This document shows, piece by piece, positions 1 through 64,000 of a stretch of DNA of 64,000 bases. Every line of letters starts with the position of its first letter. Position 1 is the stretch's first letter. The translations under genes were made by a program, and so were the position numbers. This DNA is from Bacillus sp. 103mf (lineage in GTDB: Bacteria; Bacillota; Bacilli; Bacillales; Bacillaceae_G), in NCBI RefSeq assembly GCF_900116295.1, contig NZ_FPAF01000003.1, forward strand, positions 248,001-312,000. The letters run 5' to 3'. The notes beneath the pieces were generated by a model. The model was given only the letters and a program-made list of their open reading frames with translations. It made no database searches and was not told where the DNA came from.

Positions 1-371
1 GGTTGTGCCGTTCCATACCAAATTCCTACAAATAGTAAAATAACTACTAGATATGTATAATTGGTGACTGGATAGGCAAGCAACATACTCGCTCCAAGAA
101 AGACAGAACCTACACCTACAATCCATCTTTCGCCATATCGGTCCATTAAGTTTCCGAATGGCAGCATCGAGAAGATCGGTCCAATATTTACAGCTGATAC
201 AAGTAACCCTGTTTGAAACTGAGATAGGTGATGTACTTGCTGCCATAAAGAAGCTAAAGGACCAATTCCGTACGTAACAAACGTAGCAAATGTTTGTGAA
301 ATAGTTGCAATCAATAAGATAACCCACCTGTAAGAGCTAGTGGAATCATTTCTTGTTTTTTGTTTCTGCAT
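1..371 (-). CDS. MFS transporter, N-terminal part (runs off window)
   Basis: I read this on the reverse strand from ATG at 371, preceded by a GGAGG site, to the window edge (about 123 residues). It begins MQKQKTRNDSTSSYRW and continues through several hydrophobic helices. The loop NLMDRYGERW between helices 2 and 3 has the MFS motif A pattern (G-x3-D-R-x-G-R). It should be a 12-TM inner-membrane permease or exporter, substrate unknown. It is divergent from a LysR regulator 112 bp away, a layout in which the regulator commonly controls the transporter. The gene is cut by the window, not broken. Confidence 0.85.
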   Translation of the reverse strand, partial: MQKQKTRNDSTSSYRWVILLIATISQTFATFVTYGIGPLASLWQQVHHLSQFQTGLLVSAVNIGPIFSMLPFGNLMDRYGERWIVGVGSVFLGASMLLAYPVTNYTYLVVILLFVGIWYGTAQ

Positions 372-447
372 TTTATCATTACCTCCTCTTCGCTCTTATT
401 GTATGAATATAGAGGTATCATGTAAAATAAATAATAAAGATAAAAAG

Positions 448-464
448 TATCAAAAAAATTGATA
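448..464. promoter_or_regulatory. Candidate LysR operator in divergent promoter
   Basis: A perfect inverted repeat TATCAA-N5-TTGATA lies in the 111 bp between the divergent MFS and LysR genes. LysR-type regulators bind partly palindromic T-N11-A sites in such regions. A TATCATG direct repeat also occurs near 417 and 463. The assignment is inferred from position and symmetry. Confidence 0.45.
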
Positions 465-482
465 TCATGAGAGGTGAGTTAT

Positions 483-1340
483 GTGGATATTAAAGATTTG
501 ACTGTATTTAAAAAGGTAGCCGAAGAAGGAAGTATATCGAAAGCAGCAAAATCACTAAGCTATGTTCAATCAAATGTCACTATGAAAATTAAACAGCTAG
601 AGGATGAGCTAGGAGTTCCTTTATTTTACCGGAATGGAAAGGGAGTTACTTTAAATTCTAATGGTGAGATTTTGTTAACATATGCTAGGAAGATTCTAGA
701 TTTAACTGAGCAATCAATCAGATTGGTACAAAGTAATCACTCTAAACCTCTTGGTACGCTGAAAATTGGATCTACCAACTCTACAGCTGCAGTCCGTTTA
801 CCCCCGCTTCTAAAAAACTATTATGAAAATTATCCTGAGGTCGAATTAGTATTGGAAACCCATACAAGCACTGAGCTAACTCAACTTGTGCTCGAACGTA
901 AACTAGAAGGAGCATTCATTGTCGAGAATGTTCATCATCCAGATTTAACTTCTATTTGGTTTTGTGAGGAAGAACTAACGATTATTAGTCACCAACCTTT
1001 ACATACTTTCCAAGAACTTGATAAAGTCACTATGTTAGCATTTGGGAACGGTTGTCACTATCGAAACATGATAGAAAAGTGGTTAAAAGAAGAAGGCATT
1101 TATCCAAAGCGTGTATTAAAATTCGGTACGATTGAAGCAATCATCGGTTGTGTGAAGGCTGGAATGGGCATAGCCGTCATGGTCAAATCAATTTTGAAAG
1201 ACCATGAGCAATCTTTAACTTTGACGGCTCTCCCTGAGAAATATTCTAAAGTACCAACTTATTTTATCATGAGAAAAGATGTGCTTTTTTCGGCTGCTCT
1301 TCAGAAATTTGTTGAGATGATAAAAGAAAAAACTATGTAG
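483..1340 (+). CDS. LysR family transcriptional regulator
   Basis: A 285-residue LysR-type regulator. The N-terminal winged helix-turn-helix spans about residues 15-60 (GSISKAAKSL then VTMKIKQLEDELG) and is followed by a periplasmic-binding-protein-like effector domain. I chose GTG 483 because GAGGTGAG at 471-478 is correctly spaced for it; an in-frame GTG at 474 lies inside that ribosome site. It probably activates or represses the divergent MFS gene in response to an unknown small molecule. Length is normal for the family and I saw no defect. Confidence 0.9.
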   Translation: MDIKDLTVFKKVAEEGSISKAAKSLSYVQSNVTMKIKQLEDELGVPLFYRNGKGVTLNSNGEILLTYARKILDLTEQSIRLVQSNHSKPLGTLKIGSTNSTAAVRLPPLLKNYYENYPEVELVLETHTSTELTQLVLERKLEGAFIVENVHHPDLTSIWFCEEELTIISHQPLHTFQELDKVTMLAFGNGCHYRNMIEKWLKEEGIYPKRVLKFGTIEAIIGCVKAGMGIAVMVKSILKDHEQSLTLTALPEKYSKVPTYFIMRKDVLFSAALQKFVEMIKEKTM

Positions 1341-1424
1341 CTTTTTTGTATATTACAATAAAAGTAGATAGCTAAGGCCATAATAATAATAATTTGAGAG
1401 TTGTCATATAAAGCAAATATGGTG

Positions 1425-1433
1425 TGCTATAAT
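1425..1433 (+). promoter_or_regulatory. Extended -10 promoter of the first two-component system
   Basis: TGC-TATAAT at 1425-1433 forms an extended -10 about 40 bp before the response regulator start. The matching -35 region is poor. No TTACA-N4-TGTAA site is visible here, so the regulator genes may be expressed at a basal level. Confidence 0.45.
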
Positions 1434-1474
1434 TGTAAATATTAACCGTAAGATTATTATAAAAGAGGATAAAG

Positions 1475-2143
1475 ATGAAGAAAAAACTTTTACTTATAGA
1501 AGATGATGTTAAGTTAATAAAGTATATGAAAGAATACCTAGGTGCTTATGATTATTTGGTTGAGACAATAAAAGATTTTGATCATGTTGAGGAAGAAATA
1601 TATAAGGCAGAGAGCGATTTAATACTTTTAGATATCAATCTTCCGAAGTTTGATGGATTTTATTTTTTGAAGGTAATTAGAAAAAAGCTACAAACCCCCA
1701 TTATTATCGTTTCTTCAAGAAGTGAAGAGGGAGAACAAGTTAGAGGGATAGATTTAGGAGCAGATGATTACATCACAAAACCTTTTAGTATGGGTATACT
1801 TTTAGCAAAAATAAATGCAGTGTTAAGAAGAGTAAATAACTTAAATGAAAATATGATTGAAATCAAAAACGTAAAACTTTTTTGTGAGAGTATGGAAATA
1901 AGAGTAGGTCATGAGAGTATTCCTTTATCTAAGAATGAATACAAGCTTCTTAAAATATTCTTCACAAATTATGAAAAAGTGGTTACAAGAGAGGAACTGC
2001 TAGAAGAGTTATGGGATAAAGATGAATTTGTAGATGATAATACTTTAACAGTTAATATAACAAGGTTAAAGAAAAGGCTTAAGGAGAAGGGAATTCAATT
2101 AACTATCGAAACGAAGAGGGGAATTGGATATGTCCTTAAGTAA
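1475..2143 (+). CDS. OmpR-family response regulator, BceR-like
   Basis: A 222-residue response regulator. The receiver domain spans residues 1-115, with the acidic pair near D10/D11, the phospho-acceptor D53 in ILLDINLP and the conserved lysine in YITKPFS. A winged-helix DNA-binding domain follows. The phrasing resembles BceR/YxdJ/VirR regulators of peptide-antibiotic resistance. It overlaps the kinase gene by 14 bp and is followed by a BceAB-type ABC transporter, so it probably activates that transporter when the kinase-transporter complex senses a cell-wall-active peptide. The predicted target motif TNACA-N4-TGTAA is present upstream of the ABC genes. Confidence 0.9.
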   Translation: MKKKLLLIEDDVKLIKYMKEYLGAYDYLVETIKDFDHVEEEIYKAESDLILLDINLPKFDGFYFLKVIRKKLQTPIIIVSSRSEEGEQVRGIDLGADDYITKPFSMGILLAKINAVLRRVNNLNENMIEIKNVKLFCESMEIRVGHESIPLSKNEYKLLKIFFTNYEKVVTREELLEELWDKDEFVDDNTLTVNITRLKKRLKEKGIQLTIETKRGIGYVLK

Positions 2144-3143
2144 ACTAGTAAGGGCTACTTTGAAAAAGGAGAAAGCTTCGATTTCTCTTTATTTATGTAG
2201 TTCTTTTTGTATCATCCTCTTTTATTATTTCTTATATGATAAGAAATTGATTCTTTATCCTATTTTGGTATGTTGCTTTTGTTTGGGTGTGTATTTAATT
2301 TATAAATTTTTTATATACAAATCATTTTATGAGTCCCTTGAAGAGATAAAGGCAAGTCCTGCTTATAATCAAGCTGAGGACAGCATTTTTGAAGACGTAT
2401 TTGATGAAATCAGGGAGATTCATAACAATTATATTTCAAAAATATATGCCTTAGAAGTTAACAATGAAGAGAAGGAAAAATTACTTATAGAGTGGATTCA
2501 TAATATGAAGACTTCTGTAGCAGTCATTCATTTGGCTTTAGAAAAATTACCTAATGAAGAAGCAATTAAGGATATTCGAGATGAAAATAGTTTATTGCAA
2601 ATGAATTTAGAAGGTGCATTGAATATATTCAGACTAGGAGAGTTTTCTAAAGACTATGTTCCTGAAGCTATCTATTTAAAGGATTTAGTGAAGGAAAGCA
2701 TTAATTCACAAAAAAGAAATTTTATTTATGCGAATGTATTTCCGGAGATTAATATTCCTGAAGATTATGTCATCCTATCAGATAAAAAATGGAGTAAATA
2801 TGTGATGGAGCAAGTGATAAGTAATGCCATAAAGTATTCGTTTTCAGGAGGGAAAGTGTGCTTTTATGCAAAAGAAAGTGAGAATGAAGTTACGCTTTAT
2901 ATACAAGATTCAGGTGTAGGAATAAAAAAAGAGGAACTTTCTAGGGTTTTTGATGCATTTTTTACGGGAAGCAATGGAAGAAAAGAAGAAAAATCGACTG
3001 GCATCGGTCTTTATATGTGCAAATGCATTTGTGATAATCTAAATGATAAAATAGAAATTACTTCTGAAGTTTCAAGAGGTACAACGGTAAGTATTACATA
3101 TTTAAAAACGGATCAATTCTTAAATTTGGACAAATTCTCTTAG
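2130..3143 (+). CDS. Intramembrane-sensing histidine kinase, BceS-like
   Basis: A 337-residue kinase. I start it at ATG 2130, placed behind GAGGGGAA at 2115-2122, rather than the in-frame TTG six bases earlier. Two transmembrane helices near residues 16-60 have almost no extracellular loop, typical of Bce-type kinases that sense through their ABC permease. The H box is EWIHNMKTSVAVI, the N box VISNAIKYS, and the G boxes are DSGVGI and STGIGLYM. It should phosphorylate the preceding response regulator. The start overlaps the regulator stop, suggesting translational coupling. Confidence 0.9.
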   Translation: MSLSKLVRATLKKEKASISLYLCSSFCIILFYYFLYDKKLILYPILVCCFCLGVYLIYKFFIYKSFYESLEEIKASPAYNQAEDSIFEDVFDEIREIHNNYISKIYALEVNNEEKEKLLIEWIHNMKTSVAVIHLALEKLPNEEAIKDIRDENSLLQMNLEGALNIFRLGEFSKDYVPEAIYLKDLVKESINSQKRNFIYANVFPEINIPEDYVILSDKKWSKYVMEQVISNAIKYSFSGGKVCFYAKESENEVTLYIQDSGVGIKKEELSRVFDAFFTGSNGRKEEKSTGIGLYMCKCICDNLNDKIEITSEVSRGTTVSITYLKTDQFLNLDKFS

Positions 3144-3324
3144 GTTATGCCTTCCTCCCAGGTCTTTTATGCCCATCTTTACCTAAACACGCTCCTATTT
3201 TACAGGAAGCCAAGTATACTTTGGTTTCCTTTGTTGTTTTTTTCCTTCATAAAACTCCATCATCATTTCCCTTTTTGATTGTTTTTCACGATCTTCTGTT
3301 AGGAAGCTAACTAGAAACAAAAGA

Positions 3325-3346
3325 AACCTTACATCGGTGTAAGGTT
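3325..3346 (+). promoter_or_regulatory. BceR-type operator before the ABC transporter
   Basis: A perfect inverted repeat, AACCTTACA-TCGG-TGTAAGGTT, contains the exact core TTACA-N4-TGTAA at 3329-3342. That is the motif described for BceR/YxdJ-like regulators. A TATAAT -10 follows at 3371-3376 with only a weak -35, as expected for an activator-dependent promoter. The site is about 80 bp before the BceA-like gene. Without T-runs it is unlikely to be a terminator. Confidence 0.75.
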
Positions 3347-3428
3347 AAGTAAGGAAAATCAATTTGAGAATATAATAATTAGGAATATACTTTAGGTAAA
3401 GTTTTGAAGGGAAACGAGGTAGATTTAC

Positions 3429-4178
3429 ATGAGAGTTTTAGAATGTAGAAGAGTCACGAAAGTTTATGATGCATTTAAAGGAGCACAAGCTATAAAAGCA
3501 CTTAATGACATATCTTTTAAGATAGAAGATGGAGAGTTTTTAGGAGTTATGGGACCTAGTGGAAGTGGGAAAACAACTTTATTAAATATTTTAGCTGGAA
3601 TTGATAAAGCTACAGCAGGTGAGATTTTCATAGATGGAAAGAATATTCTTACGATGAAAAAGGATGATATGGCTATTTTTAGAAGAAATCATATGGGATT
3701 TATATTTCAAGATTTTAATCTGTTGGACAGCTTGACGGTTAAAGAAAACATAGGGTTTCCATTAACATTAGACAGGATAAAACCGAAGATTATTGAAGAG
3801 AAGGTTAATGGATTAATAGAATATCTTGGTTTAAAAAAAGTGGAAAATAGTTATCCCTATAATATTTCAGGAGGCCAAAAGCAGAGAGTGGCGCAAGCTA
3901 GAGCACTAATTAAAGATCCTAAAATAATATTAGGAGATGAGCCAACAGGAAATTTAGATTCAAAATCATCAACGAATATAATGGAAAGCTTTAAAAAGAT
4001 AAATGAAGAGAGAAAATCGACTATTGTTATGGTAACTCATGATCCTTTTGCAGCATCCTTTTGTCAGAGAATTATATTTATAAAAGATGGAATAATTAAG
4101 CTTGAAATAAATTCCAATGGAAATAGAAAAGAGTTCTTTGACAAGATTATAGAAGCACAATTAATTATAGGAGGATAA
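3429..4178 (+). CDS. BceA-type ABC transporter ATP-binding protein
   Basis: A 249-residue ATPase of the MacB/LolD/BceA class. The Walker A is GPSGSGKTTLL, the Q-loop FIFQDFNLL, the signature NISGGQKQR, the Walker B IILGDEPTGNLD and the switch histidine lies in VTHD. It energises the adjacent 10-TM permease; in Bce systems the pair frees or removes antimicrobial peptides from lipid targets and also acts as the sensor for the kinase. It starts behind a short AT-rich leader with the operator described above and is followed after 5 bp by the permease gene. Confidence 0.92.
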   Translation: MRVLECRRVTKVYDAFKGAQAIKALNDISFKIEDGEFLGVMGPSGSGKTTLLNILAGIDKATAGEIFIDGKNILTMKKDDMAIFRRNHMGFIFQDFNLLDSLTVKENIGFPLTLDRIKPKIIEEKVNGLIEYLGLKKVENSYPYNISGGQKQRVAQARALIKDPKIILGDEPTGNLDSKSSTNIMESFKKINEERKSTIVMVTHDPFAASFCQRIIFIKDGIIKLEINSNGNRKEFFDKIIEAQLIIGG

Positions 4179-4183
4179 GAACA

Positions 4184-6172
4184 GTGGAATTTTCTTCAAT
4201 GATTATAAAGAATATTAAGCATAATATTAAAAATTACACGGCATATCTTCTTGGTAATAGTCTTATTCAATGTATTTTATTTATGTTTTTTACTATCGTT
4301 TTTAGTCCGGAATTCATACAAATTGATAAAACTTCGGGTACCAAAGCAAATTTTATGTCTGTAGTAATATTAATGGTAGCTTTTTCAGGGATGTTTATCA
4401 TTTTCACTACAGTTTCTTTTACGAAATATAGAGGAAGAGAATTTGGAGTATATTTTACAATTGGATTAACTTCAAAGGAGATCATAAAAATACTTTGTTA
4501 TGAAAATGCTATTATTTCTTTGGCCTCATTTCTATTTGCATCTCTTGGGGGAAGCGTATTTTCAAGACTATTTCATATGGCCATCGGAAAAATATTGAAG
4601 ATAGATCATATAAATATTCCTTTAAGTATGAAAGCTTATGGAACAATCTTTTTCATATCCGCTGTAATATTTTTATTTACAACTCTATATCAAATGTTTT
4701 TCTTAAAGAGATACTCAGTTGTTAATATATTAAAGTCAAAATCAAAGAAAGATGTGGGGCGTACAAGCACTGTTTTAGGCGTGATCGGAATCATTATTTT
4801 TGTAAGTTCCCTTATTGCTTTTCGTATGGCTGTGAATGGGGAAATAAAAAATAATGTAAGCTTAGTTTGTACATTATCTATACTAGGTACAGTCGTGTCC
4901 GTTTATTTATTAATCGGCTTTGCCATGACGGTTGTTGTAAAGATTTTGAGAAATTTTAAAAGTACATATAACAATAATATTTTACTTCTTAATTCTCTTT
5001 CGCATCGCTTTAAATCGTATCGAACAGTTTTGTATGTAGTTACATTAATGGTTTTTGGAGCAATGATGTTTATTTCTATTGCCTATAGCGTGTATAAGTC
5101 AACAGAAAGGCAAATTGATACAAAGTATCCTTATGATATAAGTTATATTGTTGATAAAAGTCAAATGAAAGATAAAAGCATGAAAGACTTTGTTGAAAAG
5201 AACTTAGCGGAAGTTAAAAATTATGTTGAGTTAGAAGGAATAAATATTCCAGAGATCAGGGTTTATGAAGGGAAATGCTTGTGGCGCGATCCTCAAATAC
5301 TAGTGATTAGTGAAGATAGCTATAGAGCATTAGGGAATCATGAGTTAAATCTAAAACAAGGAAAAATTCTGTATTCACATATTGAAAAACAAGGTAGTTT
5401 TTTAGCAGGCGGCTTTATGTTAGATTTGTCGAAAAAACCAATGAAAGATGAATTGTCTTTAAAGGAATATAAAGAACAGCATAAGATGGATGAGTATATC
5501 TATGTAGCCAGAGAGAATAAAAGAGATCAAATAGGTACGATTGTAAATACTTTCTACAATGATAATTATCATAGAGGTGATGTTTTAGTTGTAAATAATG
5601 AAGATTATAACATAATGAAGAATAAGTTAGGGGACGAAGCTGTTACTTATGATGTACTTATGAATCTAAAGAATGGCAATGGATATAAGGGAATCAAGGA
5701 TAAGTTAGAAGCTAATTTTGGAAAAAAGGTTAGCGATACATTAACGATTAAAGCAAATATACTTGATGATACGATACGAGAAAACGGCTTTATGCTATTT
5801 ATATTTAGCTTTATGGGAATGATGTTTTTAATAGGAAGTGCAGCAGTTTTATACTTTAAGACAATCACATCTATTGAAGAGGATAGAGAACGAAGTAAAC
5901 AATTAATGAAAATAGGTGTAACGAAGAAGGAAATTAATCGGTTATCAATGAAAGAATTAGGCGCAGTATTTCTTGTTCCTCCAATAATAGCGTTAATATG
6001 CACAGGGTATTATTTATCTACCATCTATAATGTTATTAATGGTGGGGAATATATGTGGGAAAACAGTTTAATTGTTTTTGGCGTATACTCTATCATTCAA
6101 ATAATATTTTATATTTTAACTAGCAGTAAGTACAAAAAACAAATGAATAAAATTTATGTAAATCCAAGCTAA
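4184..6172 (+). CDS. BceB-type ABC transporter permease (FtsX domains)
   Basis: A 662-residue permease starting at GTG 4184 behind TAGGAGG (4168-4174). Hydrophobic segments suggest 10 helices: about seven in residues 20-300, then a large hydrophilic extracellular domain (roughly 303-520), then three more near 526-650. This is the hallmark of BceB-like permeases, where the big domain between helices 7 and 8 determines peptide specificity. It probably confers resistance to a bacitracin- or lantibiotic-like compound; the ligand cannot be told from sequence. It forms a unit with the preceding ATPase and two-component system. Confidence 0.9.
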   Translation: MEFSSMIIKNIKHNIKNYTAYLLGNSLIQCILFMFFTIVFSPEFIQIDKTSGTKANFMSVVILMVAFSGMFIIFTTVSFTKYRGREFGVYFTIGLTSKEIIKILCYENAIISLASFLFASLGGSVFSRLFHMAIGKILKIDHINIPLSMKAYGTIFFISAVIFLFTTLYQMFFLKRYSVVNILKSKSKKDVGRTSTVLGVIGIIIFVSSLIAFRMAVNGEIKNNVSLVCTLSILGTVVSVYLLIGFAMTVVVKILRNFKSTYNNNILLLNSLSHRFKSYRTVLYVVTLMVFGAMMFISIAYSVYKSTERQIDTKYPYDISYIVDKSQMKDKSMKDFVEKNLAEVKNYVELEGINIPEIRVYEGKCLWRDPQILVISEDSYRALGNHELNLKQGKILYSHIEKQGSFLAGGFMLDLSKKPMKDELSLKEYKEQHKMDEYIYVARENKRDQIGTIVNTFYNDNYHRGDVLVVNNEDYNIMKNKLGDEAVTYDVLMNLKNGNGYKGIKDKLEANFGKKVSDTLTIKANILDDTIRENGFMLFIFSFMGMMFLIGSAAVLYFKTITSIEEDRERSKQLMKIGVTKKEINRLSMKELGAVFLVPPIIALICTGYYLSTIYNVINGGEYMWENSLIVFGVYSIIQIIFYILTSSKYKKQMNKIYVNPS

Positions 6173-6196
6173 AAAAATGGCGTACCCCCTTTGGGT

Positions 6197-6394
6197 TATA
6201 TAAATGCCAATTAAAAAAACGACATAAAAAACCCTCTTTTTAGGTGGAAGAGAGCATCTGGCCATGCATAGAAGCGGTCAGGGCCTTTTTCTGCTACATG
6301 CGAAGTAAAAACAGAAAGAGCAAACGAGTGTAGGTTACTTATTATTCTGCGTAGCAGGGATTTAGATGTCGAAAAATGAAGGTGGATTTATATA
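6197..6394 (+). repeat. ~200 bp MITE-like repeat, copy 1 (with TATATAAAT ends)
   Basis: This shares a core (GGCCATGCATAGAAGCGGTC then AGGGCC) and overall layout with copies near 34.1, 41.3, 51.1 and 57.3 kb. It begins TATATAAATGCCAA and ends TGGATTTATATA, giving imperfect terminal inverted repeats. It has no coding capacity. It probably belongs to the B. cereus group bcr repeats, but I cannot assign a number. Confidence 0.75.
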
Positions 6395-6402
6395 GTATAA
6401 TC

Positions 6403-6440
6403 TAGGTATGGCTATTTCCAATAGTCATACCTAAGTTTTT
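6403..6440 (+). terminator. Hairpin plus T-run just before the broken response regulator
   Basis: A 14-bp stem (one G-T pair), TAGGTATGGCTATT / AATAGTCATACCTA with a 3-nt loop, is followed by AAGTTTTT. It ends about 18 bp before ATG 6458. A TATAAT at 6396-6401 sits immediately upstream, so the hairpin would be at the very 5' end of a transcript. It may be a terminator/attenuator or a 5' stabilising stem. Confidence 0.5.
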
Positions 6441-6457
6441 ATGGTAGGAGAGTAAAC

Positions 6458-7046
6458 ATGTATAAAATAATGATCGTTGAGGATTACTACACTTTGTAGC
6501 AATATAGTTGAGAGATTAACGAAATGGGGATTTCAGACAGCTACTGTTAAAGACTTTGACAATATTACTGTGAAGTTTACGCAAAGTAAACCAAATTTAG
6601 TTATTATGGATGTGAACTTGCCTTATTTTGATGGATTTTATTGGTGTAATCAGATAAGAGAAATATCAAATGTTCCGATTCTATTTGTTTCTTCAAGAGA
6701 TACAAATATGGATATTATTATGGCTGTAAATACAGGTGCGGATGATTATATAACGAAACCATTTTCGATGGATATTTTAATTACGAAAATAAATGCATTG
6801 CTTAGAAGGGCGTATTCTTATGGTGGGGAGAGTTCTGATTTACTGGAGTGCGGTGGTGTTATATTAAATCTAACGGATAATACGCTTTTCTATCAGGAAC
6901 AAAAAATAGAATTGACTAGAAATGAATTTAAGGTCATGCTGTTGCTTATGAAAAATAGAGGAAAAACGATATCAAGGCAGAGATTAATGAGGGTACTTTG
7001 GGAAGATGACAATTTTATTAATGATAATACCCTCACAGCACTCTGA
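6458..7046 (+). pseudogene. Broken Bce-type response regulator
   Basis: ATG 6458, behind GGTAGGAG, gives MYKIMIVEDYYTL and then a stop. The expected continuation (TLCSNIVERLTKWGF and onward) is in another frame, so bases were lost or gained near 6485. Downstream the receiver (IMDVNLPYFDGF, YITKPFSMD) and most of the winged helix are readable, closely resembling the intact regulator at 1475. The protein then stops at TAL (7046) before the recognition helix is complete. No partner kinase follows. It is a decayed second two-component system behind the ABC genes. Confidence 0.85.
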
Positions 7047-7075
7047 AAACGCTTGGATAACTATTCAAGCGTTTT
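7046..7075 (+). terminator. Intrinsic terminator
   Basis: A perfect 10-bp stem, AAAACGCTTG / CAAGCGTTTT with a 10-nt loop, begins at the stop of the broken regulator and ends in a T-run. Confidence 0.8.
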
Positions 7076-7104
7076 ACTATTCTTTTAAGACATCGAATAA
7101 GAGT

Positions 7105-7650
7105 CTACATTTGAGCATGCTTTTTAAGTGGAATATCTAGATATTTTACATATCTGTTTGTTTCTTTTTCTTGATATATTCTTATGAAACTCACTTCAAA
7201 TGTAGGATAAGGACTGAGCTCTTTTTCAGTAATTTTAGCCATGTTTTTTAATTCCTTACTAGATAACCCCCAATGTGTTTGTCCCATTGTTAAATGAGGT
7301 ACATAATTATCTAGTTCCATATATTTTTTAATCAACTCATTATCAGGAGAAATGGCATTAACAATTTTTTGATGTAATTCAAAAATTTTCTCTGATGTAA
7401 CACTCAAGAATAGAACACTTTCTCCAAAAAACATTGATTGATTTAGGGAGACATTGAACACAGAAAAACTTTCACAAACCTTTTTCAATTTTTCAATCCA
7501 TTCTAAATCGGCAGTTAAGCCTCCTTGAGCTTTTACCGTAATGTGTGGTTCAACAACATCGACAAGTAAATTATTTTCCCATCGCTGTTGAACTTTAATT
7601 ATTTTCTCTTTATATTCACCTGGAGGCACAATCCCAATAAAGTATTGCAT
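7105..7650 (-). CDS. 2'-5' RNA ligase / 2H phosphoesterase family protein
   Basis: A 181-residue protein carrying the two H-x-T/S-x motifs that define the 2H superfamily: H36-I-T-V (EPHITVKA) and H119-L-T-M (VPHLTMGQ). These enzymes hydrolyse or form 2'-5' or cyclic phosphodiester bonds in RNA or nucleotides. The cytosolic substrate is unknown; YjcG-like proteins are the likely relatives. The gene points toward the broken regulator, and its start lies only 15 bp from a bcr1 repeat. Confidence 0.85.
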   Translation of the reverse strand: MQYFIGIVPPGEYKEKIIKVQQRWENNLLVDVVEPHITVKAQGGLTADLEWIEKLKKVCESFSVFNVSLNQSMFFGESVLFLSVTSEKIFELHQKIVNAISPDNELIKKYMELDNYVPHLTMGQTHWGLSSKELKNMAKITEKELSPYPTFEVSFIRIYQEKETNRYVKYLDIPLKKHAQM

Positions 7651-7664
7651 ATTTATTCTCCCTT

Positions 7665-7822
7665 TTTATCCCGCTATTCGTGGGCAGTAAGACCCCCACC
7701 TCAAGATTCAGAGAGAAGCAAAGAAGATAGGTGGGGAATAACCGCCCGTAAAAGCCCGATTGGGCGGGCTTTCCGTCAGTGGGGGATGAAGAAAACCCCA
7801 ACTGACGGAAGTTTCACTTTAT
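7665..7822 (+). repeat. bcr1 repeat, copy 1
   Basis: A 148-bp element starts CCCGCTATTCG, includes AAGCCCGATTGGGCGGGCTTT and GTCAGTGGGGGATGAAG, and ends AAGTTTCAC. It is bounded by TTTAT on both sides (7665-7669 and 7818-7822). The TTTAT target duplication and ~155 bp size are the described traits of bcr1, a repeat specific to the B. cereus group. Two further copies are at 30.1 and 61.5 kb. Confidence 0.88.
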
Positions 7823-8138
7823 AGTTAATTAAAATATTTGTACTTAAATAAAATTTTCTTGTAGGTTAGTTGAAATTCATCTCTCCTAATCTTAATTTCT
7901 ATAATTATTTTAACATGATTCTGAAAATATTATAAAATTTAAATTTTTTCGGTGTGTAAAGTTGTGATGACAACAATCTACCTTTGACATCCTTGCTCCA
8001 TTATGAAGCATATAAGAATTGAACAGAGTTGTGAGTTGAAGTTCAGATTTCTATGAAAAGAGGATTCTTCACTTAGATTGCGAATGAAAATAAGGGATAT
8101 ACAATAAAATGTGGAAAATGATTATAAATAGATAGAAC
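7823..8138. other. Non-coding AT-rich gap
   Basis: Between bcr1 and the lipoprotein gene I see no convincing ORF or stable structure. It must hold the lipoprotein promoter, but no consensus promoter stands out. Confidence 0.4.
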
Positions 8139-8153
8139 AGGAGGGGAATCACA

Positions 8154-8525
8154 TTGAAACAACTGAAGATGATAATTCTCTCAGCAGTTGTTTTTTCCTC
8201 ACTATTATTAGGCGGATGTCAAACGACTGATAAGCAAACAGGCAGTAAAACAAAAGCAACAGAAACAACGAAAGATATACGGGAAATCGCTTGGAATTCA
8301 CTTTCTGATTCGCAGAAAAAAGAAGTGATTGGTGAATGGAAAGAAGCCCAAGTAAGTAAAACGGTTGCAAATGCTCAGGGATTTGCTTTAAAAGACCATT
8401 CCTTTGAGGGAAAAGAAGTGACACAGGTTGTGTTCCGTTCTACAAAGAGTAGTTTATTGGGAGATATCATCAAACTTGTAGATGAGAAGTCAGGAAAAGT
8501 TGTTGGAGCGGGTTTGAGGGAATAG
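8154..8525 (+). CDS. Small lipoprotein of unknown function
   Basis: A 123-residue protein starting at TTG 8154 behind AGGAGGGG. The signal peptide ends in the lipobox LLGGC (C near residue 22), so it should be lipid-anchored on the outside of the membrane. The mature part is a lysine-rich linker, then a small domain (LSDSQKKEVIGEWKEAQV ... GKVVGAGLRE) resembling uncharacterised Bacillus lipoproteins. It has no enzymatic motif and stands alone between two secreted-protein loci. Confidence 0.75.
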   Translation: MKQLKMIILSAVVFSSLLLGGCQTTDKQTGSKTKATETTKDIREIAWNSLSDSQKKEVIGEWKEAQVSKTVANAQGFALKDHSFEGKEVTQVVFRSTKSSLLGDIIKLVDEKSGKVVGAGLRE

Positions 8526-8553
8526 TGCAAAGAGTGGAGAAGTGCCGACAAGG

Positions 8554-8589
8554 TAGTTCTCTCTTTTTATCTAATTCGCCGCTGTTTCC
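8554..8589 (-). pseudogene. Micro-fragment of a secreted-protein gene
   Basis: The reverse strand reads GNSGELDKK-REL. This matches GNSGELDKKGEL inside the intact secreted protein at 18914-19435, and the DNA is nearly identical (CTAATTC[G/A]CCGCTGTTTCC). Nothing else of that gene is recognisable here. It looks like leftover debris of a lost paralogue. Confidence 0.5.
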
Positions 8590-8601
8590 TCAAGCTTTAG
8601 A

Positions 8602-8661
8602 ATTGTATTTTATAAAGAAAAAACAGTAAATGTCCTTGTTAAACAAGACATTTACTGTTTT
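8602..8661. repeat. Hairpin repeat A, copy 1 (acts as terminator)
   Basis: The lead-in TGTATTTTATAAAGAA is followed by a long hairpin, AAACAGTAAATGTC / GACATTTACTGTTT with TTGTT/AACAA extending the stem. It lies between convergent genes and ends in T-runs on both strands, so it can terminate both. The same lead-in and AGTAAAT context recur at 16825-16890 with a different but still paired stem. Confidence 0.65.
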
Positions 8662-9506
8662 TAGATGGAAAAGTGTTTTTTCTTTTCTTCAAGTCTTCTG
8701 GTTAGTTCGTTAAAATTTTGAACTACATCTGGCATCGATAATTGCTTTGCTAATGAACGGCCTTTGTGGATGGATTTAGCGGCTTCCTCCAATAAATTTG
8801 CTTTTATTTGAGCATCCGCAAGACAATACCAATAAAACCAGGCATCCATTTTTGAAATTTTATCGTTATAGAATTTTTTAATGGTAGGGTAGTATCGGGA
8901 ATATAATTCTTCATCAAAAGCCAATTTTTTACCGTTCCATTTTAATGTATCTACAAGATAGCTATCAGCAAGATACCACTGCCAAACTGCTAAACCTACC
9001 TTTTGATTTCCGTTCAAAATATCCATCTTATGATAAGGAACATCCGCAATCTTTTTGAATGAGTTATCATTCCACTGGAACACTTCAAGTTTATTTCCTG
9101 CTGCTGCACCAATTGTAACACCGAATAAACATTCTTTTATACCATCACCAGTAATATCAGCTAAGCCTGAAAAATCTAAACCCACTCCTTGAGTTTTGGT
9201 CTCCCAAATTTTTTGCCAATTATTATTTTCTTTCTTCAAAACCATTATTCCAAACTGAGAAGGATGTTCTTTTGCTTTAATTTGAGAAGTAACGATTATT
9301 TCTTTCTGCCCATCCTGGTTGAAGTCGTAGAGTTGAATTGGCTGTGTAGAGAAAGGATTTTCAGGGCTTACAAGTAGTGAGTTTGATGGCTTAAACTCCT
9401 TAACAATTTTCATTAGATTTTCTTTTTGATTCTCGTTAGCGAAAATAAGTATCGAAGAAGAATTTAAAATTCCGAATGAGAGTAAGATAATTAGCATTAT
9501 TTTCAT
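8661..9506 (-). CDS. Secreted protein with FG-GAP/VCBS-like repeats
   Basis: A 281-residue protein with an N-terminal signal peptide (MKIMLIILLSFGIL ... SILIFA). Two calcium-loop-like motifs, DFNQDGQKEI and DITGDGIKE, are typical of FG-GAP/VCBS beta-propeller blades. The C-terminal ~80 residues are helical and lysine-rich. It is probably exported and may bind a ligand or surface; no catalytic residues are recognised. Its stop lies within the bidirectional hairpin shared with the lipoprotein gene. Confidence 0.7.
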   Translation of the reverse strand: MKIMLIILLSFGILNSSSILIFANENQKENLMKIVKEFKPSNSLLVSPENPFSTQPIQLYDFNQDGQKEIIVTSQIKAKEHPSQFGIMVLKKENNNWQKIWETKTQGVGLDFSGLADITGDGIKECLFGVTIGAAAGNKLEVFQWNDNSFKKIADVPYHKMDILNGNQKVGLAVWQWYLADSYLVDTLKWNGKKLAFDEELYSRYYPTIKKFYNDKISKMDAWFYWYCLADAQIKANLLEEAAKSIHKGRSLAKQLSMPDVVQNFNELTRRLEEKKKHFSI

Positions 9507-9654
9507 TTCAAAATAGCCCCTTTAGAGTGGTATCAAAGGTTATAATTCCCTGACATTACTTTTCTTATCATCCCCGTAACTTTTTCGGTAGGAAAATCGT
9601 TATATAAAGTGAATGCTAATTTTATAGGTTATGAAAATGAATGGGGGGAATTTT

Positions 9655-10692
9655 ATGAAGGTCCTTATATTGGGGGGGACTCGTTTTTTAGGAAGAGCTT
9701 TAGTAGAAGAAGCATTGAAAAGAGGGCATGAAGTCACCTTATTTAATCGTGGCACGAATAAAGATGTATTTCCTGAAGTAGAGCAGCTAACCGGCAATAG
9801 AGACAGTGATGTATCATGTTTAGCAAATCGAAAATGGGATGTTGTATTGGACACATGTGGATTTGCTCCGCATCAAATTAAAAAAATTGCTGCTGTACTT
9901 GGAGATAACATTGAACATTATACATTTATATCAAGTATCTCTACTTACAAAGATTGGATTCCACTTCATATTAAGGAAGGCTACCATTTACAGCCTATGC
10001 CACCTAGCGATAAGTTGAAAGCGGTTGAGGATGGGAAAATATCTCCTTACGAATATTATGGAGCACTTAAAGTCTTATGTGAAGAAGAAGCAGAAAAACA
10101 TTGGCCGGGGTGTGTTTTGCATATAAGAGCAGGGCTTCTTGTTGGGCCATTTGACTATTCAGATCGACTCCCATACTGGGTTCAGCGTGTAGCACAAGGT
10201 GGGGAAATAATGGTGCCAGGGCGTTCAGACCGTCCTGTTCAACTGATTGACGTGAAAGATGTGGCAACCTGGGCATTCGATATGGCAGAAAACAGAAAAG
10301 TAGGCAAGTTTAATGTAACAGGGCCGAATAATGAATTGACGATAGAAGAACTATTAAATACTTGTAAAGCAGTAACAAATAGCGATGCTGAATTTGTATG
10401 GGCAGAAGAACAATTTTTAATTGAGAATAACGTAAAGCCATGGACGGAGTTGCCTTTATGGATTCCTGAAAATTTCCCATTAGAAGGAGAGAGAGAACCG
10501 TGGAAAGGCAGTTTTTTCATCAGTATAGAAAAAGCTGTTAACGCTGGTCTTTCTTTTAGACCTATTGAAGATACTATTTGTGATGTGTATCTATGGGAGA
10601 AATCGAGGCAGGATACAGAACGAAAAGCAGGTATATCAAGAGAAAGAGAGGCCGAATTGCTAGAGGTTTGGTTTCAGAAGGAGAAATTATGA
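9655..10692 (+). CDS. NAD-dependent epimerase/reductase (extended SDR)
   Basis: A 345-residue extended SDR. I start at ATG 9655 behind GGGGGGA rather than an upstream in-frame ATG at 9631. The Rossmann glycine motif is GGTRFLG near the N-terminus. Residues 80-150 contain TFISSISTYKDW and YYGALKVLCEE, the latter being the Y-x3-K catalytic pair. It resembles the 3-beta-HSD/isoflavone-reductase-like SDRs annotated as NAD-dependent epimerase/dehydratase. The cytosolic substrate is unknown, and it is monocistronic. Confidence 0.85.
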   Translation: MKVLILGGTRFLGRALVEEALKRGHEVTLFNRGTNKDVFPEVEQLTGNRDSDVSCLANRKWDVVLDTCGFAPHQIKKIAAVLGDNIEHYTFISSISTYKDWIPLHIKEGYHLQPMPPSDKLKAVEDGKISPYEYYGALKVLCEEEAEKHWPGCVLHIRAGLLVGPFDYSDRLPYWVQRVAQGGEIMVPGRSDRPVQLIDVKDVATWAFDMAENRKVGKFNVTGPNNELTIEELLNTCKAVTNSDAEFVWAEEQFLIENNVKPWTELPLWIPENFPLEGEREPWKGSFFISIEKAVNAGLSFRPIEDTICDVYLWEKSRQDTERKAGISREREAELLEVWFQKEKL

Positions 10693-10789
10693 TGATAGTA
10701 TATACTCATCAAGCAGAGAAAAATTTTGCAAGGAAATAGATTCGTCTAAATTGGGAGTCCAAAAGATCTGATATGATTGTGTAATAAAA

Positions 10790-10988
10790 TTTAGATTTCA
10801 AAAAATATTTTTGCCCCGTTTTAAATTTAGACGGGGTGTTTATTTTGGTTAAATATGATTTTAAATTAAAATTGCGTATTATTGAAGAATATCTTGAACG
10901 AGTTAGACAATGGATTAACCTGTATAAAAAGTTTGGTGCTGATGAACTAAAAAGAAAAACTTCTCTCACTCTATTCGATTTATTCTGA
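10790..10988 (+). pseudogene. IS3-family OrfA remnant with internal deletion
   Basis: TTG 10845, behind GGGGTG, reads LVKYDFKLKLRIIEEYLE and then jumps directly to RVRQWINLYKKFG-ADELKRK. Both ends match IS3/IS150-type OrfA, but the helix-turn-helix between them is missing with the frame kept. The upstream hairpin CCCCGT/ACGGGG (10814-10836) resembles the left end of such elements. No OrfB follows, so it is a dead remnant. Confidence 0.75.
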
Positions 10989-11026
10989 ATGTTATAAACT
11001 GGAATAAAAAATAATATAGGAGAAAG

Positions 11027-11548
11027 ATGATGACAATGAAATTAGTGAAACCAACACACCAGCATAGCAAACAAATCATGGCTTATCGGCAGGCATTCCT
11101 AAATTCAAGAGAGCAACCGTATGGCAGTTGTTCCTTACAACGCTTTGATTCCATTGATGAATGGCTTGAAAAGGTCAAAATTCAAGAAAAAGGAGAAAAT
11201 TTACCACCAAATCGAGTTCCATCCACTCAGTTTTTGAGTATTGAAAAGGGGAAATTACTCGGTTTAATCAATATCCGCCATCGATTAACGCCAGAATTAC
11301 TGATGGAGAGCGGACATATCGGTTATAGCGTGCACCCTGACGAACGTCGAAAGGGTTACGCCGCTGAGCAACTTCGGCTTTCTTTATTTGAAGCAAAAAA
11401 ATTAGGATTGGAGAAAGTGTTGATAACTTGTGACAAAGCAAATATCGGCTCTGCCAAAACCATTCAAAAAGTTGGAGGTATCTTAGAAAATGAAGTAATT
11501 TCCCCTGATACTGGTGAAATTGTTCAGCGTTACTGGATAGAACTATGA
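11027..11548 (+). CDS. GNAT family N-acetyltransferase
   Basis: A 173-residue GNAT protein. Motif A is recognisable as GYSVHPDERRKGYAAEQL (acetyl-CoA pyrophosphate loop, R/Q-x-x-G-x-A-like), followed by EKVLITCDKANIGSAK. Such enzymes transfer acetyl groups to small amines or protein N-termini; this substrate is unknown. AGGAGA at 11018 lies closer than usual to ATG 11027, so the second ATG at 11030 may be the real start. It follows IS3 debris, hinting that the neighbourhood is rearranged. Confidence 0.85.
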   Translation: MMTMKLVKPTHQHSKQIMAYRQAFLNSREQPYGSCSLQRFDSIDEWLEKVKIQEKGENLPPNRVPSTQFLSIEKGKLLGLINIRHRLTPELLMESGHIGYSVHPDERRKGYAAEQLRLSLFEAKKLGLEKVLITCDKANIGSAKTIQKVGGILENEVISPDTGEIVQRYWIEL

Positions 11549-11613
11549 TTGAGTAAGTTTTCAAAAATTATATTTGAAATCATATTGAAACTGGATAATA
11601 ACTAAAAGAAAAA

Positions 11614-11640
11614 TCGGAGTGAGGAATCACTCCGAAAAAA
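11614..11640 (-). terminator. Hairpin, minus-strand terminator
   Basis: A perfect 9-bp stem TCGGAGTGA / TCACTCCGA is flanked by A-runs on the plus strand, which are T-runs for minus transcription. It could back up the terminator of the downstream minus gene. Confidence 0.55.
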
Positions 11641-11771
11641 GTCTAACTTTTGGGATTCAGTACAAATTGCACCTCTTATTGTCATTAGATGGATAAGAAA
11701 TGATTCTCTTTTTTTACCTTCGATAATACGCGTTATATCAATTTTACATATATGATATTCATACTTTAAAT

Positions 11772-11817
11772 AAATGATAAAAGCGCTCTAATTTTAAGGA
11801 GAGCTTTTTATCATTTA
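11772..11817 (-). terminator. Terminator of the 157-residue secreted protein gene
   Basis: A long stem, AAATGATAAAAG-CTCT paired with AGAG-CTTTTTATCATTT, overlaps the stop region of the minus-strand gene. Confidence 0.65.
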
Positions 11818-12288
11818 TTTTTGATCGAACACAAATATTTCTTTATATTTTCTTGCATGTATTTTTTGACCATTTTCTAACGTCTTTGGTAGGTCCTCTT
11901 GCCATGTAACAATAACCGTAATACCTTTTGCTTTTACTGACACAGGAAAATTAGGAAAATGACACTCATTAGTGGTGACTGTTCTCTCAGTCTCAAGCGC
12001 GTCCATATTTCCCCGCAAGGTTTTGGAATCGTTAAAGTTACTGTATATATCTACATCTAAATTATAAACATCTTTTCCTAGGTTCTTCACATCTAGACTA
12101 TATGTATTTACTACGCCTGTTTTTGGTTTCGAAAGCCTTTGGTCATCGTCAGCTTTATCAATTTTCAAATGCCAATGTTTAGAGGACTTTGATATAGGAA
12201 GATTACTTAACGAGGCAGCTTCCGTTAATATATTGCTACTGAATATAAAACACACCATACAAAAAAGAACAACTGTTATCTTTCGCAT
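11815..12288 (-). CDS. Small secreted protein, paralogue of the one at 19670-20143
   Basis: A 157-residue exported protein with a signal peptide cut after about residue 25 (ILTEAAS). The mature domain looks all-beta: W-x-LKIDKAD, GVVNTYSLDVKNLGKDVYN and KGITVIVTWQE. It shares length and the pattern K-x-WxxKIDKA ... GV-x-TYS-x-x-VKN-x-GKDV ... V-x-WxE with the protein at 19670-20143. This resembles an immunoglobulin-like fold, but I do not recognise a named family. It is preceded by a good GGAGG-like site. Confidence 0.75.
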   Translation of the reverse strand: MRKITVVLFCMVCFIFSSNILTEAASLSNLPISKSSKHWHLKIDKADDDQRLSKPKTGVVNTYSLDVKNLGKDVYNLDVDIYSNFNDSKTLRGNMDALETERTVTTNECHFPNFPVSVKAKGITVIVTWQEDLPKTLENGQKIHARKYKEIFVFDQK

Positions 12289-12525
12289 ATTCCAACCTCC
12301 AAAGTACAGGATTTTATCTTATTTACTATTTCTTTAAATAAAAGGTAATATGTATCAAATGATTAGTGGTAAAATACGGATTAGACGATATCTGCTTCCA
12401 ATAGCACTGATTATGTGAAAAGAGAGGAGTCTGTAATGTTTTCTTGTATAAGATAGACATACACTATAAAAATGGGATTTAAACTGTATTATTAAAGTAA
12501 GTAATTTTTAATTGGAGTGTTTTAT

Positions 12526-12831
12526 ATGGCATTAAAAGAATTAGGTATCTTTGAGATGAAAAGTAATAAGATTTTTGTGAGTGACCCTTGTTATTCAATA
12601 GAATTTGCAGTTACGGAAGATGAATATGTAGCAGATGAGGATTTATCTTTACTGCTAACTCCTGCAAAACAAGGCAAGTGGAAAGCTACTGTATATTACT
12701 CCGAAGATGAAGTCGTTACAAAGCTTGTTGCTTCTCATATTGAAACAAATAAAGATAGCGCTTGGATAGAACTGAATAAAGGTATTTCTTCATCTTTTCG
12801 TCTCAAATTAGGTACAAGTATTATAAATTAG
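12526..12831 (+). CDS. Hypothetical protein (DPCY motif)
   Basis: A 101-residue cytosolic protein starting at ATG 12526 behind TGGAG. It begins MALKELGIFEMKSNKIFVSDPCY and contains GKWKATVYY. The VSDPCY ... GKW arrangement recalls a family of small uncharacterised bacterial proteins, usually longer (about 150 residues), so this may be a truncated member. A strong terminator follows. Function unknown. Confidence 0.6.
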   Translation: MALKELGIFEMKSNKIFVSDPCYSIEFAVTEDEYVADEDLSLLLTPAKQGKWKATVYYSEDEVVTKLVASHIETNKDSAWIELNKGISSSFRLKLGTSIIN

Positions 12832-12912
12832 ACGTTTCATCACATAAGTTGTAGTTAAAATAAGAATGTCACGTAAAGAAACAAGTGGAATTTTCATCTC
12901 ATAACATAATAT

Positions 12913-12955
12913 GGAACCACAGGCAGGTATAAAAGTCCGCTGCGTGGTTCTTTTT
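12913..12955 (+). terminator. Intrinsic terminator
   Basis: The stem GGAACCAC / GTGGTTC, extended by GCAG/CTGC, is followed by TTTTTCTTTT. Confidence 0.75.
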
Positions 12956-12992
12956 CTTTTTTCTTTTTTGGAGCAATATTTAAAGGGGACTC

Positions 12993-13170
12993 ATTCAAAT
13001 ATTTAAAGACTTTCAACCAAATGGTAAACAACCGTTGCATATCCAGTTGATAGAATATGTTATAGCAGATGTTTAATTAGACTGTTAGAAGTTTAAAAAA
13101 CAAGACTACATTTGATCAAGCTGTCAATGAAGTACAAACAGAGTACATAATGAATAAGGATATAGACTAA
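12993..13170 (+). pseudogene. Possible coding debris
   Basis: Two short open stretches read like protein. One at 12993-13076 (IQIFKDFQPNGKQPLHIQL then IEYVIADV) resembles the start of GntR/MocR regulators. One at 13084-13170 ends FDQAVNEVQTEYIMNKDID. Neither has a start codon with a ribosome site. This is a low-confidence call of gene remains. Confidence 0.3.
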
Positions 13171-13195
13171 ACATGTAAGAAAAGGGGAGTCTAGT

Positions 13196-13774
13196 ATGGA
13201 ACTTACTCTAAATCGGGTAAAACTTCAGCTCATGCAATTAGAACATGCCGAACAATTATATAAAATTATTGAGGAGACACCTTCTCTTTGGTCGTATATG
13301 CCAAGACAAATGAGAAGCCAACATGATATGGAAGAGATGGTGAAAGAAGCTTTAGAAAGTTATAAAGAAGGCACTGTACTTCCGTTTGTTGTTGTAGACC
13401 AGTTTACTAACAGTATCGTTGGTAGCACTCGCCTATACGATATATCTGCTGATTATAAAACATTGGAGTTAGGCTATACATTCTATGCTCCTAGTGTTCA
13501 AAGAACGAGTATTAATACAGAGTGTAAATATTTATTATTAAGGCATGCTTTTGAAACATTACAGATGGTTCGAGTTCAAATTAAGACAGACCTTCAAAAT
13601 AAGAGGGCACAGAAAGCCATTGAGCGTTTAGGAGCTATAAAGGAGGGCGTCTTACGAAATGAAAGAACCTTATATACAGGACAAACAAGAGATGCCTGTG
13701 TTTATAGTGTTATTTCTAAGGAATGGCTTACTATTAAAGAGAATTTGCAGCTCTTACTTCAGAAAAACTACTAA
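13196..13774 (+). CDS. GNAT family acetyltransferase, RimJ/RimL-like
   Basis: A 192-residue GNAT protein of the ribosomal-protein-acetyltransferase type. Visible features are VDQFTNSIVGSTRLYDIS, the core LELGYTFYAPSVQRT, and MVRVQIKTDLQNKRAQKAI followed by RLGAIKEGVLRN, the typical acetyl-CoA-binding and closing motifs. It probably acetylates the N-terminus of a protein or a small amine. The start at 13196 has GGGGAG upstream. It is monocistronic and terminated at 13890-13915. Confidence 0.87.
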   Translation: MELTLNRVKLQLMQLEHAEQLYKIIEETPSLWSYMPRQMRSQHDMEEMVKEALESYKEGTVLPFVVVDQFTNSIVGSTRLYDISADYKTLELGYTFYAPSVQRTSINTECKYLLLRHAFETLQMVRVQIKTDLQNKRAQKAIERLGAIKEGVLRNERTLYTGQTRDACVYSVISKEWLTIKENLQLLLQKNY

Positions 13775-13889
13775 ATAATTTAGATAGAATCATGAAAGTT
13801 ACGGTTTTAAGTTGTGGAAACGACATATTATTTTTAGTAGGAGTTCTGTTTGGTATATGTTATGTAATGAAATAAGGAGAAATATAATG

Positions 13890-13915
13890 AAAAGAGGTGC
13901 GATTTGCGCCTTTTC
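13890..13915 (+). terminator. Intrinsic terminator
   Basis: The hairpin AAAAGAGGTGCG-ATTT-GCGCCTTTT has a small mismatch and ends in TTTTCT. Confidence 0.6.
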
Positions 13916-13920
13916 TACTT

Positions 13921-14049
13921 GAAGGAATAAAACAAACAGTCCGTAATGATATTAAGGGACAAGAAGTAAGTCCCAATGAAATGATTGAAATAGTACAGGA
14001 AATTAAGATAAAAATAAATAATAAAGTTATTGTTGAAGTTAAATATTAG
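13921..14049 (+). pseudogene. C-terminal gene fragment
   Basis: An open reading frame without a good start reads EGIKQTVRNDIKGQEVSPN then EMIEIVQEIKIKINNKVIVE and VKY-stop. Its amphipathic, lysine/glutamate-rich composition looks like a real coding 3' end. The frame abuts the preceding terminator, so the 5' part appears to be lost. Family not recognised. Confidence 0.4.
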
Positions 14050-14203
14050 TATATTAAAATGATAATATATCAAGCGTAGAATTTGGGCAGTTTTTTGTTT
14101 TTCTCTTTTAGAACAAAAAGAACGAATGGAAATGCTATTGAATATGAAACAGTAATCATAGTACATTTAAAAAGGGGAGATTTTTCATAAGGAAGGTGAG
14201 GGA

Positions 14204-15478
14204 ATGCTAGATAAAGCTGATGATTCAATAATGAATCATATGTATACAGTAGAAGAACAACAAAAGTTATATAAACGGACGTTAGTAATCGTAAGTATTT
14301 CACAAATGTTTGGTGGTGCGGGGTTAGCTGCTGGAATTACGGTAGGCGCACTTCTCGCACAGCAAATGCTTGGGACAGATGCATTCGCAGGGTTGCCAGC
14401 TGCTATATTTACAATGGGATCGGCAGGAGCCGCTTTCATAGTAGGAAGGCTTTCGCAACGTTATGGGCGTCGAATAGGGCTCGCGACAGGATTTATGGTA
14501 GGAGGGCTTGGGGCTATTGGAGTGGTAATTTCCGCTTTAACAAATAGTATTATTCTCTTACTTGCTTCCCTGCTGATTTATGGTGCAGGTACAGCCACAA
14601 ATTTACAAGCTCGTTATGCCGGTACAGACTTAGCAAATGAGAAGCAACGGGCAACTGCTATTAGTATTACAATGGTTATGACGACCTTTGGTGCGGTAGC
14701 GGGACCAAACTTAGTAGGTGTAATGGGGAGTTTTGCTCGTTCTATTGGTATTCCTGAACTTGCTGGTCCTTTCATATTATCAGCAGCTGCATTTCTTTTA
14801 GCGGGTCTCGTACTTTTCGTTATGCTTCGTCCAGATCCATTACTTGTAGCAAACATGATAGAAACATATAAACAGAAGCATATATATAAAGAGCATTCGA
14901 TAGCTAAAAAATTAATAACAAATAAAAGAGGCATTACAGTTGGGGCAATCGTTATGATACTTACGCAAGTTGTCATGGTTGCTATTATGACGATGACTCC
15001 CCTACATATGAAACACCATGGTCATGGCTTAAATGAAGTGGGTCTTGTCATTGGGTTTCATGTAGGCGCAATGTACCTTCCATCACTCGTTACAGGAATC
15101 CTTGTTGATAAGATTGGTCGAATGGCAATGAGCATTGCTTCCGGAGTTATACTACTTACTGCGGGAGTGTTAGCTGCTATTGCACCGAGCGATTCTTTAA
15201 TACTTCTGGTTGTTGCCCTTTCTTTACTAGGATTAGGATGGAATCTCGGTTTAATAAGTGGAACGGCTCAAATTGTTGATTCAACAGAACCTGTAACACG
15301 TGCAAAGACGCAAGGAAAAGTGGACGTTTTTATTGCATTGGCAGGGGCTTCTGGTGGAGCGATGTCCGGCATGGTGGTAGCTAATTCAAGTTATGCAGCA
15401 TTATCATTAGCTGGAGGAGCTTTAGCCTTATTGCTTATTCCTGTTGTGATATGGTCTAGAAAAGGTGGAGAACATTAA
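14204..15478 (+). CDS. MFS transporter
   Basis: A 424-residue 12-TM major facilitator. Helices begin near residue 27 (VSISQMFGGAGLAAGITVGALL). The motif A loop is VGRLSQRYGRRIG, and a second, GILVDKIGRMA, begins the C-terminal half. A cytosolic loop near residues 215-240 is basic. The start ATG 14204 follows GGAAGGTGAGG. The substrate is unknown; it may be a drug or metabolite exporter. No regulator is adjacent, and it ends at a terminator near 15.57 kb. Confidence 0.85.
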   Translation: MLDKADDSIMNHMYTVEEQQKLYKRTLVIVSISQMFGGAGLAAGITVGALLAQQMLGTDAFAGLPAAIFTMGSAGAAFIVGRLSQRYGRRIGLATGFMVGGLGAIGVVISALTNSIILLLASLLIYGAGTATNLQARYAGTDLANEKQRATAISITMVMTTFGAVAGPNLVGVMGSFARSIGIPELAGPFILSAAAFLLAGLVLFVMLRPDPLLVANMIETYKQKHIYKEHSIAKKLITNKRGITVGAIVMILTQVVMVAIMTMTPLHMKHHGHGLNEVGLVIGFHVGAMYLPSLVTGILVDKIGRMAMSIASGVILLTAGVLAAIAPSDSLILLVVALSLLGLGWNLGLISGTAQIVDSTEPVTRAKTQGKVDVFIALAGASGGAMSGMVVANSSYAALSLAGGALALLLIPVVIWSRKGGEH

Positions 15479-15553
15479 ATAGAGTAGAGGGCCAGAAAGT
15501 TTTGTAGATGGACATAAAAAGAGAGAAGAGGCAGAGAATAAATTGGGTTAATT

Positions 15554-15592
15554 AAAAAAGCATCTCACAAAGTTATTAGTGGAATGCTTTTT
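15554..15592 (+). terminator. Terminator after MFS gene
   Basis: The stem AAAAAGCAT / ATGCTTTTT with a 20-nt loop ends in T-runs, about 75 bp after the stop. It may also serve the convergent SUKH gene. Confidence 0.5.
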
Positions 15593-15623
15593 CTGTTTTA
15601 AATAAAGTGAGCATTAAACGGAT

Positions 15624-16025
15624 CTATAATTCTCTCAAAAATATTCTTTCAGCTAATTCTCTAAAACTTTTTTCGTCTCTTGGTATAATTGATAAGTCCT
15701 CATGCCAGATTTCAACAATTGACCAGTTATTTGTAGTTTGAAAGCCTATTGCATCACCAGAAAAGTTATCACCAAATAATAAAATATTTTTTATTTCTGG
15801 GTTGTCATTTGCATCATATATTTCATCAGCTTCGATTAGTCCTCCATAGAACATAAAATATCCATCAGAAACGGATCCATATCCAACTTCTTTTAAGAAG
15901 TTAATATAATCTTGGGGAATACCATCCAACATTGAGTCTTCATCAATAACGGAATCAATTAATTTATCAAATTTATAATCAGTAGGTGTATCATGGATTT
16001 TTTTTAGGATCTCTTTGTATACCAC
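15624..16025 (-). CDS. SMI1/KNR4 (SUKH) family protein
   Basis: A 133-residue single-domain SUKH protein. Recognisable parts are IPQDYINFLKEVGYGSV, the loop MFYGGLIEADEIYD, FGDNFSGDAIGF and the closing SFRELAERIF. SUKH proteins are often immunity proteins against polymorphic or contact-dependent nuclease toxins, or stand-alone adaptors. No toxin gene is adjacent, so this is an orphan. It starts at GTG 16025 with GGAG nine bases upstream. Confidence 0.8.
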   Translation of the reverse strand: MVYKEILKKIHDTPTDYKFDKLIDSVIDEDSMLDGIPQDYINFLKEVGYGSVSDGYFMFYGGLIEADEIYDANDNPEIKNILLFGDNFSGDAIGFQTTNNWSIVEIWHEDLSIIPRDEKSFRELAERIFLREL

Positions 16026-16344
16026 ATCTCAACACTCCAAATAATTTTTTGAAAATCCCATATTATATTTCTACATGCTTTCGCTGACTTTAATTTTTCT
16101 TATAAACCACAAATATTATGTAATTTTTGTAGTTACCTATATATATTAATTCTAGAAATACAGGCTTACTATTATTGGCACAATACAATAGGACTATTTA
16201 AATTTACTATATACTTCATTTTTTCTTATAGCAACATTGACGTGTTGTTCGGATTCTCTAAAATCTGTAATTCTTAATGAACTCATCATATTTTAGAGTT
16301 AAAATTAAATAAAGATGCGTATGAAGAATTGAAGGTGAGAAGCT

Positions 16345-16518
16345 TTGGATTTAGTTCAAAAATTAACCCGTATTTATGGCTTAGGGCTTTGCTGTGGGTT
16401 GTGGAGTAAAGCTGAAGTAATTCAATGGTGTGATAAAGTGATTGAAGCAAGTGACAGTCCGCCATATGAAATAATTTTTCGCATTCAGTTATTGCTTCTC
16501 CGACAGGTTTATAACTAA
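16345..16518 (+). pseudogene. 5' fragment of a small conserved gene, fused by rearrangement
   Basis: TTG 16345, behind GAAGGTGAG, reads MDLVQKLTRIYGLGLCCGLW, then SKAEVIQWCDKVIEASDSPP and YEII. After about residue 42 the sequence loses its character and runs antisense into the truncated minus-strand gene next door, stopping at 16518. It appears to be the N-terminal half of a small cytosolic Bacillus protein with its 3' end lost at a junction near 16475. Confidence 0.6.
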
Positions 16519-16633
16519 TCTTATACCAAAACTTTTCAAAAGACTGCTGTTCTTGAGCTTTAGCAGGAGTATTAATAACACTGATAATTAAAGCGAAAAG
16601 TATTGATATCAATATTTTATGTCTTTTACTCAT
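16475..16633 (-). pseudogene. Truncated secreted-protein gene
   Basis: The reverse strand from ATG 16633 encodes a signal peptide (ILISILFALIISVINTPAKA) and then QSFEKFWYKISYKPVGEAIT followed by ECEK. Beyond this the frame runs antisense through the plus-strand fragment at 16345 and loses protein-like character, although it stays open to 16286. A longer exported protein was probably cut at about 16475. Confidence 0.6.
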
Positions 16634-16824
16634 TAATGGGTTCTCCTTAAAAATACTTGCAATATACTGTATTGTTTATCATGTCCTTTAATCTCAATAT
16701 CATTTTTCACTTCCGATAACATTGAGGATAGCCCTTAAGTGTTTTGCATATAGTGAGGATGAGGTGATGATTCCCCACTTAAACTCGGAAATGAATCATA
16801 CGGCACAATAAAAACTGAAGAAGC

Positions 16825-16890
16825 TCATTAGAAGTGTATTTTATAAAGAAGAAGGATAGTAAATCTCCTGGTTGAACAGGAGATTTTTTT
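16825..16890 (+). repeat. Hairpin repeat A, copy 2 (terminator)
   Basis: TTAGAAGTGTATTTTATAAA leads into AGTAAATCTCCTG-GTTGAA-CAGGAGATTTTTTT, a 10-bp stem with a T-run. The flanks match copy 1 at 8602-8661, while stem bases differ in a paired way. No intact gene ends directly upstream. Confidence 0.65.
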
Positions 16891-16988
16891 ATTATGTGTG
16901 GTGCAGCATCGGCTGGTGAAGTAAGAGGTCTAGGACAATTTGAAAACTACATATTAGTAGGAAAAAGGCAAAAGGGTGGTGGGAACGA

Positions 16989-18041
16989 GTGGAATATAAA
17001 AAAGTTGCATTAAAAGAAATCAAGTGCGATGTAACAGCTCGAACACATCCAGATGATGAACGATTGTGTAATAGTATTGAACTAGAAGGAATAAAGGAGC
17101 CTTTGCGTGTAGAAGGACCAAATCAAGAAGGGAAATATTACATTATTGATGGGTATAGAAGATGGACTGCTTTAAAGAAATTAAAGAAAGGATCTTTTCT
17201 AGTTCCAGTCATTACTTCTGGAAAGTGTACGACTGTTCAACAACGTAATATTGCTCGTTTTAACTTACAAAATATAACGAGAAGAACGACTGGTATGGAT
17301 AAGACTTTTTTAGTAGAACAAATTATGAAACAAGGAAATATGGAAGTCGAAGAAATTCGTATTGCATTAAATTTGACGAGAACACAAATGAATAAAATAA
17401 AGAAAGCGCTAGCGATTGCTGAAGAAAAGCGCCAAGCGGTAGCTAAAGTCAGGGGTAGCAACGAAGCACTAGAAATAATTGAGTCTGCGCCATTTTCAGC
17501 AGAGATTAAAGGTTGGCTATTTGATCTTTTGTTAGAGAGAGATTTAACAGGAGAAGGAGCACGAGCCATTAAAAAAATCGTTAGAATAGATATGTATAGT
17601 TTGCTATCTGAAGAACAAAAACGAAAGCTTATTGAAGATACGCTACGTTGTTATAAATTTGATGATAATAAGGCGTATTATCTTGTTATGGAAGAATTAA
17701 TGAGAACAAATCCAAAACATCACAGTGAAATATTGGAAGAATGGATAAATTATATTTGTTGGCAAGCGGATATATTAAATGAGCTTATCGATCCTAATTT
17801 AAAAAATATGATTAGTAGTAAGCACTTACAAAAATTACAAAAAAGCTTAAGTAAGCCGTATATAAAAGTTTATACATCAAAATCTGTGGAAGATGTATCA
17901 GAGAGAAAGCAGGATAAAACATTTGAGAAAAAAGATACATCAACAGGTTTTACGATTTATATGAATGCAGAATCTGTACGATCTTCCAAAAAACAAACAA
18001 AAACAGAAGAGAATAATCAGCAGCTTGGTTTTTGGAACTAA
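16989..18041 (+). CDS. ParB/Spo0J N-terminal domain protein
   Basis: A 350-residue ParB-like protein starting at GTG 16989. The ParB N-terminal fold is visible: IELEGIKEPLRVEG, then YYIIDGYRRWTALKKL matching the DGxRRW/A box, then QQRNIARFNLQN, close to the usual ERN-x-x-R motif. A helix-turn-helix-like stretch follows (MEVEEIRIALNLTRTQMNKI). The C-terminal ~100 residues are lysine-rich with no clear dimer domain. No ParA partner or parS site is near, so it is a chromosomal orphan, perhaps from a plasmid or integrated element. Confidence 0.8.
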   Translation: MEYKKVALKEIKCDVTARTHPDDERLCNSIELEGIKEPLRVEGPNQEGKYYIIDGYRRWTALKKLKKGSFLVPVITSGKCTTVQQRNIARFNLQNITRRTTGMDKTFLVEQIMKQGNMEVEEIRIALNLTRTQMNKIKKALAIAEEKRQAVAKVRGSNEALEIIESAPFSAEIKGWLFDLLLERDLTGEGARAIKKIVRIDMYSLLSEEQKRKLIEDTLRCYKFDDNKAYYLVMEELMRTNPKHHSEILEEWINYICWQADILNELIDPNLKNMISSKHLQKLQKSLSKPYIKVYTSKSVEDVSERKQDKTFEKKDTSTGFTIYMNAESVRSSKKQTKTEENNQQLGFWN

Positions 18042-18053
18042 GCTGTTTTTTTT
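18021..18053 (+). terminator. Terminator overlapping the parB-like stop
   Basis: CAGCTT / AAGCTG enclose the last codons and are followed by eight T residues. Confidence 0.75.
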
Positions 18054-18120
18054 ATTCTTGAGCTTTGTTAAAGTCTCATGCTTGAAAAGTATTAAGAAAT
18101 ATGACACACAAAAAGCTCAG

Positions 18121-18240
18121 TCAATCATACTTTTCAGCTGAGCTTTCATATGTTTGAAACAAGAGTGTCATCAAATGCGCATTCTGTTCTTCGAGCACTT
18201 TTATTTTTTGAAGCAATTTTCTTATGATATTGTTCTTTAA
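18121..18240 (-). pseudogene. Coiled-coil C-terminal fragment
   Basis: The reverse strand reads LKNNIIRKLLQKIKVLEEQN, then AHLMTLLFQTYESSAEKYD and a stop. This heptad-patterned sequence looks like a real protein C-terminus, but it has no plausible start codon. It lies partly in the AAAAGCTCAG/CTGAGCTTT hairpin at 18111-18146. Confidence 0.4.
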
Positions 18241-18249
18241 TCAGGCTGT

Positions 18250-18900
18250 ATTCATTGAGGGGGAATCAATAAAAAGATCTTCTAGCGGGAACGGTTTTAT
18301 TTTATGTACAAATAGCAGCTCATTTCATCACAATTTGTAATTCATGTTCTCACTAGGTTTCACGCAACAAGAGTATAAAGGAATATCCCTAGCATACCTT
18401 ATAACCGAAGGGGTGGACAAAGAGAGGGCTTATCCCTTGTGATTTCTAGCTTCTTGTCTTTGGGTAGGAAAATCAAATACGTATGTAAAAATTAATTTCG
18501 GTTTTTAGAGAGGGACAATTCAAGACAAGTTTAAGATCTTCGGTTTTTAGTGTATAGATATTAAGATGCACTTTCAAAGTTTGATAGGGATTTTTGTAAT
18601 TTGTACAGTTCGTATGTTGGAGAAGTAAGAACGAAGTTAGATGGTTTTAGGAATAATGAAAACAGTCAATCCAGTTGTTTGAATTTTAGCTAAGAAAGTT
18701 TTTCATATAACGTTTGTTATATGAGAGTTTTCCAATTTACTGACACATAAATGTTTTAGACTATAGGATAAGGTATTAGACTGTTAAAAAATAGGTGTAG
18801 ATTGAAAAGGTGTTTTTTGTACGTGAAAACCCCTTTTTGTTCAATAACTAATTTTTCATGAAGCAATATGTAATTAGGGCGTTGAAAACTATGTCATAAA
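18250..18900. other. Long non-coding or decayed stretch
   Basis: No intact gene is visible in these 650 bp. A 32-codon frame at 18344-18442 (MFSLGFTQQEYKGISLAYLI and on) reads somewhat like protein but has no ribosome site. Small inverted repeats occur, for example TATAACGTTTGTTATA near 18706. The stretch probably holds degraded genes. Confidence 0.35.
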
Positions 18901-18913
18901 TAAGTTTTCCATT

Positions 18914-19435
18914 CTATTCATTTTTATGCGCTTCCATTGAACGTGCTATTTCTAACATTTTCTCTTTCGATATCCTTGAACTATCCATTTGAATATATGT
19001 TCCTTTTTGTGTCCAGCTAAGTAAACCTCCAGTAACGAGTTCTCCTTTCTTATCTAATTCACCGCTGTTTCCCCATTCTTCAAAATATCCTTTATAACCA
19101 TTGATATCTACTTGCTTCGCATGTGGATGTGTATCTTCTGTGCTCGAAGTTTTTTTTCGTTGCTCAATGCCGAGTAATAACTTCTCGTCTTTGCTATCCA
19201 TATAATGCAGTCTAAAATAGGCAATGTTTTCTTTTTCTCTCCAAGGATACGTTTTAATTTCTAATGTCCAATTATTTGGTACTTGTTTTGGAACATATAC
19301 CTTAAATCCTACTTTCTTTTTAATTTCAGATACAGTAATACTGTTGTGATTATATTTAATTTCTTTGGTTTGGACTAAAATTGGATTGATTGATATGAGA
19401 ATGGAAGTAACTAGCAAATACATCGGAAATTTCAT
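18914..19435 (-). CDS. Secreted protein, DUF4367-like
   Basis: A 173-residue exported protein. I start at ATG 19435 behind AGAGGTGAT. The signal peptide MKFPMYLLVTSILISINPIL precedes a mature region with EIKKKVGFKVYVPKQVPNNW, a pattern common in DUF4367-like domains (L-x-FK-x-Y-x-P-x-x-LP). The region GNSGELDKKGELVTGG is duplicated as a micro-fragment near 8.57 kb. Such domains occur in outer-surface and sporulation proteins, so the role is unknown. It is followed upstream by another small secreted protein on the same strand. Confidence 0.7.
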   Translation of the reverse strand: MKFPMYLLVTSILISINPILVQTKEIKYNHNSITVSEIKKKVGFKVYVPKQVPNNWTLEIKTYPWREKENIAYFRLHYMDSKDEKLLLGIEQRKKTSSTEDTHPHAKQVDINGYKGYFEEWGNSGELDKKGELVTGGLLSWTQKGTYIQMDSSRISKEKMLEIARSMEAHKNE

Positions 19436-19644
19436 GTTATCACCTCTACAGATTTTGTATTTGGATAGATAGTTTTTCCTGTCAAAATTGTTTTTAATAA
19501 GTTCCTTCAAGTTGTCTTTTCAACATGAAATCAATATATTTTATTTACTGTTTTGAATATCATACGTCCTGTGACAATGAGTTTTATTGTGATTTTTTCA
19601 TGTGTTTGGAGAATACCAATAATATTATGTAACAAGGTCTAAAT

Positions 19645-19671
19645 AAAAAGCCCTGCCTAACTGCAGAGCTT
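19645..19671 (-). terminator. Terminator of secreted-protein gene
   Basis: GCCCTGC / GCAGAGC pair with one wobble, followed by a T-run in the minus direction. It overlaps the stop codon. Confidence 0.65.
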
Positions 19672-20143
19672 AATTTTCAGTAAATACAAATGTTTGTTTG
19701 TGCTGTCTTCCTGCGTACTCTGGATATTTTTTGTGATTAAATTGTTTTTCTTCCCATTTTATAACCACTTCAATTTTTGTTGCCCTAACATCTATCGGAA
19801 CATTTTCATGAGTGAAACGTGCTGTATACTTAAAAAGTCCGTTTTTTGTATCACTAAAAAGGAAGTAAGATGTTTTTGCATCTAGTTCGTTTCGGTATAT
19901 TTCAATAGTTGTATTTTGGACATCTTTTCCAATGTTTTTTACAAATACACTATATGTGTCAAACACTCCTTTCTTAGGTTGCTGTGAACCAGGGGCAGTG
20001 TTTTTTGCTTTGTCTATTTTGACATACCATTGTTCTGAGTTCTTTACGGTCGGTAATTTTTCGAATGTAAGAGCTTGTGTTTGTAAAGGGATTCCTAATG
20101 AGAAAAACATGATACAGACTAGGATGGTTATCTTTCTTTTCAT
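19670..20143 (-). CDS. Small secreted protein, paralogue of the one at 11815-12288
   Basis: A 157-residue exported protein. The signal peptide (MKRKITILVCIMFFSLGI ... LQTQA) precedes a predicted beta-rich domain with QWYVKIDKA, GVFDTYSVFVKNIGKDVQN, VRATKIEVVIKWEEK and a terminal HKQTFVFTEN. The spacing of these motifs and the exact length match the protein at 11815-12288, so the two are paralogues that have diverged strongly. Function unknown; an extracellular binding or stability role is plausible. Confidence 0.75.
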   Translation of the reverse strand: MKRKITILVCIMFFSLGIPLQTQALTFEKLPTVKNSEQWYVKIDKAKNTAPGSQQPKKGVFDTYSVFVKNIGKDVQNTTIEIYRNELDAKTSYFLFSDTKNGLFKYTARFTHENVPIDVRATKIEVVIKWEEKQFNHKKYPEYAGRQHKQTFVFTEN

Positions 20144-20404
20144 AATTTAATCTCCAATCAAATTTATTGTCATTAGCTGCTATTTTAGAACTAGCACAAT
20201 TTTAATGTATCTAGAGGTATTTTTTGCGTCTTGTTAGTGAAGCATACATTCATTTGCAAAAACTAAGCATCTCAAATGTGATGTGAAAACTAAGAAATAA
20301 GAAAAACTCACAACACTTACTCATTGATTTTACTTAGAACATTACTCCTGCTCCATATAAGGGGTGAACACGGTCGGAGAAATTGGAGAATCAAGTAAAC
20401 AAAA

Positions 20405-20483
20405 ACGCGACCCCTAACTTATTTATAGTTAGGGGTCGCGTCTTTATAGAACAATAGAAACTTTTAATAGTTTCTATTGTTCT
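20405..20483 (-). terminator. Tandem hairpins after the KimA-like gene
   Basis: Hairpin 1 (AGAACAATAGAAAC / GTTTCTATTGTTCT, 20448-20483) begins at the stop codon. Hairpin 2 (CGCGACCCCTAACT / AGTTAGGGGTCGCG, 20406-20440) is GC-rich and followed in the minus direction by TTTTTG. The second is a canonical terminator; the first may protect the 3' end. Confidence 0.8.
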
Positions 20484-22305
20484 ATTTTTTAAATCGATAC
20501 GGAACAGTTGAAACAATAACATTCTTTTTATATAAAAGGTATATCCTTAATAAAACACTTGATTGGTTGTGTAAAAAGTTATGCCAACTTTTCTTTGTTA
20601 TAAACTGCGGAATAAGAACAGTAACGGAATGATGATTTTCTTGTGCTTTCTCTTGAATCATTGCTACTAATTTTGTAATAGGTCTCATTAAGCTTCTGTA
20701 AGAAGAAACGACTGTAATAAGACGAACATCAGGTTTCCATTCTTTCCATTTTTGCTGCATCTTTAATTCACTTTCTTTATCAAAGGCTACATATACAGCG
20801 ATGACAGTATCACCGATAGCCTCAGCATAATTAATGGATTGTTCGACTACCTTTGTAATTCCAGCAACGGGTACGATGACAATGTTTTCTTCGATTTTGT
20901 GCGGAATTTCATTTGGATCGATACGTAGTTGTTCTCCAACTGCATCGTAATGTTTATAGATACAATGAAAGATGTACACAATAATTGGTAGGAATATAAC
21001 AACAGACCATACTTGTGTAAACTTTGTGATAAAGAAAATAAGTAATACAGATAATGAAATAAGTGCGCCCACTAAATTTGTTAGTAATTTAGGTAACCAT
21101 CCTGCTGGTTTTTCGCGCAACCATTTTATAATCATTCCCGTTTGTGACAAGGTGAAAGGAAGAAATACACCAACTGCGTACAGCGGGATTAATTGTTCTG
21201 TTTTTCCTTGAAACGCAATAATTAAAATAATGGAAGCAATTCCTAGGGTCATAATTCCATTTGAATATCCTAATCGATCACCGCGCATTAAAAACATGCG
21301 AGGCATATATTTATCTGATGCTAGGTTGTAAGCTAGTAATGGGAATGCGGAAAATCCCGTATTAGCAGCTAATACTAAAATAAGTGCAGTTGTTCCTTGA
21401 ATAAAGTAATATACATAATTTCTTCCGAATATATCCGAAGCAATTTGAGAGACAACAGTCTCATCGTGTTTCGGAGCAATACCGTACCAATATGCTAAAA
21501 AGGTGATACCAGTAAATAAGACTGCAAGAATTGCTCCCATCATTACTAAAGTAGTGGCTGCATTTTTAGCAGCTGGCGCCTTAAAGTTAGGAATTGCATT
21601 TGAAATCGCTTCTACCCCTGTTAATGCAGAACACCCAGATGAGAATGCTTTTAATAAAAAGAATAATGTAATTCCTGGTGCTACCGTACCAATAGGTGTA
21701 TGCAAAGTTGCTGGCGCTTGTCCAGTTGCGATTTTAAAGACTCCAACAGTAATTAATACGATAAGTGCTAATACGAAGAGATAGACAGGATAAGCTAGAA
21801 TAGAAGCAGATTCTGTTACTCCTCTAAGATTCAGAATGGTAATAAAAATAACAAGTATTACAGCGATTAGAACGGTGTACTGATGTAAAACTGGAAATGC
21901 GGATGTAAGTGCATCTGTCCCTGCTGATACACTTACAGCTACGGTAAGAATATAATCTACCAGCAAGGATCCACCGGCAACAAGCCCAGCATTTATACCT
22001 AAATTCGTTTTGGAAACAACGTAAGCTCCTCCGCCATGTGGATAAGCATAAATAATCTGTTTGTACGATAAAATAAGTGCCGTTAACAAAACGAGAACTC
22101 CGATTGCGATTGGAATGGAATACCAAAAAGCGACCGATCCAATTGTTGCAAGAACTATTAAAATTTGTTCTGTTCCATAAGCAACAGAAGAAAGAGCATC
22201 AGATGAAAGAATGGCTAATGCCTTTAATTTATTTAATTTTTGTTCACCTAATGCATTTGATTTAAGAGGTCTACCAATTAAAAACCTTTTGAATACTGAA
22301 AACAT
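20482..22305 (-). CDS. kimA: KimA-like potassium importer (APC superfamily)
   Basis: From ATG 22305 (GGTGG upstream) the protein is 607 residues, the same length as KimA (YdaO) as I recall it. It opens FKRFLIGRPLKSNALGEQKL, then LAILSSDALSSVAYGTEQIL, highly characteristic of this family. It has 12 hydrophobic helices to about residue 450 and a cytosolic universal-stress-like tail with RLITVVSSYRSLMRP. KimA is a high-affinity H+/K+ symporter in the cell membrane, controlled by c-di-AMP. I see no recognisable ydaO-type riboswitch in the leader, so regulation may be at the protein level. It is divergent from PPK2. Confidence 0.85.
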   Translation of the reverse strand: MFSVFKRFLIGRPLKSNALGEQKLNKLKALAILSSDALSSVAYGTEQILIVLATIGSVAFWYSIPIAIGVLVLLTALILSYKQIIYAYPHGGGAYVVSKTNLGINAGLVAGGSLLVDYILTVAVSVSAGTDALTSAFPVLHQYTVLIAVILVIFITILNLRGVTESASILAYPVYLFVLALIVLITVGVFKIATGQAPATLHTPIGTVAPGITLFFLLKAFSSGCSALTGVEAISNAIPNFKAPAAKNAATTLVMMGAILAVLFTGITFLAYWYGIAPKHDETVVSQIASDIFGRNYVYYFIQGTTALILVLAANTGFSAFPLLAYNLASDKYMPRMFLMRGDRLGYSNGIMTLGIASIILIIAFQGKTEQLIPLYAVGVFLPFTLSQTGMIIKWLREKPAGWLPKLLTNLVGALISLSVLLIFFITKFTQVWSVVIFLPIIVYIFHCIYKHYDAVGEQLRIDPNEIPHKIEENIVIVPVAGITKVVEQSINYAEAIGDTVIAVYVAFDKESELKMQQKWKEWKPDVRLITVVSSYRSLMRPITKLVAMIQEKAQENHHSVTVLIPQFITKKSWHNFLHNQSSVLLRIYLLYKKNVIVSTVPYRFKK

Positions 22306-22700
22306 GGATGCACCACCAATATGTAATTTTTCCAATGAAAAGAATATCACAATTGGTAGTGGGTGAATAGATATTTTTATTATGAATTCATTCTTTTTTT
22401 TTAGTAAATTGACAAAACAGTGACAGAATACCCTTTTTTTCTACGTAAAAAGAATGGAATTTTACTTTATCAAGTATGGAATTCAATCGTTTATCTCGTT
22501 CATTTGTACATTAACACCTACATGATGAATCACTAGTTTGTTCGAAAAATAAAGATGAGGTTGGTAAATACAGTTCTTTTTAGATGATATAAATAATTAA
22601 GGTTATAGTTAATACGTTTTGATATTTGATATGTGTATTCGTAAAATACTGAAAATTATGTTAAAATAATTGTTAATTGTTTGAAAAGGAGGATTTTATT
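22306..22700. other. Divergent promoter region, kimA / PPK2
   Basis: 395 bp of very AT-rich sequence. TTGTCA on the minus strand near 22.41 kb could be the kimA -35. I see no GC-rich folded leader of the ydaO (c-di-AMP) type and no strong promoter for PPK2 beyond AT-rich -10-like sequences near 22.66 kb. Confidence 0.4.
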
Positions 22701-23501
22701 ATGAAAAATGGTCGTCTTGCAAAAATAGATTTAACGAAAAGAATGGAATCAAAAAAAATATACAATAAGAAGCTCGAAAAATATCAAATGCGTTTACTGG
22801 CGTTGCAGCAAATTTTACGAAAAGAAAAAATAGCCGTTATTATGGCTATGGAAGGTTGGGATGCTGCTGGAAAGGGCGGAGCAATTAAACGAATTACCGA
22901 GCATCTTGATCCACGCGGCCTGCAAGTAAATCCAATTGGTGCACCTGCTCCTCATGAAAAACGCTATCATTATATGCAGCGATTTTGGCGAAAAATCCCG
23001 CAATATGGTCAAATCACTATTTTCGATCGCTCATGGTACGGTCGTGTATTGGTTGAACGCGTAGAGGGTTTTGCTACAAAGGAAGAATGGACGAGAGCAT
23101 ACGGTGAAATCAATGATTTTGAAAAACTATTAACAGATGATCGTTACATAGTAGCAAAGTTCTTCTATCATATTAGTAAAGATGAACAGTTAGCACGGTT
23201 TAAAGATCGAGAGCAAAATCCTCTTAAGAAATGGAAAATTACAGATGAAGATTGGCGTAATCGTGAAAAGTGGGATGAATATGTCGAGGCCATGGAAGAT
23301 ATGTTTGAAAAAACAGACAAACCAAATGCGAAGTGGCATATTATACCTGGCAACGATAAGTTGTATGCGCGTGTGAAGACATTGAAAGTGATCATTTCAT
23401 TAATTGAAGATTATTTCTTAGAACATGATATAGAACTGCCATCATACTATCATGAAATGAAAGAAGAAAAGCAAAAGGAAAACGACCAAGTGAATATATA
23501 A
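22701..23501 (+). CDS. Polyphosphate kinase 2 family protein
   Basis: A 266-residue PPK2. I start at ATG 22701 behind AAGGAGG. The Walker A is EGWDAAGKGG (residues 51-60) and the Walker B is IFDRSWYGR, followed by the lid region RFKDREQNPLKKWK. PPK2 enzymes transfer phosphate between polyphosphate and nucleotides (ADP/GDP or AMP). Single-domain proteins of this size are usually class I or III, and the direction cannot be decided here. The cytosolic enzyme would link polyphosphate stores to nucleotide energy charge. Confidence 0.9.
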   Translation: MKNGRLAKIDLTKRMESKKIYNKKLEKYQMRLLALQQILRKEKIAVIMAMEGWDAAGKGGAIKRITEHLDPRGLQVNPIGAPAPHEKRYHYMQRFWRKIPQYGQITIFDRSWYGRVLVERVEGFATKEEWTRAYGEINDFEKLLTDDRYIVAKFFYHISKDEQLARFKDREQNPLKKWKITDEDWRNREKWDEYVEAMEDMFEKTDKPNAKWHIIPGNDKLYARVKTLKVIISLIEDYFLEHDIELPSYYHEMKEEKQKENDQVNI

Positions 23502-23746
23502 GTAAGCCAACTACCCGCTGCTTAAACGCTAACATATTTTAAAGTACAAGATTAAAAAAATGTTGTTGTCTAACCTTAGCCTTTTGCGTTTTTAATAAGA
23601 CATACATTTATTTGCAAACTATACACCCGACATTTGTCTTCATTTGTAATTGTTATAGATTTGTTCATATAAGATTGTTGCGCAAAAAATGATGAATAAA
23701 ATAGAAAAATGGCGATTTTCTTTATGTTAATAAATGGAGTTTATTC

Positions 23747-23775
23747 TTGTATCAGCTACATAATTATGCTAAAAT
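23747..23775 (+). promoter_or_regulatory. Promoter of the hflX leader transcript
   Basis: TTGTAT (23747-23752), a 17-bp spacer ending in TGC, and TAAAAT (23770-23775) form a sigma-A promoter with an extended -10. Transcription would start near 23782, about 390 nt before hflX. Confidence 0.7.
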
Positions 23776-23808
23776 TTATGTAACTTTTAATGAACGGAGG
23801 GGTCTCCT

Positions 23809-23850
23809 TTGATCTTAATCAGATTACGTCTCAATACTTTGTGCCAATAA
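23809..23850 (+). CDS. Leader peptide MILIRLRLNTLCQ
   Basis: A TTG start six bases behind GGAGGGG (23796-23802) begins a 13-codon ORF ending in TAA. The peptide contains IRLR. The R-L-R motif is the arrest signal of a class of erm leader peptides (for example ErmDL) that stall ribosomes with macrolides. The SD could pair with CTCC at 23804-23807. This ORF is far too short for ordinary gene finding, but its SD, motif and place before hflX make it credible as a regulatory peptide. Confidence 0.6.
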   Translation: MILIRLRLNTLCQ

Positions 23851-23945
23851 TTGAATAGCGCTCAAAGGCTCTGTCTGTGTACAGAGTAAACGGGATTGGT
23901 CTGTCTTTTTAAAGGAACCCTATTGAACTTATATGTGAAAAGAGG

Positions 23946-23969
23946 GAAGGACGAATACGCCTTCTTTTT
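23946..23969 (+). terminator. First leader terminator
   Basis: GAAGG / CCTTC with a 9-nt loop, then TTTTTGTTTT. It lies about 95 nt after the leader peptide stop. Confidence 0.6.
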
Positions 23970-24110
23970 GTTTTACCTTTAAAACAGAATGATGCAATGC
24001 ATGTATACAAACATTTTTTATGTTGTATGATGCTGGATTTGACGACCATTGAACACGCAAGAAGCGATGCTTCTTTATGTTTATTTGTTATGCTTTCATC
24101 CGTTTATGAA

Positions 24111-24138
24111 AAACACAGGCAGCAGCTTGTGTTTTTTT
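24111..24138 (+). terminator. Second leader terminator, just upstream of hflX
   Basis: AAACACAGGC / GCTTGTGTTT with an AGCA loop (one G-T pair) is followed by a T-run. It ends 34 bp before the hflX start, inside the leader, so it must be read through for hflX expression. Confidence 0.75.
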
Positions 24139-24172
24139 AGTTTGCGCGTAATCGAAATGGAGGAATAAATAT

Positions 24173-25435
24173 ATGGAACAGCTAGTACAAAGAGCAATAT
24201 TAGTTGGAGTGAATTTAAATAGTGAAAGTGATTTCGAATATTCAATGGAGGAGTTAGCGAATTTAACAGAAGCGTGCGATGTTGAAGTGATAGGGAAAGT
24301 AACACAAAATTTACATCGTGTAAATCCATCTCATTATATTGGAACGGGTAAGATTGAAGAAGTGTCAGCGTTCGTAAAAGAAGCAGATGCGAATTTAGTC
24401 ATTTTCAATGATGAGTTATCGCCTTCACAAATTCGAAATTTAGAAGCAGATTTAGATTGTAAAGTGATTGATCGTACGATCTTAATTTTAGATATTTTTG
24501 CGCAGCGTGCTAAGACGAAAGAGGCGCAACTACAGGTTGAGGTAGCACATTTGCAATATATGATGCCTCGTTTAATTGGCCTTCGTGAATCGTTAGGAAG
24601 ACAAAGCGGTGGTGTTGGTACGAAAAACAAAGGTGTAGGGGAGAAAAAATTAGAGCTTGATCGCCGTAAGATTGAAGAGCAAATTGCTGTGTTAAATAAA
24701 GAGTTAGAAGCGCTCGTTGCACAGCGTCAAACACAGCGTAAACAGCGCAAGAAAAATGAAGTACCTGTTGTTGCGTTAGTAGGGTATACAAATGCAGGGA
24801 AATCAACAACGATGAATGCGATGCTTGAAATGTTTAACGGATCTGCAGAGAAACAAGTATTTGAAAAAGATATGTTGTTTGCGACGCTTGAAACAGCTGT
24901 GCGAAATATTCAATTGCCAGATAACAAATCGTTTTTATTAACGGATACCGTTGGATTTGTTAGTAAATTGCCGCATCATCTTGTGAAAGCGTTCCGTTCA
25001 ACGTTAGAAGAAGTAGCGGAGGCGGATCTATTGATTCATGTTGTGGATTATGCAAATCCGAACTATGAGCATCTAATTGAGATTACAAATCAAACGTTAA
25101 AACAAATCGGTGTAGAAAATATTGCAACTATTTATGCCTATAATAAAGCAGATGTTATTGATATTGAAATTCCAAAAGTACAAGATAATCGCGTGTATTT
25201 ATCTGCGAAACAAAAAGTAGGTATCGATGAACTTGTGCAAATGATTCGCACGCAAATTTATAAGGATTATACAAAGTGTGAAATGTTAATTCCTTATGAT
25301 CAAGGACAGTTAATTTCGTATTTTAACGAGCATGCTCATGTTTTATCAACAGACTATGAAAATGAAGGTACGAAGATTACCCTGGAATGCAAAATGAGTG
25401 ATTTGGAAAAGTATAAAAGGTATGTAATAAGTTAA
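24173..25435 (+). CDS. hflX: GTPase HflX
   Basis: A 420-residue HflX. The N-terminal HflX domain has HYIGTGKIEEV and DRTILILDIFAQRAKTKEAQ, plus the glycine-rich loop RQSGGVGTKNKGVGEKKLE. The GTPase domain has G1 GYTNAGKST, G3 DTVGF, G4 NKAD and G5 LSAK. HflX binds the ribosomal E-site/50S, splits stalled ribosomes under stress, and in some Firmicutes gives macrolide/lincosamide tolerance. ATG 24173 follows TGGAGGAA. Expression is likely controlled by the leader described above. It is monocistronic. Confidence 0.95.
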   Translation: MEQLVQRAILVGVNLNSESDFEYSMEELANLTEACDVEVIGKVTQNLHRVNPSHYIGTGKIEEVSAFVKEADANLVIFNDELSPSQIRNLEADLDCKVIDRTILILDIFAQRAKTKEAQLQVEVAHLQYMMPRLIGLRESLGRQSGGVGTKNKGVGEKKLELDRRKIEEQIAVLNKELEALVAQRQTQRKQRKKNEVPVVALVGYTNAGKSTTMNAMLEMFNGSAEKQVFEKDMLFATLETAVRNIQLPDNKSFLLTDTVGFVSKLPHHLVKAFRSTLEEVAEADLLIHVVDYANPNYEHLIEITNQTLKQIGVENIATIYAYNKADVIDIEIPKVQDNRVYLSAKQKVGIDELVQMIRTQIYKDYTKCEMLIPYDQGQLISYFNEHAHVLSTDYENEGTKITLECKMSDLEKYKRYVIS

Positions 25436-25453
25436 AGAGTTCACTTGAAAGAA

Positions 25454-25489
25454 GAAAAGAAGAGCTGCTGGATAGTAGCTCTTCTTTTC
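25454..25489. terminator. Bidirectional terminator
   Basis: GAAAAGAAGAGCT / AGCTCTTCTTTTC lies between the convergent hflX and acetyltransferase genes. Confidence 0.8.
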
Positions 25490-25490
25490 C

Positions 25491-26051
25491 TTATCTTTTC
25501 GTTGCATATATATATGTATCTCTTAATTCCGTCCCATCTACTGAAACGCTGTTATTCTCTAAAATACCTTCTAATTTAAAACCTAATCTTTCAGGTATGG
25601 CACGACTTTTGACATTTTTTGAGTCACAGCGAATTTCTACTCGATTTGCTTGTAATTCATGAAAAGCGAAATTTACAATTCCTGTAACAGCTTCTGTCAT
25701 GTATCCTTTTCCGCTAAAACGGGAGTCAATCCAATACCCAATTTCAAATTTTGGAATATCCCAGTTAATGCGGTGTAACCCTGAAGAGGCAACAAATTCA
25801 CCTGTGTCTTTAAGGAAAATGAGTAATCGTAAATCTTCACGCGCCAAAAATTTTACGTGAGAATCTCTAATATTTGCTTCTACTTCTTGTTCCGTTTGTT
25901 CTTTTTGTGCAAAAGGCATCCAAGGTTTTAATTCTTCAATAGATTCATTGATAGCGTTATATACTTCTTTTCCATCTCCAGGTCTTGGCATCCTTATGAA
26001 AAGTCTTTCCGTGTAGAACTCCGAAGGGAAATTTAATAGTAGTGGATTCAT
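25491..26051 (-). CDS. GNAT family acetyltransferase, RimL-like
   Basis: A 186-residue GNAT of the RimJ/RimL type. It opens with FYTERLFIRMPRPGDGKEVY. The core has FEIGYWIDSRFSGKGYMTEA (the acetyl-CoA loop), then ELQANRVEIRCDSKNVKSRAI and ERLGFKLEGIL. It probably acetylates a protein N-terminus or small molecule; the substrate is unknown. It is convergent with hflX and shares its terminator. Start ATG 26051 with a GGAG-like site. Confidence 0.87.
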   Translation of the reverse strand: MNPLLLNFPSEFYTERLFIRMPRPGDGKEVYNAINESIEELKPWMPFAQKEQTEQEVEANIRDSHVKFLAREDLRLLIFLKDTGEFVASSGLHRINWDIPKFEIGYWIDSRFSGKGYMTEAVTGIVNFAFHELQANRVEIRCDSKNVKSRAIPERLGFKLEGILENNSVSVDGTELRDTYIYATKR

Positions 26052-26310
26052 GAGAAACGCTCCTTATTTGTTATTTTATATTATGATACATGAATGGATG
26101 TATATGGTAAATATTTTTTCTGAATTTTAATAAAAGTAAAGTTTTATTAGGTTTTGAGGGGTATATTCATTTTGCATGGTAGTAAGCAAAGAAGTGGAAA
26201 AAGATGAAAAAGAGGTATAGAATATATTTTGTTTAAAAAGTCAGAAAAGTAAATGTGTGTGAAACATATGCAGAGGTTGTTTTGAGCACAAAAGGAGAGG
26301 AGCGTGTAGC

Positions 26311-27528
26311 ATGCAGACAATAACAAAGCCGAATGCGATGAATGCACCAACGATTTACCGTATTTTATTTGCGATTAGTTTAGGGCACTTTCTGAATGAT
26401 TCGATGCAGGCAGTTGTACCGGCACTGTTTCCCATTTTAGAAAAGTCGATGAATTTATCCTATATGCAGGTGGGATGGATTGCCTTTGCTCTCAATATGA
26501 CATCATCCATTATGCAGCCGGTGTTTGGGATGTATTCAGATAAGAAACCTTCCCCGTATTTGCTGCCACTAGGAATGTTTTCAAGCATGCTTGGGATGAT
26601 TGGACTTGCGTTTGCACCGAACTTTTTTATTATTATTTTATCCGTTTTATTTATTGGACTCGGATCTGCAGTCTTTCATCCAGAAGGCGCACGTGTTGCT
26701 TATATGGCAGCGGGAGCAAAACGTGGTTTAGCACAATCCATTTATCAAGTAGGAGGAAATACAGGGAATTCGCTTGCGCCCATTTTTACGGCACTTGTAT
26801 TTGTTCCGCTTGGTCAAATTGGAACAGTATGGTTTACAGGCTTTGCGATGGTTGGAATTATCTTATTATACTTTGTTTCTACATGGTATAAAGGCGAGTT
26901 AGCAAGCGGGGCTGTAAGAAGTAAGAAACGTGCTGCACTAGAAGCTGAAAGTTTAGTAATAAGCAGCCGAATTAAGTTTGTCATTGTTTTACTTGTATTT
27001 TTAACATTTGTTCGCTCGTGGTACGGAGCAGGGATTGGAAACTTTTATCAGTTTTATTTAATTGAGCATTATGGATTATCTATTAAGAATGCACAGTTTT
27101 ACGTATTTGCTTTCATGATTGCTGGCGTACTTGGAACGTTTTTTGGCGGGCCATTAGCAGATCGGTTTGGAAAGCGAAATATTATTGTTTTTTCCATGCT
27201 CGGTTCAGCACCTCTAGCGCTATTATTGCCACACGTTTCGCTCGTCTGGGTTGTTCCATTGTTTCTTTGTATTGGATTTATTAGTTCTAGTAGCTTCAGT
27301 GTGATTGTTGTGTATGCACAGGAGCTTGTTCCAGGAAAGGTTGGTATGGTATCTGGATTAATTGTCGGACTTGCATTTGGGCTTGGGGCGTTAGGAGCAG
27401 TTATACTTGGAAAATTGGCAGATATATATAGCCTTAACTTTATTATGATATTATGCAGCACTCTGCCGTTAATTGGCTTATCATCATGGTTATTGCCAAA
27501 TGACCGTAAAACGATGAAAAGAGTGTAG
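26311..27528 (+). CDS. fsr: Fosmidomycin-resistance-type MFS exporter
   Basis: A 405-residue MFS protein starting at ATG 26311 behind AAGGAGAGGAG. Residues 20-50 (ISLGHFLNDSMQAVVPALFP) and the helix 2-3 region IMQPVFGMYSDKKPSPYLLP match the Fsr subgroup, as does FHPEGARVAYMAAGAKRGLA followed by QSIYQVGGNTG. Members export fosmidomycin, and some other drugs, from the cytosol. Twelve TM segments are visible. It is monocistronic with a strong terminator. The symbol is by family resemblance. Confidence 0.8.
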   Translation: MQTITKPNAMNAPTIYRILFAISLGHFLNDSMQAVVPALFPILEKSMNLSYMQVGWIAFALNMTSSIMQPVFGMYSDKKPSPYLLPLGMFSSMLGMIGLAFAPNFFIIILSVLFIGLGSAVFHPEGARVAYMAAGAKRGLAQSIYQVGGNTGNSLAPIFTALVFVPLGQIGTVWFTGFAMVGIILLYFVSTWYKGELASGAVRSKKRAALEAESLVISSRIKFVIVLLVFLTFVRSWYGAGIGNFYQFYLIEHYGLSIKNAQFYVFAFMIAGVLGTFFGGPLADRFGKRNIIVFSMLGSAPLALLLPHVSLVWVVPLFLCIGFISSSSFSVIVVYAQELVPGKVGMVSGLIVGLAFGLGALGAVILGKLADIYSLNFIMILCSTLPLIGLSSWLLPNDRKTMKRV

Positions 27529-27538
27529 TCAGCGTATA

Positions 27539-27573
27539 AAAAGGTGCAACTTGACATATAAGTTACACCTTTT
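27539..27573. terminator. Bidirectional terminator
   Basis: AAAAGGTG-C-AACTT / AAGTT-A-CACCTTTT lies between convergent genes. Confidence 0.75.
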
Positions 27574-27579
27574 CAATAT

Positions 27580-29214
27580 CTATAGTTTTAATTTTTTCAA
27601 CAATGGTAGTCGATTGATACGATCGCCAAGAATGTCAGAAGCAAGGCCGCTTGTAAATACAAAAGCGAAGTAAACAAGTCCGCCAAGGGCACCGCATACG
27701 ACCACAATTAATAATGACTCCATATATGACTGGCCAGGAATTAACCATTTTAATAACGTTTTTACGCCAACTACTATAGCAGACATCGCAGCCGAGTAAA
27801 TGGTAATAAGTAATATTGTTTTACCAGTTTTTACGATGTTAAACTTTGTATATTTCACAATGCAGTATAACATGATTACATCAGAAACGAGGTAACCAAG
27901 TATAGTTCCTAATACAGCGCCGTGTCCACCGAGTAGGTATAGAAGCGGCGTGTTGACAATAACTTTTACAATAATACCAACAGTAAAAGCAATCATTGTT
28001 TTACGCTGATAATCAATACCTTGTAAAATAGCAGCTGATACGGTGAAGATTGCACTCATTACAGCGGATGGTGCATATGAGATTAAATATTGTGAACCAT
28101 CTAATGCTGTATTGTGATCAAAATATACCATGCGAAATGCATCGTATGCGATGCTCGCAAGTCCAAATGATGCTGGAATTGTGAAAAATAATAAGACTGT
28201 GAAAATCTTTTCAATTTGGTTTTGCAACTCTTCTAATTTACCACCCGTAAATGACTGTGTAATTGCCGGGATGATTGTAAGTGAAAATCCTGTTGCTAGT
28301 GATGCTGGTATCATAATTAATTTTTGAGCATAGTTCGTAATGTAAGCGAACACAGCGTTTGCTTTATCAAGCGGCGTACCGATTGCCCGCAGTGCATCGG
28401 CAACTGTATATTGATCCACTAATGTATAAAGTGGAATGGCAATACCTACAAAGACAATTGGAATCGCATACCGAAGCAGTTCCATATAAATCTTTGTTAA
28501 GGAAAATGAAGAAGAGCGGGTTTTTAGTTCTCCTTCTGGCGGACGAAGCCCATTGTATTTTCTCCAGTACATAATGAGCATGGAAACACTAGCAATTGCT
28601 CCAATAACAGCGCCAAATGTTGCAACTGCTACAGAAGATGCTACTGATCCGCCTAATAGTTTAGAAACGATAAAGCTTCCAACTAAAATAAAAATAACAC
28701 GAGCAATTTGTTCCACAACTTGTGAAACAGCACTTGGTTTCATATATTGAAAACCTTGGAAATAACCGCGGGTAACACTCATTGCTGGCACAATAATAAG
28801 TGCAAAACTTAGCGCACGCATTGTTAATGTTACATTTTCGACAAATCCAGGTTCAGGTGTTTTAGATCGGATAATTAATTCCGATACGTATGGTGCACCG
28901 AAAAATAAAATTAAGAAACCAAGGAATCCCATAAACATCATTACTTTTAAGCTGGAATTGTATAATTTTTTACTTGTACTGTAATCTCCTAAAGCGTTAT
29001 ATTTGGCAACAAATTTGGAAACGGCGATAGGAATACCTGCCGTTGAAAAGCTTAGTAAAATTCCATACCAGGAGTACGCATAAGAATATAAAGCAACTCC
29101 TTCACTTCCAACTAAAGCTTGAAATGGGAAGAAATAAATAAAACCTAAAATACGTGAAATCATTGTCGCACCGCTTAGCAGGGCAGTGCCTTTTAATACT
29201 TTTGAAGTAGACAA
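27580..29214 (-). CDS. MurJ/SpoVB-type polysaccharide flippase
   Basis: A 544-residue integral membrane protein of the MOP (MATE/PST/MVF) superfamily with about 14 helices. The N-terminus LKGTALLSGATMISRILGFI and the segment VTRGYFQGFQYMKPSAVSQV match the SpoVB/YtgP branch. YtgP (MurJ) flips lipid II across the membrane and SpoVB serves spore cortex synthesis; which role applies here is undecided. It starts at TTG 29214 behind GGAGGAAG. It is monocistronic. Confidence 0.85.
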   Translation of the reverse strand: MSTSKVLKGTALLSGATMISRILGFIYFFPFQALVGSEGVALYSYAYSWYGILLSFSTAGIPIAVSKFVAKYNALGDYSTSKKLYNSSLKVMMFMGFLGFLILFFGAPYVSELIIRSKTPEPGFVENVTLTMRALSFALIIVPAMSVTRGYFQGFQYMKPSAVSQVVEQIARVIFILVGSFIVSKLLGGSVASSVAVATFGAVIGAIASVSMLIMYWRKYNGLRPPEGELKTRSSSFSLTKIYMELLRYAIPIVFVGIAIPLYTLVDQYTVADALRAIGTPLDKANAVFAYITNYAQKLIMIPASLATGFSLTIIPAITQSFTGGKLEELQNQIEKIFTVLLFFTIPASFGLASIAYDAFRMVYFDHNTALDGSQYLISYAPSAVMSAIFTVSAAILQGIDYQRKTMIAFTVGIIVKVIVNTPLLYLLGGHGAVLGTILGYLVSDVIMLYCIVKYTKFNIVKTGKTILLITIYSAAMSAIVVGVKTLLKWLIPGQSYMESLLIVVVCGALGGLVYFAFVFTSGLASDILGDRINRLPLLKKLKL

Positions 29215-29490
29215 AATACTTCCTCCTACTCTGGTTGCTTAAGAATCATCTTTTTCTACTATAAACTTGTCTTGGTATTTTATAAAGTAAAATACTAAAT
29301 TTAGTATTAAATAATTTTTACAAAGCGTGTTTTTTTTGCGAAATTTTAGTAGGGAATTGTAATTTTGAGGGAAGTGTGATAATTTAGATTATTCTTGATG
29401 ACACAATTGTTAAAAAGACATGAAGATGCAATTAGGAAAAATTTATCATATAATAAGATTGATTCAAAAGAGATATTGGGAGGTGTTGAT

Positions 29491-29574
29491 ATGGCGATTA
29501 CAATGAAATTGCTAGATACTGCAGCGTCTCATGCAAAGCCAAGTATGGAAACGGCGATACTTTGCATGAGGTAG
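29491..29574 (+). CDS. Possible 27-residue small protein
   Basis: ATG 29491, ideally spaced behind GGGAGGTG, encodes MAITMKLLDTAASHAKPSME then TAILCMR and a stop. The ORF encloses an inverted repeat CTCATGCAAAG / CTTTGCATGAG (11 bp) near its end. It could be a real microprotein, a leader peptide for the HTH gene 107 bp downstream, or a remnant. No homologue is known to me. Confidence 0.4.
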   Translation: MAITMKLLDTAASHAKPSMETAILCMR

Positions 29575-29680
29575 ACAAATAATCTAACATACAATCGCCT
29601 AAATGGACTTGTATCATTTCTTTTATATTTGGCTTTGCACCTTATTTAGATGAAACATAAAAAATAAGGGGCGAGCGGAA

Positions 29681-29944
29681 ATGAAATATGTAAAAGCAGC
29701 GACTGTTTTACCTGAAAAGTTGATTATAGAAATTCAAAAGTATGTGCAAGGCGAAACGATTTATATTCCAAAACAAGAAAATGCTTATCATAAGTGGGGC
29801 ACGCGCTCTGGAGGGAGAAAGCAACTTGATGATCGAAATAAAGCAATTAAAGATGCTTTTAAAAACGGAACATCAATTTGTCAATTAGCTGAAGAATATT
29901 TTCTCTCCATTGAAACTATAAAAAAAATAGTATACTCCAAATAA
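29681..29944 (+). CDS. CD3324-like / Mor-type HTH protein
   Basis: An 87-residue DNA-binding protein. The N-terminus KYVKAATVLPEKLIIEIQKY followed by VQGETIYIPK is characteristic of the CD3324-type family related to the Mor activator. The second half, IKDAFKNGTSICQLAEEYFL then SIETIKKIVYSK, is a helix-turn-helix. It is probably a small transcription regulator of unknown target. ATG 29681 follows GGGGCGAG-type sequence. A strong terminator is 5 bp past the stop. Confidence 0.8.
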   Translation: MKYVKAATVLPEKLIIEIQKYVQGETIYIPKQENAYHKWGTRSGGRKQLDDRNKAIKDAFKNGTSICQLAEEYFLSIETIKKIVYSK

Positions 29945-29948
29945 AGAT

Positions 29949-29989
29949 AAAAGCACTGAGTTTTTTTATATAAAATACTCAGTGCTTTT
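29949..29989 (+). terminator. Strong intrinsic terminator
   Basis: AAAAGCACTGAGT / ACTCAGTGCTTTT, a 13-bp perfect stem, ends in TTTT. Confidence 0.85.
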
Positions 29990-30061
29990 GTATGTAAAGT
30001 TTGTTTCTAAATTATCTTCTGCATTTTATAAAGCAAATGCATTGTATAAAATAAAAAATAG

Positions 30062-30217
30062 ATAAAGTGAAACTTCCGTCAATGGGGGGGGCTTTATCCC
30101 CCACTGACGGAAAGCCCGCCCAATCGGGCTTTTACGGGCAGTTATCCCCCACCTATCTTCCTCGTTTCTCTCTGAATCTTGAGGTGGGGGTCTTACTGCC
30201 CGTTAATGCGGGATAAA
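30062..30217 (-). repeat. bcr1 repeat, copy 2 (inverted)
   Basis: The reverse complement of copy 1 is bounded by ATAAA on both sides (30062-30066 and 30213-30217), i.e. TTTAT target duplication. It contains the same hairpin-forming blocks (GCCCGCCCAATCGGGC and the CCGTCA / TGACGG pair). Its right end is 23 bp before the start of the EF-G-binding gene, so it forms that gene's upstream region. Confidence 0.88.
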
Positions 30218-30240
30218 CAATTTTGTATGGAGTGATAGAA

Positions 30241-30879
30241 ATGAATGCTTTTATTAGAAGTGATCAATACAACTTTATAAAATCACAAGCTTATATTCTA
30301 GTGAATGGACATGCAACTGCGAATGATAGGGGAGTTATTGCTGCGCTGAAATCCCTGGCGATAGAAAAAGTATTACATCTGTTTGAGGATCTTACAGATG
30401 AACAAAAAGAATTAATGGATATGATTTTGAAGATTGAAAATAGGGAGGATGCAGAATCATTTTTGTTCAAGTTAACCCCATATGTAATACCGTTCCAAGA
30501 GGTGTCCCAGCAAACATTAAAAAAATTATTTCCTAAGGCTAAAAAGCTTAAACTGCCCCAAATGGAAGAAATCAATATGAAAAAGACATCTTACTTAAGT
30601 TGGATTGATAAAGGGACGAACAGAAAATTTATTATAGTTCGGAATAATAATAAGCTCGTAGGCGTGCAAGGTACATTTCAAAGTATAAACAAAAAAGGGA
30701 TTTGTGCATTGTGTCATAAACATGAAGAAGTGGGAATGTTTCTTGTTGAAATAAAAGGTGATGTACCAGGTACTTTTATTAAGAAGGGAAACTATATTTG
30801 TCAGGATAGTACAGTGTGTAATTGTAATATCACTTCACTTGATAAATTACATGATTTCATCGAGAGAGTGAGAAAATAA
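30241..30879 (+). CDS. FusB/FBP-like elongation factor G-binding protein
   Basis: A 212-residue protein, start ATG 30241 behind TGGAGTGA. The N-terminal helical bundle (MNAFIRSDQYNFIKSQAYIL) is the EF-G-binding domain. The C-terminal half is a treble-clef zinc finger with C155-x2-C158 (CALCH), C187 and C193/C195 (YICQDSTVCNC). Relatives FusB/FusC pull EF-G off the ribosome and give fusidic-acid resistance; the Bacillus homologues were long called fibronectin-binding proteins. It is cytosolic and monocistronic with its own terminator. Confidence 0.85.
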   Translation: MNAFIRSDQYNFIKSQAYILVNGHATANDRGVIAALKSLAIEKVLHLFEDLTDEQKELMDMILKIENREDAESFLFKLTPYVIPFQEVSQQTLKKLFPKAKKLKLPQMEEINMKKTSYLSWIDKGTNRKFIIVRNNNKLVGVQGTFQSINKKGICALCHKHEEVGMFLVEIKGDVPGTFIKKGNYICQDSTVCNCNITSLDKLHDFIERVRK

Positions 30880-30902
30880 GTGATGGATACAGTTGTGAAT
30901 AG

Positions 30903-30938
30903 GGAAAAAAGGACACTGCTATTTGTGTCCTTTTTTCC
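30903..30938. terminator. Bidirectional terminator
   Basis: GGAAAAAAGGACAC / GTGTCCTTTTTTCC lies between the convergent EF-G-binding and msrA genes. Confidence 0.85.
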
Positions 30939-30946
30939 TTATTGTA

Positions 30947-31483
30947 TTATTTCTTTTGCCAGTTTGCTTTAATAAAGTCTTCACGACCAGATTCTTTCCG
31001 CTCTTGTGCATATTTTTCTGGATTCTTTTTATAAAAATGTTGATGATATTCTTCAGCCACGTAAAATGGTGCAGCGGGGCGAATTTCTGTTACAATTGGG
31101 TCTTTAAACATACCGCTTTCTGCTAAAGTTTGTTTTGATTTTTCAGCAAGTTCTTTTTGCACTTCATTGTGATAAAAAATGGCTGTACGATAAGATGGAC
31201 CACGGTCAAAAAATTGTCCTCCATCATCTGTTGGATCAATTTGTGGCCAATATAAATCTAATAATTTTTGATAAGGAAATATAGTAGGATCAAATGTAAT
31301 TTGAACGACTTCTAAATGTCCTGATTTCCCTGATTTTACATCTTCATATGTTGGGTTTTCAATATGTCCTCCTGCATAACCTGAAAGGACTTTATGTATA
31401 CCAGGCAGTTCATCGAATGGTTTTACCATACACCAAAAGCAGCCGCCCGCAAAAGTTGCAAGTTCATATTGTTTTTCTTCCAT
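30947..31483 (-). CDS. msrA: Peptide methionine-S-sulfoxide reductase MsrA
   Basis: A 178-residue MsrA. The catalytic motif is GGCFWC with nucleophile C15. It continues with [40 protein letters not shown] and [12 protein letters not shown], all hallmarks of the family. It reduces the S epimer of methionine sulfoxide in proteins, with thioredoxin as reductant, repairing oxidative damage in the cytosol. No MsrB is fused or adjacent. Confidence 0.95.
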
Positions 31484-31575
31484 TATATTTAATCCTCCTA
31501 AATTGATATGTTTTATACAGTATCGTATATGTTTTGAATCATCGCAAGAGAAAAGTCAGGAAGAATAATAAAAAT

Positions 31576-32709
31576 TTATTGTGGTCGTTTATTTATAATA
31601 TCTCCATTTTGATTAATTTGTACTTCATTGGAAATAGATTGTAAATATTGCAGCATGTTTTGTTTTTCTGTACCTTGAAGCGGTGTAATTTGGTTATTGC
31701 GAATCATATAAGGATTAAATGACATGCGGACGTCGCTTCCTTTAAATTTAATCGTAAGAACTCCAGTTTCTGCACTATGTCCTTTTACATAATCAGGGAA
31801 GAGGAAGTTTCCAAGTGAGTATGCAACAGGAACTTTGTTGTAATATTCAAAGCCTTGTAACCAATGGGGATGACTTCCAACGATCGCATTTGCACCTGCT
31901 TCTACTATTTTTTGTACATATTCTTTTTGATAAGCAGCAGGGCGATTTGTTTTTTCGACTCCCCAATGCATATACACGATCATATAATCGGCATCTTTCT
32001 TTTGTTCTTTAATTGTTTTTGTGACTAGGTTTAAATCGTAACCATTTGCAATACCAGGTTTGTTATCTGTAGCTGCCCATGCAGCGTCAGGCATAAAACG
32101 AACGAAAGAGAGAAATTTGAATTTTTTACCTTTAATTGTAACTTCTCTCGATGTATATGCATCTTTTGCATTTTTTCCTGCACCGATATACGGAAATCCC
32201 ATTTTTTCAACATGGGAAATTGTATCCAATAAGCCTTCTTGATAATAATCGAGAGTATGATTATTTCCGATATTAACAATATCATAGCCTGTATTTTTAA
32301 TAGCTTTTAGTGTAGAAGGGTCGCTTTTAATCCAAAACAGTTGGCCAGGATATTTTTTCTCGTGAGTTGTAAACGCAGATTCTAGATTTACAAATGAGTA
32401 GTCTGCTTTTTCTATTTCCGGTTTTACATGCTGAAATGGATAATCAGCACCTTTACTTTGAATAACAGGTCGCAATTGCCAATCAAACATTGTATCACCC
32501 GAGAATGTAAGGGTAATCTCAGGATCTTCTTTCGGTTTTTTTGTTTGTTCTTTTCCTTTTGCTTTTTCTGTTTGTTTACTTTTTACTTCTGTATTTTGTT
32601 CATTTTTTGTTTCTGAATTTAGCGCATAGTTGATTAATAAGATTATCGGGGTGAAAAGTACGGCTAATACTATAGTGCGTTTTAGTAATGTTCTTTTGCG
32701 AATTTTCAT
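31576..32709 (-). CDS. CapA-family metallophosphatase-like protein
   Basis: A 377-residue membrane-anchored protein. I start at ATG 32709, giving MKIRKRTLLKRTIVLAVLFT, a single N-terminal TM helix. An extracellular lysine/glutamate linker and the PGA_cap domain follow: LTFSGDTMFDWQLRP, YSFVNLESAFTT, NIGNNHTLDY, GWGVEK-like HWGVEKTN and VGSHPHWLQG, the last carrying metal ligands. CapA/PgsA proteins act in poly-gamma-glutamate synthesis or transport; this one is alone, away from capB/capC, so it may act on another wall polymer. Confidence 0.88.
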   Translation of the reverse strand: MKIRKRTLLKRTIVLAVLFTPIILLINYALNSETKNEQNTEVKSKQTEKAKGKEQTKKPKEDPEITLTFSGDTMFDWQLRPVIQSKGADYPFQHVKPEIEKADYSFVNLESAFTTHEKKYPGQLFWIKSDPSTLKAIKNTGYDIVNIGNNHTLDYYQEGLLDTISHVEKMGFPYIGAGKNAKDAYTSREVTIKGKKFKFLSFVRFMPDAAWAATDNKPGIANGYDLNLVTKTIKEQKKDADYMIVYMHWGVEKTNRPAAYQKEYVQKIVEAGANAIVGSHPHWLQGFEYYNKVPVAYSLGNFLFPDYVKGHSAETGVLTIKFKGSDVRMSFNPYMIRNNQITPLQGTEKQNMLQYLQSISNEVQINQNGDIINKRPQ

Positions 32710-33015
32710 AAGTAGTCCTTTCTCTATAAAGTTAATAGTATGTAGGAACATTAATTTTTGAATTATATTTAAATATTAACTTTTAGTGATTTGATATTAA
32801 GGGAACTCGAGAGGTTTCATTAGAACAATGAGGGTGTTTAATAAACTAGATTTTTATAAATCTATAATTCTACCTATAACTTTATATGAAAGTGGATTTG
32901 AAGGAAAGTAAAAAAATCGAAATTTTTAGAAAAATATCAAAAAATGAAGGTTGTAAGTGACGTTACGTCATCTATTATAGTTAGGATATAGAATACAAAG
33001 AAAGAGGAATGGTAA

Positions 33016-33720
33016 ATGAAGAAAAGCGACATGAATTGGAAGGAGCAAGACCATTGGGGATTAAAAGAATTTTTATTAATGATGCTACTTGAATTTGTAT
33101 TTGTTATAGGATGCATAAAATTCTTAGTAAAGCCTATTTATTCTCAGTGGTTTGATAATGAGTTATATTCAGGAACTTTAACAGGATTAACAATAGCGAT
33201 TGTTTTAGTTTTAGGTGTATATTTTATCGTTCTTCGTCCAAAGAAGCTTTCTTGGAGTGAAGTAGGAATCAGGTCATTGTCTATGAAGGATTGGAAAATT
33301 ATTGTCTTACTAACTATTATATTAATGGTTGGTGATGTAATAGTGATGGCACTTACTAGCTTTATTGGGAATACTTATGAGAACAGCAAAACTGAGGCTA
33401 TGCAGCAAAACGTAAATTTCTTTACAGTTCTTATTGCCTTTATTTCTGCGGCGGTCATTTCACCAATATATGAGGAAATATTTTATCGTGGTTTTTTATA
33501 TCGATGGCTACGTACACGCTTAGGTATGATAGTGGCCATTTTTCTAAGCTCAGTAATCTTTACAATTATCCACATTCCAACTTATAACGCGATGCCTGTA
33601 AACTTCTTGAGTGGTATAGTCTTTGCATGGGCGTATGAACGAACCAATTCAATCTGGGCACCAGTCATCATTCATGGTCTAACTAATGGAATTATGGTGC
33701 TGCTGACAACGATGGGATAG
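33016..33720 (+). CDS. CPBP family intramembrane metalloprotease
   Basis: A 234-residue membrane protein with about six helices. The Abi/CPBP motifs are EEIFYRGFLYRWLRTRLG (glutamates and arginine) and FTIIHIPTY plus IIHGLTNG (histidine ligands). Family members are Rce1-like metalloproteases, some linked to bacteriocin self-immunity, others to prenylated-protein processing. No bacteriocin gene is seen nearby. Start ATG 33016 behind AGAGGAA. Confidence 0.88.
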   Translation: MKKSDMNWKEQDHWGLKEFLLMMLLEFVFVIGCIKFLVKPIYSQWFDNELYSGTLTGLTIAIVLVLGVYFIVLRPKKLSWSEVGIRSLSMKDWKIIVLLTIILMVGDVIVMALTSFIGNTYENSKTEAMQQNVNFFTVLIAFISAAVISPIYEEIFYRGFLYRWLRTRLGMIVAIFLSSVIFTIIHIPTYNAMPVNFLSGIVFAWAYERTNSIWAPVIIHGLTNGIMVLLTTMG

Positions 33721-33839
33721 TAAAAGTTGTTGTAAGCAGGTGAAGTATCCAATGCCACTTTATACATGCTTTTAAAGCATCCTATTTTCACTTTAGATAG
33801 TGAACTATATTCAAAATCAACTATCGGGGAGTTTTAGTT

Positions 33840-33985
33840 GAGTAAAAATAATCAAACTTTTTTATAAAGTACTATACTAATTAATAAGCAAAGAAACCAT
33901 TTTAATCAAACTTTTTTCAAAATGGTTTCTTTTTATTTATCATAAATTAAGGGTTTATGAGGTGTTTTTAATCAAACTTTATTCC
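33840..33985 (+). repeat. Hairpin repeat B, copy 1
   Basis: Three direct copies of TAATCAAACTTTTTT occur at 33849, 33903 and (imperfect) 33969. The middle one is the loop of AAGAAACCATTTT / AAAATGGTTTCTT plus T-run (33891-33935). The layout matches the reverse complement of 48060-48192, where the outer blocks are similar and the stem is different but still paired. Confidence 0.6.
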
Positions 33986-34169
33986 AAACTTACATCAACA
34001 CATAAGTCGCTGCTATGCAGAATACATTTTGACCGCTACTTGCTTACTCCTTTTGTTTAAATATGGCATGTGGTAGGAAAAGGCCCTGACCGCTTCTATA
34101 CGCGGCCAGATGCTCTTGCCCTCCCAAAAGAAAGAGAGTCGGTCGGTTTTTTACTTTTAAAAATAGTAA
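33985..34169 (-). repeat. ~200 bp MITE-like repeat, copy 2 (inverted)
   Basis: It shares ACATAAGTCGCTGCTATG, GGCCCTGACCGCTTCTA and the GGCCAGATGCTCT core with the other copies. Its terminal TATATAAAT sequences are degraded. It ends at the stop codon of the dioxygenase gene. Confidence 0.65.
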
Positions 34170-34931
34170 TTAGAATTGTAAACAAAGATAACTTAAAGTT
34201 CCGAATTCATAGCTTCGATGAATTACTTTTGGCTTGGCATTACCACTTCCCGTTGCAATGAAAAGAGGTACAAAGTGTTCTGCCCTTGGAACAGCTAAAC
34301 GTGCATGGGGAGCTTCAGCTTCCCAGTTGAATAGGGTGTCTGTATTGTTATTCTGAATTTGATCAATGAGCCATTCATCAAATTCAACAGCCCATGGTTC
34401 AGGTGTAGTTTGTTCCCATTTTAACATTCGCAAATTGTGCACGGTAACACCGCTGCCAATAACTAAAATATTTGCTTCTCCAAGTCCTTGAAGAGCTTTT
34501 CCAATTTCATATTGTTCTCTTGCAGGAAGGAAAGGGTTTACTGAGATTTGAACAACAGGTATATCAGCTTTTGGATACATACGGTGCAGGAGTGTCCAAG
34601 AGCCATGATCTAATCCGCGTGTTGTATCTTTTTGAACCGCAATTCTGCGGTTTTTAAATTTTTCTTCTAGCATTGCTGCAATAGATGACGAACCTTTTGC
34701 TGCATATTTTATTTCATATAGTTCAGGAGGAAAACCGCCAAAATCATAAATTGTTTCATATGCATTGTCTGAAGAAGAAATAGTTAAAATCTCACTTTCC
34801 CAATGAGCTGTAAAAATGACAATTGCTTTTGGTTTGTATGTTTCACCAAGTGTTTGTAAAAAACTCGTATAGTCTGTATCTTCAATGGCTAGCATAGGAG
34901 AACCATGTGCTAAAAATAATGATGGCATCAT
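34170..34931 (-). CDS. Class III extradiol ring-cleavage dioxygenase (DODA-type)
   Basis: A 253-residue enzyme starting at ATG 34931 behind GGAGGT. Family motifs are SLFLAHGSPMLAIED (histidine), IVIFTAHWESE (histidine), RGLDHGSWTLL and VPVVQISVNP, and AEHFVPLF near the C-terminus. DODA/YgiD-type enzymes use a non-haem metal to open catechol-like rings, and YgiD acts on DOPA; the substrate here is unknown. The last residues (SYLCLQF) end exactly where a repeat begins, so the natural C-terminus may have been altered. Confidence 0.88.
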   Translation of the reverse strand: MMPSLFLAHGSPMLAIEDTDYTSFLQTLGETYKPKAIVIFTAHWESEILTISSSDNAYETIYDFGGFPPELYEIKYAAKGSSSIAAMLEEKFKNRRIAVQKDTTRGLDHGSWTLLHRMYPKADIPVVQISVNPFLPAREQYEIGKALQGLGEANILVIGSGVTVHNLRMLKWEQTTPEPWAVEFDEWLIDQIQNNNTDTLFNWEAEAPHARLAVPRAEHFVPLFIATGSGNAKPKVIHRSYEFGTLSYLCLQF

Positions 34932-35149
34932 ATTTATTACCTCCAATAATTTAATTACTTTATGTAAGTAACTATATAACTTTATGTTTGTTTCGTCAAG
35001 AATGAAGTGGCAGAAATGAAAATTTCATGATTTGTAATAAGGAAAGCTTTTACATATAATTTATAGGGAGAAAAATGAATCATAGTTCATTTTATGGGGG
35101 ATAGATTCATATTGTTGTGAGATAGATTATAGGCTTGGGGGAGTCAAGA

Positions 35150-36073
35150 ATGAATAGACAAGAAAGATTCGTTATGACATCGGATGGATCAGAAATTTAT
35201 TTACGTCAATGGTCACCAGAAAATGAACCTCGTGGGATTGTTCAAATTGCACATGGTATGGCGGAACATGCTGGTGCATATACAGAATGTATCGAAGCAT
35301 TATTGAAAGCTGGATATGGAGTATATGCTCATGATCATCGTGGGCATGGAAAAACAGTACAGCAGGAAGAAGATTATGGTCATTTTGAGCCAAATATAGG
35401 TTGGAATCAAGCTGTTTCTGATGTGATTTTCGTTTCAGAGCTTATTTGTAAGGAACACACTCATCCACTTTTCTTATTAGGACATAGTATGGGTTCTTTC
35501 TTATCAAGACGTGCCGTGCAGCTTCGCGGTGAGCTATATAATGGATTGCTTATTTCAGGAACAGGAGGGAATCCAGGACTTTTAGGAGTCATTGGCCATA
35601 AAGTGGCAACGATTGAAATGAAGCTTCGCGGAGAAAAAATGAAAAGTCCAATGCTAAACTTCTTATCATTTGGTAATTTTAACTCACACTTTAAGCCAAA
35701 CCGTACGAAGTTTGATTGGTTGTCTTCAGATACGAAGCAAGTTGATAGATATATAGAAGACTCATTATGTGGATTTATTTGTACAACGAGTTTTTACCGT
35801 GAATTATTTAACGGTGTGCTGATGGTGAACAAACTTGAAGCATATAAGAAAACACCAAAAGAACTTCCTATTCATATTTTTTCGGGGGACCGTGATCCAG
35901 TTGGAAACATGGGGAAAGGGGTTCAAGAAGTATATGAAATGTATAAAAAATGTGGTGTTAAAGATGTTACCATCCGTTTATATGAGAACGGACGGCATGA
36001 AATGTTCCATGAGGTAAACAGACAGGAAGTGTTCCAGGATGTGATTTCTTGGTTAGACGAGCGTATTGTGTAA
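35150..36073 (+). CDS. Alpha/beta hydrolase, monoacylglycerol-lipase/lysophospholipase-like
   Basis: A 307-residue serine hydrolase. I start at ATG 35150 behind GGGGGAG. The oxyanion region is VQIAHGMAEHAGAYTE, the next block YGVYAHDHRGHGKTV, the nucleophile elbow LLGHSMGSF, the acid FSGDRDPVGN and the histidine ENGRHEMFHE. This is the pattern of monoacylglycerol lipase/PldB-type enzymes that hydrolyse lysophospholipids or monoglycerides. There is no signal peptide, so it acts in the cytosol. It is monocistronic. Confidence 0.9.
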   Translation: MNRQERFVMTSDGSEIYLRQWSPENEPRGIVQIAHGMAEHAGAYTECIEALLKAGYGVYAHDHRGHGKTVQQEEDYGHFEPNIGWNQAVSDVIFVSELICKEHTHPLFLLGHSMGSFLSRRAVQLRGELYNGLLISGTGGNPGLLGVIGHKVATIEMKLRGEKMKSPMLNFLSFGNFNSHFKPNRTKFDWLSSDTKQVDRYIEDSLCGFICTTSFYRELFNGVLMVNKLEAYKKTPKELPIHIFSGDRDPVGNMGKGVQEVYEMYKKCGVKDVTIRLYENGRHEMFHEVNRQEVFQDVISWLDERIV

Positions 36074-36122
36074 GAGAGGAATTTACCTAAGTAATTTGCT
36101 ATGAAAGATATCCTATATCTCA

Positions 36123-36157
36123 AATAAAGTCGCCTTAACAGAAATGGCGACTTTATT
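36123..36157 (+). terminator. Intrinsic terminator
   Basis: A perfect 12-bp stem, AATAAAGTCGCC / GGCGACTTTATT. Confidence 0.75.
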
Positions 36158-36286
36158 CTAGGGGTAATGGATTTTTATGGTAACAGTATATTAGGGATAC
36201 AATATTGCTTCTTCAACTAACGGAGCAGCTTAATGGAATAATTTATGTTGTAACAAAATGAGGATGTAACAATGGAGGTTGAAGTT

Positions 36287-36853
36287 ATGAAAAGATTAGT
36301 AATTATTACAGTAGGTAAAACCCATAGTGGGAAAACTACATTTGCAAGAGCTCTAGAAAAAGAGCTAAATAACTCATTTGTTATGGACCAAGATAATCAC
36401 GCTGAATTTATAAACACTTATTATAAGAACTTACAACCAAAACAAGGACCCAATATTATTAAGCATGCTCTTTCAAAGCTAATTGTCGATCATGCCAAAG
36501 AACACACTGATTTAAATCTTATTATTTGTAACTCAAATCGAAGCCGAAATGGCCGATTGTATTTGCTTGAAGAGTTGTTTAATAAAGATGAATTTGTCCG
36601 TATTTTGGTTCATTTTGATATTCCAGATGATGTTCTTCATGAACGAGTTACTCAAAGCGGGCGAAGTACCAATATATTTAGGGGTGCTTATTCTAATTTT
36701 GAGGAAGTGCTTGTTCGGCAACAAGCTGAATCCCTAAAAGAAGATGTAACAGATCCAGTAGAAGGTGAAGCAGATCATTTATTTGTCATTAAAGACAATG
36801 AAGAAGTTGATTCTGTTATTAAAGAAATTGTTCATATTGCTGAATGTTTATGA
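36287..36853 (+). CDS. P-loop kinase-like ATPase
   Basis: A 188-residue protein starting at ATG 36287 behind TGGAGG. It opens MKRLVIITVGKTHSGKTTFA with the Walker A GKTHSGKT, then FVMDQDNHAEF and LIICNSNRSRNGR. It has the layout of small AAA/zeta-like or gluconate-kinase-like phosphotransferases that phosphorylate a small molecule. Substrate unknown, cytosolic. It is monocistronic with a downstream terminator. Confidence 0.75.
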   Translation: MKRLVIITVGKTHSGKTTFARALEKELNNSFVMDQDNHAEFINTYYKNLQPKQGPNIIKHALSKLIVDHAKEHTDLNLIICNSNRSRNGRLYLLEELFNKDEFVRILVHFDIPDDVLHERVTQSGRSTNIFRGAYSNFEEVLVRQQAESLKEDVTDPVEGEADHLFVIKDNEEVDSVIKEIVHIAECL

Positions 36854-36967
36854 TTATTCTCAGTTTGTTGATAATTATCAAGTTATGTTTCAATTTTTAG
36901 AAAATTTTGATCATTTAAAAAGAGGAAGTTATTAAGCTAACGGGGGGAGTTAAAGAAGGACACAAGT

Positions 36968-37002
36968 AAACCCGTTATTTATATAGGTGGGGTTTCTTTT
37001 TT
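36968..37002 (+). terminator. Intrinsic terminator
   Basis: AAACCC / GGGTTT with a long loop, then CTTTTTT. Confidence 0.55.
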
Positions 37003-37095
37003 GGAATGGGAATAGAAAATAATATTAAAATTAATATTCAGAAATAAAAGAATTTTATCCTCTGTGTGTATAAAAGAAAAAAGGGAGATGAATCA

Positions 37096-37542
37096 ATGAT
37101 TGTTAGAAAAGCATTATTGGAAGAAGCGAACGAGCTCAGTAACCTCGCAGTATCTTCAAAAGCAACTTGGAATTATAGTGAAGAATTTATATTAGCATGT
37201 AAGGAAGACTTAACAATTACAGAACAATATATTAAGAATAATTATGTTTATATTTTAGAAGAAAATCAAGAAATGATTGGCTTTTTTTCCTTTCAGAGAA
37301 AAGAAGTAGACAGTCTTGATTTTCTATATCTGCACCCAACTTACAAAGGAAAAGGCTATGGCAGAATTCTTTGGGAAAGTGTTGTTCGGAAAGCAGTTGA
37401 ATTAAATATGAAGAGTTTTACGATTGATAGTGATCCAAATGCGAAAGGGTATTACATAAAAATGGGAGCGAAATTAATAGGAGAAACACCTTCTACGGTT
37501 TTTAAAAATCGCTTATTGCCACTTTTGCGGTATGATGTGTAA
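37096..37542 (+). CDS. GNAT family N-acetyltransferase
   Basis: A 148-residue GNAT starting at ATG 37096 behind GGGAGATGA. The core reads FFSFQRKEVDSLDFLYLHPT followed by YKGKGYGRILWE (the Q/R-x-x-G-x-G/A loop), and the end is SDPNAKGYYIKMGAKLIGE. It belongs to the common small-molecule acetyltransferase type; substrate unknown. A YunG-like gene follows after 50 bp in the same direction, possibly co-transcribed. Confidence 0.87.
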   Translation: MIVRKALLEEANELSNLAVSSKATWNYSEEFILACKEDLTITEQYIKNNYVYILEENQEMIGFFSFQRKEVDSLDFLYLHPTYKGKGYGRILWESVVRKAVELNMKSFTIDSDPNAKGYYIKMGAKLIGETPSTVFKNRLLPLLRYDV

Positions 37543-37592
37543 ATTGAGTCAGTCTAATCGGATATTTTGAATTCAGTTAGGAGATGCTAAGT

Positions 37593-37940
37593 ATGATGTA
37601 TATGGAAATAGAACAGATGAGAGAGGTTTTGTTTCAATCTTGGTCAAAAGAGACCAGTTCAAAATGGACACTAGCCAATCCAGCGAAAGGGCAATGTGGT
37701 GTAACAGCCTTAGTAGTTCATGATTTCTTTGGAGGAGAGATTATGAAAACGAAAGTTCCTGAAAGTTGGCATTTTTATAACAAAATCAAAGGTAAAAGAT
37801 ATGATTTTACAGCATCACAATTTTTGGACGAGATAGCATATAGGGACATACCTTCTAATAGAAAAGAAGCATTTGCAGATACAAATGAGATGCAATATGA
37901 TGCTTTAAAACAAAACGTTCGTATCCATATAAAGGAATAA
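37593..37940 (+). CDS. YunG-like small protein
   Basis: A 115-residue cytosolic protein starting at ATG 37593 behind TAGGAGA. The phrases SSKWTLANPAKGQCGVTALV, SWHFYNKIKGKRYDFTASQF and the downstream EAFADT are typical of proteins annotated as YunG. The conserved Q-C and H suggest a papain-like fold, but function is not established. It may be co-transcribed with the preceding acetyltransferase. Confidence 0.75.
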   Translation: MMYMEIEQMREVLFQSWSKETSSKWTLANPAKGQCGVTALVVHDFFGGEIMKTKVPESWHFYNKIKGKRYDFTASQFLDEIAYRDIPSNRKEAFADTNEMQYDALKQNVRIHIKE

Positions 37941-38051
37941 ACCTTGTATTAATTTATCTTTTGACTCTTATCGGTAAATAAGTTACTATAACGGTAGTAA
38001 CTTATTTGAGAAGAATATTTATTTCTAAAAGAGTCGAGAGGGGAAATATTT

Positions 38052-39359
38052 ATGAAAACAGCATATGTAAGCGCTGCAATCGTGACTTTGAATGAAAAAA
38101 ATGAAGTGTTGAAAAATGGATATATCATTGTAGAAGATGATCAAATTATAGAAGTACAATCAGGAGACTTACCGAGCGGAAAAGAAGTGGATCAAATTAT
38201 TAATCTTCATGGAAAGTGGGTATTGCCAGGTTTGGTGAATGCGCATACGCATGTCTTGATGAGTATTTTACGTGGAATAGGTGACGACATGCTCTTAAAG
38301 CCATGGCTTGAAACGAGAATTTGGCCGCTTGAAAGTCAATTTACACCAGAACTTGCTGTTGCGAGTACTGAGCTTGGTTTATTAGAAATGGTGAAAAGCG
38401 GAACAACAACATTTTCTGATATGTTTAATCCAATTGGAGTAGATCAAGATTCTATTATGGAAGCTGTTCGTAAAAGTGGCATGCGCGCTGCTGTTTCTCG
38501 AACATTATTTAGCTTCGGAACGAAAGATGATGAAAAGAAGGCAATTCAAGAAGCGGAAAAGTATGTGAAACGTTATGCCAATAAAGATAGTATGTTAACA
38601 ACGATGGTTGCTCCTCATAGTCCGTATGCGTGTTCTACGGAAATGTTAGAAGAGTGTGCACGAATTGCAGTGGAAAATAAGACGATGGTTCATATTCATC
38701 TTTCTGAAACAGACCGTGAAGTTCAGGATATTGAAGCGCAATATGGAAAACGTCCAGTAGAGTATGTAGCAGATTGTGGATTGTTCCAGAGACCGACAGT
38801 AATTGCTCACGGTGTTGTGCTGAATGATAATGAGCGCATTTTCTTAGCGGAACATGATGTGCGCGTTGCTCATAATCCGATTAGTAATTTAAAATTAGGA
38901 TCGGGTATTGCAAACGTTCGCGCGATGTTAGAGAGCGGCATAAAAGTCGGAATTGCAACAGATAGTGTTGCTTCTAATAACAATTTAGATATGTTTGAAG
39001 AAATGCGCATTGCGACTTTATTGCAAAAAGGTGTTCATAAGGACGCGACAACATTACCTGTTGAAACACTTCTCACATTAGCAACAAAAGTAGGGGCAGA
39101 GGTAATCGGGATGAACCAAACAGGTTCATTAGAAGTAGGCAAGTGTGCTGACTTTATTACAATTGATCCATCTAAAAAGCCACATTTACAACCTGCAGAA
39201 GAAGTATTATCACATCTTGTATACGCAGCAAGTGGCAAAGATGTTTCAGATGTTGTTATTAATGGAAAACACATTGTTTGGAACGGTGAGTGTAAAACGT
39301 TAGATGAAGAACGTATTATTTTTGAAGCGAGCCGTTATAAACAAGGATTGAATATGTAA
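38052..39359 (+). CDS. mtaD: 5-methylthioadenosine/S-adenosylhomocysteine deaminase
   Basis: A 435-residue amidohydrolase. Metal ligands are visible in LVNAHTHVLMS (H-x-H), MVHIHLSETDREVQ, IAHGVVLNDNE and IATDSVASNNN. The length and text match MtaD, which deaminates the nucleosides MTA and SAH to inosyl derivatives in methionine/SAM salvage; related chlorohydrolases are the alternative. It is a cytosolic zinc or iron enzyme. Start ATG 38052 behind GAGAGGGG. A strong terminator follows. Confidence 0.88.
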   Translation: MKTAYVSAAIVTLNEKNEVLKNGYIIVEDDQIIEVQSGDLPSGKEVDQIINLHGKWVLPGLVNAHTHVLMSILRGIGDDMLLKPWLETRIWPLESQFTPELAVASTELGLLEMVKSGTTTFSDMFNPIGVDQDSIMEAVRKSGMRAAVSRTLFSFGTKDDEKKAIQEAEKYVKRYANKDSMLTTMVAPHSPYACSTEMLEECARIAVENKTMVHIHLSETDREVQDIEAQYGKRPVEYVADCGLFQRPTVIAHGVVLNDNERIFLAEHDVRVAHNPISNLKLGSGIANVRAMLESGIKVGIATDSVASNNNLDMFEEMRIATLLQKGVHKDATTLPVETLLTLATKVGAEVIGMNQTGSLEVGKCADFITIDPSKKPHLQPAEEVLSHLVYAASGKDVSDVVINGKHIVWNGECKTLDEERIIFEASRYKQGLNM

Positions 39360-39367
39360 GTAATAAG

Positions 39368-39410
39368 AGAACGCTATACTTTCATCAAGTGAAAGGTAGC
39401 GTTCTTGTTT
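39368..39410 (+). terminator. Intrinsic terminator
   Basis: AGAACGCTA..CTTTCA / TGAAAG..TAGCGTTCT, then TGTTT. Confidence 0.8.
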
Positions 39411-39516
39411 ATGTTTGAAAAAAATAAAAATTCGGTGGAATGTAACACTTTTAAGATAACTATTCTGTTATAATATAAAACGTTTTATAAATTATTTGAA
39501 TTAAAGGAGCCGATTT

Positions 39517-41151
39517 ATGAAGCAGCATGAACGATTACTGATAGGAATTATACTTGCCACCTCTTTATTGATTTCAGCTTGTAGCAATAATTCGAGTAAA
39601 GCGAAGGGGGAAAGTGAAGAACAAGTATTAAATGTAACGATATCAGAAGAAATTCCGTCCTTAGATACTGCAAAATCCATGAACGGTACATCAGCGCATG
39701 TCATGCAAAATATATTTGAAGGATTATATGTACTTGATGAGAAAGATAATCCAGTGCCTGGTGTTGCAAAATCTTTTGAGAAAAGTACAGATGGAAAAAC
39801 ATATATATTTCATTTGCGTAAAGATGCCAAATGGTCGAATGGAGATGCTGTAACAGCGCATGACTTTGTTTATTCATGGCAGCGTACAGTGAAACCGGAA
39901 ACAGCATCACAATCTGCGTACATGTTATTTTATATAAAAAATGCAGAAACAATAAATAAAGGAGCTTTATCTGTAGATCAATTAGGTGTAAAAGCTATTG
40001 ATGATGTTACATTAGAGGTACAGTTAGAGAAACCAATCCCTTACTTCATTCATTTACTGCCACTTCCTATTTATTTACCACAGCACAAATCGTTTGTTGA
40101 AGGAAAAGGAAGCAAGTATGGATTAGAACCAGAACATATGATTTACAATGGTCCATTTGTATTATCGGAATGGAAACATGAACAAGAATTTAAGTTAAAG
40201 AGAAATGATACATATTGGGATAAAAATAACGTGAAATTAAAAGAAATTAATTTTCATATTGTAAAAGATACAGCGACAGCTGTTAATTTGTATGAAACTA
40301 ATAGCATTGATCGTACTCCAATTAATTCTTCATTCGTTGATAAATATAAAGGGAAAAGTGATTTTCATACAACGAAGGATTCTGCTATGGCTATGTTACG
40401 TTTTAATCAAAAAAATTCTGTGCTGGCAAATATAAAAATACGACAATCGCTTTCTATGGCTTTAAATAAAGAAGCAGTAGTAAATCATTTTCTAAACAAC
40501 GGTGCAGCAGCAGCTCAAGGAATTGTACCAGTAGGATATAAAAATGAAAAAGATGGAAAAGATTTTAGAAAAGAAAACGGTGATCTTGCCGTATATAATG
40601 TTGAAAAGGCAAAGAATCTTTGGGAAGATGCGAAAAAAGAGCTTGGTGTAGAACATATTACACTTGAATTTTTAACGTTCGAACAGGACCAAGCGAAGCA
40701 AACAGCGGAATATATGAAAGAAGAACTTGAAAAGAATTTACAAGGATTAACAATAAAAATAAAACAGCAACCATTTAAACAAAAATTACAACTTGAACAA
40801 ACAGGGCAGTATGATATGTCGATGGTTGTGTGGGGACCTGATTACAAAGATCCTATTAGTTATTTAGAATTATTTACGACGGATAATCCAAATAATAGAA
40901 TGAGTTATTCTAATCAGCATTATGATGAGCTTATAAATAATGCGAAAAATGATTTTGTATTGGAGGACAAGAAACGCTGGAAAGCTATGCAAGAAGCAGA
41001 GAAAATCTTATTAGAAGATGCTGCTATTGCACCGCTTTACCATACCGGGTCAGCATACGTTCAAAAGGAATATGTAAAAGGTATTGAAAAACATCAATTT
41101 GGCGGTGTTTATACGTATAAACATGCTTATATAAATCAAAAAGAGAAATAG
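39517..41151 (+). CDS. OppA-type peptide-binding lipoprotein
   Basis: A 544-residue extracellular solute-binding protein, family 5. The signal peptide ends in the lipobox LLISAC, so it is a membrane-anchored lipoprotein. It contains SLDTAKSMNGTSAHVMQNIF, the family signature DAKWSNGDAVTAHDFVYSW, and a C-terminal RWKAMQEAEKILLEDAAIAP. It should capture oligopeptides and deliver them to an Opp permease. No opp permease genes are adjacent, so it is one of the orphan OppA copies common in this group. Confidence 0.92.
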   Translation: MKQHERLLIGIILATSLLISACSNNSSKAKGESEEQVLNVTISEEIPSLDTAKSMNGTSAHVMQNIFEGLYVLDEKDNPVPGVAKSFEKSTDGKTYIFHLRKDAKWSNGDAVTAHDFVYSWQRTVKPETASQSAYMLFYIKNAETINKGALSVDQLGVKAIDDVTLEVQLEKPIPYFIHLLPLPIYLPQHKSFVEGKGSKYGLEPEHMIYNGPFVLSEWKHEQEFKLKRNDTYWDKNNVKLKEINFHIVKDTATAVNLYETNSIDRTPINSSFVDKYKGKSDFHTTKDSAMAMLRFNQKNSVLANIKIRQSLSMALNKEAVVNHFLNNGAAAAQGIVPVGYKNEKDGKDFRKENGDLAVYNVEKAKNLWEDAKKELGVEHITLEFLTFEQDQAKQTAEYMKEELEKNLQGLTIKIKQQPFKQKLQLEQTGQYDMSMVVWGPDYKDPISYLELFTTDNPNNRMSYSNQHYDELINNAKNDFVLEDKKRWKAMQEAEKILLEDAAIAPLYHTGSAYVQKEYVKGIEKHQFGGVYTYKHAYINQKEK

Positions 41152-41164
41152 ATAAATGATTAAG

Positions 41165-41201
41165 TAGCTAAGAGCTTTAGATAAGCCTTAGCTATTTTTT
41201 T
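41165..41201 (+). terminator. Intrinsic terminator
   Basis: TAGCTAAG / CTTAGCTA with an inner CTTT pairing, followed by a TTTTTTT run. Confidence 0.75.
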
Positions 41202-41207
41202 ATCAAG

Positions 41208-41406
41208 TATAGAAATGTAAATTGAAAAAATAACCTAAAAACCTTTTTCTTTTTAGGAGGGCGAGGGCATCTGGCCATGCATAGAAGCGGTCAGGGCCAT
41301 TTCCTGCCACGTGCAAGGGTGAAAACAGAGAGAGAAAGCGAGTGTAGGTCATGTTTTGCTCTGCTCTGCATAGCAGCGACTTATATGTGGATCAAAATGG
41401 ATATAG
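41208..41406 (+). repeat. ~200 bp MITE-like repeat, copy 3
   Basis: It carries GGCCATGCATAGAAGCGGTC then AGGGCC, followed by GCATAGCAGCGACTTATATG, as in copy 1. The ends (TATAGAAATG..., ...TGGATATAGA) are diverged forms of the TATATAAATCC terminal repeats. It lies between the oppA terminator and a two-component system. Confidence 0.7.
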
Positions 41407-41506
41407 ATTGTTTGAAGTTTAGAATATTTAGAAGTTTTTATGTAATGAACATGATACTATAAAAATGTGGGGAATATTTCAAATATACATAAAAAGAGGA
41501 TGGAGT

Positions 41507-42205
41507 ATGAAACAACAATCTATATTAGTCGTAGACGATGATAAGGATATTGTTCAAATGATTGAAGTGTATTTACAGCAAGAAGGCTACAAAGTTGTAA
41601 AAGCTTATGACGGAAAACAAGCATTACAGTTATTTTTGGAACATGATATTGAACTGGCGATCCTTGATATTATGATGCCGATTATGGATGGAATTGAAGT
41701 GTGCAGAAGAATACGAGAGAATAACAATATTCCTGTTATGTTCTTGAGTGCGAAATCAACGGATGTAGATAAAGTCATTGGATTAAGCACAGGGGCAGAC
41801 GATTATATGGAGAAGCCATTTAGTGTAATTGAACTGATAGCACGAGTAAAAGCGCAGTTAAGAAGATATACGTATTTAAATCAATCTTCAAAACAAGTGC
41901 ATGAGAAGAAGATACAAATTAGGGGATTAGAAATAGATGAGGCTTCTAGAAAGGTAATGTTATATGGAGAACATATTAATCTTACAAAGACAGAGTATGA
42001 GATTTTGTATCTGATGGTAATACATCCAAACCGCGTATTTACGCTAGAAGAAATTTATGAAAGTGTTTGGCGAGAAACAGCCTATGAAAGCAATAATACT
42101 GTGATGGTCCATCTAGCAAGACTAAGAGGGAAGATAGAAGCGAATCCAAGAGAATCAAAATTTATCCAAAACGTATGGGGAGTAGGATATAAAATTGAGA
42201 GCTAA
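41507..42205 (+). CDS. OmpR-family response regulator
   Basis: A 232-residue regulator starting at ATG 41507 behind GAGGATGGAG. The receiver has ILVVDDDKDIV, phospho-acceptor D54 in AILDIMMP and the lysine in YMEKPFS. The winged helix includes LTKTEYEILYLMVIHPNRVF and ends NVWGVGYKIES. It resembles VanR/PhoB-type regulators. It overlaps the kinase gene by 11 bp and is followed by an M23 peptidase-like gene, a likely target. Confidence 0.9.
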   Translation: MKQQSILVVDDDKDIVQMIEVYLQQEGYKVVKAYDGKQALQLFLEHDIELAILDIMMPIMDGIEVCRRIRENNNIPVMFLSAKSTDVDKVIGLSTGADDYMEKPFSVIELIARVKAQLRRYTYLNQSSKQVHEKKIQIRGLEIDEASRKVMLYGEHINLTKTEYEILYLMVIHPNRVFTLEEIYESVWRETAYESNNTVMVHLARLRGKIEANPRESKFIQNVWGVGYKIES

Positions 42206-43265
42206 ATTATTTCAAGGAATAAGAATGAAGTTTTTTGTCATTTTTATGTGCAGTATTGTATTAGCGACCTTATGTATTGTGTTCTTTCAAAATGCTATTA
42301 GTCATGTATATGGAAATATAGCGGAATTAGAGGAGAAGTATTCTTTTCTATATTTTGTTATTTTTCTTACCTTCACTTCATTCTTTTTCTTTCTATTATC
42401 AAAGAATATGATAACGAGATTAGAAGAAATTAATCAAAATGTGAAAAAAATTAGCAAGGGAAATTTAGACGTACAGATACAAACAATGAAAAATGATGAA
42501 ATAGGACAACTTGCAACAAATATTAATAAAATGACAAACAGTTTGAAAAAGTCAATTGAAAAGGAGAAGTTAGCACAAAAGATGAAAAATGAGATGATTA
42601 GTAATATTTCTCATGATCTGCGGACACCAGTAACATCGTTAATTGGTTATGTGGATTTAATAGAACATAATTTTGATGTAAATAAAGAGAATTGTCAGCA
42701 ATATGTAAGAGTTGTAAAACGTAAAAGCCGTGAATTGAAAAATCAAGTAGATGATTTACTTGAATATTGTCATATTAATTATAGGGAAATTCAGTTACAT
42801 AAAGAAATAGTAGGGGTAAAACAATTAGTGGAACAAGTTATGATTGATTTTATTCCCCAATTAGAGGCAGTACAAATGAAATTTCATATAGAGTGTAATC
42901 AAGACTTACAAATAGAAGCTGATATCAGTTTACTAGTAAGATTAATGCAAAATGTAATTAGCAACAGCATTTCGTATGGAAAATCCGGAAAGATCATTGA
43001 TATACAAATTTTTCAGGAAAATAGAAATGTTAAGATAAACATTAAAAATTACGGGAAGAAAATTTTACAAGAAGATATCCCTTATATATTTGAAAAATTT
43101 TATCGGGGAGAAAAGTCACGAAGTGCTCATACTGGTGGAAAAGGAATGGGACTTGCTATTGCTAAGAGCATTGCCAATATACATAAAGGTGATATTACAG
43201 TATACAGCGATGACAAGGAAACAGTATTTACACTCATTTTTCCGCAATATTCAATGAAACCGTAA
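42195..43265 (+). CDS. Sensor histidine kinase
   Basis: A 356-residue kinase. TTG 42195 overlaps the regulator stop; ATG 42225 with AAGGAATAAG upstream is an alternative. Two TM helices near residues 12-32 and 48-68 enclose a short loop. A HAMP domain follows (MITRLEEINQNVKKISKGNL). The H box is ISNISHDLRTPVTSL, the N box VISNSISYG, the F box FEKFYRGEKSR and the G2 box GGKGMGLAIAK. It pairs with the preceding regulator; the stimulus is unknown, plausibly envelope-related. Confidence 0.9.
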   Translation: MRAKLFQGIRMKFFVIFMCSIVLATLCIVFFQNAISHVYGNIAELEEKYSFLYFVIFLTFTSFFFFLLSKNMITRLEEINQNVKKISKGNLDVQIQTMKNDEIGQLATNINKMTNSLKKSIEKEKLAQKMKNEMISNISHDLRTPVTSLIGYVDLIEHNFDVNKENCQQYVRVVKRKSRELKNQVDDLLEYCHINYREIQLHKEIVGVKQLVEQVMIDFIPQLEAVQMKFHIECNQDLQIEADISLLVRLMQNVISNSISYGKSGKIIDIQIFQENRNVKINIKNYGKKILQEDIPYIFEKFYRGEKSRSAHTGGKGMGLAIAKSIANIHKGDITVYSDDKETVFTLIFPQYSMKP

Positions 43266-43349
43266 GAAAGTTGTAAGTATTTCTTTCAAATGTCGTAATT
43301 ATTATTTTGTACGATCTTAATATAAGACATTACAAATGGAGGGAATACA

Positions 43350-44252
43350 ATGTGGAAGAAACGGATAATGATCATGTTTATTACAATATTGGCAGTAGGT
43401 TGGGGTTCTGTTTATTTAGCTACCGGTATTGTGTCTGCTTTAGCTTGGTGGGGAATGCAAGCTTTTAGTATAGTAGGTTTCATTAGTGTAATAATTACGT
43501 TATGTGTAATAGTAGGTAAATTGTTTTCTAGAAGTAAAATACAGAAAACAATCGTTGCGATGTTTATTCTATCCACAGCAGCTGCTTGGCCGGCATGTTG
43601 GTTTGTTGGAATTGGACAAATTGCTTATCCAATAAATGTTAATTCAGCTACACCGAAAATAACAATTCGACTTCCGTTTAATGAAACTGTTCGGGTAGGG
43701 TGGGGAGGAGATCGACTTCAAACAAATTACCATGCTATCGAACCAAATCAACGCTGGGCGTATGATTTTATTGCTCCGCAAAAAGGAGTAACAAATTCAC
43801 AATTAGAGGATTATGGCATATACGGAGTGGAGGTAATAGCGCCTGCATCAGGAACAGTTATATCTGTGGAAGATTCAGAAGCTGATTTAACATCAGGAAA
43901 TGATAATTTTAAGTCTATGGTAGGTAACCATATTTATATACGCTTAGATGAGACGGGAACATATCTTGTCCTTGCTCATCTAAAACAGGGATCTGTCAAA
44001 GTGGAGGTAGGACAACACATAGAAGAAGGAGCAGTAATTGCTCGTGTTGGCAACTCTGGAAACTCTAGTGAACCACATTTACACATTCATCATCAACGGC
44101 AAGATCCATCTAAGACGAGTATTTTTCTTTCTGAAGGATTACCGTTATATTTTCGCGATATAGACGGATCATCTATGCCAAAAGGGGGAAATCATATAGA
44201 AGATGGAAGGGATGTACCGACAGGGGAGGTCATTTCACCAAATAAAAAATAA
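43350..44252 (+). CDS. Membrane-anchored M23-like peptidase
   Basis: A 300-residue protein starting at ATG 43350 behind TGGAGGG. Three N-terminal hydrophobic helices (to about residue 90) precede an extracellular LytM/M23 domain: RWAYDFIAPQKG (H replaced, D kept), VIAPASGTVISVEDS, GNHIYIRLDETG and the second motif EPHLHIHHQ (H-x-H). M23 enzymes cut peptidoglycan cross-bridges. The first motif reads A-Y-D rather than the common H-x(n)-D arrangement, so activity is uncertain. It is probably controlled by the two-component system 85 bp upstream. Confidence 0.82.
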   Translation: MWKKRIMIMFITILAVGWGSVYLATGIVSALAWWGMQAFSIVGFISVIITLCVIVGKLFSRSKIQKTIVAMFILSTAAAWPACWFVGIGQIAYPINVNSATPKITIRLPFNETVRVGWGGDRLQTNYHAIEPNQRWAYDFIAPQKGVTNSQLEDYGIYGVEVIAPASGTVISVEDSEADLTSGNDNFKSMVGNHIYIRLDETGTYLVLAHLKQGSVKVEVGQHIEEGAVIARVGNSGNSSEPHLHIHHQRQDPSKTSIFLSEGLPLYFRDIDGSSMPKGGNHIEDGRDVPTGEVISPNKK

Positions 44253-44291
44253 TAAATTCATAATTGTATGGTTTGTGTGTATTAGCATTAT

Positions 44292-44334
44292 AGGAAAAAG
44301 AATCTTCGTCACTGTACAAAGGTTCTTTTTCCTA
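44292..44334 (+). terminator. Intrinsic terminator
   Basis: AGGAAAAAGAA / TTCTTTTTCCT about 40 bp past the M23-like gene. Confidence 0.75.
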
Positions 44335-44430
44335 TAGAGTAAAAATTAAAAACATAATTGCTAACAAGAAACAGCAAAAAGAAAAAGGGTTATTTTCTGT
44401 TTTTACATAAGTGTAGATTTATTAAACAAA

Positions 44431-44464
44431 GGAGGTCCTATCAGTTCCTACTGATAGGACCTCC
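44431..44464. other. Perfect 14-bp hairpin
   Basis: GGAGGTCCTATCAG-TTCCTA-CTGATAGGACCTCC stands in non-coding DNA with no adjacent gene end. A second imperfect hairpin, CTCACTATCT / AGATAAGTGAG, follows at about 44468-44500. The minus strand has TTTGTTT after the first stem, so it may be a stranded minus-strand terminator or part of a repeat. Confidence 0.6.
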
Positions 44465-44640
44465 AACCTCTCACTATCTTTTAGAACGTTAGATAAGTGA
44501 GTTCGTTATCATTTGAAGAAAACAAATAACTCGTGGAGAGTCGGTGAAATATATAGTAAAAGTAAAGTAATGTACTTCTACCAGGGGTTTTGAAAGAAAT
44601 ACAATTGATTTTTTGTTTAGCAGTTTTTCATAGTGGATAA

Positions 44641-44697
44641 GAATCCTATGCTAAAACGATAGAAGAATTAGTAGAATTTTATAACAAGAGTATATAA
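44641..44697 (+). pseudogene. Possible IS3 OrfB fragment
   Basis: A short in-frame stretch ESYAKTIEELVEFYNKSI followed by a stop resembles the KTIEEL..FYN region near the C-terminus of IS3-family transposases. It has no start codon, and a stop lies directly upstream. It is the only protein-like item in the 600-bp gap before the patatin gene. Confidence 0.3.
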
Positions 44698-44859
44698 AGG
44701 TATTTTTGACACCATTATAGAACAGGCTTCTACTACAACTGACTTGAAGTAAAGGGCATATACATAAGGAATGCTCTAATATATGTATAAACATTTATTT
44801 TATCGACATTCTACATAAATGAATACACTATTAAACCTGAAAGGAAAGTTTAACATAAA

Positions 44860-45789
44860 ATGAAACTTGATGGCATCTTTGAAGGTGGAGGAGTCAGAGG
44901 CATTGGACATGTTGGTGCTGTTTGTGCATTAGAAGAAGAAGGATATGAATGGACACGTTTAGCAGGAACCTCTGCTGGTGCCATTATTGCTGCATTTCTG
45001 GCATGTGGTTACAATGGAAAAGAATTAAAAGAAATCATTGGTAATTTAGATTATACAAAGTTTATAAGCAAAACATGGATATATAATATTCCTCTAATTG
45101 GAAGAGGATTAAGCCTCTTTCTTCAAAATGGTTTATATAAGAATGATTATGAAGAGGAATGGATAGAATCTTTATTGTTAAAAAAAGGATTTCGTTATTT
45201 TAACGATCTAGGTGATGATGGGAAATTAAAGATTATTGTTTCGGACATTAGTAATGGAAAAATGGTAGTAATACCTGACGATTTACCGCAATATGGACTA
45301 ACACATAAAGATATCACAATAGCTCAAGCGGTAAGGATGAGTGGAACTATCCCTTTCTTCTTTCAACCAGTAAAATTAAAGATTCCTAAATCAAAATATC
45401 CTTGTTATATTGTTGACGGTGGAATTCTCAGTAATTTTCCTATATGGATTTTTGATGACCATCCAGAATGGCCTACATTCGGATTTCGCCTAGTAAAAGA
45501 CGAAATTATTGGAAAACCTATTGAGGATAGCAATCCTATTTCTTTGTATAAAGCTATGTTTAAAACAATGATGCAAGCTCATGATCTTCGGCATCTTACA
45601 CCTGAAGCCAATGCGCGTACCATCAAAATTCCTACCGGGAAAATTGTAAGTACCAATTTTCATTTAACTCCTAGAGAAAGAGAACAACTTTATTTATTTG
45701 GTTATCAAGCCGCTAAAAGTTTTCTTGAAAAATGGGATTTTGAGGAGTATAAGAAGAAATATGTAATGAATCATAACTTTTCAACCTAA
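44860..45789 (+). CDS. Patatin-like phospholipase
   Basis: A 309-residue patatin-family hydrolase. The oxyanion loop is EGGGVRGIGHVG, the nucleophile elbow LAGTSAGAI, and the catalytic aspartate lies in VDGGILSNFP, giving the Ser-Asp dyad. It has no signal peptide, so it acts in the cytosol or at the inner membrane on phospholipids. The C-terminus is helical and basic. The ribosome site GAAAGGAAAG is weak. It is monocistronic. Confidence 0.9.
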   Translation: MKLDGIFEGGGVRGIGHVGAVCALEEEGYEWTRLAGTSAGAIIAAFLACGYNGKELKEIIGNLDYTKFISKTWIYNIPLIGRGLSLFLQNGLYKNDYEEEWIESLLLKKGFRYFNDLGDDGKLKIIVSDISNGKMVVIPDDLPQYGLTHKDITIAQAVRMSGTIPFFFQPVKLKIPKSKYPCYIVDGGILSNFPIWIFDDHPEWPTFGFRLVKDEIIGKPIEDSNPISLYKAMFKTMMQAHDLRHLTPEANARTIKIPTGKIVSTNFHLTPREREQLYLFGYQAAKSFLEKWDFEEYKKKYVMNHNFST

Positions 45790-46115
45790 AAAGCTTCCAC
45801 ACATTCTTTATTAGCGTACCCAGCTAAGTTGTGTATTGTTTACTGGTATGTTTTCTGCAACTAAAAAAGAGTTCTTCTGTTCTTTTGATGATGATTCAAA
45901 AGTTGTATGTATTAAAGAAAAGTTGGAGTGTTACTTGAAATCATTTTCACTCTGAGGTTTTATCAAAATAAACGATTATATTACAGGCTAAAAAATTTCC
46001 GTTGTTTCACTAAGTATGCTTAAGAACAACTTTTGTTAAAATGCAAGGTTTTTTAAAAATTGTGTAATAAAAATCCAAAATATAATTCCTAACAGGCAAT
46101 GATACATAGCGAAAT
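45790..46115. other. Non-coding gap
   Basis: AT-rich sequence after the patatin gene. No ORF or repeat is recognised, only weak inverted repeats, before the bidirectional terminator at 46116. Confidence 0.4.
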
Positions 46116-46167
46116 AAAAAGAGAATGCCCTATACATTTAGCTTTGTATAAGGCATTCTCTTTTTTT
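46116..46167. terminator. Bidirectional terminator
   Basis: AAAAAGAGAATGCC-TATACA / TGTATA-GGCATTCTCTTTTT, a very long stem ending at the mntH stop. Confidence 0.85.
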
Positions 46168-47461
46168 AACCAACAAATGTTTGATACAACAAAAATATAT
46201 TTAAAGCGATAATTAATGCGGCAATTACCCATGCAAGAGCTGTTGTAAAGCGATGATTCACAAGACCACCCATAATGCTCTTTTTACTTGTAAAGACAAT
46301 GAGTGGAATTAATGCAAATGCAATTCCAAATGATAAAACGACTTGACTCATCACGAGGGCGTGAGTTGGATTCACACCTAATGCAATAATAACAAGCGGT
46401 GGAACCATTGTAATAAATCGTCGTACATATAAAGGAATGTGCATACGGACGAATCCTTGCATAATAATATCACCGGACATCGTACCGACGGAAGAACTGG
46501 ATAAACCGGCAGCTAGTAAACCAATTCCAAAAAGAGCTGCTGATACAGGTCCGACTAAATGACCAAATTCATGAAAAGCGACATCTAAATCTTCGACATG
46601 TAGTCCGTTTTTGAAGAATAGGGAAGCTGCTACAATTAACATACTTGCATTAATTGCTCCGGCAATGACCATTGCAATTACAATATCGATAAATTCAAAG
46701 CGGAAAATTTGTTTTCGCTCTGCATCTGTTGTTCCTACTACGCGTCGCTGTGTTAAAGCAGAATGTAAATAAATTGCATGTGGCATAACGGTTGCACCTA
46801 AAATTCCTGCTGCAAGTAAAATACTATTTACACCTTGAAAATGAGGAACGAAAAGCCCCGATAAAAGAGGACTTAGTTCTGGTTTTGCGTAAAACACTTG
46901 GACACCAAAAGCAATAACGACGATAAAGACCATGCCGGTAATGACTGCTTCAAGTGGACGAAATCCTCTGCGTTGAAATTCTAGAATAATGAATGAACCT
47001 ACTGCTGTAATGAAAGCAGCGGGTAGCAGTGGAATATGAAATAATAAATTTAATCCTAAAGCAGCCCCGATAAACTCAGCAAGGTCAGTTGCCATAATGA
47101 CTAATTCACCTTGTATCCATAAACCGATGGAAACAGGTTTTGGAAAATGCTCCCGAGCAACTTCCGGAAGGTTTTTTCCGGTAGCAATTCCTAATTTTGC
47201 TGATAAGGATTGAATTAACACTGCCATTAAATTTGAAATAAGGATTACCCAAAGTAGTAAATAACCGTACTGAGATCCTGCCGCAATATTCGTGGCAAAA
47301 TTACCTGGATCAATATAAGCAACAGATGCGATAAAAGCGGGTCCTAAAAAAGGTAATAATCGTTTTAGTCCTTTTGTTTCACCGCTTAAAGCTAACTGTG
47401 CTGATTGCATCGTCCGATTATTTGGTGGAAGATGTTCACGCTCTTTTGTGTTTTCTGTCAT
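46166..47461 (-). CDS. mntH: Nramp-family manganese transporter MntH
   Basis: A 431-residue protein. I start at ATG 47461, behind AAAGGGGAAAC. The Nramp metal site is complete: helix 1 AYIDPGNFATN (D-P-G-N) and helix 6 GATVMPHAIYLHS (M-P-H). Eleven helices are visible. It imports Mn2+ with protons across the cell membrane. An MntR-like box lies about 100 bp upstream. It is monocistronic. Confidence 0.95.
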   Translation of the reverse strand: MTENTKEREHLPPNNRTMQSAQLALSGETKGLKRLLPFLGPAFIASVAYIDPGNFATNIAAGSQYGYLLLWVILISNLMAVLIQSLSAKLGIATGKNLPEVAREHFPKPVSIGLWIQGELVIMATDLAEFIGAALGLNLLFHIPLLPAAFITAVGSFIILEFQRRGFRPLEAVITGMVFIVVIAFGVQVFYAKPELSPLLSGLFVPHFQGVNSILLAAGILGATVMPHAIYLHSALTQRRVVGTTDAERKQIFRFEFIDIVIAMVIAGAINASMLIVAASLFFKNGLHVEDLDVAFHEFGHLVGPVSAALFGIGLLAAGLSSSSVGTMSGDIIMQGFVRMHIPLYVRRFITMVPPLVIIALGVNPTHALVMSQVVLSFGIAFALIPLIVFTSKKSIMGGLVNHRFTTALAWVIAALIIALNIFLLYQTFVG

Positions 47462-47559
47462 GTTTTGTTTCCCCTTTTGTTTGTTAACTTGATGCAATTT
47501 GTTTTATTTTTGTTATTGATTTTATTCATAAATTTTATTTCTTTTATTTGAACATAAAT

Positions 47560-47575
47560 TTTTCCTTTGTGCAAA
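47560..47575 (-). promoter_or_regulatory. MntR-like box upstream of mntH
   Basis: The reverse strand reads TTTGCACAAAGGAAAA, a good match to the MntR operator pattern TTTGC-x(4-5)-GG-AAA known upstream of mntH in Bacillus. A minus-strand TATAAT (47576-47581) lies immediately before it, so bound MntR would cover the promoter start. This predicts repression by Mn2+. Confidence 0.6.
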
Positions 47576-47753
47576 TTATATTACATTAGGAAAAAATGGT
47601 GCTAGTGATAAATCAAATATTTACAGAGCGTGGAAGGAATAGAGTGTTTTACCATGATTATTTAAAATATCAGCAATAACGTTTACTGTTTATAGAATAG
47701 TTGTGATTGCTTCGCAGAGTATTCTTTTTTTGTTTATCGCTATTAATGGACGT

Positions 47754-47796
47754 GAAAAAAAGATGGCTCCGGTACAAACCGAAACCATCTTTTTTT
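47754..47796. terminator. Terminator at the kinase remnant
   Basis: AAAAAAGATGG..CGGT / ACCG..CCATCTTTTTT, overlapping the remnant's stop. Functional on either strand. Confidence 0.75.
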
Positions 47797-48072
47797 ATTT
47801 TTTTAAATAGATAGTAAAAATAGTCCCGTGGCCTAATTCACTTGTTACAGAAATACTACCGCCGTGCAATTCAACGATTTCTTTTACAATTGCAAGGCCT
47901 AAACCAGTTCCGCCTGTTGCACGAGTTCGAGATTTATCAACTCGATAAAACCGTTCGAAAATATGAGATAAATGGTGCTTTGGGATGCCTTCACCTTCTA
48001 TTGTAATCGTAATATTTTCTTTGTTTTCACCCTTGCGTGTGTTGCTTTGGAATAATGTTTGTACAAATCAAT
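47795..48072 (-). pseudogene. Histidine kinase, C-terminal ATPase remnant
   Basis: Only about 90 residues remain: GEGIPKHHLSHIFERFYRVD, then KSRTRATGGTGLGLAIVKEI (F and G2 boxes) and a normal C-terminus TIFTIYLKK. The N box, H box and sensor are absent. The fragment ends where hairpin repeat B begins, so the repeat or a deletion next to it removed the rest. It could be the relic of a kinase that once controlled the nearby HrtBA-like exporter; that link is inference. Confidence 0.8.
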
Positions 48073-48192
48073 ACCAATAACCTTGATAAACGAACAAAAA
48101 GAAAAAGCGTGTTTTGAAAAAAATTAATCAAAACACGCTCTTAAAATATTTTAATGTATCACTCTTTTATAAAAAAGTTTTAATCATTTTCT
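48060..48192 (-). repeat. Hairpin repeat B, copy 2
   Basis: On the reverse strand ATGATTAAAACTTTTTTATA leads to GATAC-ATTAAAATA and then the hairpin AGCGTGTTTTG / CAAAACACGCT (48106-48139). The outer blocks align with 33840-33985. The stem sequence is wholly different yet fully paired. Confidence 0.6.
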
Positions 48193-48356
48193 ATCCATGT
48201 TGCTCCACAATCGTTCCCGGTTGTAGAAGATTACAATAAAGAACCTGTTTTCATTACCTTTTAGTACACTCATAATGTGCCCATCAAGTTAAGAAATTCG
48301 TTATTCCTCAAAAGAAAAATCAGCTTTCCATTGACAACTGACTTTTTAAAAATGTG

Positions 48357-48390
48357 AAAAGAGAGGTTGGTTTGCCACCTCTCTTTTTTT
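48357..48390 (+). terminator. Orphan intrinsic terminator
   Basis: AAAAGAGAGGT / ACCTCTCTTTT followed by T7. No intact gene ends just upstream, so it is probably left from a deleted gene. Confidence 0.7.
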
Positions 48391-48612
48391 ATCATGCAAA
48401 GGAAATTCTATATGAAAATAATTATGTTCCCAAATATAGGAATTGTAGTATGATAGAAAAGAAGAACAAGAAAACGGAGGTAACAATATGATTACGTCGC
48501 AATAGATGTTGGAGCATTATATGCATATATATGAACGATTAAAATTACACCATTTCAAGTGGGGAACATTTTCTTAGCGAGCCGCTTAGTGAACGCATAC
48601 ATATAAGGCGGA

Positions 48613-48807
48613 TTGGGGCGTTACATTTATAACGGAGAAGAAAAAAGATGCATTATAATTGGACAAGTTATTTCTGCGGCTGAATTGTGGGCTATTTTTC
48701 TGTTCCTATTTATAATTAAATACAGTCTATGGCCCGTTTTTACATGTATCTCGGCTACTCTCTTTATAATTAAGAACATAGTAGGAAACAAGGAGGAACG
48801 AACCTAA
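48613..48807 (+). CDS. Small two-helix membrane protein (tentative)
   Basis: A 64-residue frame from TTG 48613 with two hydrophobic helices (IIGQVISAAELWAIFLFLFI and VFTCISATLFIIKNIV) and a charged tail KEERT. Its stop TAA overlaps the ATG of the ABC permease by one base, suggesting coupling. The start codon is poorly supported because AAGGCGG abuts the TTG. It may be an accessory of the exporter or a chance frame. Confidence 0.4.
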   Translation: MGRYIYNGEEKRCIIIGQVISAAELWAIFLFLFIIKYSLWPVFTCISATLFIIKNIVGNKEERT

Positions 48808-49871
48808 TGTTTTTAGCACTTAAAGAATTAAAACAATCGAAATTACGTTACGGATTAATTGGTATAATTATGATATTGTTATCATTTCTTGTACTTATCA
48901 TATCAGGTTTAGCAAATGGTTTATCTCATGACAGTGCTTCTTCTATTATTGAAATGAAGGCAGACAAATTTATATTATCCGACGATGCCGAGGGTAAATT
49001 GTTGCGTTCTCAAATGAAAAAAGAAGATGTTGATAACATATTGGCGCAGGTTGATGAAAAAGATGCAGTTCCAATGTACATGAAAGTGTCAACACTTGAA
49101 AAAGAAGGAAGTTCAAAAAAAGTTGATGTTGCTATTTTTTCAAGTAAACCAGATTCATTTATTGCTCCAAAAGTAATTGAAGGGAAACATAACTCTTTAG
49201 AAAACAATGAAATCATTGCGGATAAATCTATTAAAGAAAAAGGAGTAAATCTTGGAGATGAACTTGTAGAACCTATTTCTAATAAAGTGTTCAAAGTTGT
49301 CGGATTTACAGAAAATCAAATGTTTAGCCATTCACCTGTTGTTCGCATGAATGAAGAGGTATGGGATAGCATTGCAATGCCACATCAAAAAGATTATAAC
49401 GTAATCGCTTTAAATACGGATAAAGAAATTAAGAATGCAAAAGTTGTGGATAAAAAAGAAGTATTGAAAGGTATTCCAGGTCATAAAGAACAACAAGGGA
49501 CATTAACGATGATTATTGCGTTTTTAATTGTCATTGCAGCATTATTAATTGGCGTTTTTTTCTATGTCATTACATTACAAAAAACACACCAACTAGGTGT
49601 ATTAAAAGCAATTGGAACAAAAAATTCATATTTAGTAAAGGCTTTAGTTGTACAAGCTGTATTTTTAACTAGCATTTCCCTTGTAATCAGCATCAGTTTA
49701 GTCCTTGCAGTACGGACTGTTTTGCCAGCTGGTATGCCGTTTTTATTAACAGCAACAACAATCGCGCAATTTTCAGGTATTTTTATTGTAATTAGTATAT
49801 TAGGTACATTGTTCTCTCTATATCATGTATTGAAAATAGATGCATTAGAAGCAATTGGAGGTGGCATGTAA
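48807..49871 (+). CDS. ABC exporter permease, HrtB-like (FtsX family)
   Basis: A 354-residue MacB/FtsX-type permease. One N-terminal helix (residues 17-37) is followed by a ~190-residue extracellular domain, then three helices near 234-255, 277-300 and 315-340. The opening KELKQSKLRYGLIGIIMILL followed by LSFLVLIISGLANGL closely resembles HrtB, the haem-efflux permease of Gram-positive bacteria. With the overlapping ATPase gene it forms an HrtBA-like exporter that protects against haem or a similar lipophilic compound. Substrate is inferred from family resemblance. Confidence 0.82.
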   Translation: MFLALKELKQSKLRYGLIGIIMILLSFLVLIISGLANGLSHDSASSIIEMKADKFILSDDAEGKLLRSQMKKEDVDNILAQVDEKDAVPMYMKVSTLEKEGSSKKVDVAIFSSKPDSFIAPKVIEGKHNSLENNEIIADKSIKEKGVNLGDELVEPISNKVFKVVGFTENQMFSHSPVVRMNEEVWDSIAMPHQKDYNVIALNTDKEIKNAKVVDKKEVLKGIPGHKEQQGTLTMIIAFLIVIAALLIGVFFYVITLQKTHQLGVLKAIGTKNSYLVKALVVQAVFLTSISLVISISLVLAVRTVLPAGMPFLLTATTIAQFSGIFIVISILGTLFSLYHVLKIDALEAIGGGM

Positions 49872-50569
49872 TGGTAACGGAAGTGAAATGGGAAAATGCA
49901 TCATCATTATTAAAGCTCGAACAAGTAAGTAAAGTATATGGAGAAAGAGATACAGAAGTAACAGCTTTACACCCAATTACATTGGATGTAAAGGAAGGAG
50001 AATTCATTGGCATTGTTGGTCCATCTGGTTCAGGAAAAAGTACTTTGCTTTCCATTGCAGGTGCACTGCTCTCTCCTTCGAAAGGAAATGTTTATATTTC
50101 TGATCAAAACATAACAAAATTATCACAAAAAGAGATGACAGATATTCGCTTAAGAAAAATCGGATTTATATTCCAATTCGCAAACCTCGTACCTTTCTTA
50201 ACGGTGAAGGAACAACTTCTGTATATCGCTAAATTAAAGGGAAAAGATAAAAAAGAAGCTGGTAAATTTGCAGAAAAATTACTGGAAACATTTGGATTAT
50301 CACGCCGAATAAATCATTATCCAAATCAACTTTCAGGTGGGGAAAAACAACGTGTAGCTATTGCTCGTGCGTTCATGAATAACCCAGACTTAATCTTAGC
50401 TGATGAACCTACTGCTAGCCTTGATTCAAAACGTGGAAGAGAAGTCGTTGAATTAATGAAACAAGAAGTGAAGAAAAATAAAAAAGCAGCGATTATGATT
50501 ACACACGATGAAAAAATGCTTGATGTATGTGATCGAATTTTAACACTTCGTGATGGAAAACTACTATGA
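49871..50569 (+). CDS. ABC exporter ATP-binding protein, HrtA-like
   Basis: A 232-residue ATPase overlapping the permease stop by 1 bp (ATG 49871). The Walker A is GPSGSGKSTLL, the Q loop FIFQFANLVPF, the signature QLSGGEKQR, the Walker B LILADEPTASLD and the switch H lies in ITHDEKM. It is of the LolD/MacB/HrtA class and powers the HrtB-like permease. No response regulator for it is present nearby, only a kinase remnant 1.8 kb away on the other strand. Confidence 0.88.
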   Translation: MVTEVKWENASSLLKLEQVSKVYGERDTEVTALHPITLDVKEGEFIGIVGPSGSGKSTLLSIAGALLSPSKGNVYISDQNITKLSQKEMTDIRLRKIGFIFQFANLVPFLTVKEQLLYIAKLKGKDKKEAGKFAEKLLETFGLSRRINHYPNQLSGGEKQRVAIARAFMNNPDLILADEPTASLDSKRGREVVELMKQEVKKNKKAAIMITHDEKMLDVCDRILTLRDGKLL

Positions 50570-50610
50570 GAAAACGAAGTGTACAATAATAGTGAAGTGA
50601 CCCCATAATG

Positions 50611-50738
50611 TTAGACATAGGTTATTTCGTTAGGTAGCTGATAAGGTCTGAGTCGGTGTTGTACCTGACTCAGGTCTTTTAGGTTTGCCTTAATCTGTTT
50701 GTATTTATAAGTAAGTGTCAAATATTCCCCACCTGCCA
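50611..50738 (-). pseudogene. IS3-family OrfB C-terminal remnant
   Basis: The reverse strand reads YKYKQIKANLKDLSQVQHRL then RPYQLPNEITYV and a stop, matching the usual IS3 transposase end (K-x-I-x-A-x-L-x-x-LSPVQYR). The following TGTCTAAC...GGGGTCACTTCAC resembles an IS3 terminal repeat. The rest of the element is gone. Confidence 0.65.
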
Positions 50739-50773
50739 TTTATAAATAACCCATGAGATAATCTCCTTACATA

Positions 50774-50960
50774 CTACATGTGGAGGTTTTTTTTGATGAT
50801 AATTTGTGTTGTATCCCCTTTTTCTACAACTTTTTCAATCTTAATGTTACTATTCTTATGTTCATTACCAATTGCTAATGCAAAGGTTTTTCCACGACCT
50901 TCAAACCCTGGATATGTATCATATCCTTTGAGTTATGAAACTATTTTTGAAGATCCTTGA
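50774..50960 (-). pseudogene. C-terminal gene remnant with stop
   Basis: The reverse strand encodes KGYDTYPGFEGRGKTFALAI, then GNEHKNSNIKIEKVVEKGDT and TQIIIKKNLHM with a stop at 50774. An upstream in-frame segment (FQGSSKIVS) is separated by a TAA stop, and no start is visible. The GKTF-ALAIG...IKIEKV pattern recalls PrcB/protease-inhibitor-like small domains, but that is a weak guess. Confidence 0.5.
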
Positions 50961-51039
50961 AAAATGTTTATTGGTAAATAATATATTGCTGTGATCTAGT
51001 TTTACACGTATATCAGCTGACCCCCAATTAGCAGCAACC

Positions 51040-51241
51040 TATATAAATCCAACTTGAATTTCTAACACACAAGTCGCCGCCATGCTGAACAAAAAATAAT
51101 CTGCTACTTTCTTTCTCTCTCTTTGTTTGAACTTCTCACGTGGCAGAAGAGGGCCCTGACCGTTTCTACGCATGGCCAGACGCTCTCGACCATCTAAAAA
51201 GAAAAGGGGTTTATGTCAGGCTTTTAATTTGGATTTATATA
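51040..51241 (-). repeat. ~200 bp MITE-like repeat, copy 4 (best terminal repeats)
   Basis: It starts TATATAAATCCAA (51040-51052) and ends TTGGATTTATATA (51229-51241), a perfect 13-bp terminal inverted repeat. The interior carries ACAAGTCGCCGCCATG, GGGCCCTGACCGTTTCTACG and the GCATGGCCAGACGCTCT core. This copy defines the element boundaries. It ends 34 bp before the PlcR box of the protease gene. Confidence 0.82.
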
Positions 51242-51275
51242 TATGTCGGAAAATTAAAATGGATGTATAAAACAA

Positions 51276-51291
51276 TATGAATAATTTCATA
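51276..51291 (+). promoter_or_regulatory. PlcR box
   Basis: TATGAATAATTTCATA matches the published PlcR consensus TATG-N-A-N4-T-N-CATA at every fixed position. PlcR, with its PapR peptide, activates extracellular virulence factors at the onset of stationary phase in the B. cereus group. The box lies 10 bp upstream of a -35. Confidence 0.88.
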
Positions 51292-51301
51292 TACAAATAC
51301 A

Positions 51302-51330
51302 TTGAAGTATATTTAGATACTCCTTATAAT
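51302..51330 (+). promoter_or_regulatory. Promoter of the S8 protease gene
   Basis: TTGAAG (51302-51307), a 17-bp spacer and TATAAT (51325-51330). Positioned directly behind the PlcR box and 85 bp before the start codon. Confidence 0.8.
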
Positions 51331-51414
51331 GTATCTAGTATAAAGCTTTGTACGTAATTATTTTGATATTTTTATAGGAAAATGTTTAAAAATGAAAAAG
51401 TAGAGGGAAAATGA

Positions 51415-53271
51415 ATGAAAATTTTAAAAGGAATGCTAGTGTCTACAATAGCAATTACAGCGTTTACGGGGCTGGGAAATACTCCTAATGTAGTAGGTGC
51501 TTCTTCAAACGATTCAGCAGTACAGCAAGAAAAATCTAACGTAGAAAAAAGAGAAGAAAAGCAAATCATTGTGAAGTTTAAAAATGAAATCAATTTACCG
51601 TATGAGGATGGTATAGAAAAGCGAATACAACAGGAAAAAAATGATATTGTACTAGAAAAGTTTTTTTCTGAATTCCCAGATTTAACATTAACACGCTTAT
51701 TTACATCTGTAAGTCCTGACGAAATTCAAAGTCTAAATAAAAGTGCTAAAACCGATAATAATACTTCATCTTCTAACTTATTAAATTATTATGTAATTCA
51801 AGTTTCAAAACATGTACAAGCAGAAGTATTAGTAGAAAAGTTAAAACAATCATCTTTGATAGAGGATGTATACATTAAAGAACTAGAAAATTTAACACCA
51901 CCTGAAATACAGATGCCAAATTTATCTCTTAACCCCTATGATGACCCTAGATTTGAAAACCAAGGATATTTAAAAGAATCACCATATGGTATTAATGCGC
52001 CTTACGCTTGGGGGATCAAGGGAGGCGACGGAAAAGGTATAACATTTACAGATATGGAGTATAGCTGGCTATTAGATCATGAAGATTTAAAGAATCAAAA
52101 TATTGAACTTATATCCGGAAGAAATACGGAGGCTCACGTTGGACATGGGACGTCGGTTCTAGGGATTGTTTCTGCAGAAGATAATCAAATCGGCAATATT
52201 GGCATCGCACCAAAAGCTACAGTAAAGGTAGTATCTCAAATTAGGGATGACGGCAGTAATAACAAAGCGGATGCCATATTAAGTGCTGTAAATCATTTAC
52301 ATGCTGGAGATGTTTTATTGTTAGAGGCACAATCATCTTATGAAGGATATCGTGATAAATATTTACCAGTTGAAGTGCAACCAGATGTATTTGATGCGAT
52401 TCGCACGGGAACGGATAAAGGAATCGTAATTATCGAAGCCGGAGCAAATGGTTGGAATGACTTAGATGAATTTAAAAATAAAGATGGAAAAAAAGTCTTG
52501 AATCGTAATAGCAAAGACTTTAAAGATTCCGGTGCAATCATGGTCGGAGCTGCTGTACCAGCTGTTCCTCACGGACGTTCATGGTTTTCAAACTACGGCA
52601 GTCGAATTGATGTATATGGATGGGGTGAAAAGGTAGATACAACTTCTGCGGATCCAAATAAAAGTGCTAAAAATTTATATACGTCCAGCTTTAATGGTAC
52701 ATCGAGTGCCTCACCAATTATTGCTGGTGCAGCCGTTTCCATACAAAGTATTGCGAAGGAACATTTGGGTCAACCCTATAAACCAAGTGAGTTAAGAGGC
52801 ATCTTAAGTAACCCAAACACAGGAACAAAATCTGGAGAACCAGATTATGATAGAATTGGTGTTTTACCAGATTTAAAAGCTATATTGTTAAAATTAGGAT
52901 TTCAACCAAATGGAGAAGATTCAGCTTCAAAAAATCTGCGAGAACAAGAGCCGAATAACCAAGACATACAGGCGAATCCGTTAAATTTCAATACGACTAT
53001 TGAAGGAAATCTTAACGACAATGATAAGGTAGATATCTATAGTTTTACGGTTAATTCACCGCAAAATATAAATATTTCCGTAGTAAATGAAAAACAGATT
53101 GGAATGACATGGACACTTTATCATGAATCAGATTTAGAAAACATGGTAGCATATGGACAAAATAAGTCTAATGTCATTACAGGAGAATATAATACGAAAC
53201 CAGGGAAATATTATTTGCATGTCTATAAATATGAAAATAAAAATGGATCGTATGTATTAAATGTAAAATAG
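51415..53271 (+). CDS. Secreted subtilisin-like serine protease (S8) with PPC domain
   Basis: A 618-residue exported protease. Signal peptide to about residue 30, then a pro-region to about 195. The S8 catalytic domain has D213 (ITFTDMEYSW), H244 (GHGTSVLG) and S430 (FNGTSSASPI). A C-terminal pre-peptidase (PPC) domain from about 525 begins EQEPNNQDIQANPL and ends YYLHVYKYENKNGSYVLNVK. It should degrade extracellular proteins. The PlcR box makes it a probable member of the quorum-controlled exoprotein regulon. The active-site Asp context is slightly unusual (D-M-E) but complete. Confidence 0.93.
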   Translation: MKILKGMLVSTIAITAFTGLGNTPNVVGASSNDSAVQQEKSNVEKREEKQIIVKFKNEINLPYEDGIEKRIQQEKNDIVLEKFFSEFPDLTLTRLFTSVSPDEIQSLNKSAKTDNNTSSSNLLNYYVIQVSKHVQAEVLVEKLKQSSLIEDVYIKELENLTPPEIQMPNLSLNPYDDPRFENQGYLKESPYGINAPYAWGIKGGDGKGITFTDMEYSWLLDHEDLKNQNIELISGRNTEAHVGHGTSVLGIVSAEDNQIGNIGIAPKATVKVVSQIRDDGSNNKADAILSAVNHLHAGDVLLLEAQSSYEGYRDKYLPVEVQPDVFDAIRTGTDKGIVIIEAGANGWNDLDEFKNKDGKKVLNRNSKDFKDSGAIMVGAAVPAVPHGRSWFSNYGSRIDVYGWGEKVDTTSADPNKSAKNLYTSSFNGTSSASPIIAGAAVSIQSIAKEHLGQPYKPSELRGILSNPNTGTKSGEPDYDRIGVLPDLKAILLKLGFQPNGEDSASKNLREQEPNNQDIQANPLNFNTTIEGNLNDNDKVDIYSFTVNSPQNINISVVNEKQIGMTWTLYHESDLENMVAYGQNKSNVITGEYNTKPGKYYLHVYKYENKNGSYVLNVK

Positions 53272-53317
53272 ATTTTATGTATATGCATACATGAAACAAA
53301 AGGAACTCTTTAAATGA

Positions 53318-53361
53318 ACTGTACCCCAATTGTTAGACGTAACTAATAATTGGGGTACAGT
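53318..53361. other. 14-bp palindrome resembling joined IS3 ends
   Basis: ACTGTACCCCAATT-N16-AATTGGGGTACAGT is followed by ATTTTATTTTTT. The arms look like IS3/IS150 terminal repeats (TGTACCCCAATTGTTAGAC). It may be the two ends of an element whose interior was deleted, now serving as the protease terminator. Confidence 0.6.
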
Positions 53362-53476
53362 ATTTTATTTTTTAACAGCATGAAGATAATTAATGGTTTC
53401 AAAAGCTGATATTAACGAAGTTAAATTGCCTCATCTTTTTTCAAGCAAACACACTCCTTCATTCTTAGGGCAAAAA

Positions 53477-53508
53477 AATAGGATTCCCCTGGCCAGGAGA
53501 ATCCTATT
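53477..53508. terminator. Intrinsic terminator
   Basis: AATAGGATTC / GAATCCTATT with the palindrome CCTGGCCAGG inside. The minus strand then has TTTTTTT, so it fits the downstream end of the minus-strand small membrane gene. Confidence 0.7.
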
Positions 53509-53550
53509 ATATAATTTAAAAATACAAAATTAAATTATTGCATAAATAAA

Positions 53551-53766
53551 TTAACTCCCGTTAGCAAAATAAGAACCATATCTAAGAAGGAGAAAACTTG
53601 CTAACCATAAAAAAATTGCAATTTGAGATATTATATAAATTGCAGATTCAAAGAAGGAAAGTTTTCTTTCTCGCCTCATTTTTTTGAACTGTCGAACATA
53701 AAAAAATGAACATAATAGTAGTATTGCTATTGATATTTTATATATGTTTTCCAAGAGGCTAATCAA
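53551..53766 (-). CDS. Small membrane protein of unknown function
   Basis: A 71-residue protein with two hydrophobic helices (ISIAILLLCSFFYV and AIYIISQIAIFLWLASFLLL) joined by the basic loop KKMRRERK. TTG 53766 is 8 bp behind AAGGAG; an ATG nine bases upstream is too close to that site. The basic loop predicts a cytosolic hairpin. No family is recognised. It is divergent from csoR. Confidence 0.55.
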   Translation of the reverse strand: MISLLENIYKISIAILLLCSFFYVRQFKKMRRERKLSFFESAIYIISQIAIFLWLASFLLLRYGSYFANGS

Positions 53767-53917
53767 AAGAATCATCTCCTTACATTGATGGTATGAACCT
53801 TCTTATTTAAGTATTCTGCCCTTTTCTTTACTATTGCAACTTTTAAACTATTGAGAATGCTTTATAAAAAAATTTATATGTTGTTCAAAAAAATTCCAAA
53901 AATATACTTATAACCAG

Positions 53918-53946
53918 TTGCCTTTTATACCCCCTACCCGTATAAT
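53918..53946 (+). promoter_or_regulatory. csoR-copA promoter with CsoR-type operator
   Basis: TTGCCT (53918-53923) and TATAAT (53941-53946) are 17 bp apart. The spacer carries ATACCCCCTACCCGTAT (53927-53943), similar to CsoR operators that contain runs of C/G flanked by ATA/TAT. Apo-CsoR bound there would block RNA polymerase, and Cu(I) would release it. Confidence 0.7.
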
Positions 53947-53987
53947 GTATACAAAGATTGATAATGACAATACATGAGGTGATAGCA

Positions 53988-54299
53988 ATGGATCATTGTG
54001 AAGGAAATCATATAGATCAAAAAATGGTTCCTCGAACAGAAGAGGAAATTCAAAGTGTGATGAAACGTTTGAAGCGTATTGAAGGGCAAGTACGTGGTGT
54101 ACAAAAGATGGTAGAAGCTAACCGTTACTGTGTTGATATTTTAATTCAAATTTCAGCGATTAACGCAGCGTTAAACAAGGTAGGTTTTTCTTTGTTGGAG
54201 CGCCATACAAAGCATTGCGTTGCAAAGGCGCTTCAGAATGGGAATGGGGAAGAGTCGATTCAAGAATTAATGAATGTGATTAAGCAGTTTTCAAAATAG
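53988..54299 (+). CDS. csoR: Copper-sensing repressor CsoR
   Basis: A 103-residue CsoR/RcnR family repressor starting at ATG 53988 behind GAGGTGAT. The four-helix core has RLKRIEGQVRGVQKMVE and the copper ligands C in RYCVDIL plus H and C in RHTKHCV, the C-H-C set of true CsoR proteins. Bound to DNA without copper, it represses the operon; Cu(I) binding releases it. It is followed after 12 bp by copA. Confidence 0.93.
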   Translation: MDHCEGNHIDQKMVPRTEEEIQSVMKRLKRIEGQVRGVQKMVEANRYCVDILIQISAINAALNKVGFSLLERHTKHCVAKALQNGNGEESIQELMNVIKQFSK

Positions 54300-54311
54300 G
54301 AGGGGGATAAG

Positions 54312-56708
54312 ATGGAGAATCAAAAACATGTTACGCTTGGAGTAACAGGAATGACATGTGCAGCTTGTGCCACTCGTATTGAAAAAGTGCTAAATAAAAT
54401 GGATGGGGTAGAAGCTAACGTTAACTTGGCAATGGAAAAAGCAAGTATTAAATATGACCCGTCTCAGCAAGAAATTTCGAATATAAAAGAAAAAATTGAG
54501 AAGTTAGGGTATAGTGTATCAGCAGAAAAAGTTACCCTTGATATTGAAGGGATGACATGTGCAGCTTGTGCTACTCGAATTGAAAAAGTATTAAGTAAAA
54601 TGGAAGGCGTTTCGCATGCCACTGTTAATTTAGCTACGAATAGCGCCATTGTAGAATATAATGAAGGTTTAGTTTCTACAGAAAGTATTTTAGAAAAAAT
54701 AAAAAAAATTGGATATAAAGGGCAAATACGTAACGAAAATGCAGAGCGTTCGGAAAGAAAACAAGAAATGATTAAAGAGAAAAAGCGTCAACTTATTATT
54801 TCGATTCTTTTGTCCTTGCCTTTACTTTATACAATGCTTGGACATATGCCATTTGATACCGGATTACCAATGCCGCATATTCTTATGAATCCATGGTTTC
54901 AAATTTTATTAGCAACACCAGTTCAGTTTTATATTGGGGGACATTTCTATGTAGGAGCTTATCGTGCTCTTCGAAATAAAAGTGCCAATATGGACGTGTT
55001 AGTCGCCTTAGGAACATCAGCAGCTTATTTCTACAGTCTATATGAAACATTGAAAACAGTAGGGAATCCTGAATATGTTCCTGATCTATATTTTGAAACA
55101 AGTGCAGTGTTAATTACGTTAATTTTGGTCGGGAAGTATTTTGAAACAATGGCAAAAGGACGGACAACGGAAGCGATTTCTAAATTACTTAGTTTACAGG
55201 CGAAAGATGCGCTTGTTGTGCGGAATGGTCAAGAAGTAAGAGTATCGCTTGAAGATGTCGTGATTGGAGATAGGATTATTGTAAAGCCAGGGGAGAAAAT
55301 ACCCGTAGATGGTATTGTAATTTCGGGGGTATCTTCTGTCGATGAATCTATGATTACTGGAGAGTCTATTCCGGTAGATAAAAAAGCAGGAGATTCAGTC
55401 ATCGGCGCGACTATTAATGCAAACGGATTGCTGACGATTCAAGCTGAAAAAGTTGGAAAAGACACAGCATTGGCCGGCATTATTAAAATTGTTGAAGAAG
55501 CACAAGGTTCTAAAGCACCAATTCAACGGTTAGCAGATATTATTTCGGGTATTTTTGTTCCGATCGTTGTTGCAATTGCTTTCATAGCTTTCTTAGTATG
55601 GTATTTCTTTATCACACCGGGAGATTTGTCAAAAGTATTGGAAGTAGGAATTGCGATTTTAGTAATCGCCTGTCCGTGTGCATTAGGGCTTGCTACACCA
55701 ACTTCGATTATGGTTGGTACAGGAAAAGGAGCAGAAAAAGGGATTCTTTTTAAAGGAGGTGAATATCTAGAAGGAACACATAAAGTAAATGCAGTCTTAT
55801 TAGATAAAACAGGAACTGTAACGAAAGGAAAACCAGAAGTTACAGACGTGTTACAATTTCAAGAAGGCATGGTTCATTATGCGATTTCAGCTGAAAGTGC
55901 CTCCGAGCATCCATTAGCGCATGCAATTGTTGAGTATGGAAAACAGCATGAGATAGAATTAAAAGAACTGCAGCATTTTTCAGCAATTCCGGGTCATGGC
56001 ATTGAAGCAAACATTGAAGGCAAGAAGGTTCTTGTAGGTACACGCAAGTTGATGAATGAACAATTAGTAGAAATCTCAAAACATGAAGAAATGATGAAAG
56101 AACTAGAGCTTCAAGGTAAAACAGCGATGCTTGTCGCAATTGATGGAGAACTTGCTGGAATAATCGCTGTGGCTGATACAGTAAAAGAAAGTTCAAAGAC
56201 TGCAATCCAAACACTTAAGCAAATGGGAATTGAAGTATACATGGTAACGGGTGATAATAAACGTACCGCTGAAGCGATTGCAAAACAAGTTGGTGTTGAC
56301 CATGTATTTGCAGAAGTATTACCAGAAGATAAAGCTAAAATTGTAGAGGATTTACAAAAACAAGGAAAGCATGTTGCAATGGTGGGTGACGGTATTAATG
56401 ATGCCCCAGCTCTTGCGAAATCTAATATTGGTATGGCGATTGGAACGGGTGCGGATGTAGCGATTGAAACTGCAGATGTTACTTTAGTTGGCGGTGATCT
56501 ATCACATATACCAAAAGCGATTGAGTTAAGCCGTAAGACAATGAAAAATATTCGTCAAAACTTGTTTTGGGCTTTATTCTATAACGCAATCGGTATTCCA
56601 GTGGCAGCATGCGGGTTACTAGAGCCTTGGGTAGCTGGAGCAGCGATGGCATTTAGCTCTGTATCTGTTGTGACGAACGCACTTCGTTTGAAACGCGTTA
56701 AAATATAA
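54312..56708 (+). CDS. copA: Copper-exporting P1B-type ATPase CopA
   Basis: A 798-residue Cu(I) P-type ATPase. Two N-terminal HMA domains have C16-x2-C19 and C83-x2-C86 (both GMTCAAC). The transmembrane metal site is C454-P-C456, the phosphorylated aspartate D498 lies in DKTGT, an SEHPLA motif follows, and the hinge GDGINDAP is at 692-699. It pumps Cu(I) out of the cytosol, receiving it from CopZ. Second gene of the csoR-copA-copZ operon. Confidence 0.96.
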
Positions 56709-56732
56709 ATGAATGAAATGGAGGAATTTAAT

Positions 56733-56936
56733 ATGACTATTACATTAAACGTACAAGGAATGACTTGTAATCATTGCAAAATGGCAGTAACAAATGCACT
56801 TTCAGAGTTAGCAGGGGTACAACATGTAGAAGTACACTTGCAAGAAGGAACTGTAAACGTAGAATATGATGAAGCAAAAGTAAATGTGGAACAAATGAAA
56901 GAAACTATTGAAGATCAAGGATATGACGTACAGTAA
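56733..56936 (+). CDS. copZ: Copper chaperone CopZ
   Basis: A 67-residue HMA-domain protein from ATG 56733 behind TGGAGGAA. The metal motif is GMTCNHC (M-x-C-x2-C). It binds Cu(I) in the cytosol and hands it to CopA. Last gene of the copper operon, 24 bp after copA, followed by a terminator. Confidence 0.94.
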   Translation: MTITLNVQGMTCNHCKMAVTNALSELAGVQHVEVHLQEGTVNVEYDEAKVNVEQMKETIEDQGYDVQ

Positions 56937-56964
56937 ATAGGGATATTCAATTATTCTCAATAAA

Positions 56965-57000
56965 CAGAAAAGGTCACTTTGTTAAAAGTGGCCTTTTCTG
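56965..57000 (+). terminator. Terminator of the copper operon
   Basis: CAGAAAAGGTCACTTT / AAAGTGGCCTTTTCTG (one G-T wobble), a 16-bp stem with a 4-nt loop. Confidence 0.85.
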
Positions 57001-57164
57001 CTGTTAAAGTATAATTAATAATGATAATAAATGCTATCGTTAAATTTGATAGGCAGCGAATAGGCTTAATCCGTTACAGGAATAATTGTGTGTTGTCTAC
57101 AAATAAAATTGAATTTACTAGAATAATAAAACGTGATAATTTTGCTGTAGACGGTGATGTAAAG

Positions 57165-57362
57165 TATATAAATCGATTTTGATCTTTCAACATATAAGTC
57201 GCTGCTATGTAAACAAAAAGTGACTCGCACTCGTTTTCACTCTTTGTTTTACCACCGTACGTGGCAGGAAAAGGACCTGACCGTTTCTATGCATGGCCAG
57301 ATCCTCTCGCCTACTTTGAAAAGAAAGGGTTTTATGTCTGTTTTTCAACTTGTATGTATATA
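57165..57362 (-). repeat. ~200 bp MITE-like repeat, copy 5 (inverted)
   Basis: It starts TATATAAATCGATT and ends TTGTATGTATATA, imperfect terminal inverted repeats. The interior has ACATATAAGTCGCTGCTATG, GGACCTGACCGTTTCTATGC and ATGGCCAGATCCTCTC. It ends 31 bp before the COG0523 GTPase gene, so it forms that gene's immediate upstream region. Confidence 0.78.
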
Positions 57363-57393
57363 GTTAAAAACAAAGAAATGGAGAGTTAATCAT

Positions 57394-58317
57394 ATGAACA
57401 AAGTAGAAATTCATATTTTAGGTGGGTTTTTAGGGAGCGGGAAATCAACGCTGCTTCAAAATCTATTATTAGCGGAAAAGAAGAAAAATCGAAAAGTTGC
57501 AGTACTAATGAATGAAATAGGTGAATACTCCGTAGATACAGATATTGTAGGACGAGAAAATGTTTTAAGAGAACTTTTAAAAGGTTGTATTTGCTGCACG
57601 ATGAAAGATGAATTAGAAATTCAGCTACATTCCTTATATCAAGAGGAGAGACCGGATGTAGTTTATATAGAAACAACTGGAGTTGCTCATCCGATTGAGG
57701 TATTAGACGCTTGTCTCTCACCTATTTTAGCTCCATATATTGAGGTGAAGTCAATTATTGTTGTATTAGATGCAATCAGGTGGTTAAACCTTGAAACATT
57801 AAGTAAAAGCGTACAACAACTTTTAAACGAACAAATGAAGTATGGAAGTCATATTCTTATCAATAAATCAGATTTGCTTAGGGATGATGATAAGAAACGG
57901 ATTGTTGAGGAAGTAGCGTTAATAAATAAATATGCAAAATTATACGAAACACAGTATTGTAATATATCCTTAGAGGATTTCGAAGAGGTAAAGCTAGCAA
58001 ATAATCAAAATCATGAAAAGTTGCATGTGAAACAGCATTTACATATTCAAACTATGACCTATTCATTTACAAAACCAATTGATCAGGGCAATTTGTACGA
58101 GTGGCTTTCTAATCTACCTGAGGGAATTTATCGTGTAAAAGGGTTTGTGAAATTTCATGGTGATAAATACCCAACCTTGCTGCAATACTCATTTGGTGTG
58201 CCATCTTTATTGGAGCAGGATTTTGGTTTCCCTACAAACCTTGTAATTATTGGAGAGAATTTAGATAAGACGAAACTGAAGAAAGAGCTAGAGAGTTTGG
58301 AGCAAGTTGAGTTGTAA
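57394..58317 (+). CDS. CobW/COG0523 GTPase metallochaperone
   Basis: A 307-residue G3E GTPase. The Walker A is GFLGSGKSTLL, the metal motif CICCTM (C-x-C-C), then YIETTGVAHP and the NKSD base-specificity motif (INKSDLL). A C-terminal CobW domain follows. COG0523 proteins deliver zinc or other metals to target enzymes; I see no Zur box in front. It follows the copper operon but is separated from it by a terminator and a repeat. Start ATG 57394 behind GGAGAG. Confidence 0.9.
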   Translation: MNKVEIHILGGFLGSGKSTLLQNLLLAEKKKNRKVAVLMNEIGEYSVDTDIVGRENVLRELLKGCICCTMKDELEIQLHSLYQEERPDVVYIETTGVAHPIEVLDACLSPILAPYIEVKSIIVVLDAIRWLNLETLSKSVQQLLNEQMKYGSHILINKSDLLRDDDKKRIVEEVALINKYAKLYETQYCNISLEDFEEVKLANNQNHEKLHVKQHLHIQTMTYSFTKPIDQGNLYEWLSNLPEGIYRVKGFVKFHGDKYPTLLQYSFGVPSLLEQDFGFPTNLVIIGENLDKTKLKKELESLEQVEL

Positions 58318-58356
58318 GGTTTATGTACGAGTGTTTTCAGAAGAATATTTTAACAG

Positions 58357-58392
58357 AAAGGGAATGACTAATTTTTTGGTCATTCCTTTTTT
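58357..58392 (+). terminator. Intrinsic terminator
   Basis: GGAATGAC / GTCATTCC followed by TTTTTT. Confidence 0.8.
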
Positions 58393-58579
58393 ATTTAAGA
58401 TATAACTTTTTCTTAGTAAATATTTATCAATGAACTGGAAGGTATTTGGGAGAAGTTAGAGAAGTTAGAGATACTTCAAGAAATTTGATTTCATGGTAGC
58501 AGTTGATAAATGTCATTATTACGAGTGTTTCGCTTCAGTGTATTCAATTCTCTAGGAAGGTAAATGATAGGGGGGAATT

Positions 58580-59800
58580 ATGATGTTAGTGAAAAAACGT
58601 AAGTGGCTAAAGATGGTGTGTACAGGTTGTATACTTGGTTCACTGCTTGTGTCAGCTGGGTGCTCTGGCAAGAAAGCAAGTACAAATAATGAGGAAACAG
58701 TTAAGGTAGGTGTTCTTGCTTCGTTAACTGGACCGCTTGAATCGTATGGAAAGCAAACAGTAAATGGATTTGAACTCGGTTTGGATTATGCAACAGGTGG
58801 AACAGGAAAAGTAGAAGGGAAAAAGATTAAGTTTGTTGTAGAAGATACGGAAACAAAAGCAGATGTAGCTGTTAAGAAGGCTACGAAACTATTAGAAGAA
58901 GATAAAGTAGATTTTTTAGTTGGTTCATCTAGTTCAAGTGATACGTTAGCAGTTTTACCATTGGCTGAAGAATATGAAAAAATAATGGTTGTTGAGCCAG
59001 CTGTAGCTGATAGTATCACAGGGAAAAACTGGAATAAATATATTTTTAGAACAGGACGAAATTCATCTCAAGATGCAATTGCTGGTGCAGCATCAATTGC
59101 TAAGAAAGATGTAAAGATTGCGACGCTAGCACAAGACAATGCATTCGGAAGAGAAGGGATTGCGGCATTTAAAGATGCAGCAAAGAAGTTAGGCGCAAAC
59201 ATTGTAAATGAGCAATATGCTGATGCGAACTCTACTGATTTTACGGCAAATATTCAAAATATTATAAGCTCAAAACCAGATTATTTATTTATTGTTTGGG
59301 CAGGTTCAAATTCACCATGGAAGCAATTAAAAGATATGAATGTGGAGCAGCAAGGCATTAAAATTTCAACGGGTGCACCTGATATTTCAGCGTTAAAAAC
59401 GATGGATGTGTTAGTTGGCATGCAAGGATTTTCAGTGTATTATCATACGCTTCCAAAAAATAAAGTAAATGATTGGTTAGTAGAAGAACATAAAAAACGA
59501 TTTCATGGTGCTGTTCCAGACTTGTTTACAGCTGGTGGGATGTCAGCTGCTATTTCAATCGTTGAGGCCGTAAAGAAAACAAAAGGTGATACTGATGTCG
59601 ATACGCTCATTAAGAAAATGGAAGGAATGGAATTTGAAACACCAAAAGGTATAATGAAATTCCGTGCGAAAGATCATCAAGCTTTGCAAACGCTTTATTC
59701 GATTGCATTGAAAAAACAAGATGGGGTCGATTATCCGGTTCCAGTTTTAGAGCGGGAATTAAAAATGACAGAAACAGAACCGCCAATTCGTAATAAATAA
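58580..59800 (+). CDS. Liv-type ABC transporter substrate-binding lipoprotein
   Basis: A 406-residue periplasmic-binding-like protein (family Peripla_BP_6). The signal ends in the lipobox VSAGC, so it is membrane-anchored outside. It contains VGVLASLTGPLESYGKQTVN, VDFLVGSSSSSDTLAVLPLA and NKYIFRTGRNSSQDAIAGAA, typical of LivJ-like proteins. AGGGGGG at 58569 is better spaced for a second ATG at 58583. It heads the Liv-type cluster; the ligand (branched-chain amino acid, amide or aromatic acid) is not known. Confidence 0.88.
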   Translation: MMLVKKRKWLKMVCTGCILGSLLVSAGCSGKKASTNNEETVKVGVLASLTGPLESYGKQTVNGFELGLDYATGGTGKVEGKKIKFVVEDTETKADVAVKKATKLLEEDKVDFLVGSSSSSDTLAVLPLAEEYEKIMVVEPAVADSITGKNWNKYIFRTGRNSSQDAIAGAASIAKKDVKIATLAQDNAFGREGIAAFKDAAKKLGANIVNEQYADANSTDFTANIQNIISSKPDYLFIVWAGSNSPWKQLKDMNVEQQGIKISTGAPDISALKTMDVLVGMQGFSVYYHTLPKNKVNDWLVEEHKKRFHGAVPDLFTAGGMSAAISIVEAVKKTKGDTDVDTLIKKMEGMEFETPKGIMKFRAKDHQALQTLYSIALKKQDGVDYPVPVLERELKMTETEPPIRNK

Positions 59801-59965
59801 TCAGAATAATTAGAAAAAATTAGAGGTATACAAATTATCTAGTAGAGTCAATTGATTATAAAGGAATGGATAGCTTCTTATCTTGTGTAAGATTTAGAGG
59901 AAAAGAAGAAATATGGGAGATAATAGCTAGTATATCTCTGGGTGATGAATGAAGCATCCACTGAG

Positions 59966-60004
59966 GGGTTTTTATGTCATTTTTTCAATTTGTATTTATA
60001 TATA
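59966..60004 (-). repeat. Solo end of the MITE-like repeat
   Basis: GGGGTTTTTATGTCATTTTT then CAATTTGTATTTATATATA matches the right end of copies 4 and 5 only. The remaining ~160 bp are absent. It sits in the 232-bp gap between the binding-protein and first ATPase genes. Confidence 0.6.
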
Positions 60005-60032
60005 AAGGAATCCTTTGTGAGGAGGACATAAT

Positions 60033-60806
60033 GTGGAGAAATTGTTAGAGACTCGCAATCTTTGTGTTTCGTTTGGAGAACATCATGTTATTAAAGATGT
60101 AAATTTGGTGATATCAAAAGGGAAATTTATTTCCATTATCGGGCCAAATGGAGCAGGAAAAACTACCCTTTTTAATTTGTTAAGTGGTCAACTTTCTCCG
60201 ACAAAGGGAGAGGTTTATTTTAAGGAACGTGATATTACAAAACTATCGATTCCAGATCGAGCAAGTCTTGGTATGGGGCGTTCTTTTCAGCTTACAAACA
60301 TTTTTCCAGAATTAACGGTTCTTGAAAATGTTCGGCTCAGTGTACAGTCTTATGCGAAAGATTATTATCGTTTTTTCCCGCGGCCTTCTCGATATAAGCA
60401 GCAACAAGAAGAAGCACGCCATTTACTTGAGGCTGTGTTGCTGAATGAAAAGGAAGAAGTACTTGCAAAAGATTTAGCTCATGGAGAAAAGAGAAAATTG
60501 GAACTTGCAATGCTTTTAGCACTAAAAACTGATCTGTTGTTGTTAGATGAACCGACAGCTGGTATTTCTATTGAAGAAGTTCCCGCTATTCTACAAGTGA
60601 TTGAAAATATAAAAAATGATCGTAAAAAAACGATTGTATTAATTGAGCACAAAATGGATATGGTTCTTCGTTTATCTGATCATCTCGTTGTGTTATTTCA
60701 GGGAGAGTTATTAGCTGAAGGATTACCAGAAGAGATTATGAAGGATGAGCGTGTGCAGACTGCCTATTTAGGGGGATTATACAGTGACACTATTAAAAGT
60801 GGATAA
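60033..60806 (+). CDS. Liv-type ABC ATPase (LivG-like)
   Basis: A 257-residue ATPase starting at GTG 60033 behind AGGAGGA. The Walker A is GPNGAGKTTLF, the signature-like loop DLAHGEKRKLELAMLL is typical of LivG (H-G-E/Q), and the Walker B is LLLLDEPTAGIS, with IEHKMD as the switch. It ends AYLGG, the usual LivG tail. It overlaps the next gene by 23 bp. It provides energy for uptake with the two permeases. Confidence 0.92.
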   Translation: MEKLLETRNLCVSFGEHHVIKDVNLVISKGKFISIIGPNGAGKTTLFNLLSGQLSPTKGEVYFKERDITKLSIPDRASLGMGRSFQLTNIFPELTVLENVRLSVQSYAKDYYRFFPRPSRYKQQQEEARHLLEAVLLNEKEEVLAKDLAHGEKRKLELAMLLALKTDLLLLDEPTAGISIEEVPAILQVIENIKNDRKKTIVLIEHKMDMVLRLSDHLVVLFQGELLAEGLPEEIMKDERVQTAYLGGLYSDTIKSG

Positions 60807-61488
60807 TATCGAAACATATTTAGATCAGTTTCATATTTTACAAGGTGTTTCTTTTGGAGTAGAGGAAGGGACAATTACAGTTTTATTTGGAAGAAATGGA
60901 GCAGGGAAAACGACAACGCTGCGCTCTATAATGGGATTTCATACAATTTCTAACGGAGCTGTTTATTTTGGCGGTGAGAAAGTAAACGGGCTATCAACAC
61001 ATATGGTTTCTCGAAAAGGTATGGGGTATGTGCCGGAAAATCAAGGAATATTTTACGACTTAACGGTTGAAGAAACATTTGCTCTTGCTCAAACGAAAAA
61101 AAATGAAGAAACAGATGAAAAAGTGGAATGGATGCTGGATCTTTTTCCAGACTTAAAACAATTTTGGCAGAAAAAGAGTGGGTTATTAAGTGGAGGACAA
61201 AAGCAAATGCTCGCTATCGCAAGAGCCTACATTAATGGCGAAGGACTACTGCTTATTGATGAGCCTAGTAAAGGTTTGTCACCAATCATGATCGAGAAGT
61301 TGATGATCTCAATTTTGAAAATGAAGGAAAAAACAACTGTTTTACTTGTCGAACAAAACTTTATGATGGCCAGTCAAATTGGTGATTATTTTTACATTAT
61401 GGATAATGGGAAAATTGTGCATAATGGTCCGATGAGTGAGCTGAAGGAAAATAAGGAAACGTGTCATAAATATTTAGGGATTTCTTAA
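60784..61488 (+). CDS. Liv-type ABC ATPase (LivF-like)
   Basis: A 234-residue ATPase from GTG 60784. The Walker A is GRNGAGKTTTLRSIMG, the loop MGYVPENQGIFYDLTVEE is LivF-typical, the signature is LLSGGQKQM and the Walker B LLLIDEPSKGLSP. It pairs with the LivG-like protein as a heterodimer. It is followed directly by a bcr1 element that separates it from the permease genes. Confidence 0.92.
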   Translation: MTLLKVDNIETYLDQFHILQGVSFGVEEGTITVLFGRNGAGKTTTLRSIMGFHTISNGAVYFGGEKVNGLSTHMVSRKGMGYVPENQGIFYDLTVEETFALAQTKKNEETDEKVEWMLDLFPDLKQFWQKKSGLLSGGQKQMLAIARAYINGEGLLLIDEPSKGLSPIMIEKLMISILKMKEKTTVLLVEQNFMMASQIGDYFYIMDNGKIVHNGPMSELKENKETCHKYLGIS

Positions 61489-61645
61489 CCTATCCGCTAT
61501 TTGTGGCCAGTAGGACCCCACCTCAAGATTCTGAGAAGCGCGAAGAAGATAGGTGGGGGAATAACTGTCCGTAAAAGCCCGATTCGTTCAACTAACCATC
61601 AGTGGGGGATGAAGAAAACTCCCACTGATGGAAGTTTCACTTTAT
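61489..61645 (+). repeat. bcr1 repeat, copy 3, inside the Liv operon
   Basis: A diverged bcr1 copy keeps CCCCACCTCAAGATTCTGAG, CCGTAAAAGCCCGATTC and CAGTGGGGGATGAAGAAAAC, and ends GTTTCAC-TTTAT (61641-61645). Its left TTTAT is degraded to CCTAT (61489-61493). It starts right after the LivF stop and ends 2 bp before the LivH ribosome site. Confidence 0.85.
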
Positions 61646-61663
61646 ATGGGAGAGGTGAAAAAC

Positions 61664-62524
61664 GTGGATGTGTTAGTTAATTTATTTGTAAATGGTGTTT
61701 CGACAGGTGTACTTATTTTTTTATTAGCATCTGGCTTAACACTTATTTTCGGTTTAATGGACGTTCTTAATTTCGCTCATGGCGGGCTATTTGCATGGGG
61801 CGCTTTTACTGGGGTGTGGTTGTTTCAAGTAACAGGCAGTTTCATGTTTGCATTACTTGGTGCGATTGTAATTGGTATGTTCCTTGGCTTGATATTAGAA
61901 AGATTTCTCATTCGCCCTGTTTATGGAAATCATGTTCGTCAGCTGCTCGTTACACTTGGTGGCATGCTCGTATTGAGTGAGTGTATAAAAGTATTTTGGG
62001 GACCAAATCTGATAGGAGCTAAATTACCGAATTGGTTACAAGGAAGTTTTACATTTGATGGAATCATATTAATCAAGTATCGCTTGTTTGTTATTGTAAT
62101 CGGTTTATTGGTTTACATCGGATTTGTATTGTTACTTCGGAAAACGAAAATCGGGCTTATGATTCGTGCGGGTGTAATGGATAAAGAGATGGTTCAAGCG
62201 CTTGGAATTAATGTGAAGGCCATCTTTTCTTTCGTATTTTTATTAGGAGCTGGAATGGCGGCGTTAGGTGGGTTTCTTCTTGCGCCATATTCGGGTGTTA
62301 TTTTTGCCGAAATGGGGATGCAGTATGCTATTTTAGCTTTTATCGTTGTAATCATTGGTGGATTAGGTAGTGTACAAGGCTCGGTAATCGCATCCTTAAT
62401 CGTTGGATTAGCAGGAGCTTTTACAGCGTATTATGTCCCTGATTTATCGCTTGCGATAAACATGTTGATGCTGTTATTCGTCTTATTAGTTAAGCCGACA
62501 GGAATTGTTGGTGAAAAGGGGTGA
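61664..62524 (+). CDS. Liv-type ABC permease (LivH-like)
   Basis: A 286-residue permease from GTG 61664, behind GGGAGAGGTG (61648-61657). An in-frame ATG at 61628 lies inside the bcr1 repeat and is unlikely to be the natural start. About eight helices; the family text is LASGLTLIFGLMDVLNFAHG followed by GLFAWGAF, and IVVIIGGLGSVQGSVIASLI. It forms the membrane channel with the LivM-like protein. Confidence 0.92.
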   Translation: MDVLVNLFVNGVSTGVLIFLLASGLTLIFGLMDVLNFAHGGLFAWGAFTGVWLFQVTGSFMFALLGAIVIGMFLGLILERFLIRPVYGNHVRQLLVTLGGMLVLSECIKVFWGPNLIGAKLPNWLQGSFTFDGIILIKYRLFVIVIGLLVYIGFVLLLRKTKIGLMIRAGVMDKEMVQALGINVKAIFSFVFLLGAGMAALGGFLLAPYSGVIFAEMGMQYAILAFIVVIIGGLGSVQGSVIASLIVGLAGAFTAYYVPDLSLAINMLMLLFVLLVKPTGIVGEKG

Positions 62525-62531
62525 GATTGTT

Positions 62532-63533
62532 ATGAACACATTATCTAATCGAATTAGTTTGTATTTTGGAGGTGCAGTTCTTTTCTGTTTTATCATATTT
62601 CCTTTTTTAAACGATTCAAGGAGTATGTTAATCTTGTTTACACAAATTTTCATCTTCGCAATATTCGCGATGAGCTTTGATATTCTATTAGGTTATACGG
62701 GAATTGTTTCATTTGGACATTGTATGTTCTTTGGAATTGGCGCTTATTGTGTCGCACTCTTATTCGATCGACAAGAGGCATCGATATCAAGTTTTTTAAT
62801 AGGGATTATAGTAGCAGTCACTTTATCAGCGGCTATTAGTTATATAATTGGTATGCTTTCCTTACGATTAAAAAGTCATTTTTATGCGATGCTAACACTT
62901 GCAATTTCTCAATTATTCTTTGTGCTCGCTGAAAAGTGGAGAACCGTCACGCACGGGGGAGATGGTTTTACATTCCGTGTACCTGATATATTTCGAGATC
63001 GCTTCACATTTTACTATATTACATTAATAAGTTTAGTGATTATTTTTTTATTACTACAATTGTTTACGAAATCTTCAATTGGAAAAGTATTGAAAGCGAT
63101 TTCACAAAATGAACAACGTGTGGAAGCACTTGGTTATAAAATCCTTCACTATAAAGTAATTGCGAGTGTTGTAGCTGGAATTGTAGCATCTGTGAGCGGC
63201 GCCTTATTTGTTATTACACTTCGATTTGTAAATACGACTGTTTTCTCAATTGACATGACATTGAATGCCTTATTAATGACAACAATTGGTGGCATTGGGA
63301 CATTAGTAGGAGGGATAATAGGGGCAGGAATCATTGAATCGTTGAAATACTATTTGTCAGAGCTTGCTGCGCAGTATCCAATCTTTGAACGATGGACAAT
63401 TTTTCTTGGTTTATTGTATATCATTGTCTTATTAGGGCTTCCAACAGGTATGTTAGGAACAGTTAGGAAACTCATGAGTTGGAGGCGACATAAGAATAAA
63501 GAGAAGAGGAAGCAAATTGAGCATGGTGTTTAA
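62532..63533 (+). CDS. Liv-type ABC permease (LivM-like)
   Basis: A 333-residue permease from ATG 62532 behind GGGGTGAGA. About ten helices; LivM features are MSFDILLGYTGIVSFGHCMF followed by FGIGAYCVALL, and ALLMTTIGGIGTLVGGIIGA. The C-terminal tail is very basic (WRRHKNKEKRKQ). It completes the transporter with LivH-, LivG- and LivF-like proteins. The start is 7 bp after the LivH stop. Confidence 0.92.
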   Translation: MNTLSNRISLYFGGAVLFCFIIFPFLNDSRSMLILFTQIFIFAIFAMSFDILLGYTGIVSFGHCMFFGIGAYCVALLFDRQEASISSFLIGIIVAVTLSAAISYIIGMLSLRLKSHFYAMLTLAISQLFFVLAEKWRTVTHGGDGFTFRVPDIFRDRFTFYYITLISLVIIFLLLQLFTKSSIGKVLKAISQNEQRVEALGYKILHYKVIASVVAGIVASVSGALFVITLRFVNTTVFSIDMTLNALLMTTIGGIGTLVGGIIGAGIIESLKYYLSELAAQYPIFERWTIFLGLLYIIVLLGLPTGMLGTVRKLMSWRRHKNKEKRKQIEHGV

Positions 63534-63682
63534 TATAATTAAAAATGTAATTAGACATTTGGACACATTGTTAATAATTAAAGAACCAATATGAATAACT
63601 TACAAACGCATCTAAGGAATTCGAAGAACTCATTTTCTAACGTGTTCTTAAATTTACTCTTATAATAAAGGAGCATGTAAAA

Positions 63683-63964
63683 ATGAACTATTTTGCTATT
63701 TTGTTTACACAAGGAGAAAATTGGGAGAAAGGAAAACACATTTGGGAACAGGATGTAGAACAACATAAAATATATTGGACCCAGCACAGAAAGGAAAAGG
63801 TGATAGCTGGAGGTCCGTTCATGGATGATACAGGAGATCTGATTATCGTGGAAGTGGAGAGTCTTGAAGAAGCTAAAGAGTTAGCGAGTTATGATCCTGC
63901 TGTTTCTAATAAGATATTTCATGCCAATGTTCACCCATGGCGTCTAGTTTCAAAGAAATTTTAG
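63683..63964 (+). CDS. YciI-like protein
   Basis: A 93-residue protein of the YciI/DGPF type. It starts MNYFAILFTQGENWEKGKHI and carries the conserved histidine in QHKIYWTQHRKEKVIAGGPF and an aspartate in FMDDTGDLIIVE, ending VHPWRLVS. YciI-like folds resemble muconolactone isomerases and may be small enzymes. ATG 63683 has AAAGGAG upstream. It may be functionally linked to the Liv-type operon 150 bp before it, but has its own spacing. Confidence 0.85.
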   Translation: MNYFAILFTQGENWEKGKHIWEQDVEQHKIYWTQHRKEKVIAGGPFMDDTGDLIIVEVESLEEAKELASYDPAVSNKIFHANVHPWRLVSKKF

Positions 63965-64000
63965 TAATGTGGTAGAAACATGCAATTGTATTCTTAATGG

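What the first reader, a model, noticed from the sequence alone, without database searches (positions are those of the whole stretch)
23747..24172. Candidate antibiotic-responsive attenuator controlling hflX, with an RLR leader peptide
A consensus promoter, an SD-led 13-codon ORF MILIRLRLNTLCQ, and two hairpin/U-run terminators lie between the promoter and hflX; the second ends 34 bp before the start. R-L-R is the stalling motif of a class of erm leader peptides, and hflX homologues in other Firmicutes are induced by ribosome-targeting drugs. A drug-stalled ribosome on the leader ORF could prevent terminator formation and switch on a ribosome-splitting GTPase. I saw the parts; the mechanism is inferred.
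Basis: partly seen in the sequence, partly recalled or inferred. Interest (0 to 1): 0.9.

Follow-up and report, generated by a model that had tools for sequence, protein, structure and literature searches.

The report
Macrolide-sensing RNA switch before hflX
The RNA in front of this ribosome-rescue gene carries a tiny peptide gene and two RNA stop signals that very probably act as a drug-triggered switch, and relatives of the same switch sit in front of many unrelated macrolide-resistance genes in related bacteria.

Summary
Leader ORF (23809-23850), terminators T1 (23938-23974) and T2 (24109-24138), and hflX are there. The leader is a conserved RNA: found before 51 of 70 related hflX genes, with covariation. 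A model of 96 leaders of other resistance genes finds it in the window at E 2.9e-31. A model built from 37 hflX leaders and one other found 130 places in 107 of 398 genomes of one class; 125 of 130 precede macrolide/lincosamide-resistance-type genes (phosphotransferase, ABC-F, hflX, erm, mef, RlmA-type methylase, LmrB-like pump, esterase). One strand (23871-23895) can pair with the leader's stall codons (off) or with an element beside T2 plus T2's 5' arm (on); own pairings beat all permutations, a control segment did not. The hflX/RLR attenuator kind is known (Listeria rli80; uORFC-6-1). The three-strand code and its breadth I found in no paper searched. Drug induction is untested here, and control at T1 is unsupported.

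The parts
23747..23775 (+). promoter: weak -35 TTGTAT (23747-23752), extended -10 TGCTAAAAT (23767-23775)
   Evidence: positions; not listed by the consensus scans; TGnTAnnnT upstream of 124 of 191 leaders vs 18.5 expected in shuffled letters
23796..23802 (+). Shine-Dalgarno of leader ORF, GGAGGGG
   Evidence: GGAGG invariant in 38 aligned leaders
23809..23850 (+). leader ORF MILIRLRLNTLCQ (TTG start); RLR codons 23821-23829
   Evidence: R/K-X-R/K in 57 of 61 leaders
23799..23812 (+). P1a 5' strand (SD and leader start), pairs with 23908-23920
   Evidence: first by compensatory change in an exhaustive helix scan of A1; pair counts; window MFE
23908..23920 (+). P1a 3' strand
23820..23832 (+). 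P1b 5' strand: stall codons, pair with 23892-23903 (off state)
   Evidence: window MFE (in a shifted register); second in the helix scan of relatives, 4 of 10 pairs with both-side changes
23837..23867 (+). P2 hairpin (23837-23844 with 23858-23867) around the leader stop codon
   Evidence: helices 4 and 5; in the window's own free MFE these bases pair otherwise
23869..23886 (+). P3 hairpin CUCUG...CAGAG
   Evidence: 95.1% of cells paired, 5 of 7 pairs with both-side changes; in the window it appears when the stall codons are blocked, while in the free MFE its 3' arm pairs with the leader ORF
23871..23895 (+). S strand (P3 and start of P1b 3' strand): locked by the leader ORF when off, antiterminator when on
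   Evidence: cognate-pairing tests; window duplex with element and T2 5' arm -25.9 kcal/mol
23892..23903 (+). P1b 3' strand GGGATTGGTCTG
23938..23974 (+). terminator T1
   Evidence: -15.5 kcal/mol; T1-like hairpins in 86 of 191 leaders by a strict script that missed the window's own
24099..24107 (+). T2-proximal element (UCCGUUUAU), complementary to S
24109..24138 (+). terminator T2; 5' arm ACACAGGCAG (24113-24122) also complementary to S
   Evidence: -15.5 kcal/mol; a finder without motif gave a terminator-like hairpin in 172 of 191 leaders, the last one with CA[CT]A[GA][GA] in its 5' arm in 130; a finder that required a similar motif gave 141 of 191
24159..24164 (+). hflX Shine-Dalgarno GGAGGA
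24173..25435 (+). hflX (HflXr-type GTPase, 420 aa); next gene on the other strand
   Evidence: TIGR03156 E 4.8e-138; best solved match 8a57_D 499.7 bits vs 275.9 for the next; tree; neighbour 25491-26051 on -

Best explanation
A ribosome-sensed transcription attenuator with a three-strand switch. Without drug the 13-codon leader is translated and released; the leader strand (SD, stall codons) pairs with the downstream strand, which locks strand S, so T2 (and T1 where present) ends transcription before hflX. With a macrolide (probably also a lincosamide) bound, the ribosome stalls at the RLR motif and covers the stall codons. P1b cannot form, S is free, and it pairs with the element just before T2 and with T2's 5' arm while the polymerase is still making T2. 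T2 then fails in time and hflX is made; HflX splits drug-stalled ribosomes. Shown by sequence: the parts, the conserved stall motif, covariation, cognate specificity of both alternative pairings, homology to leaders of known resistance genes. Inferred: drug identity, stalling, kinetic antitermination, passage through T1, hflX induction.
For: Leader found at 51 of 70 hflX loci and on plasmids before erm, mef-msr, mph and methyltransferase-msr genes (11 loci read). Covariation of the off structure: 58 both-side-changed cells vs 21.3 in shuffles (0 of 500), every slid version lower. An exhaustive helix scan put P1a and P1b first and second and P3 third, tied in count with one other. S vs T2-proximal element: cognate -13.75 vs permuted -10.09 kcal/mol (sd 0.24, 0 of 300, n=124); a control segment showed no signal (195 of 300). 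Thinned to <75% alike: 0 of 1000 (n=60), also within hflX only (n=28) and non-hflX only (n=32); with T2 located without any motif, 0 of 1000 (n=90). S vs leader ORF: 0 of 300 (n=172), 0 of 1000 thinned (n=83). P3 region vs T2 5' arm: -11.44 vs -8.82 permuted, 0 of 1000 (n=25); motif-free -9.66 vs -8.01, 0 of 1000 (n=68). In the window, pairing of T2's 5' arm with S in nascent RNA goes from 0.00 (free) to 0.89 (stall codons covered, or whole ORF covered); over 141 leaders mean 0.37 to 0.67, rise >0.2 in 64, fall >0.2 in 0; blocking an equal stretch elsewhere 0.32 (n=124). 125 of 130 census leaders precede macrolide/lincosamide-resistance-type genes. Precedent: rli80 in PMC6310831 (passages).
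Against: No experiment in this organism. At equilibrium T2 wins in both states (0.88-0.90) and so does T1 (0.91-0.94), so the switch must be kinetic. The anti-T1 segment shows no cognate preference (774 of 1000 permutations as good, n=37). 50 of 191 leaders gave no T2-like hairpin to the motif-bound finder and 19 of 191 none to the motif-free one. Of the 141 modelled, 59 pair S with T2 above 0.5 even without a stalled ribosome and 27 stay below 0.2 in both states. 19 of 70 related hflX loci lack the leader. Esterase and the SDR leaders lack R/K-X-R/K by my reading. In the window P1b uses a shifted register and P2/P3 are not in the free MFE. Permutations do not fully remove shared ancestry. The leader ORF starts with TTG.
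Confidence: 0.82

Rival explanations
1. General translation-stress attenuator: any slow or arrested ribosome on the leader (starvation, heat, other ribosome inhibitors) opens the switch, and macrolides are only one cause.
For: Leaders with changed or no R/K-X-R/K motif keep the RNA; hflX is a general ribosome-rescue gene (PMC6310831 abstract).
Against: R/K-X-R/K in 57 of 61 leaders; 125 of 130 census leaders precede macrolide/lincosamide-resistance-type genes.
Confidence: 0.08
2. The stalled ribosome acts directly by covering the base of a terminator and/or an SD-sequestering hairpin, as in B. subtilis tlrB, without an antiterminator.
For: tlrB is reported to work this way (PMC6851288, passages); P1a includes the leader SD.
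Against: T2 begins 259 nt after the leader stop codon and T1 87 nt after it, beyond the footprint of a ribosome at RLR; S vs T2-element pairing is cognate-specific.
Confidence: 0.05
3. The terminators merely insulate hflX from upstream transcription and the ORF is incidental.
For: Upstream gene 22677-23501 is on the same strand.
Against: Conserved stall motif, covarying structure, cognate switch pairings; a promoter pattern of its own recurs upstream of relatives.
Confidence: 0.03

Closest known systems
uORFC-6-1 motif (PMC8632094, passages read)
   Same: uORF with conserved Arg-Leu-Arg, covarying RNA after the uORF start, primarily upstream of hflX, predominantly Bacillales, 51 representatives
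   Different: In the passages read, no antiterminator and no other named target gene is described; here S, the T2 element and the T2 arm form a second, exclusive pairing, the motif is R/K-X-R/K, and nine other gene classes carry the RNA. Their alignment was not available for direct comparison.
Listeria hflXr / rli80 attenuator (PMC6310831, outline and passages read)
   Same: HflXr-type gene, short RLR leader ORF (14 aa there, 13 here), terminator/anti-terminator; induction by lincomycin and need for the ORF start shown there
   Different: Sequence kinship of rli80 could not be tested (no Listeria genome reached; one search was empty); two tandem terminators here
ErmK/ErmD attenuator of Bacillus licheniformis (PMC4335068, PMC5418344 passages; original papers not held)
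   Same: plasmid erm leader L072 encodes MTHSMRLRFPTLNQ, the peptide quoted in the erm(K) context of PMC4335068, and belongs to the same RNA family as the window
   Different: methylase instead of HflX
B. subtilis tlrB (yxjB) attenuator (PMC6851288, passages)
   Same: R-X-R leader peptide, macrolide-stalled ribosome, terminator control
   Different: 9-aa MIIQFIRYR, no overlapping antiterminator identified; the ribosome blocks the terminator directly. Its RNA was not compared with model R1 here.

Membership tests
uORFC-6-1 motif | upstream of hflX with RLR-type uORF | tested here: met
uORFC-6-1 motif | covarying RNA structure downstream of the uORF start | tested here: met
   P1b, P2, P3; P1a begins upstream of the start codon
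uORFC-6-1 motif | fits the published consensus model | not testable with these tools
   alignment not held; Rfam gave no match at gathering score and only two unrelated weak ones
HflXr resistance system | protein on the HflXr side, apart from second HflX copies | tested here: met
   Searches (499.7 vs 275.9 bits; 56% over 204 aa to 8a57 vs 40-42% to three second copies), tree split 100/100
HflXr resistance system | short RLR leader ORF plus terminator and anti-terminator | tested here: met
   (computation only)
HflXr resistance system | induced by lincomycin/erythromycin and confers resistance | not testable with these tools
   needs experiment
ErmK-type macrolide attenuator RNA | homologous leader RNA | tested here: met
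   HMM of 96 erm/mph/ABC-F/mef/rlmA-type leaders hits the window at 23789-23922, E 2.9e-31, next 1.9
ErmK-type macrolide attenuator RNA | transcription attenuation on macrolide stalling | not testable with these tools
   stated for ermK in PMC4335068 and PMC5418344, not tested in the window
tlrB-type direct occlusion | stalled ribosome overlaps the terminator base | tested here: not met
   leader ORF ends 23850; T1 starts 23938, T2 24109

The most novel reading that the evidence does not exclude
One exchangeable RNA sensor cassette controls eight different macrolide/lincosamide-resistance gene classes (phosphotransferase, ABC-F, HflX, Erm, Mef, RlmA-type methylase, LmrB-like pump, esterase), plus an SDR oxidoreductase and another MFS protein, across Bacilli. 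A single strand is complementary both to the stall codons and to the terminator next to the gene, so that peptide codons, antiterminator and terminator stem co-evolve as one code that is passed between genes. Some genomes carry two or three copies before different genes: a cis-encoded macrolide regulon without a regulator protein. The code also predicts new macrolide-linked genes (the SDR oxidoreductase) and sensors with altered stall motifs.
Probability: 0.65. Interest if true: 0.78.

Novelty: new member of a known kind. Interest (0 to 1): 0.62.

Why it matters
It places a chromosomal ribosome-splitting GTPase in the same drug-sensing circuit as Erm, Mph, Mef and ABC-F genes, gives base-level predictions for how a stalled ribosome could reach a terminator more than 250 nt away, and offers a sequence signature for finding inducible macrolide-resistance genes, some on plasmids, that a gene catalogue alone would not show to be inducible.

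Tried and rejected
Consensus promoter: rejected in favour of an extended -10. A thermodynamic switch at T1: rejected, T1 forms at 0.91-0.94 with or without a blocked leader, and the anti-T1 segment has no cognate preference. A nascent anti-T1 pairing is seen only in the window's own blocked fold. Conservation within the window's own species group: not testable. A Listeria genome for rli80: not reached; (398 genomes, E limit 1e-150) was empty, which shows nothing. Rfam: nothing relevant. The first census reading read ten minus-strand loci on the wrong strand; its odd neighbours (for example a catalase) vanished when corrected. Searches had included four of those wrong ORFs (L087, L105, L110, L112), which I dropped. 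Of three census loci whose first ORF was not classed, L119 and L129 hold hflX and erm (tblastn); L147 stays unclear: a 123-aa ORF without a Pfam match comes first and an ABC-F gene starts about 1.4 kb after the leader. Gene-class names rest on one representative per cluster; clusters are single-linkage blastp at E < 1e-15 with coverage over 45%. The T2 finder required NNCA[CT][AG][GA]N at the start of the 5' arm, so the arm consensus seen there is partly imposed; one search repeated the tests without a motif. The 191 leaders (51 hflX loci, 9 plasmid loci of 13 records, 130 census places, window) include some duplicates of one locus; the thinned tests reduce this.

Full report
WHAT IS THERE. 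Between the upstream gene (22677-23501) and hflX (24173-25435) lie an extended -10 promoter, a strong Shine-Dalgarno, a 13-codon ORF starting with TTG (23809-23850, MILIRLRLNTLCQ), terminator T1 (23938-23974) and terminator T2 (24109-24138). The RNA folds better than all shuffles (z -3.5 to T1, -6.9 to T2). The simple scans listed neither this promoter nor T1/T2. Rfam gave no match at gathering score. hflX is probably a single-gene unit, since the next gene is on the other strand.

THE PROTEIN. It is HflX (TIGR03156, E 4.8e-138). Its best solved relative is chain 8a57_D (GTPase HflX, 499.7 bits), far above the next, 275.9 bits; that 8a57 is the Listeria HflXr of the paper cited is recalled. 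In a tree of 31 proteins the window, 8a57 and the other HflXr-like rows fall on one side of a 100/100 split and three second HflX copies on the other (long branches were flagged and the bootstrap had not fully settled).

THE LEADER IS CONSERVED. Of 70 loci encoding relatives of the protein, 51 have a homologous leader; 19 do not: twelve labelled Peribacillus or Bacillus, Priestia taiwanensis, an Ureibacillus, four Lachnospiraceae-type loci and one unnamed bacterium; L022 among them holds only 249 nt upstream. Nine plasmid loci have it as well (13 records, nine fetched). Of these 61 leaders including the window, 57 encode R/K-X-R/K (the exceptions are L006, L042, L066, L077). A leader HMM made without the window finds it at E 1.8e-33. 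On a MAFFT alignment of 38 leaders an exhaustive helix scan put P1a (SD region with a downstream AACCC) and P1b (stall codons with CGGGAUU) first and second by compensatory change, and hairpin P3 third, level in count with one other helix. With P2 added, 86.7% of cells pair (81.4% in shuffles), 17 pairs change on both sides against 8.7 in shuffles (0 of 500), and slid controls are all lower. In the window itself P1b forms in a shifted register and the free MFE has the 3' arm of P3 paired with the leader ORF instead of P2 and P3; either way S is held by the leader ORF.

A FAMILY BEYOND hflX. Covariance model R1 was built from 37 hflX leaders (window included) and one plasmid SDR leader. In 398 genomes drawn from the class of one genome (that of L012, Priestia taiwanensis) it gave 130 places in 107 genomes at E <= 0.001. 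Downstream genes of the 130: macrolide phosphotransferase 33, HflX 27, ABC-F 23, Erm 17, Mef-type 9, RlmA-type methyltransferase 7, LmrB-like efflux 5, macrolide esterase 4, SDR oxidoreductase 3, other MFS 1, unclear 1. So 125 of 130 precede macrolide/lincosamide-resistance-type genes. In all 22 genomes (of 107) with more than one leader, the leaders precede different classes. Near-identical leaders stand before different classes: mef vs mph 97%, ABC-F vs erm 97%, mef vs rlmA 96%, which suggests exchange of the cassette; the nearest leader has the same gene class in 144 of 191 (with L119, L129 and L147 not yet classed). A model of 96 non-hflX leaders finds the window at E 2.9e-31. A blastn search with the plasmid erm leader L072 hit 23 of 72,556 plasmid records. 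L072 encodes MTHSMRLRFPTLNQ, the peptide quoted in the erm(K) context of PMC4335068.

HOW IT WORKS. The strand S (window 23871-23895) is complementary to the leader's stall-codon region and, in exclusion of that, to a short element directly before T2 plus the T2 5' arm (ACACAGGC type). The element varies with S: in several leaders both have changed together. Tests: own S pairs better with own T2 element than permuted S (-13.75 vs -10.09, sd 0.24, 0 of 300, n=124), while a control segment 40-60 nt upstream of T2 shows nothing (195 of 300). After thinning, 0 of 1000 overall (n=60), within hflX (n=28) and outside hflX (n=32). S with the leader ORF: 0 of 300 (n=172), 0 of 1000 thinned (n=83). P3 region with T2's 5' arm: 0 of 1000, n=25. 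Because the T2 finder asked for a motif in the 5' arm, I repeated both tests with a finder without any motif: 0 of 1000 (n=90) and 0 of 1000 (n=68); in 130 of the 172 leaders in which it found a terminator-like hairpin, the last one has CA[CT]A[GA][GA] in its 5' arm. In folding of nascent RNA, a ribosome placed on the stall codons raises pairing of T2's 5' arm with S from 0.00 to 0.89 in the window and from 0.37 to 0.67 on average in 141 leaders. I therefore propose kinetic antitermination at T2.

LIMITS. Once T2's 3' arm exists, T2 is preferred in both states. For T1 no specific antiterminator was found. T2-like hairpins were found in 141 of 191 leaders, T1-like in 86 (the script missed the window's own T1). 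Of the 141, 59 pair S with T2 above 0.5 without a ribosome and 27 stay below 0.2 in both states. Permutations reduce but do not remove effects of common descent. No expression data bear on the window.

AGAINST WHAT IS KNOWN. Listeria hflXr has a 14-aa RLR leader, terminator/anti-terminator and lincomycin induction that needs the ORF start (PMC6310831, outline and passages). The uORFC-6-1 motif is described as primarily upstream of hflX with Arg-Leu-Arg (PMC8632094, passages). ermK and mef/mel transcription attenuation are reviewed (PMC5418344 and PMC4335068, passages); PMC4335068 saw no discernible homology between the mef(E)/mel and erm(K) regulatory regions beyond the peptide, and the streptococcal mef(E) leader was not tested here. 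tlrB uses direct occlusion (PMC6851288, passages). I found no paper joining these genes under one RNA or describing the three-strand code in ten full-text searches, of which I saw listings and the passages named; they cover open-licence papers only. So the window's attenuator is a new member of a known kind; the breadth and the code may be new.

Noticed in passing
L174, L200, L204, L216 (macrolide esterase) and L198, L199 (SDR) leaders: The RNA model hits them but R/K-X-R/K is missing by my reading; the four esterase leaders share GTGTGGCAAATTAA after the SD and the two SDR leaders GTGATAGAT..CGATAR, giving very short peptides in some frames, perhaps a sensor for another drug class.
   Followed up: partly
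L231 (plasmid CP031730.1) and CP065518.1: Two 315-kb plasmid records labelled Stenotrophomonas rhizophila carry this leader; in the one examined it precedes an msr-type ABC-F gene. Either transfer to a Gram-negative or a mislabelled record.
   Followed up: partly
window 24059-24075: A further hairpin AAGAAGCGATGCTTCTT followed by a T-rich stretch lies between T1 and T2, the only terminator-like site the scan lists.
   Followed up: no
L008, L010, L012, L016-L019, L022, L027, L029, L030, L057, L070: Peribacillus/Bacillus-labelled and Priestia taiwanensis hflX genes, 74-77% identical to the window's, show no match to the leader model, so regulation seems to differ between close orthologues (L022 holds only 249 nt upstream).
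   Followed up: partly
L159, L175 (ABC-F leaders): ABC-F leaders whose peptide reads RLH or RLY where relatives have RLR, while the RNA model still matches.
   Followed up: no
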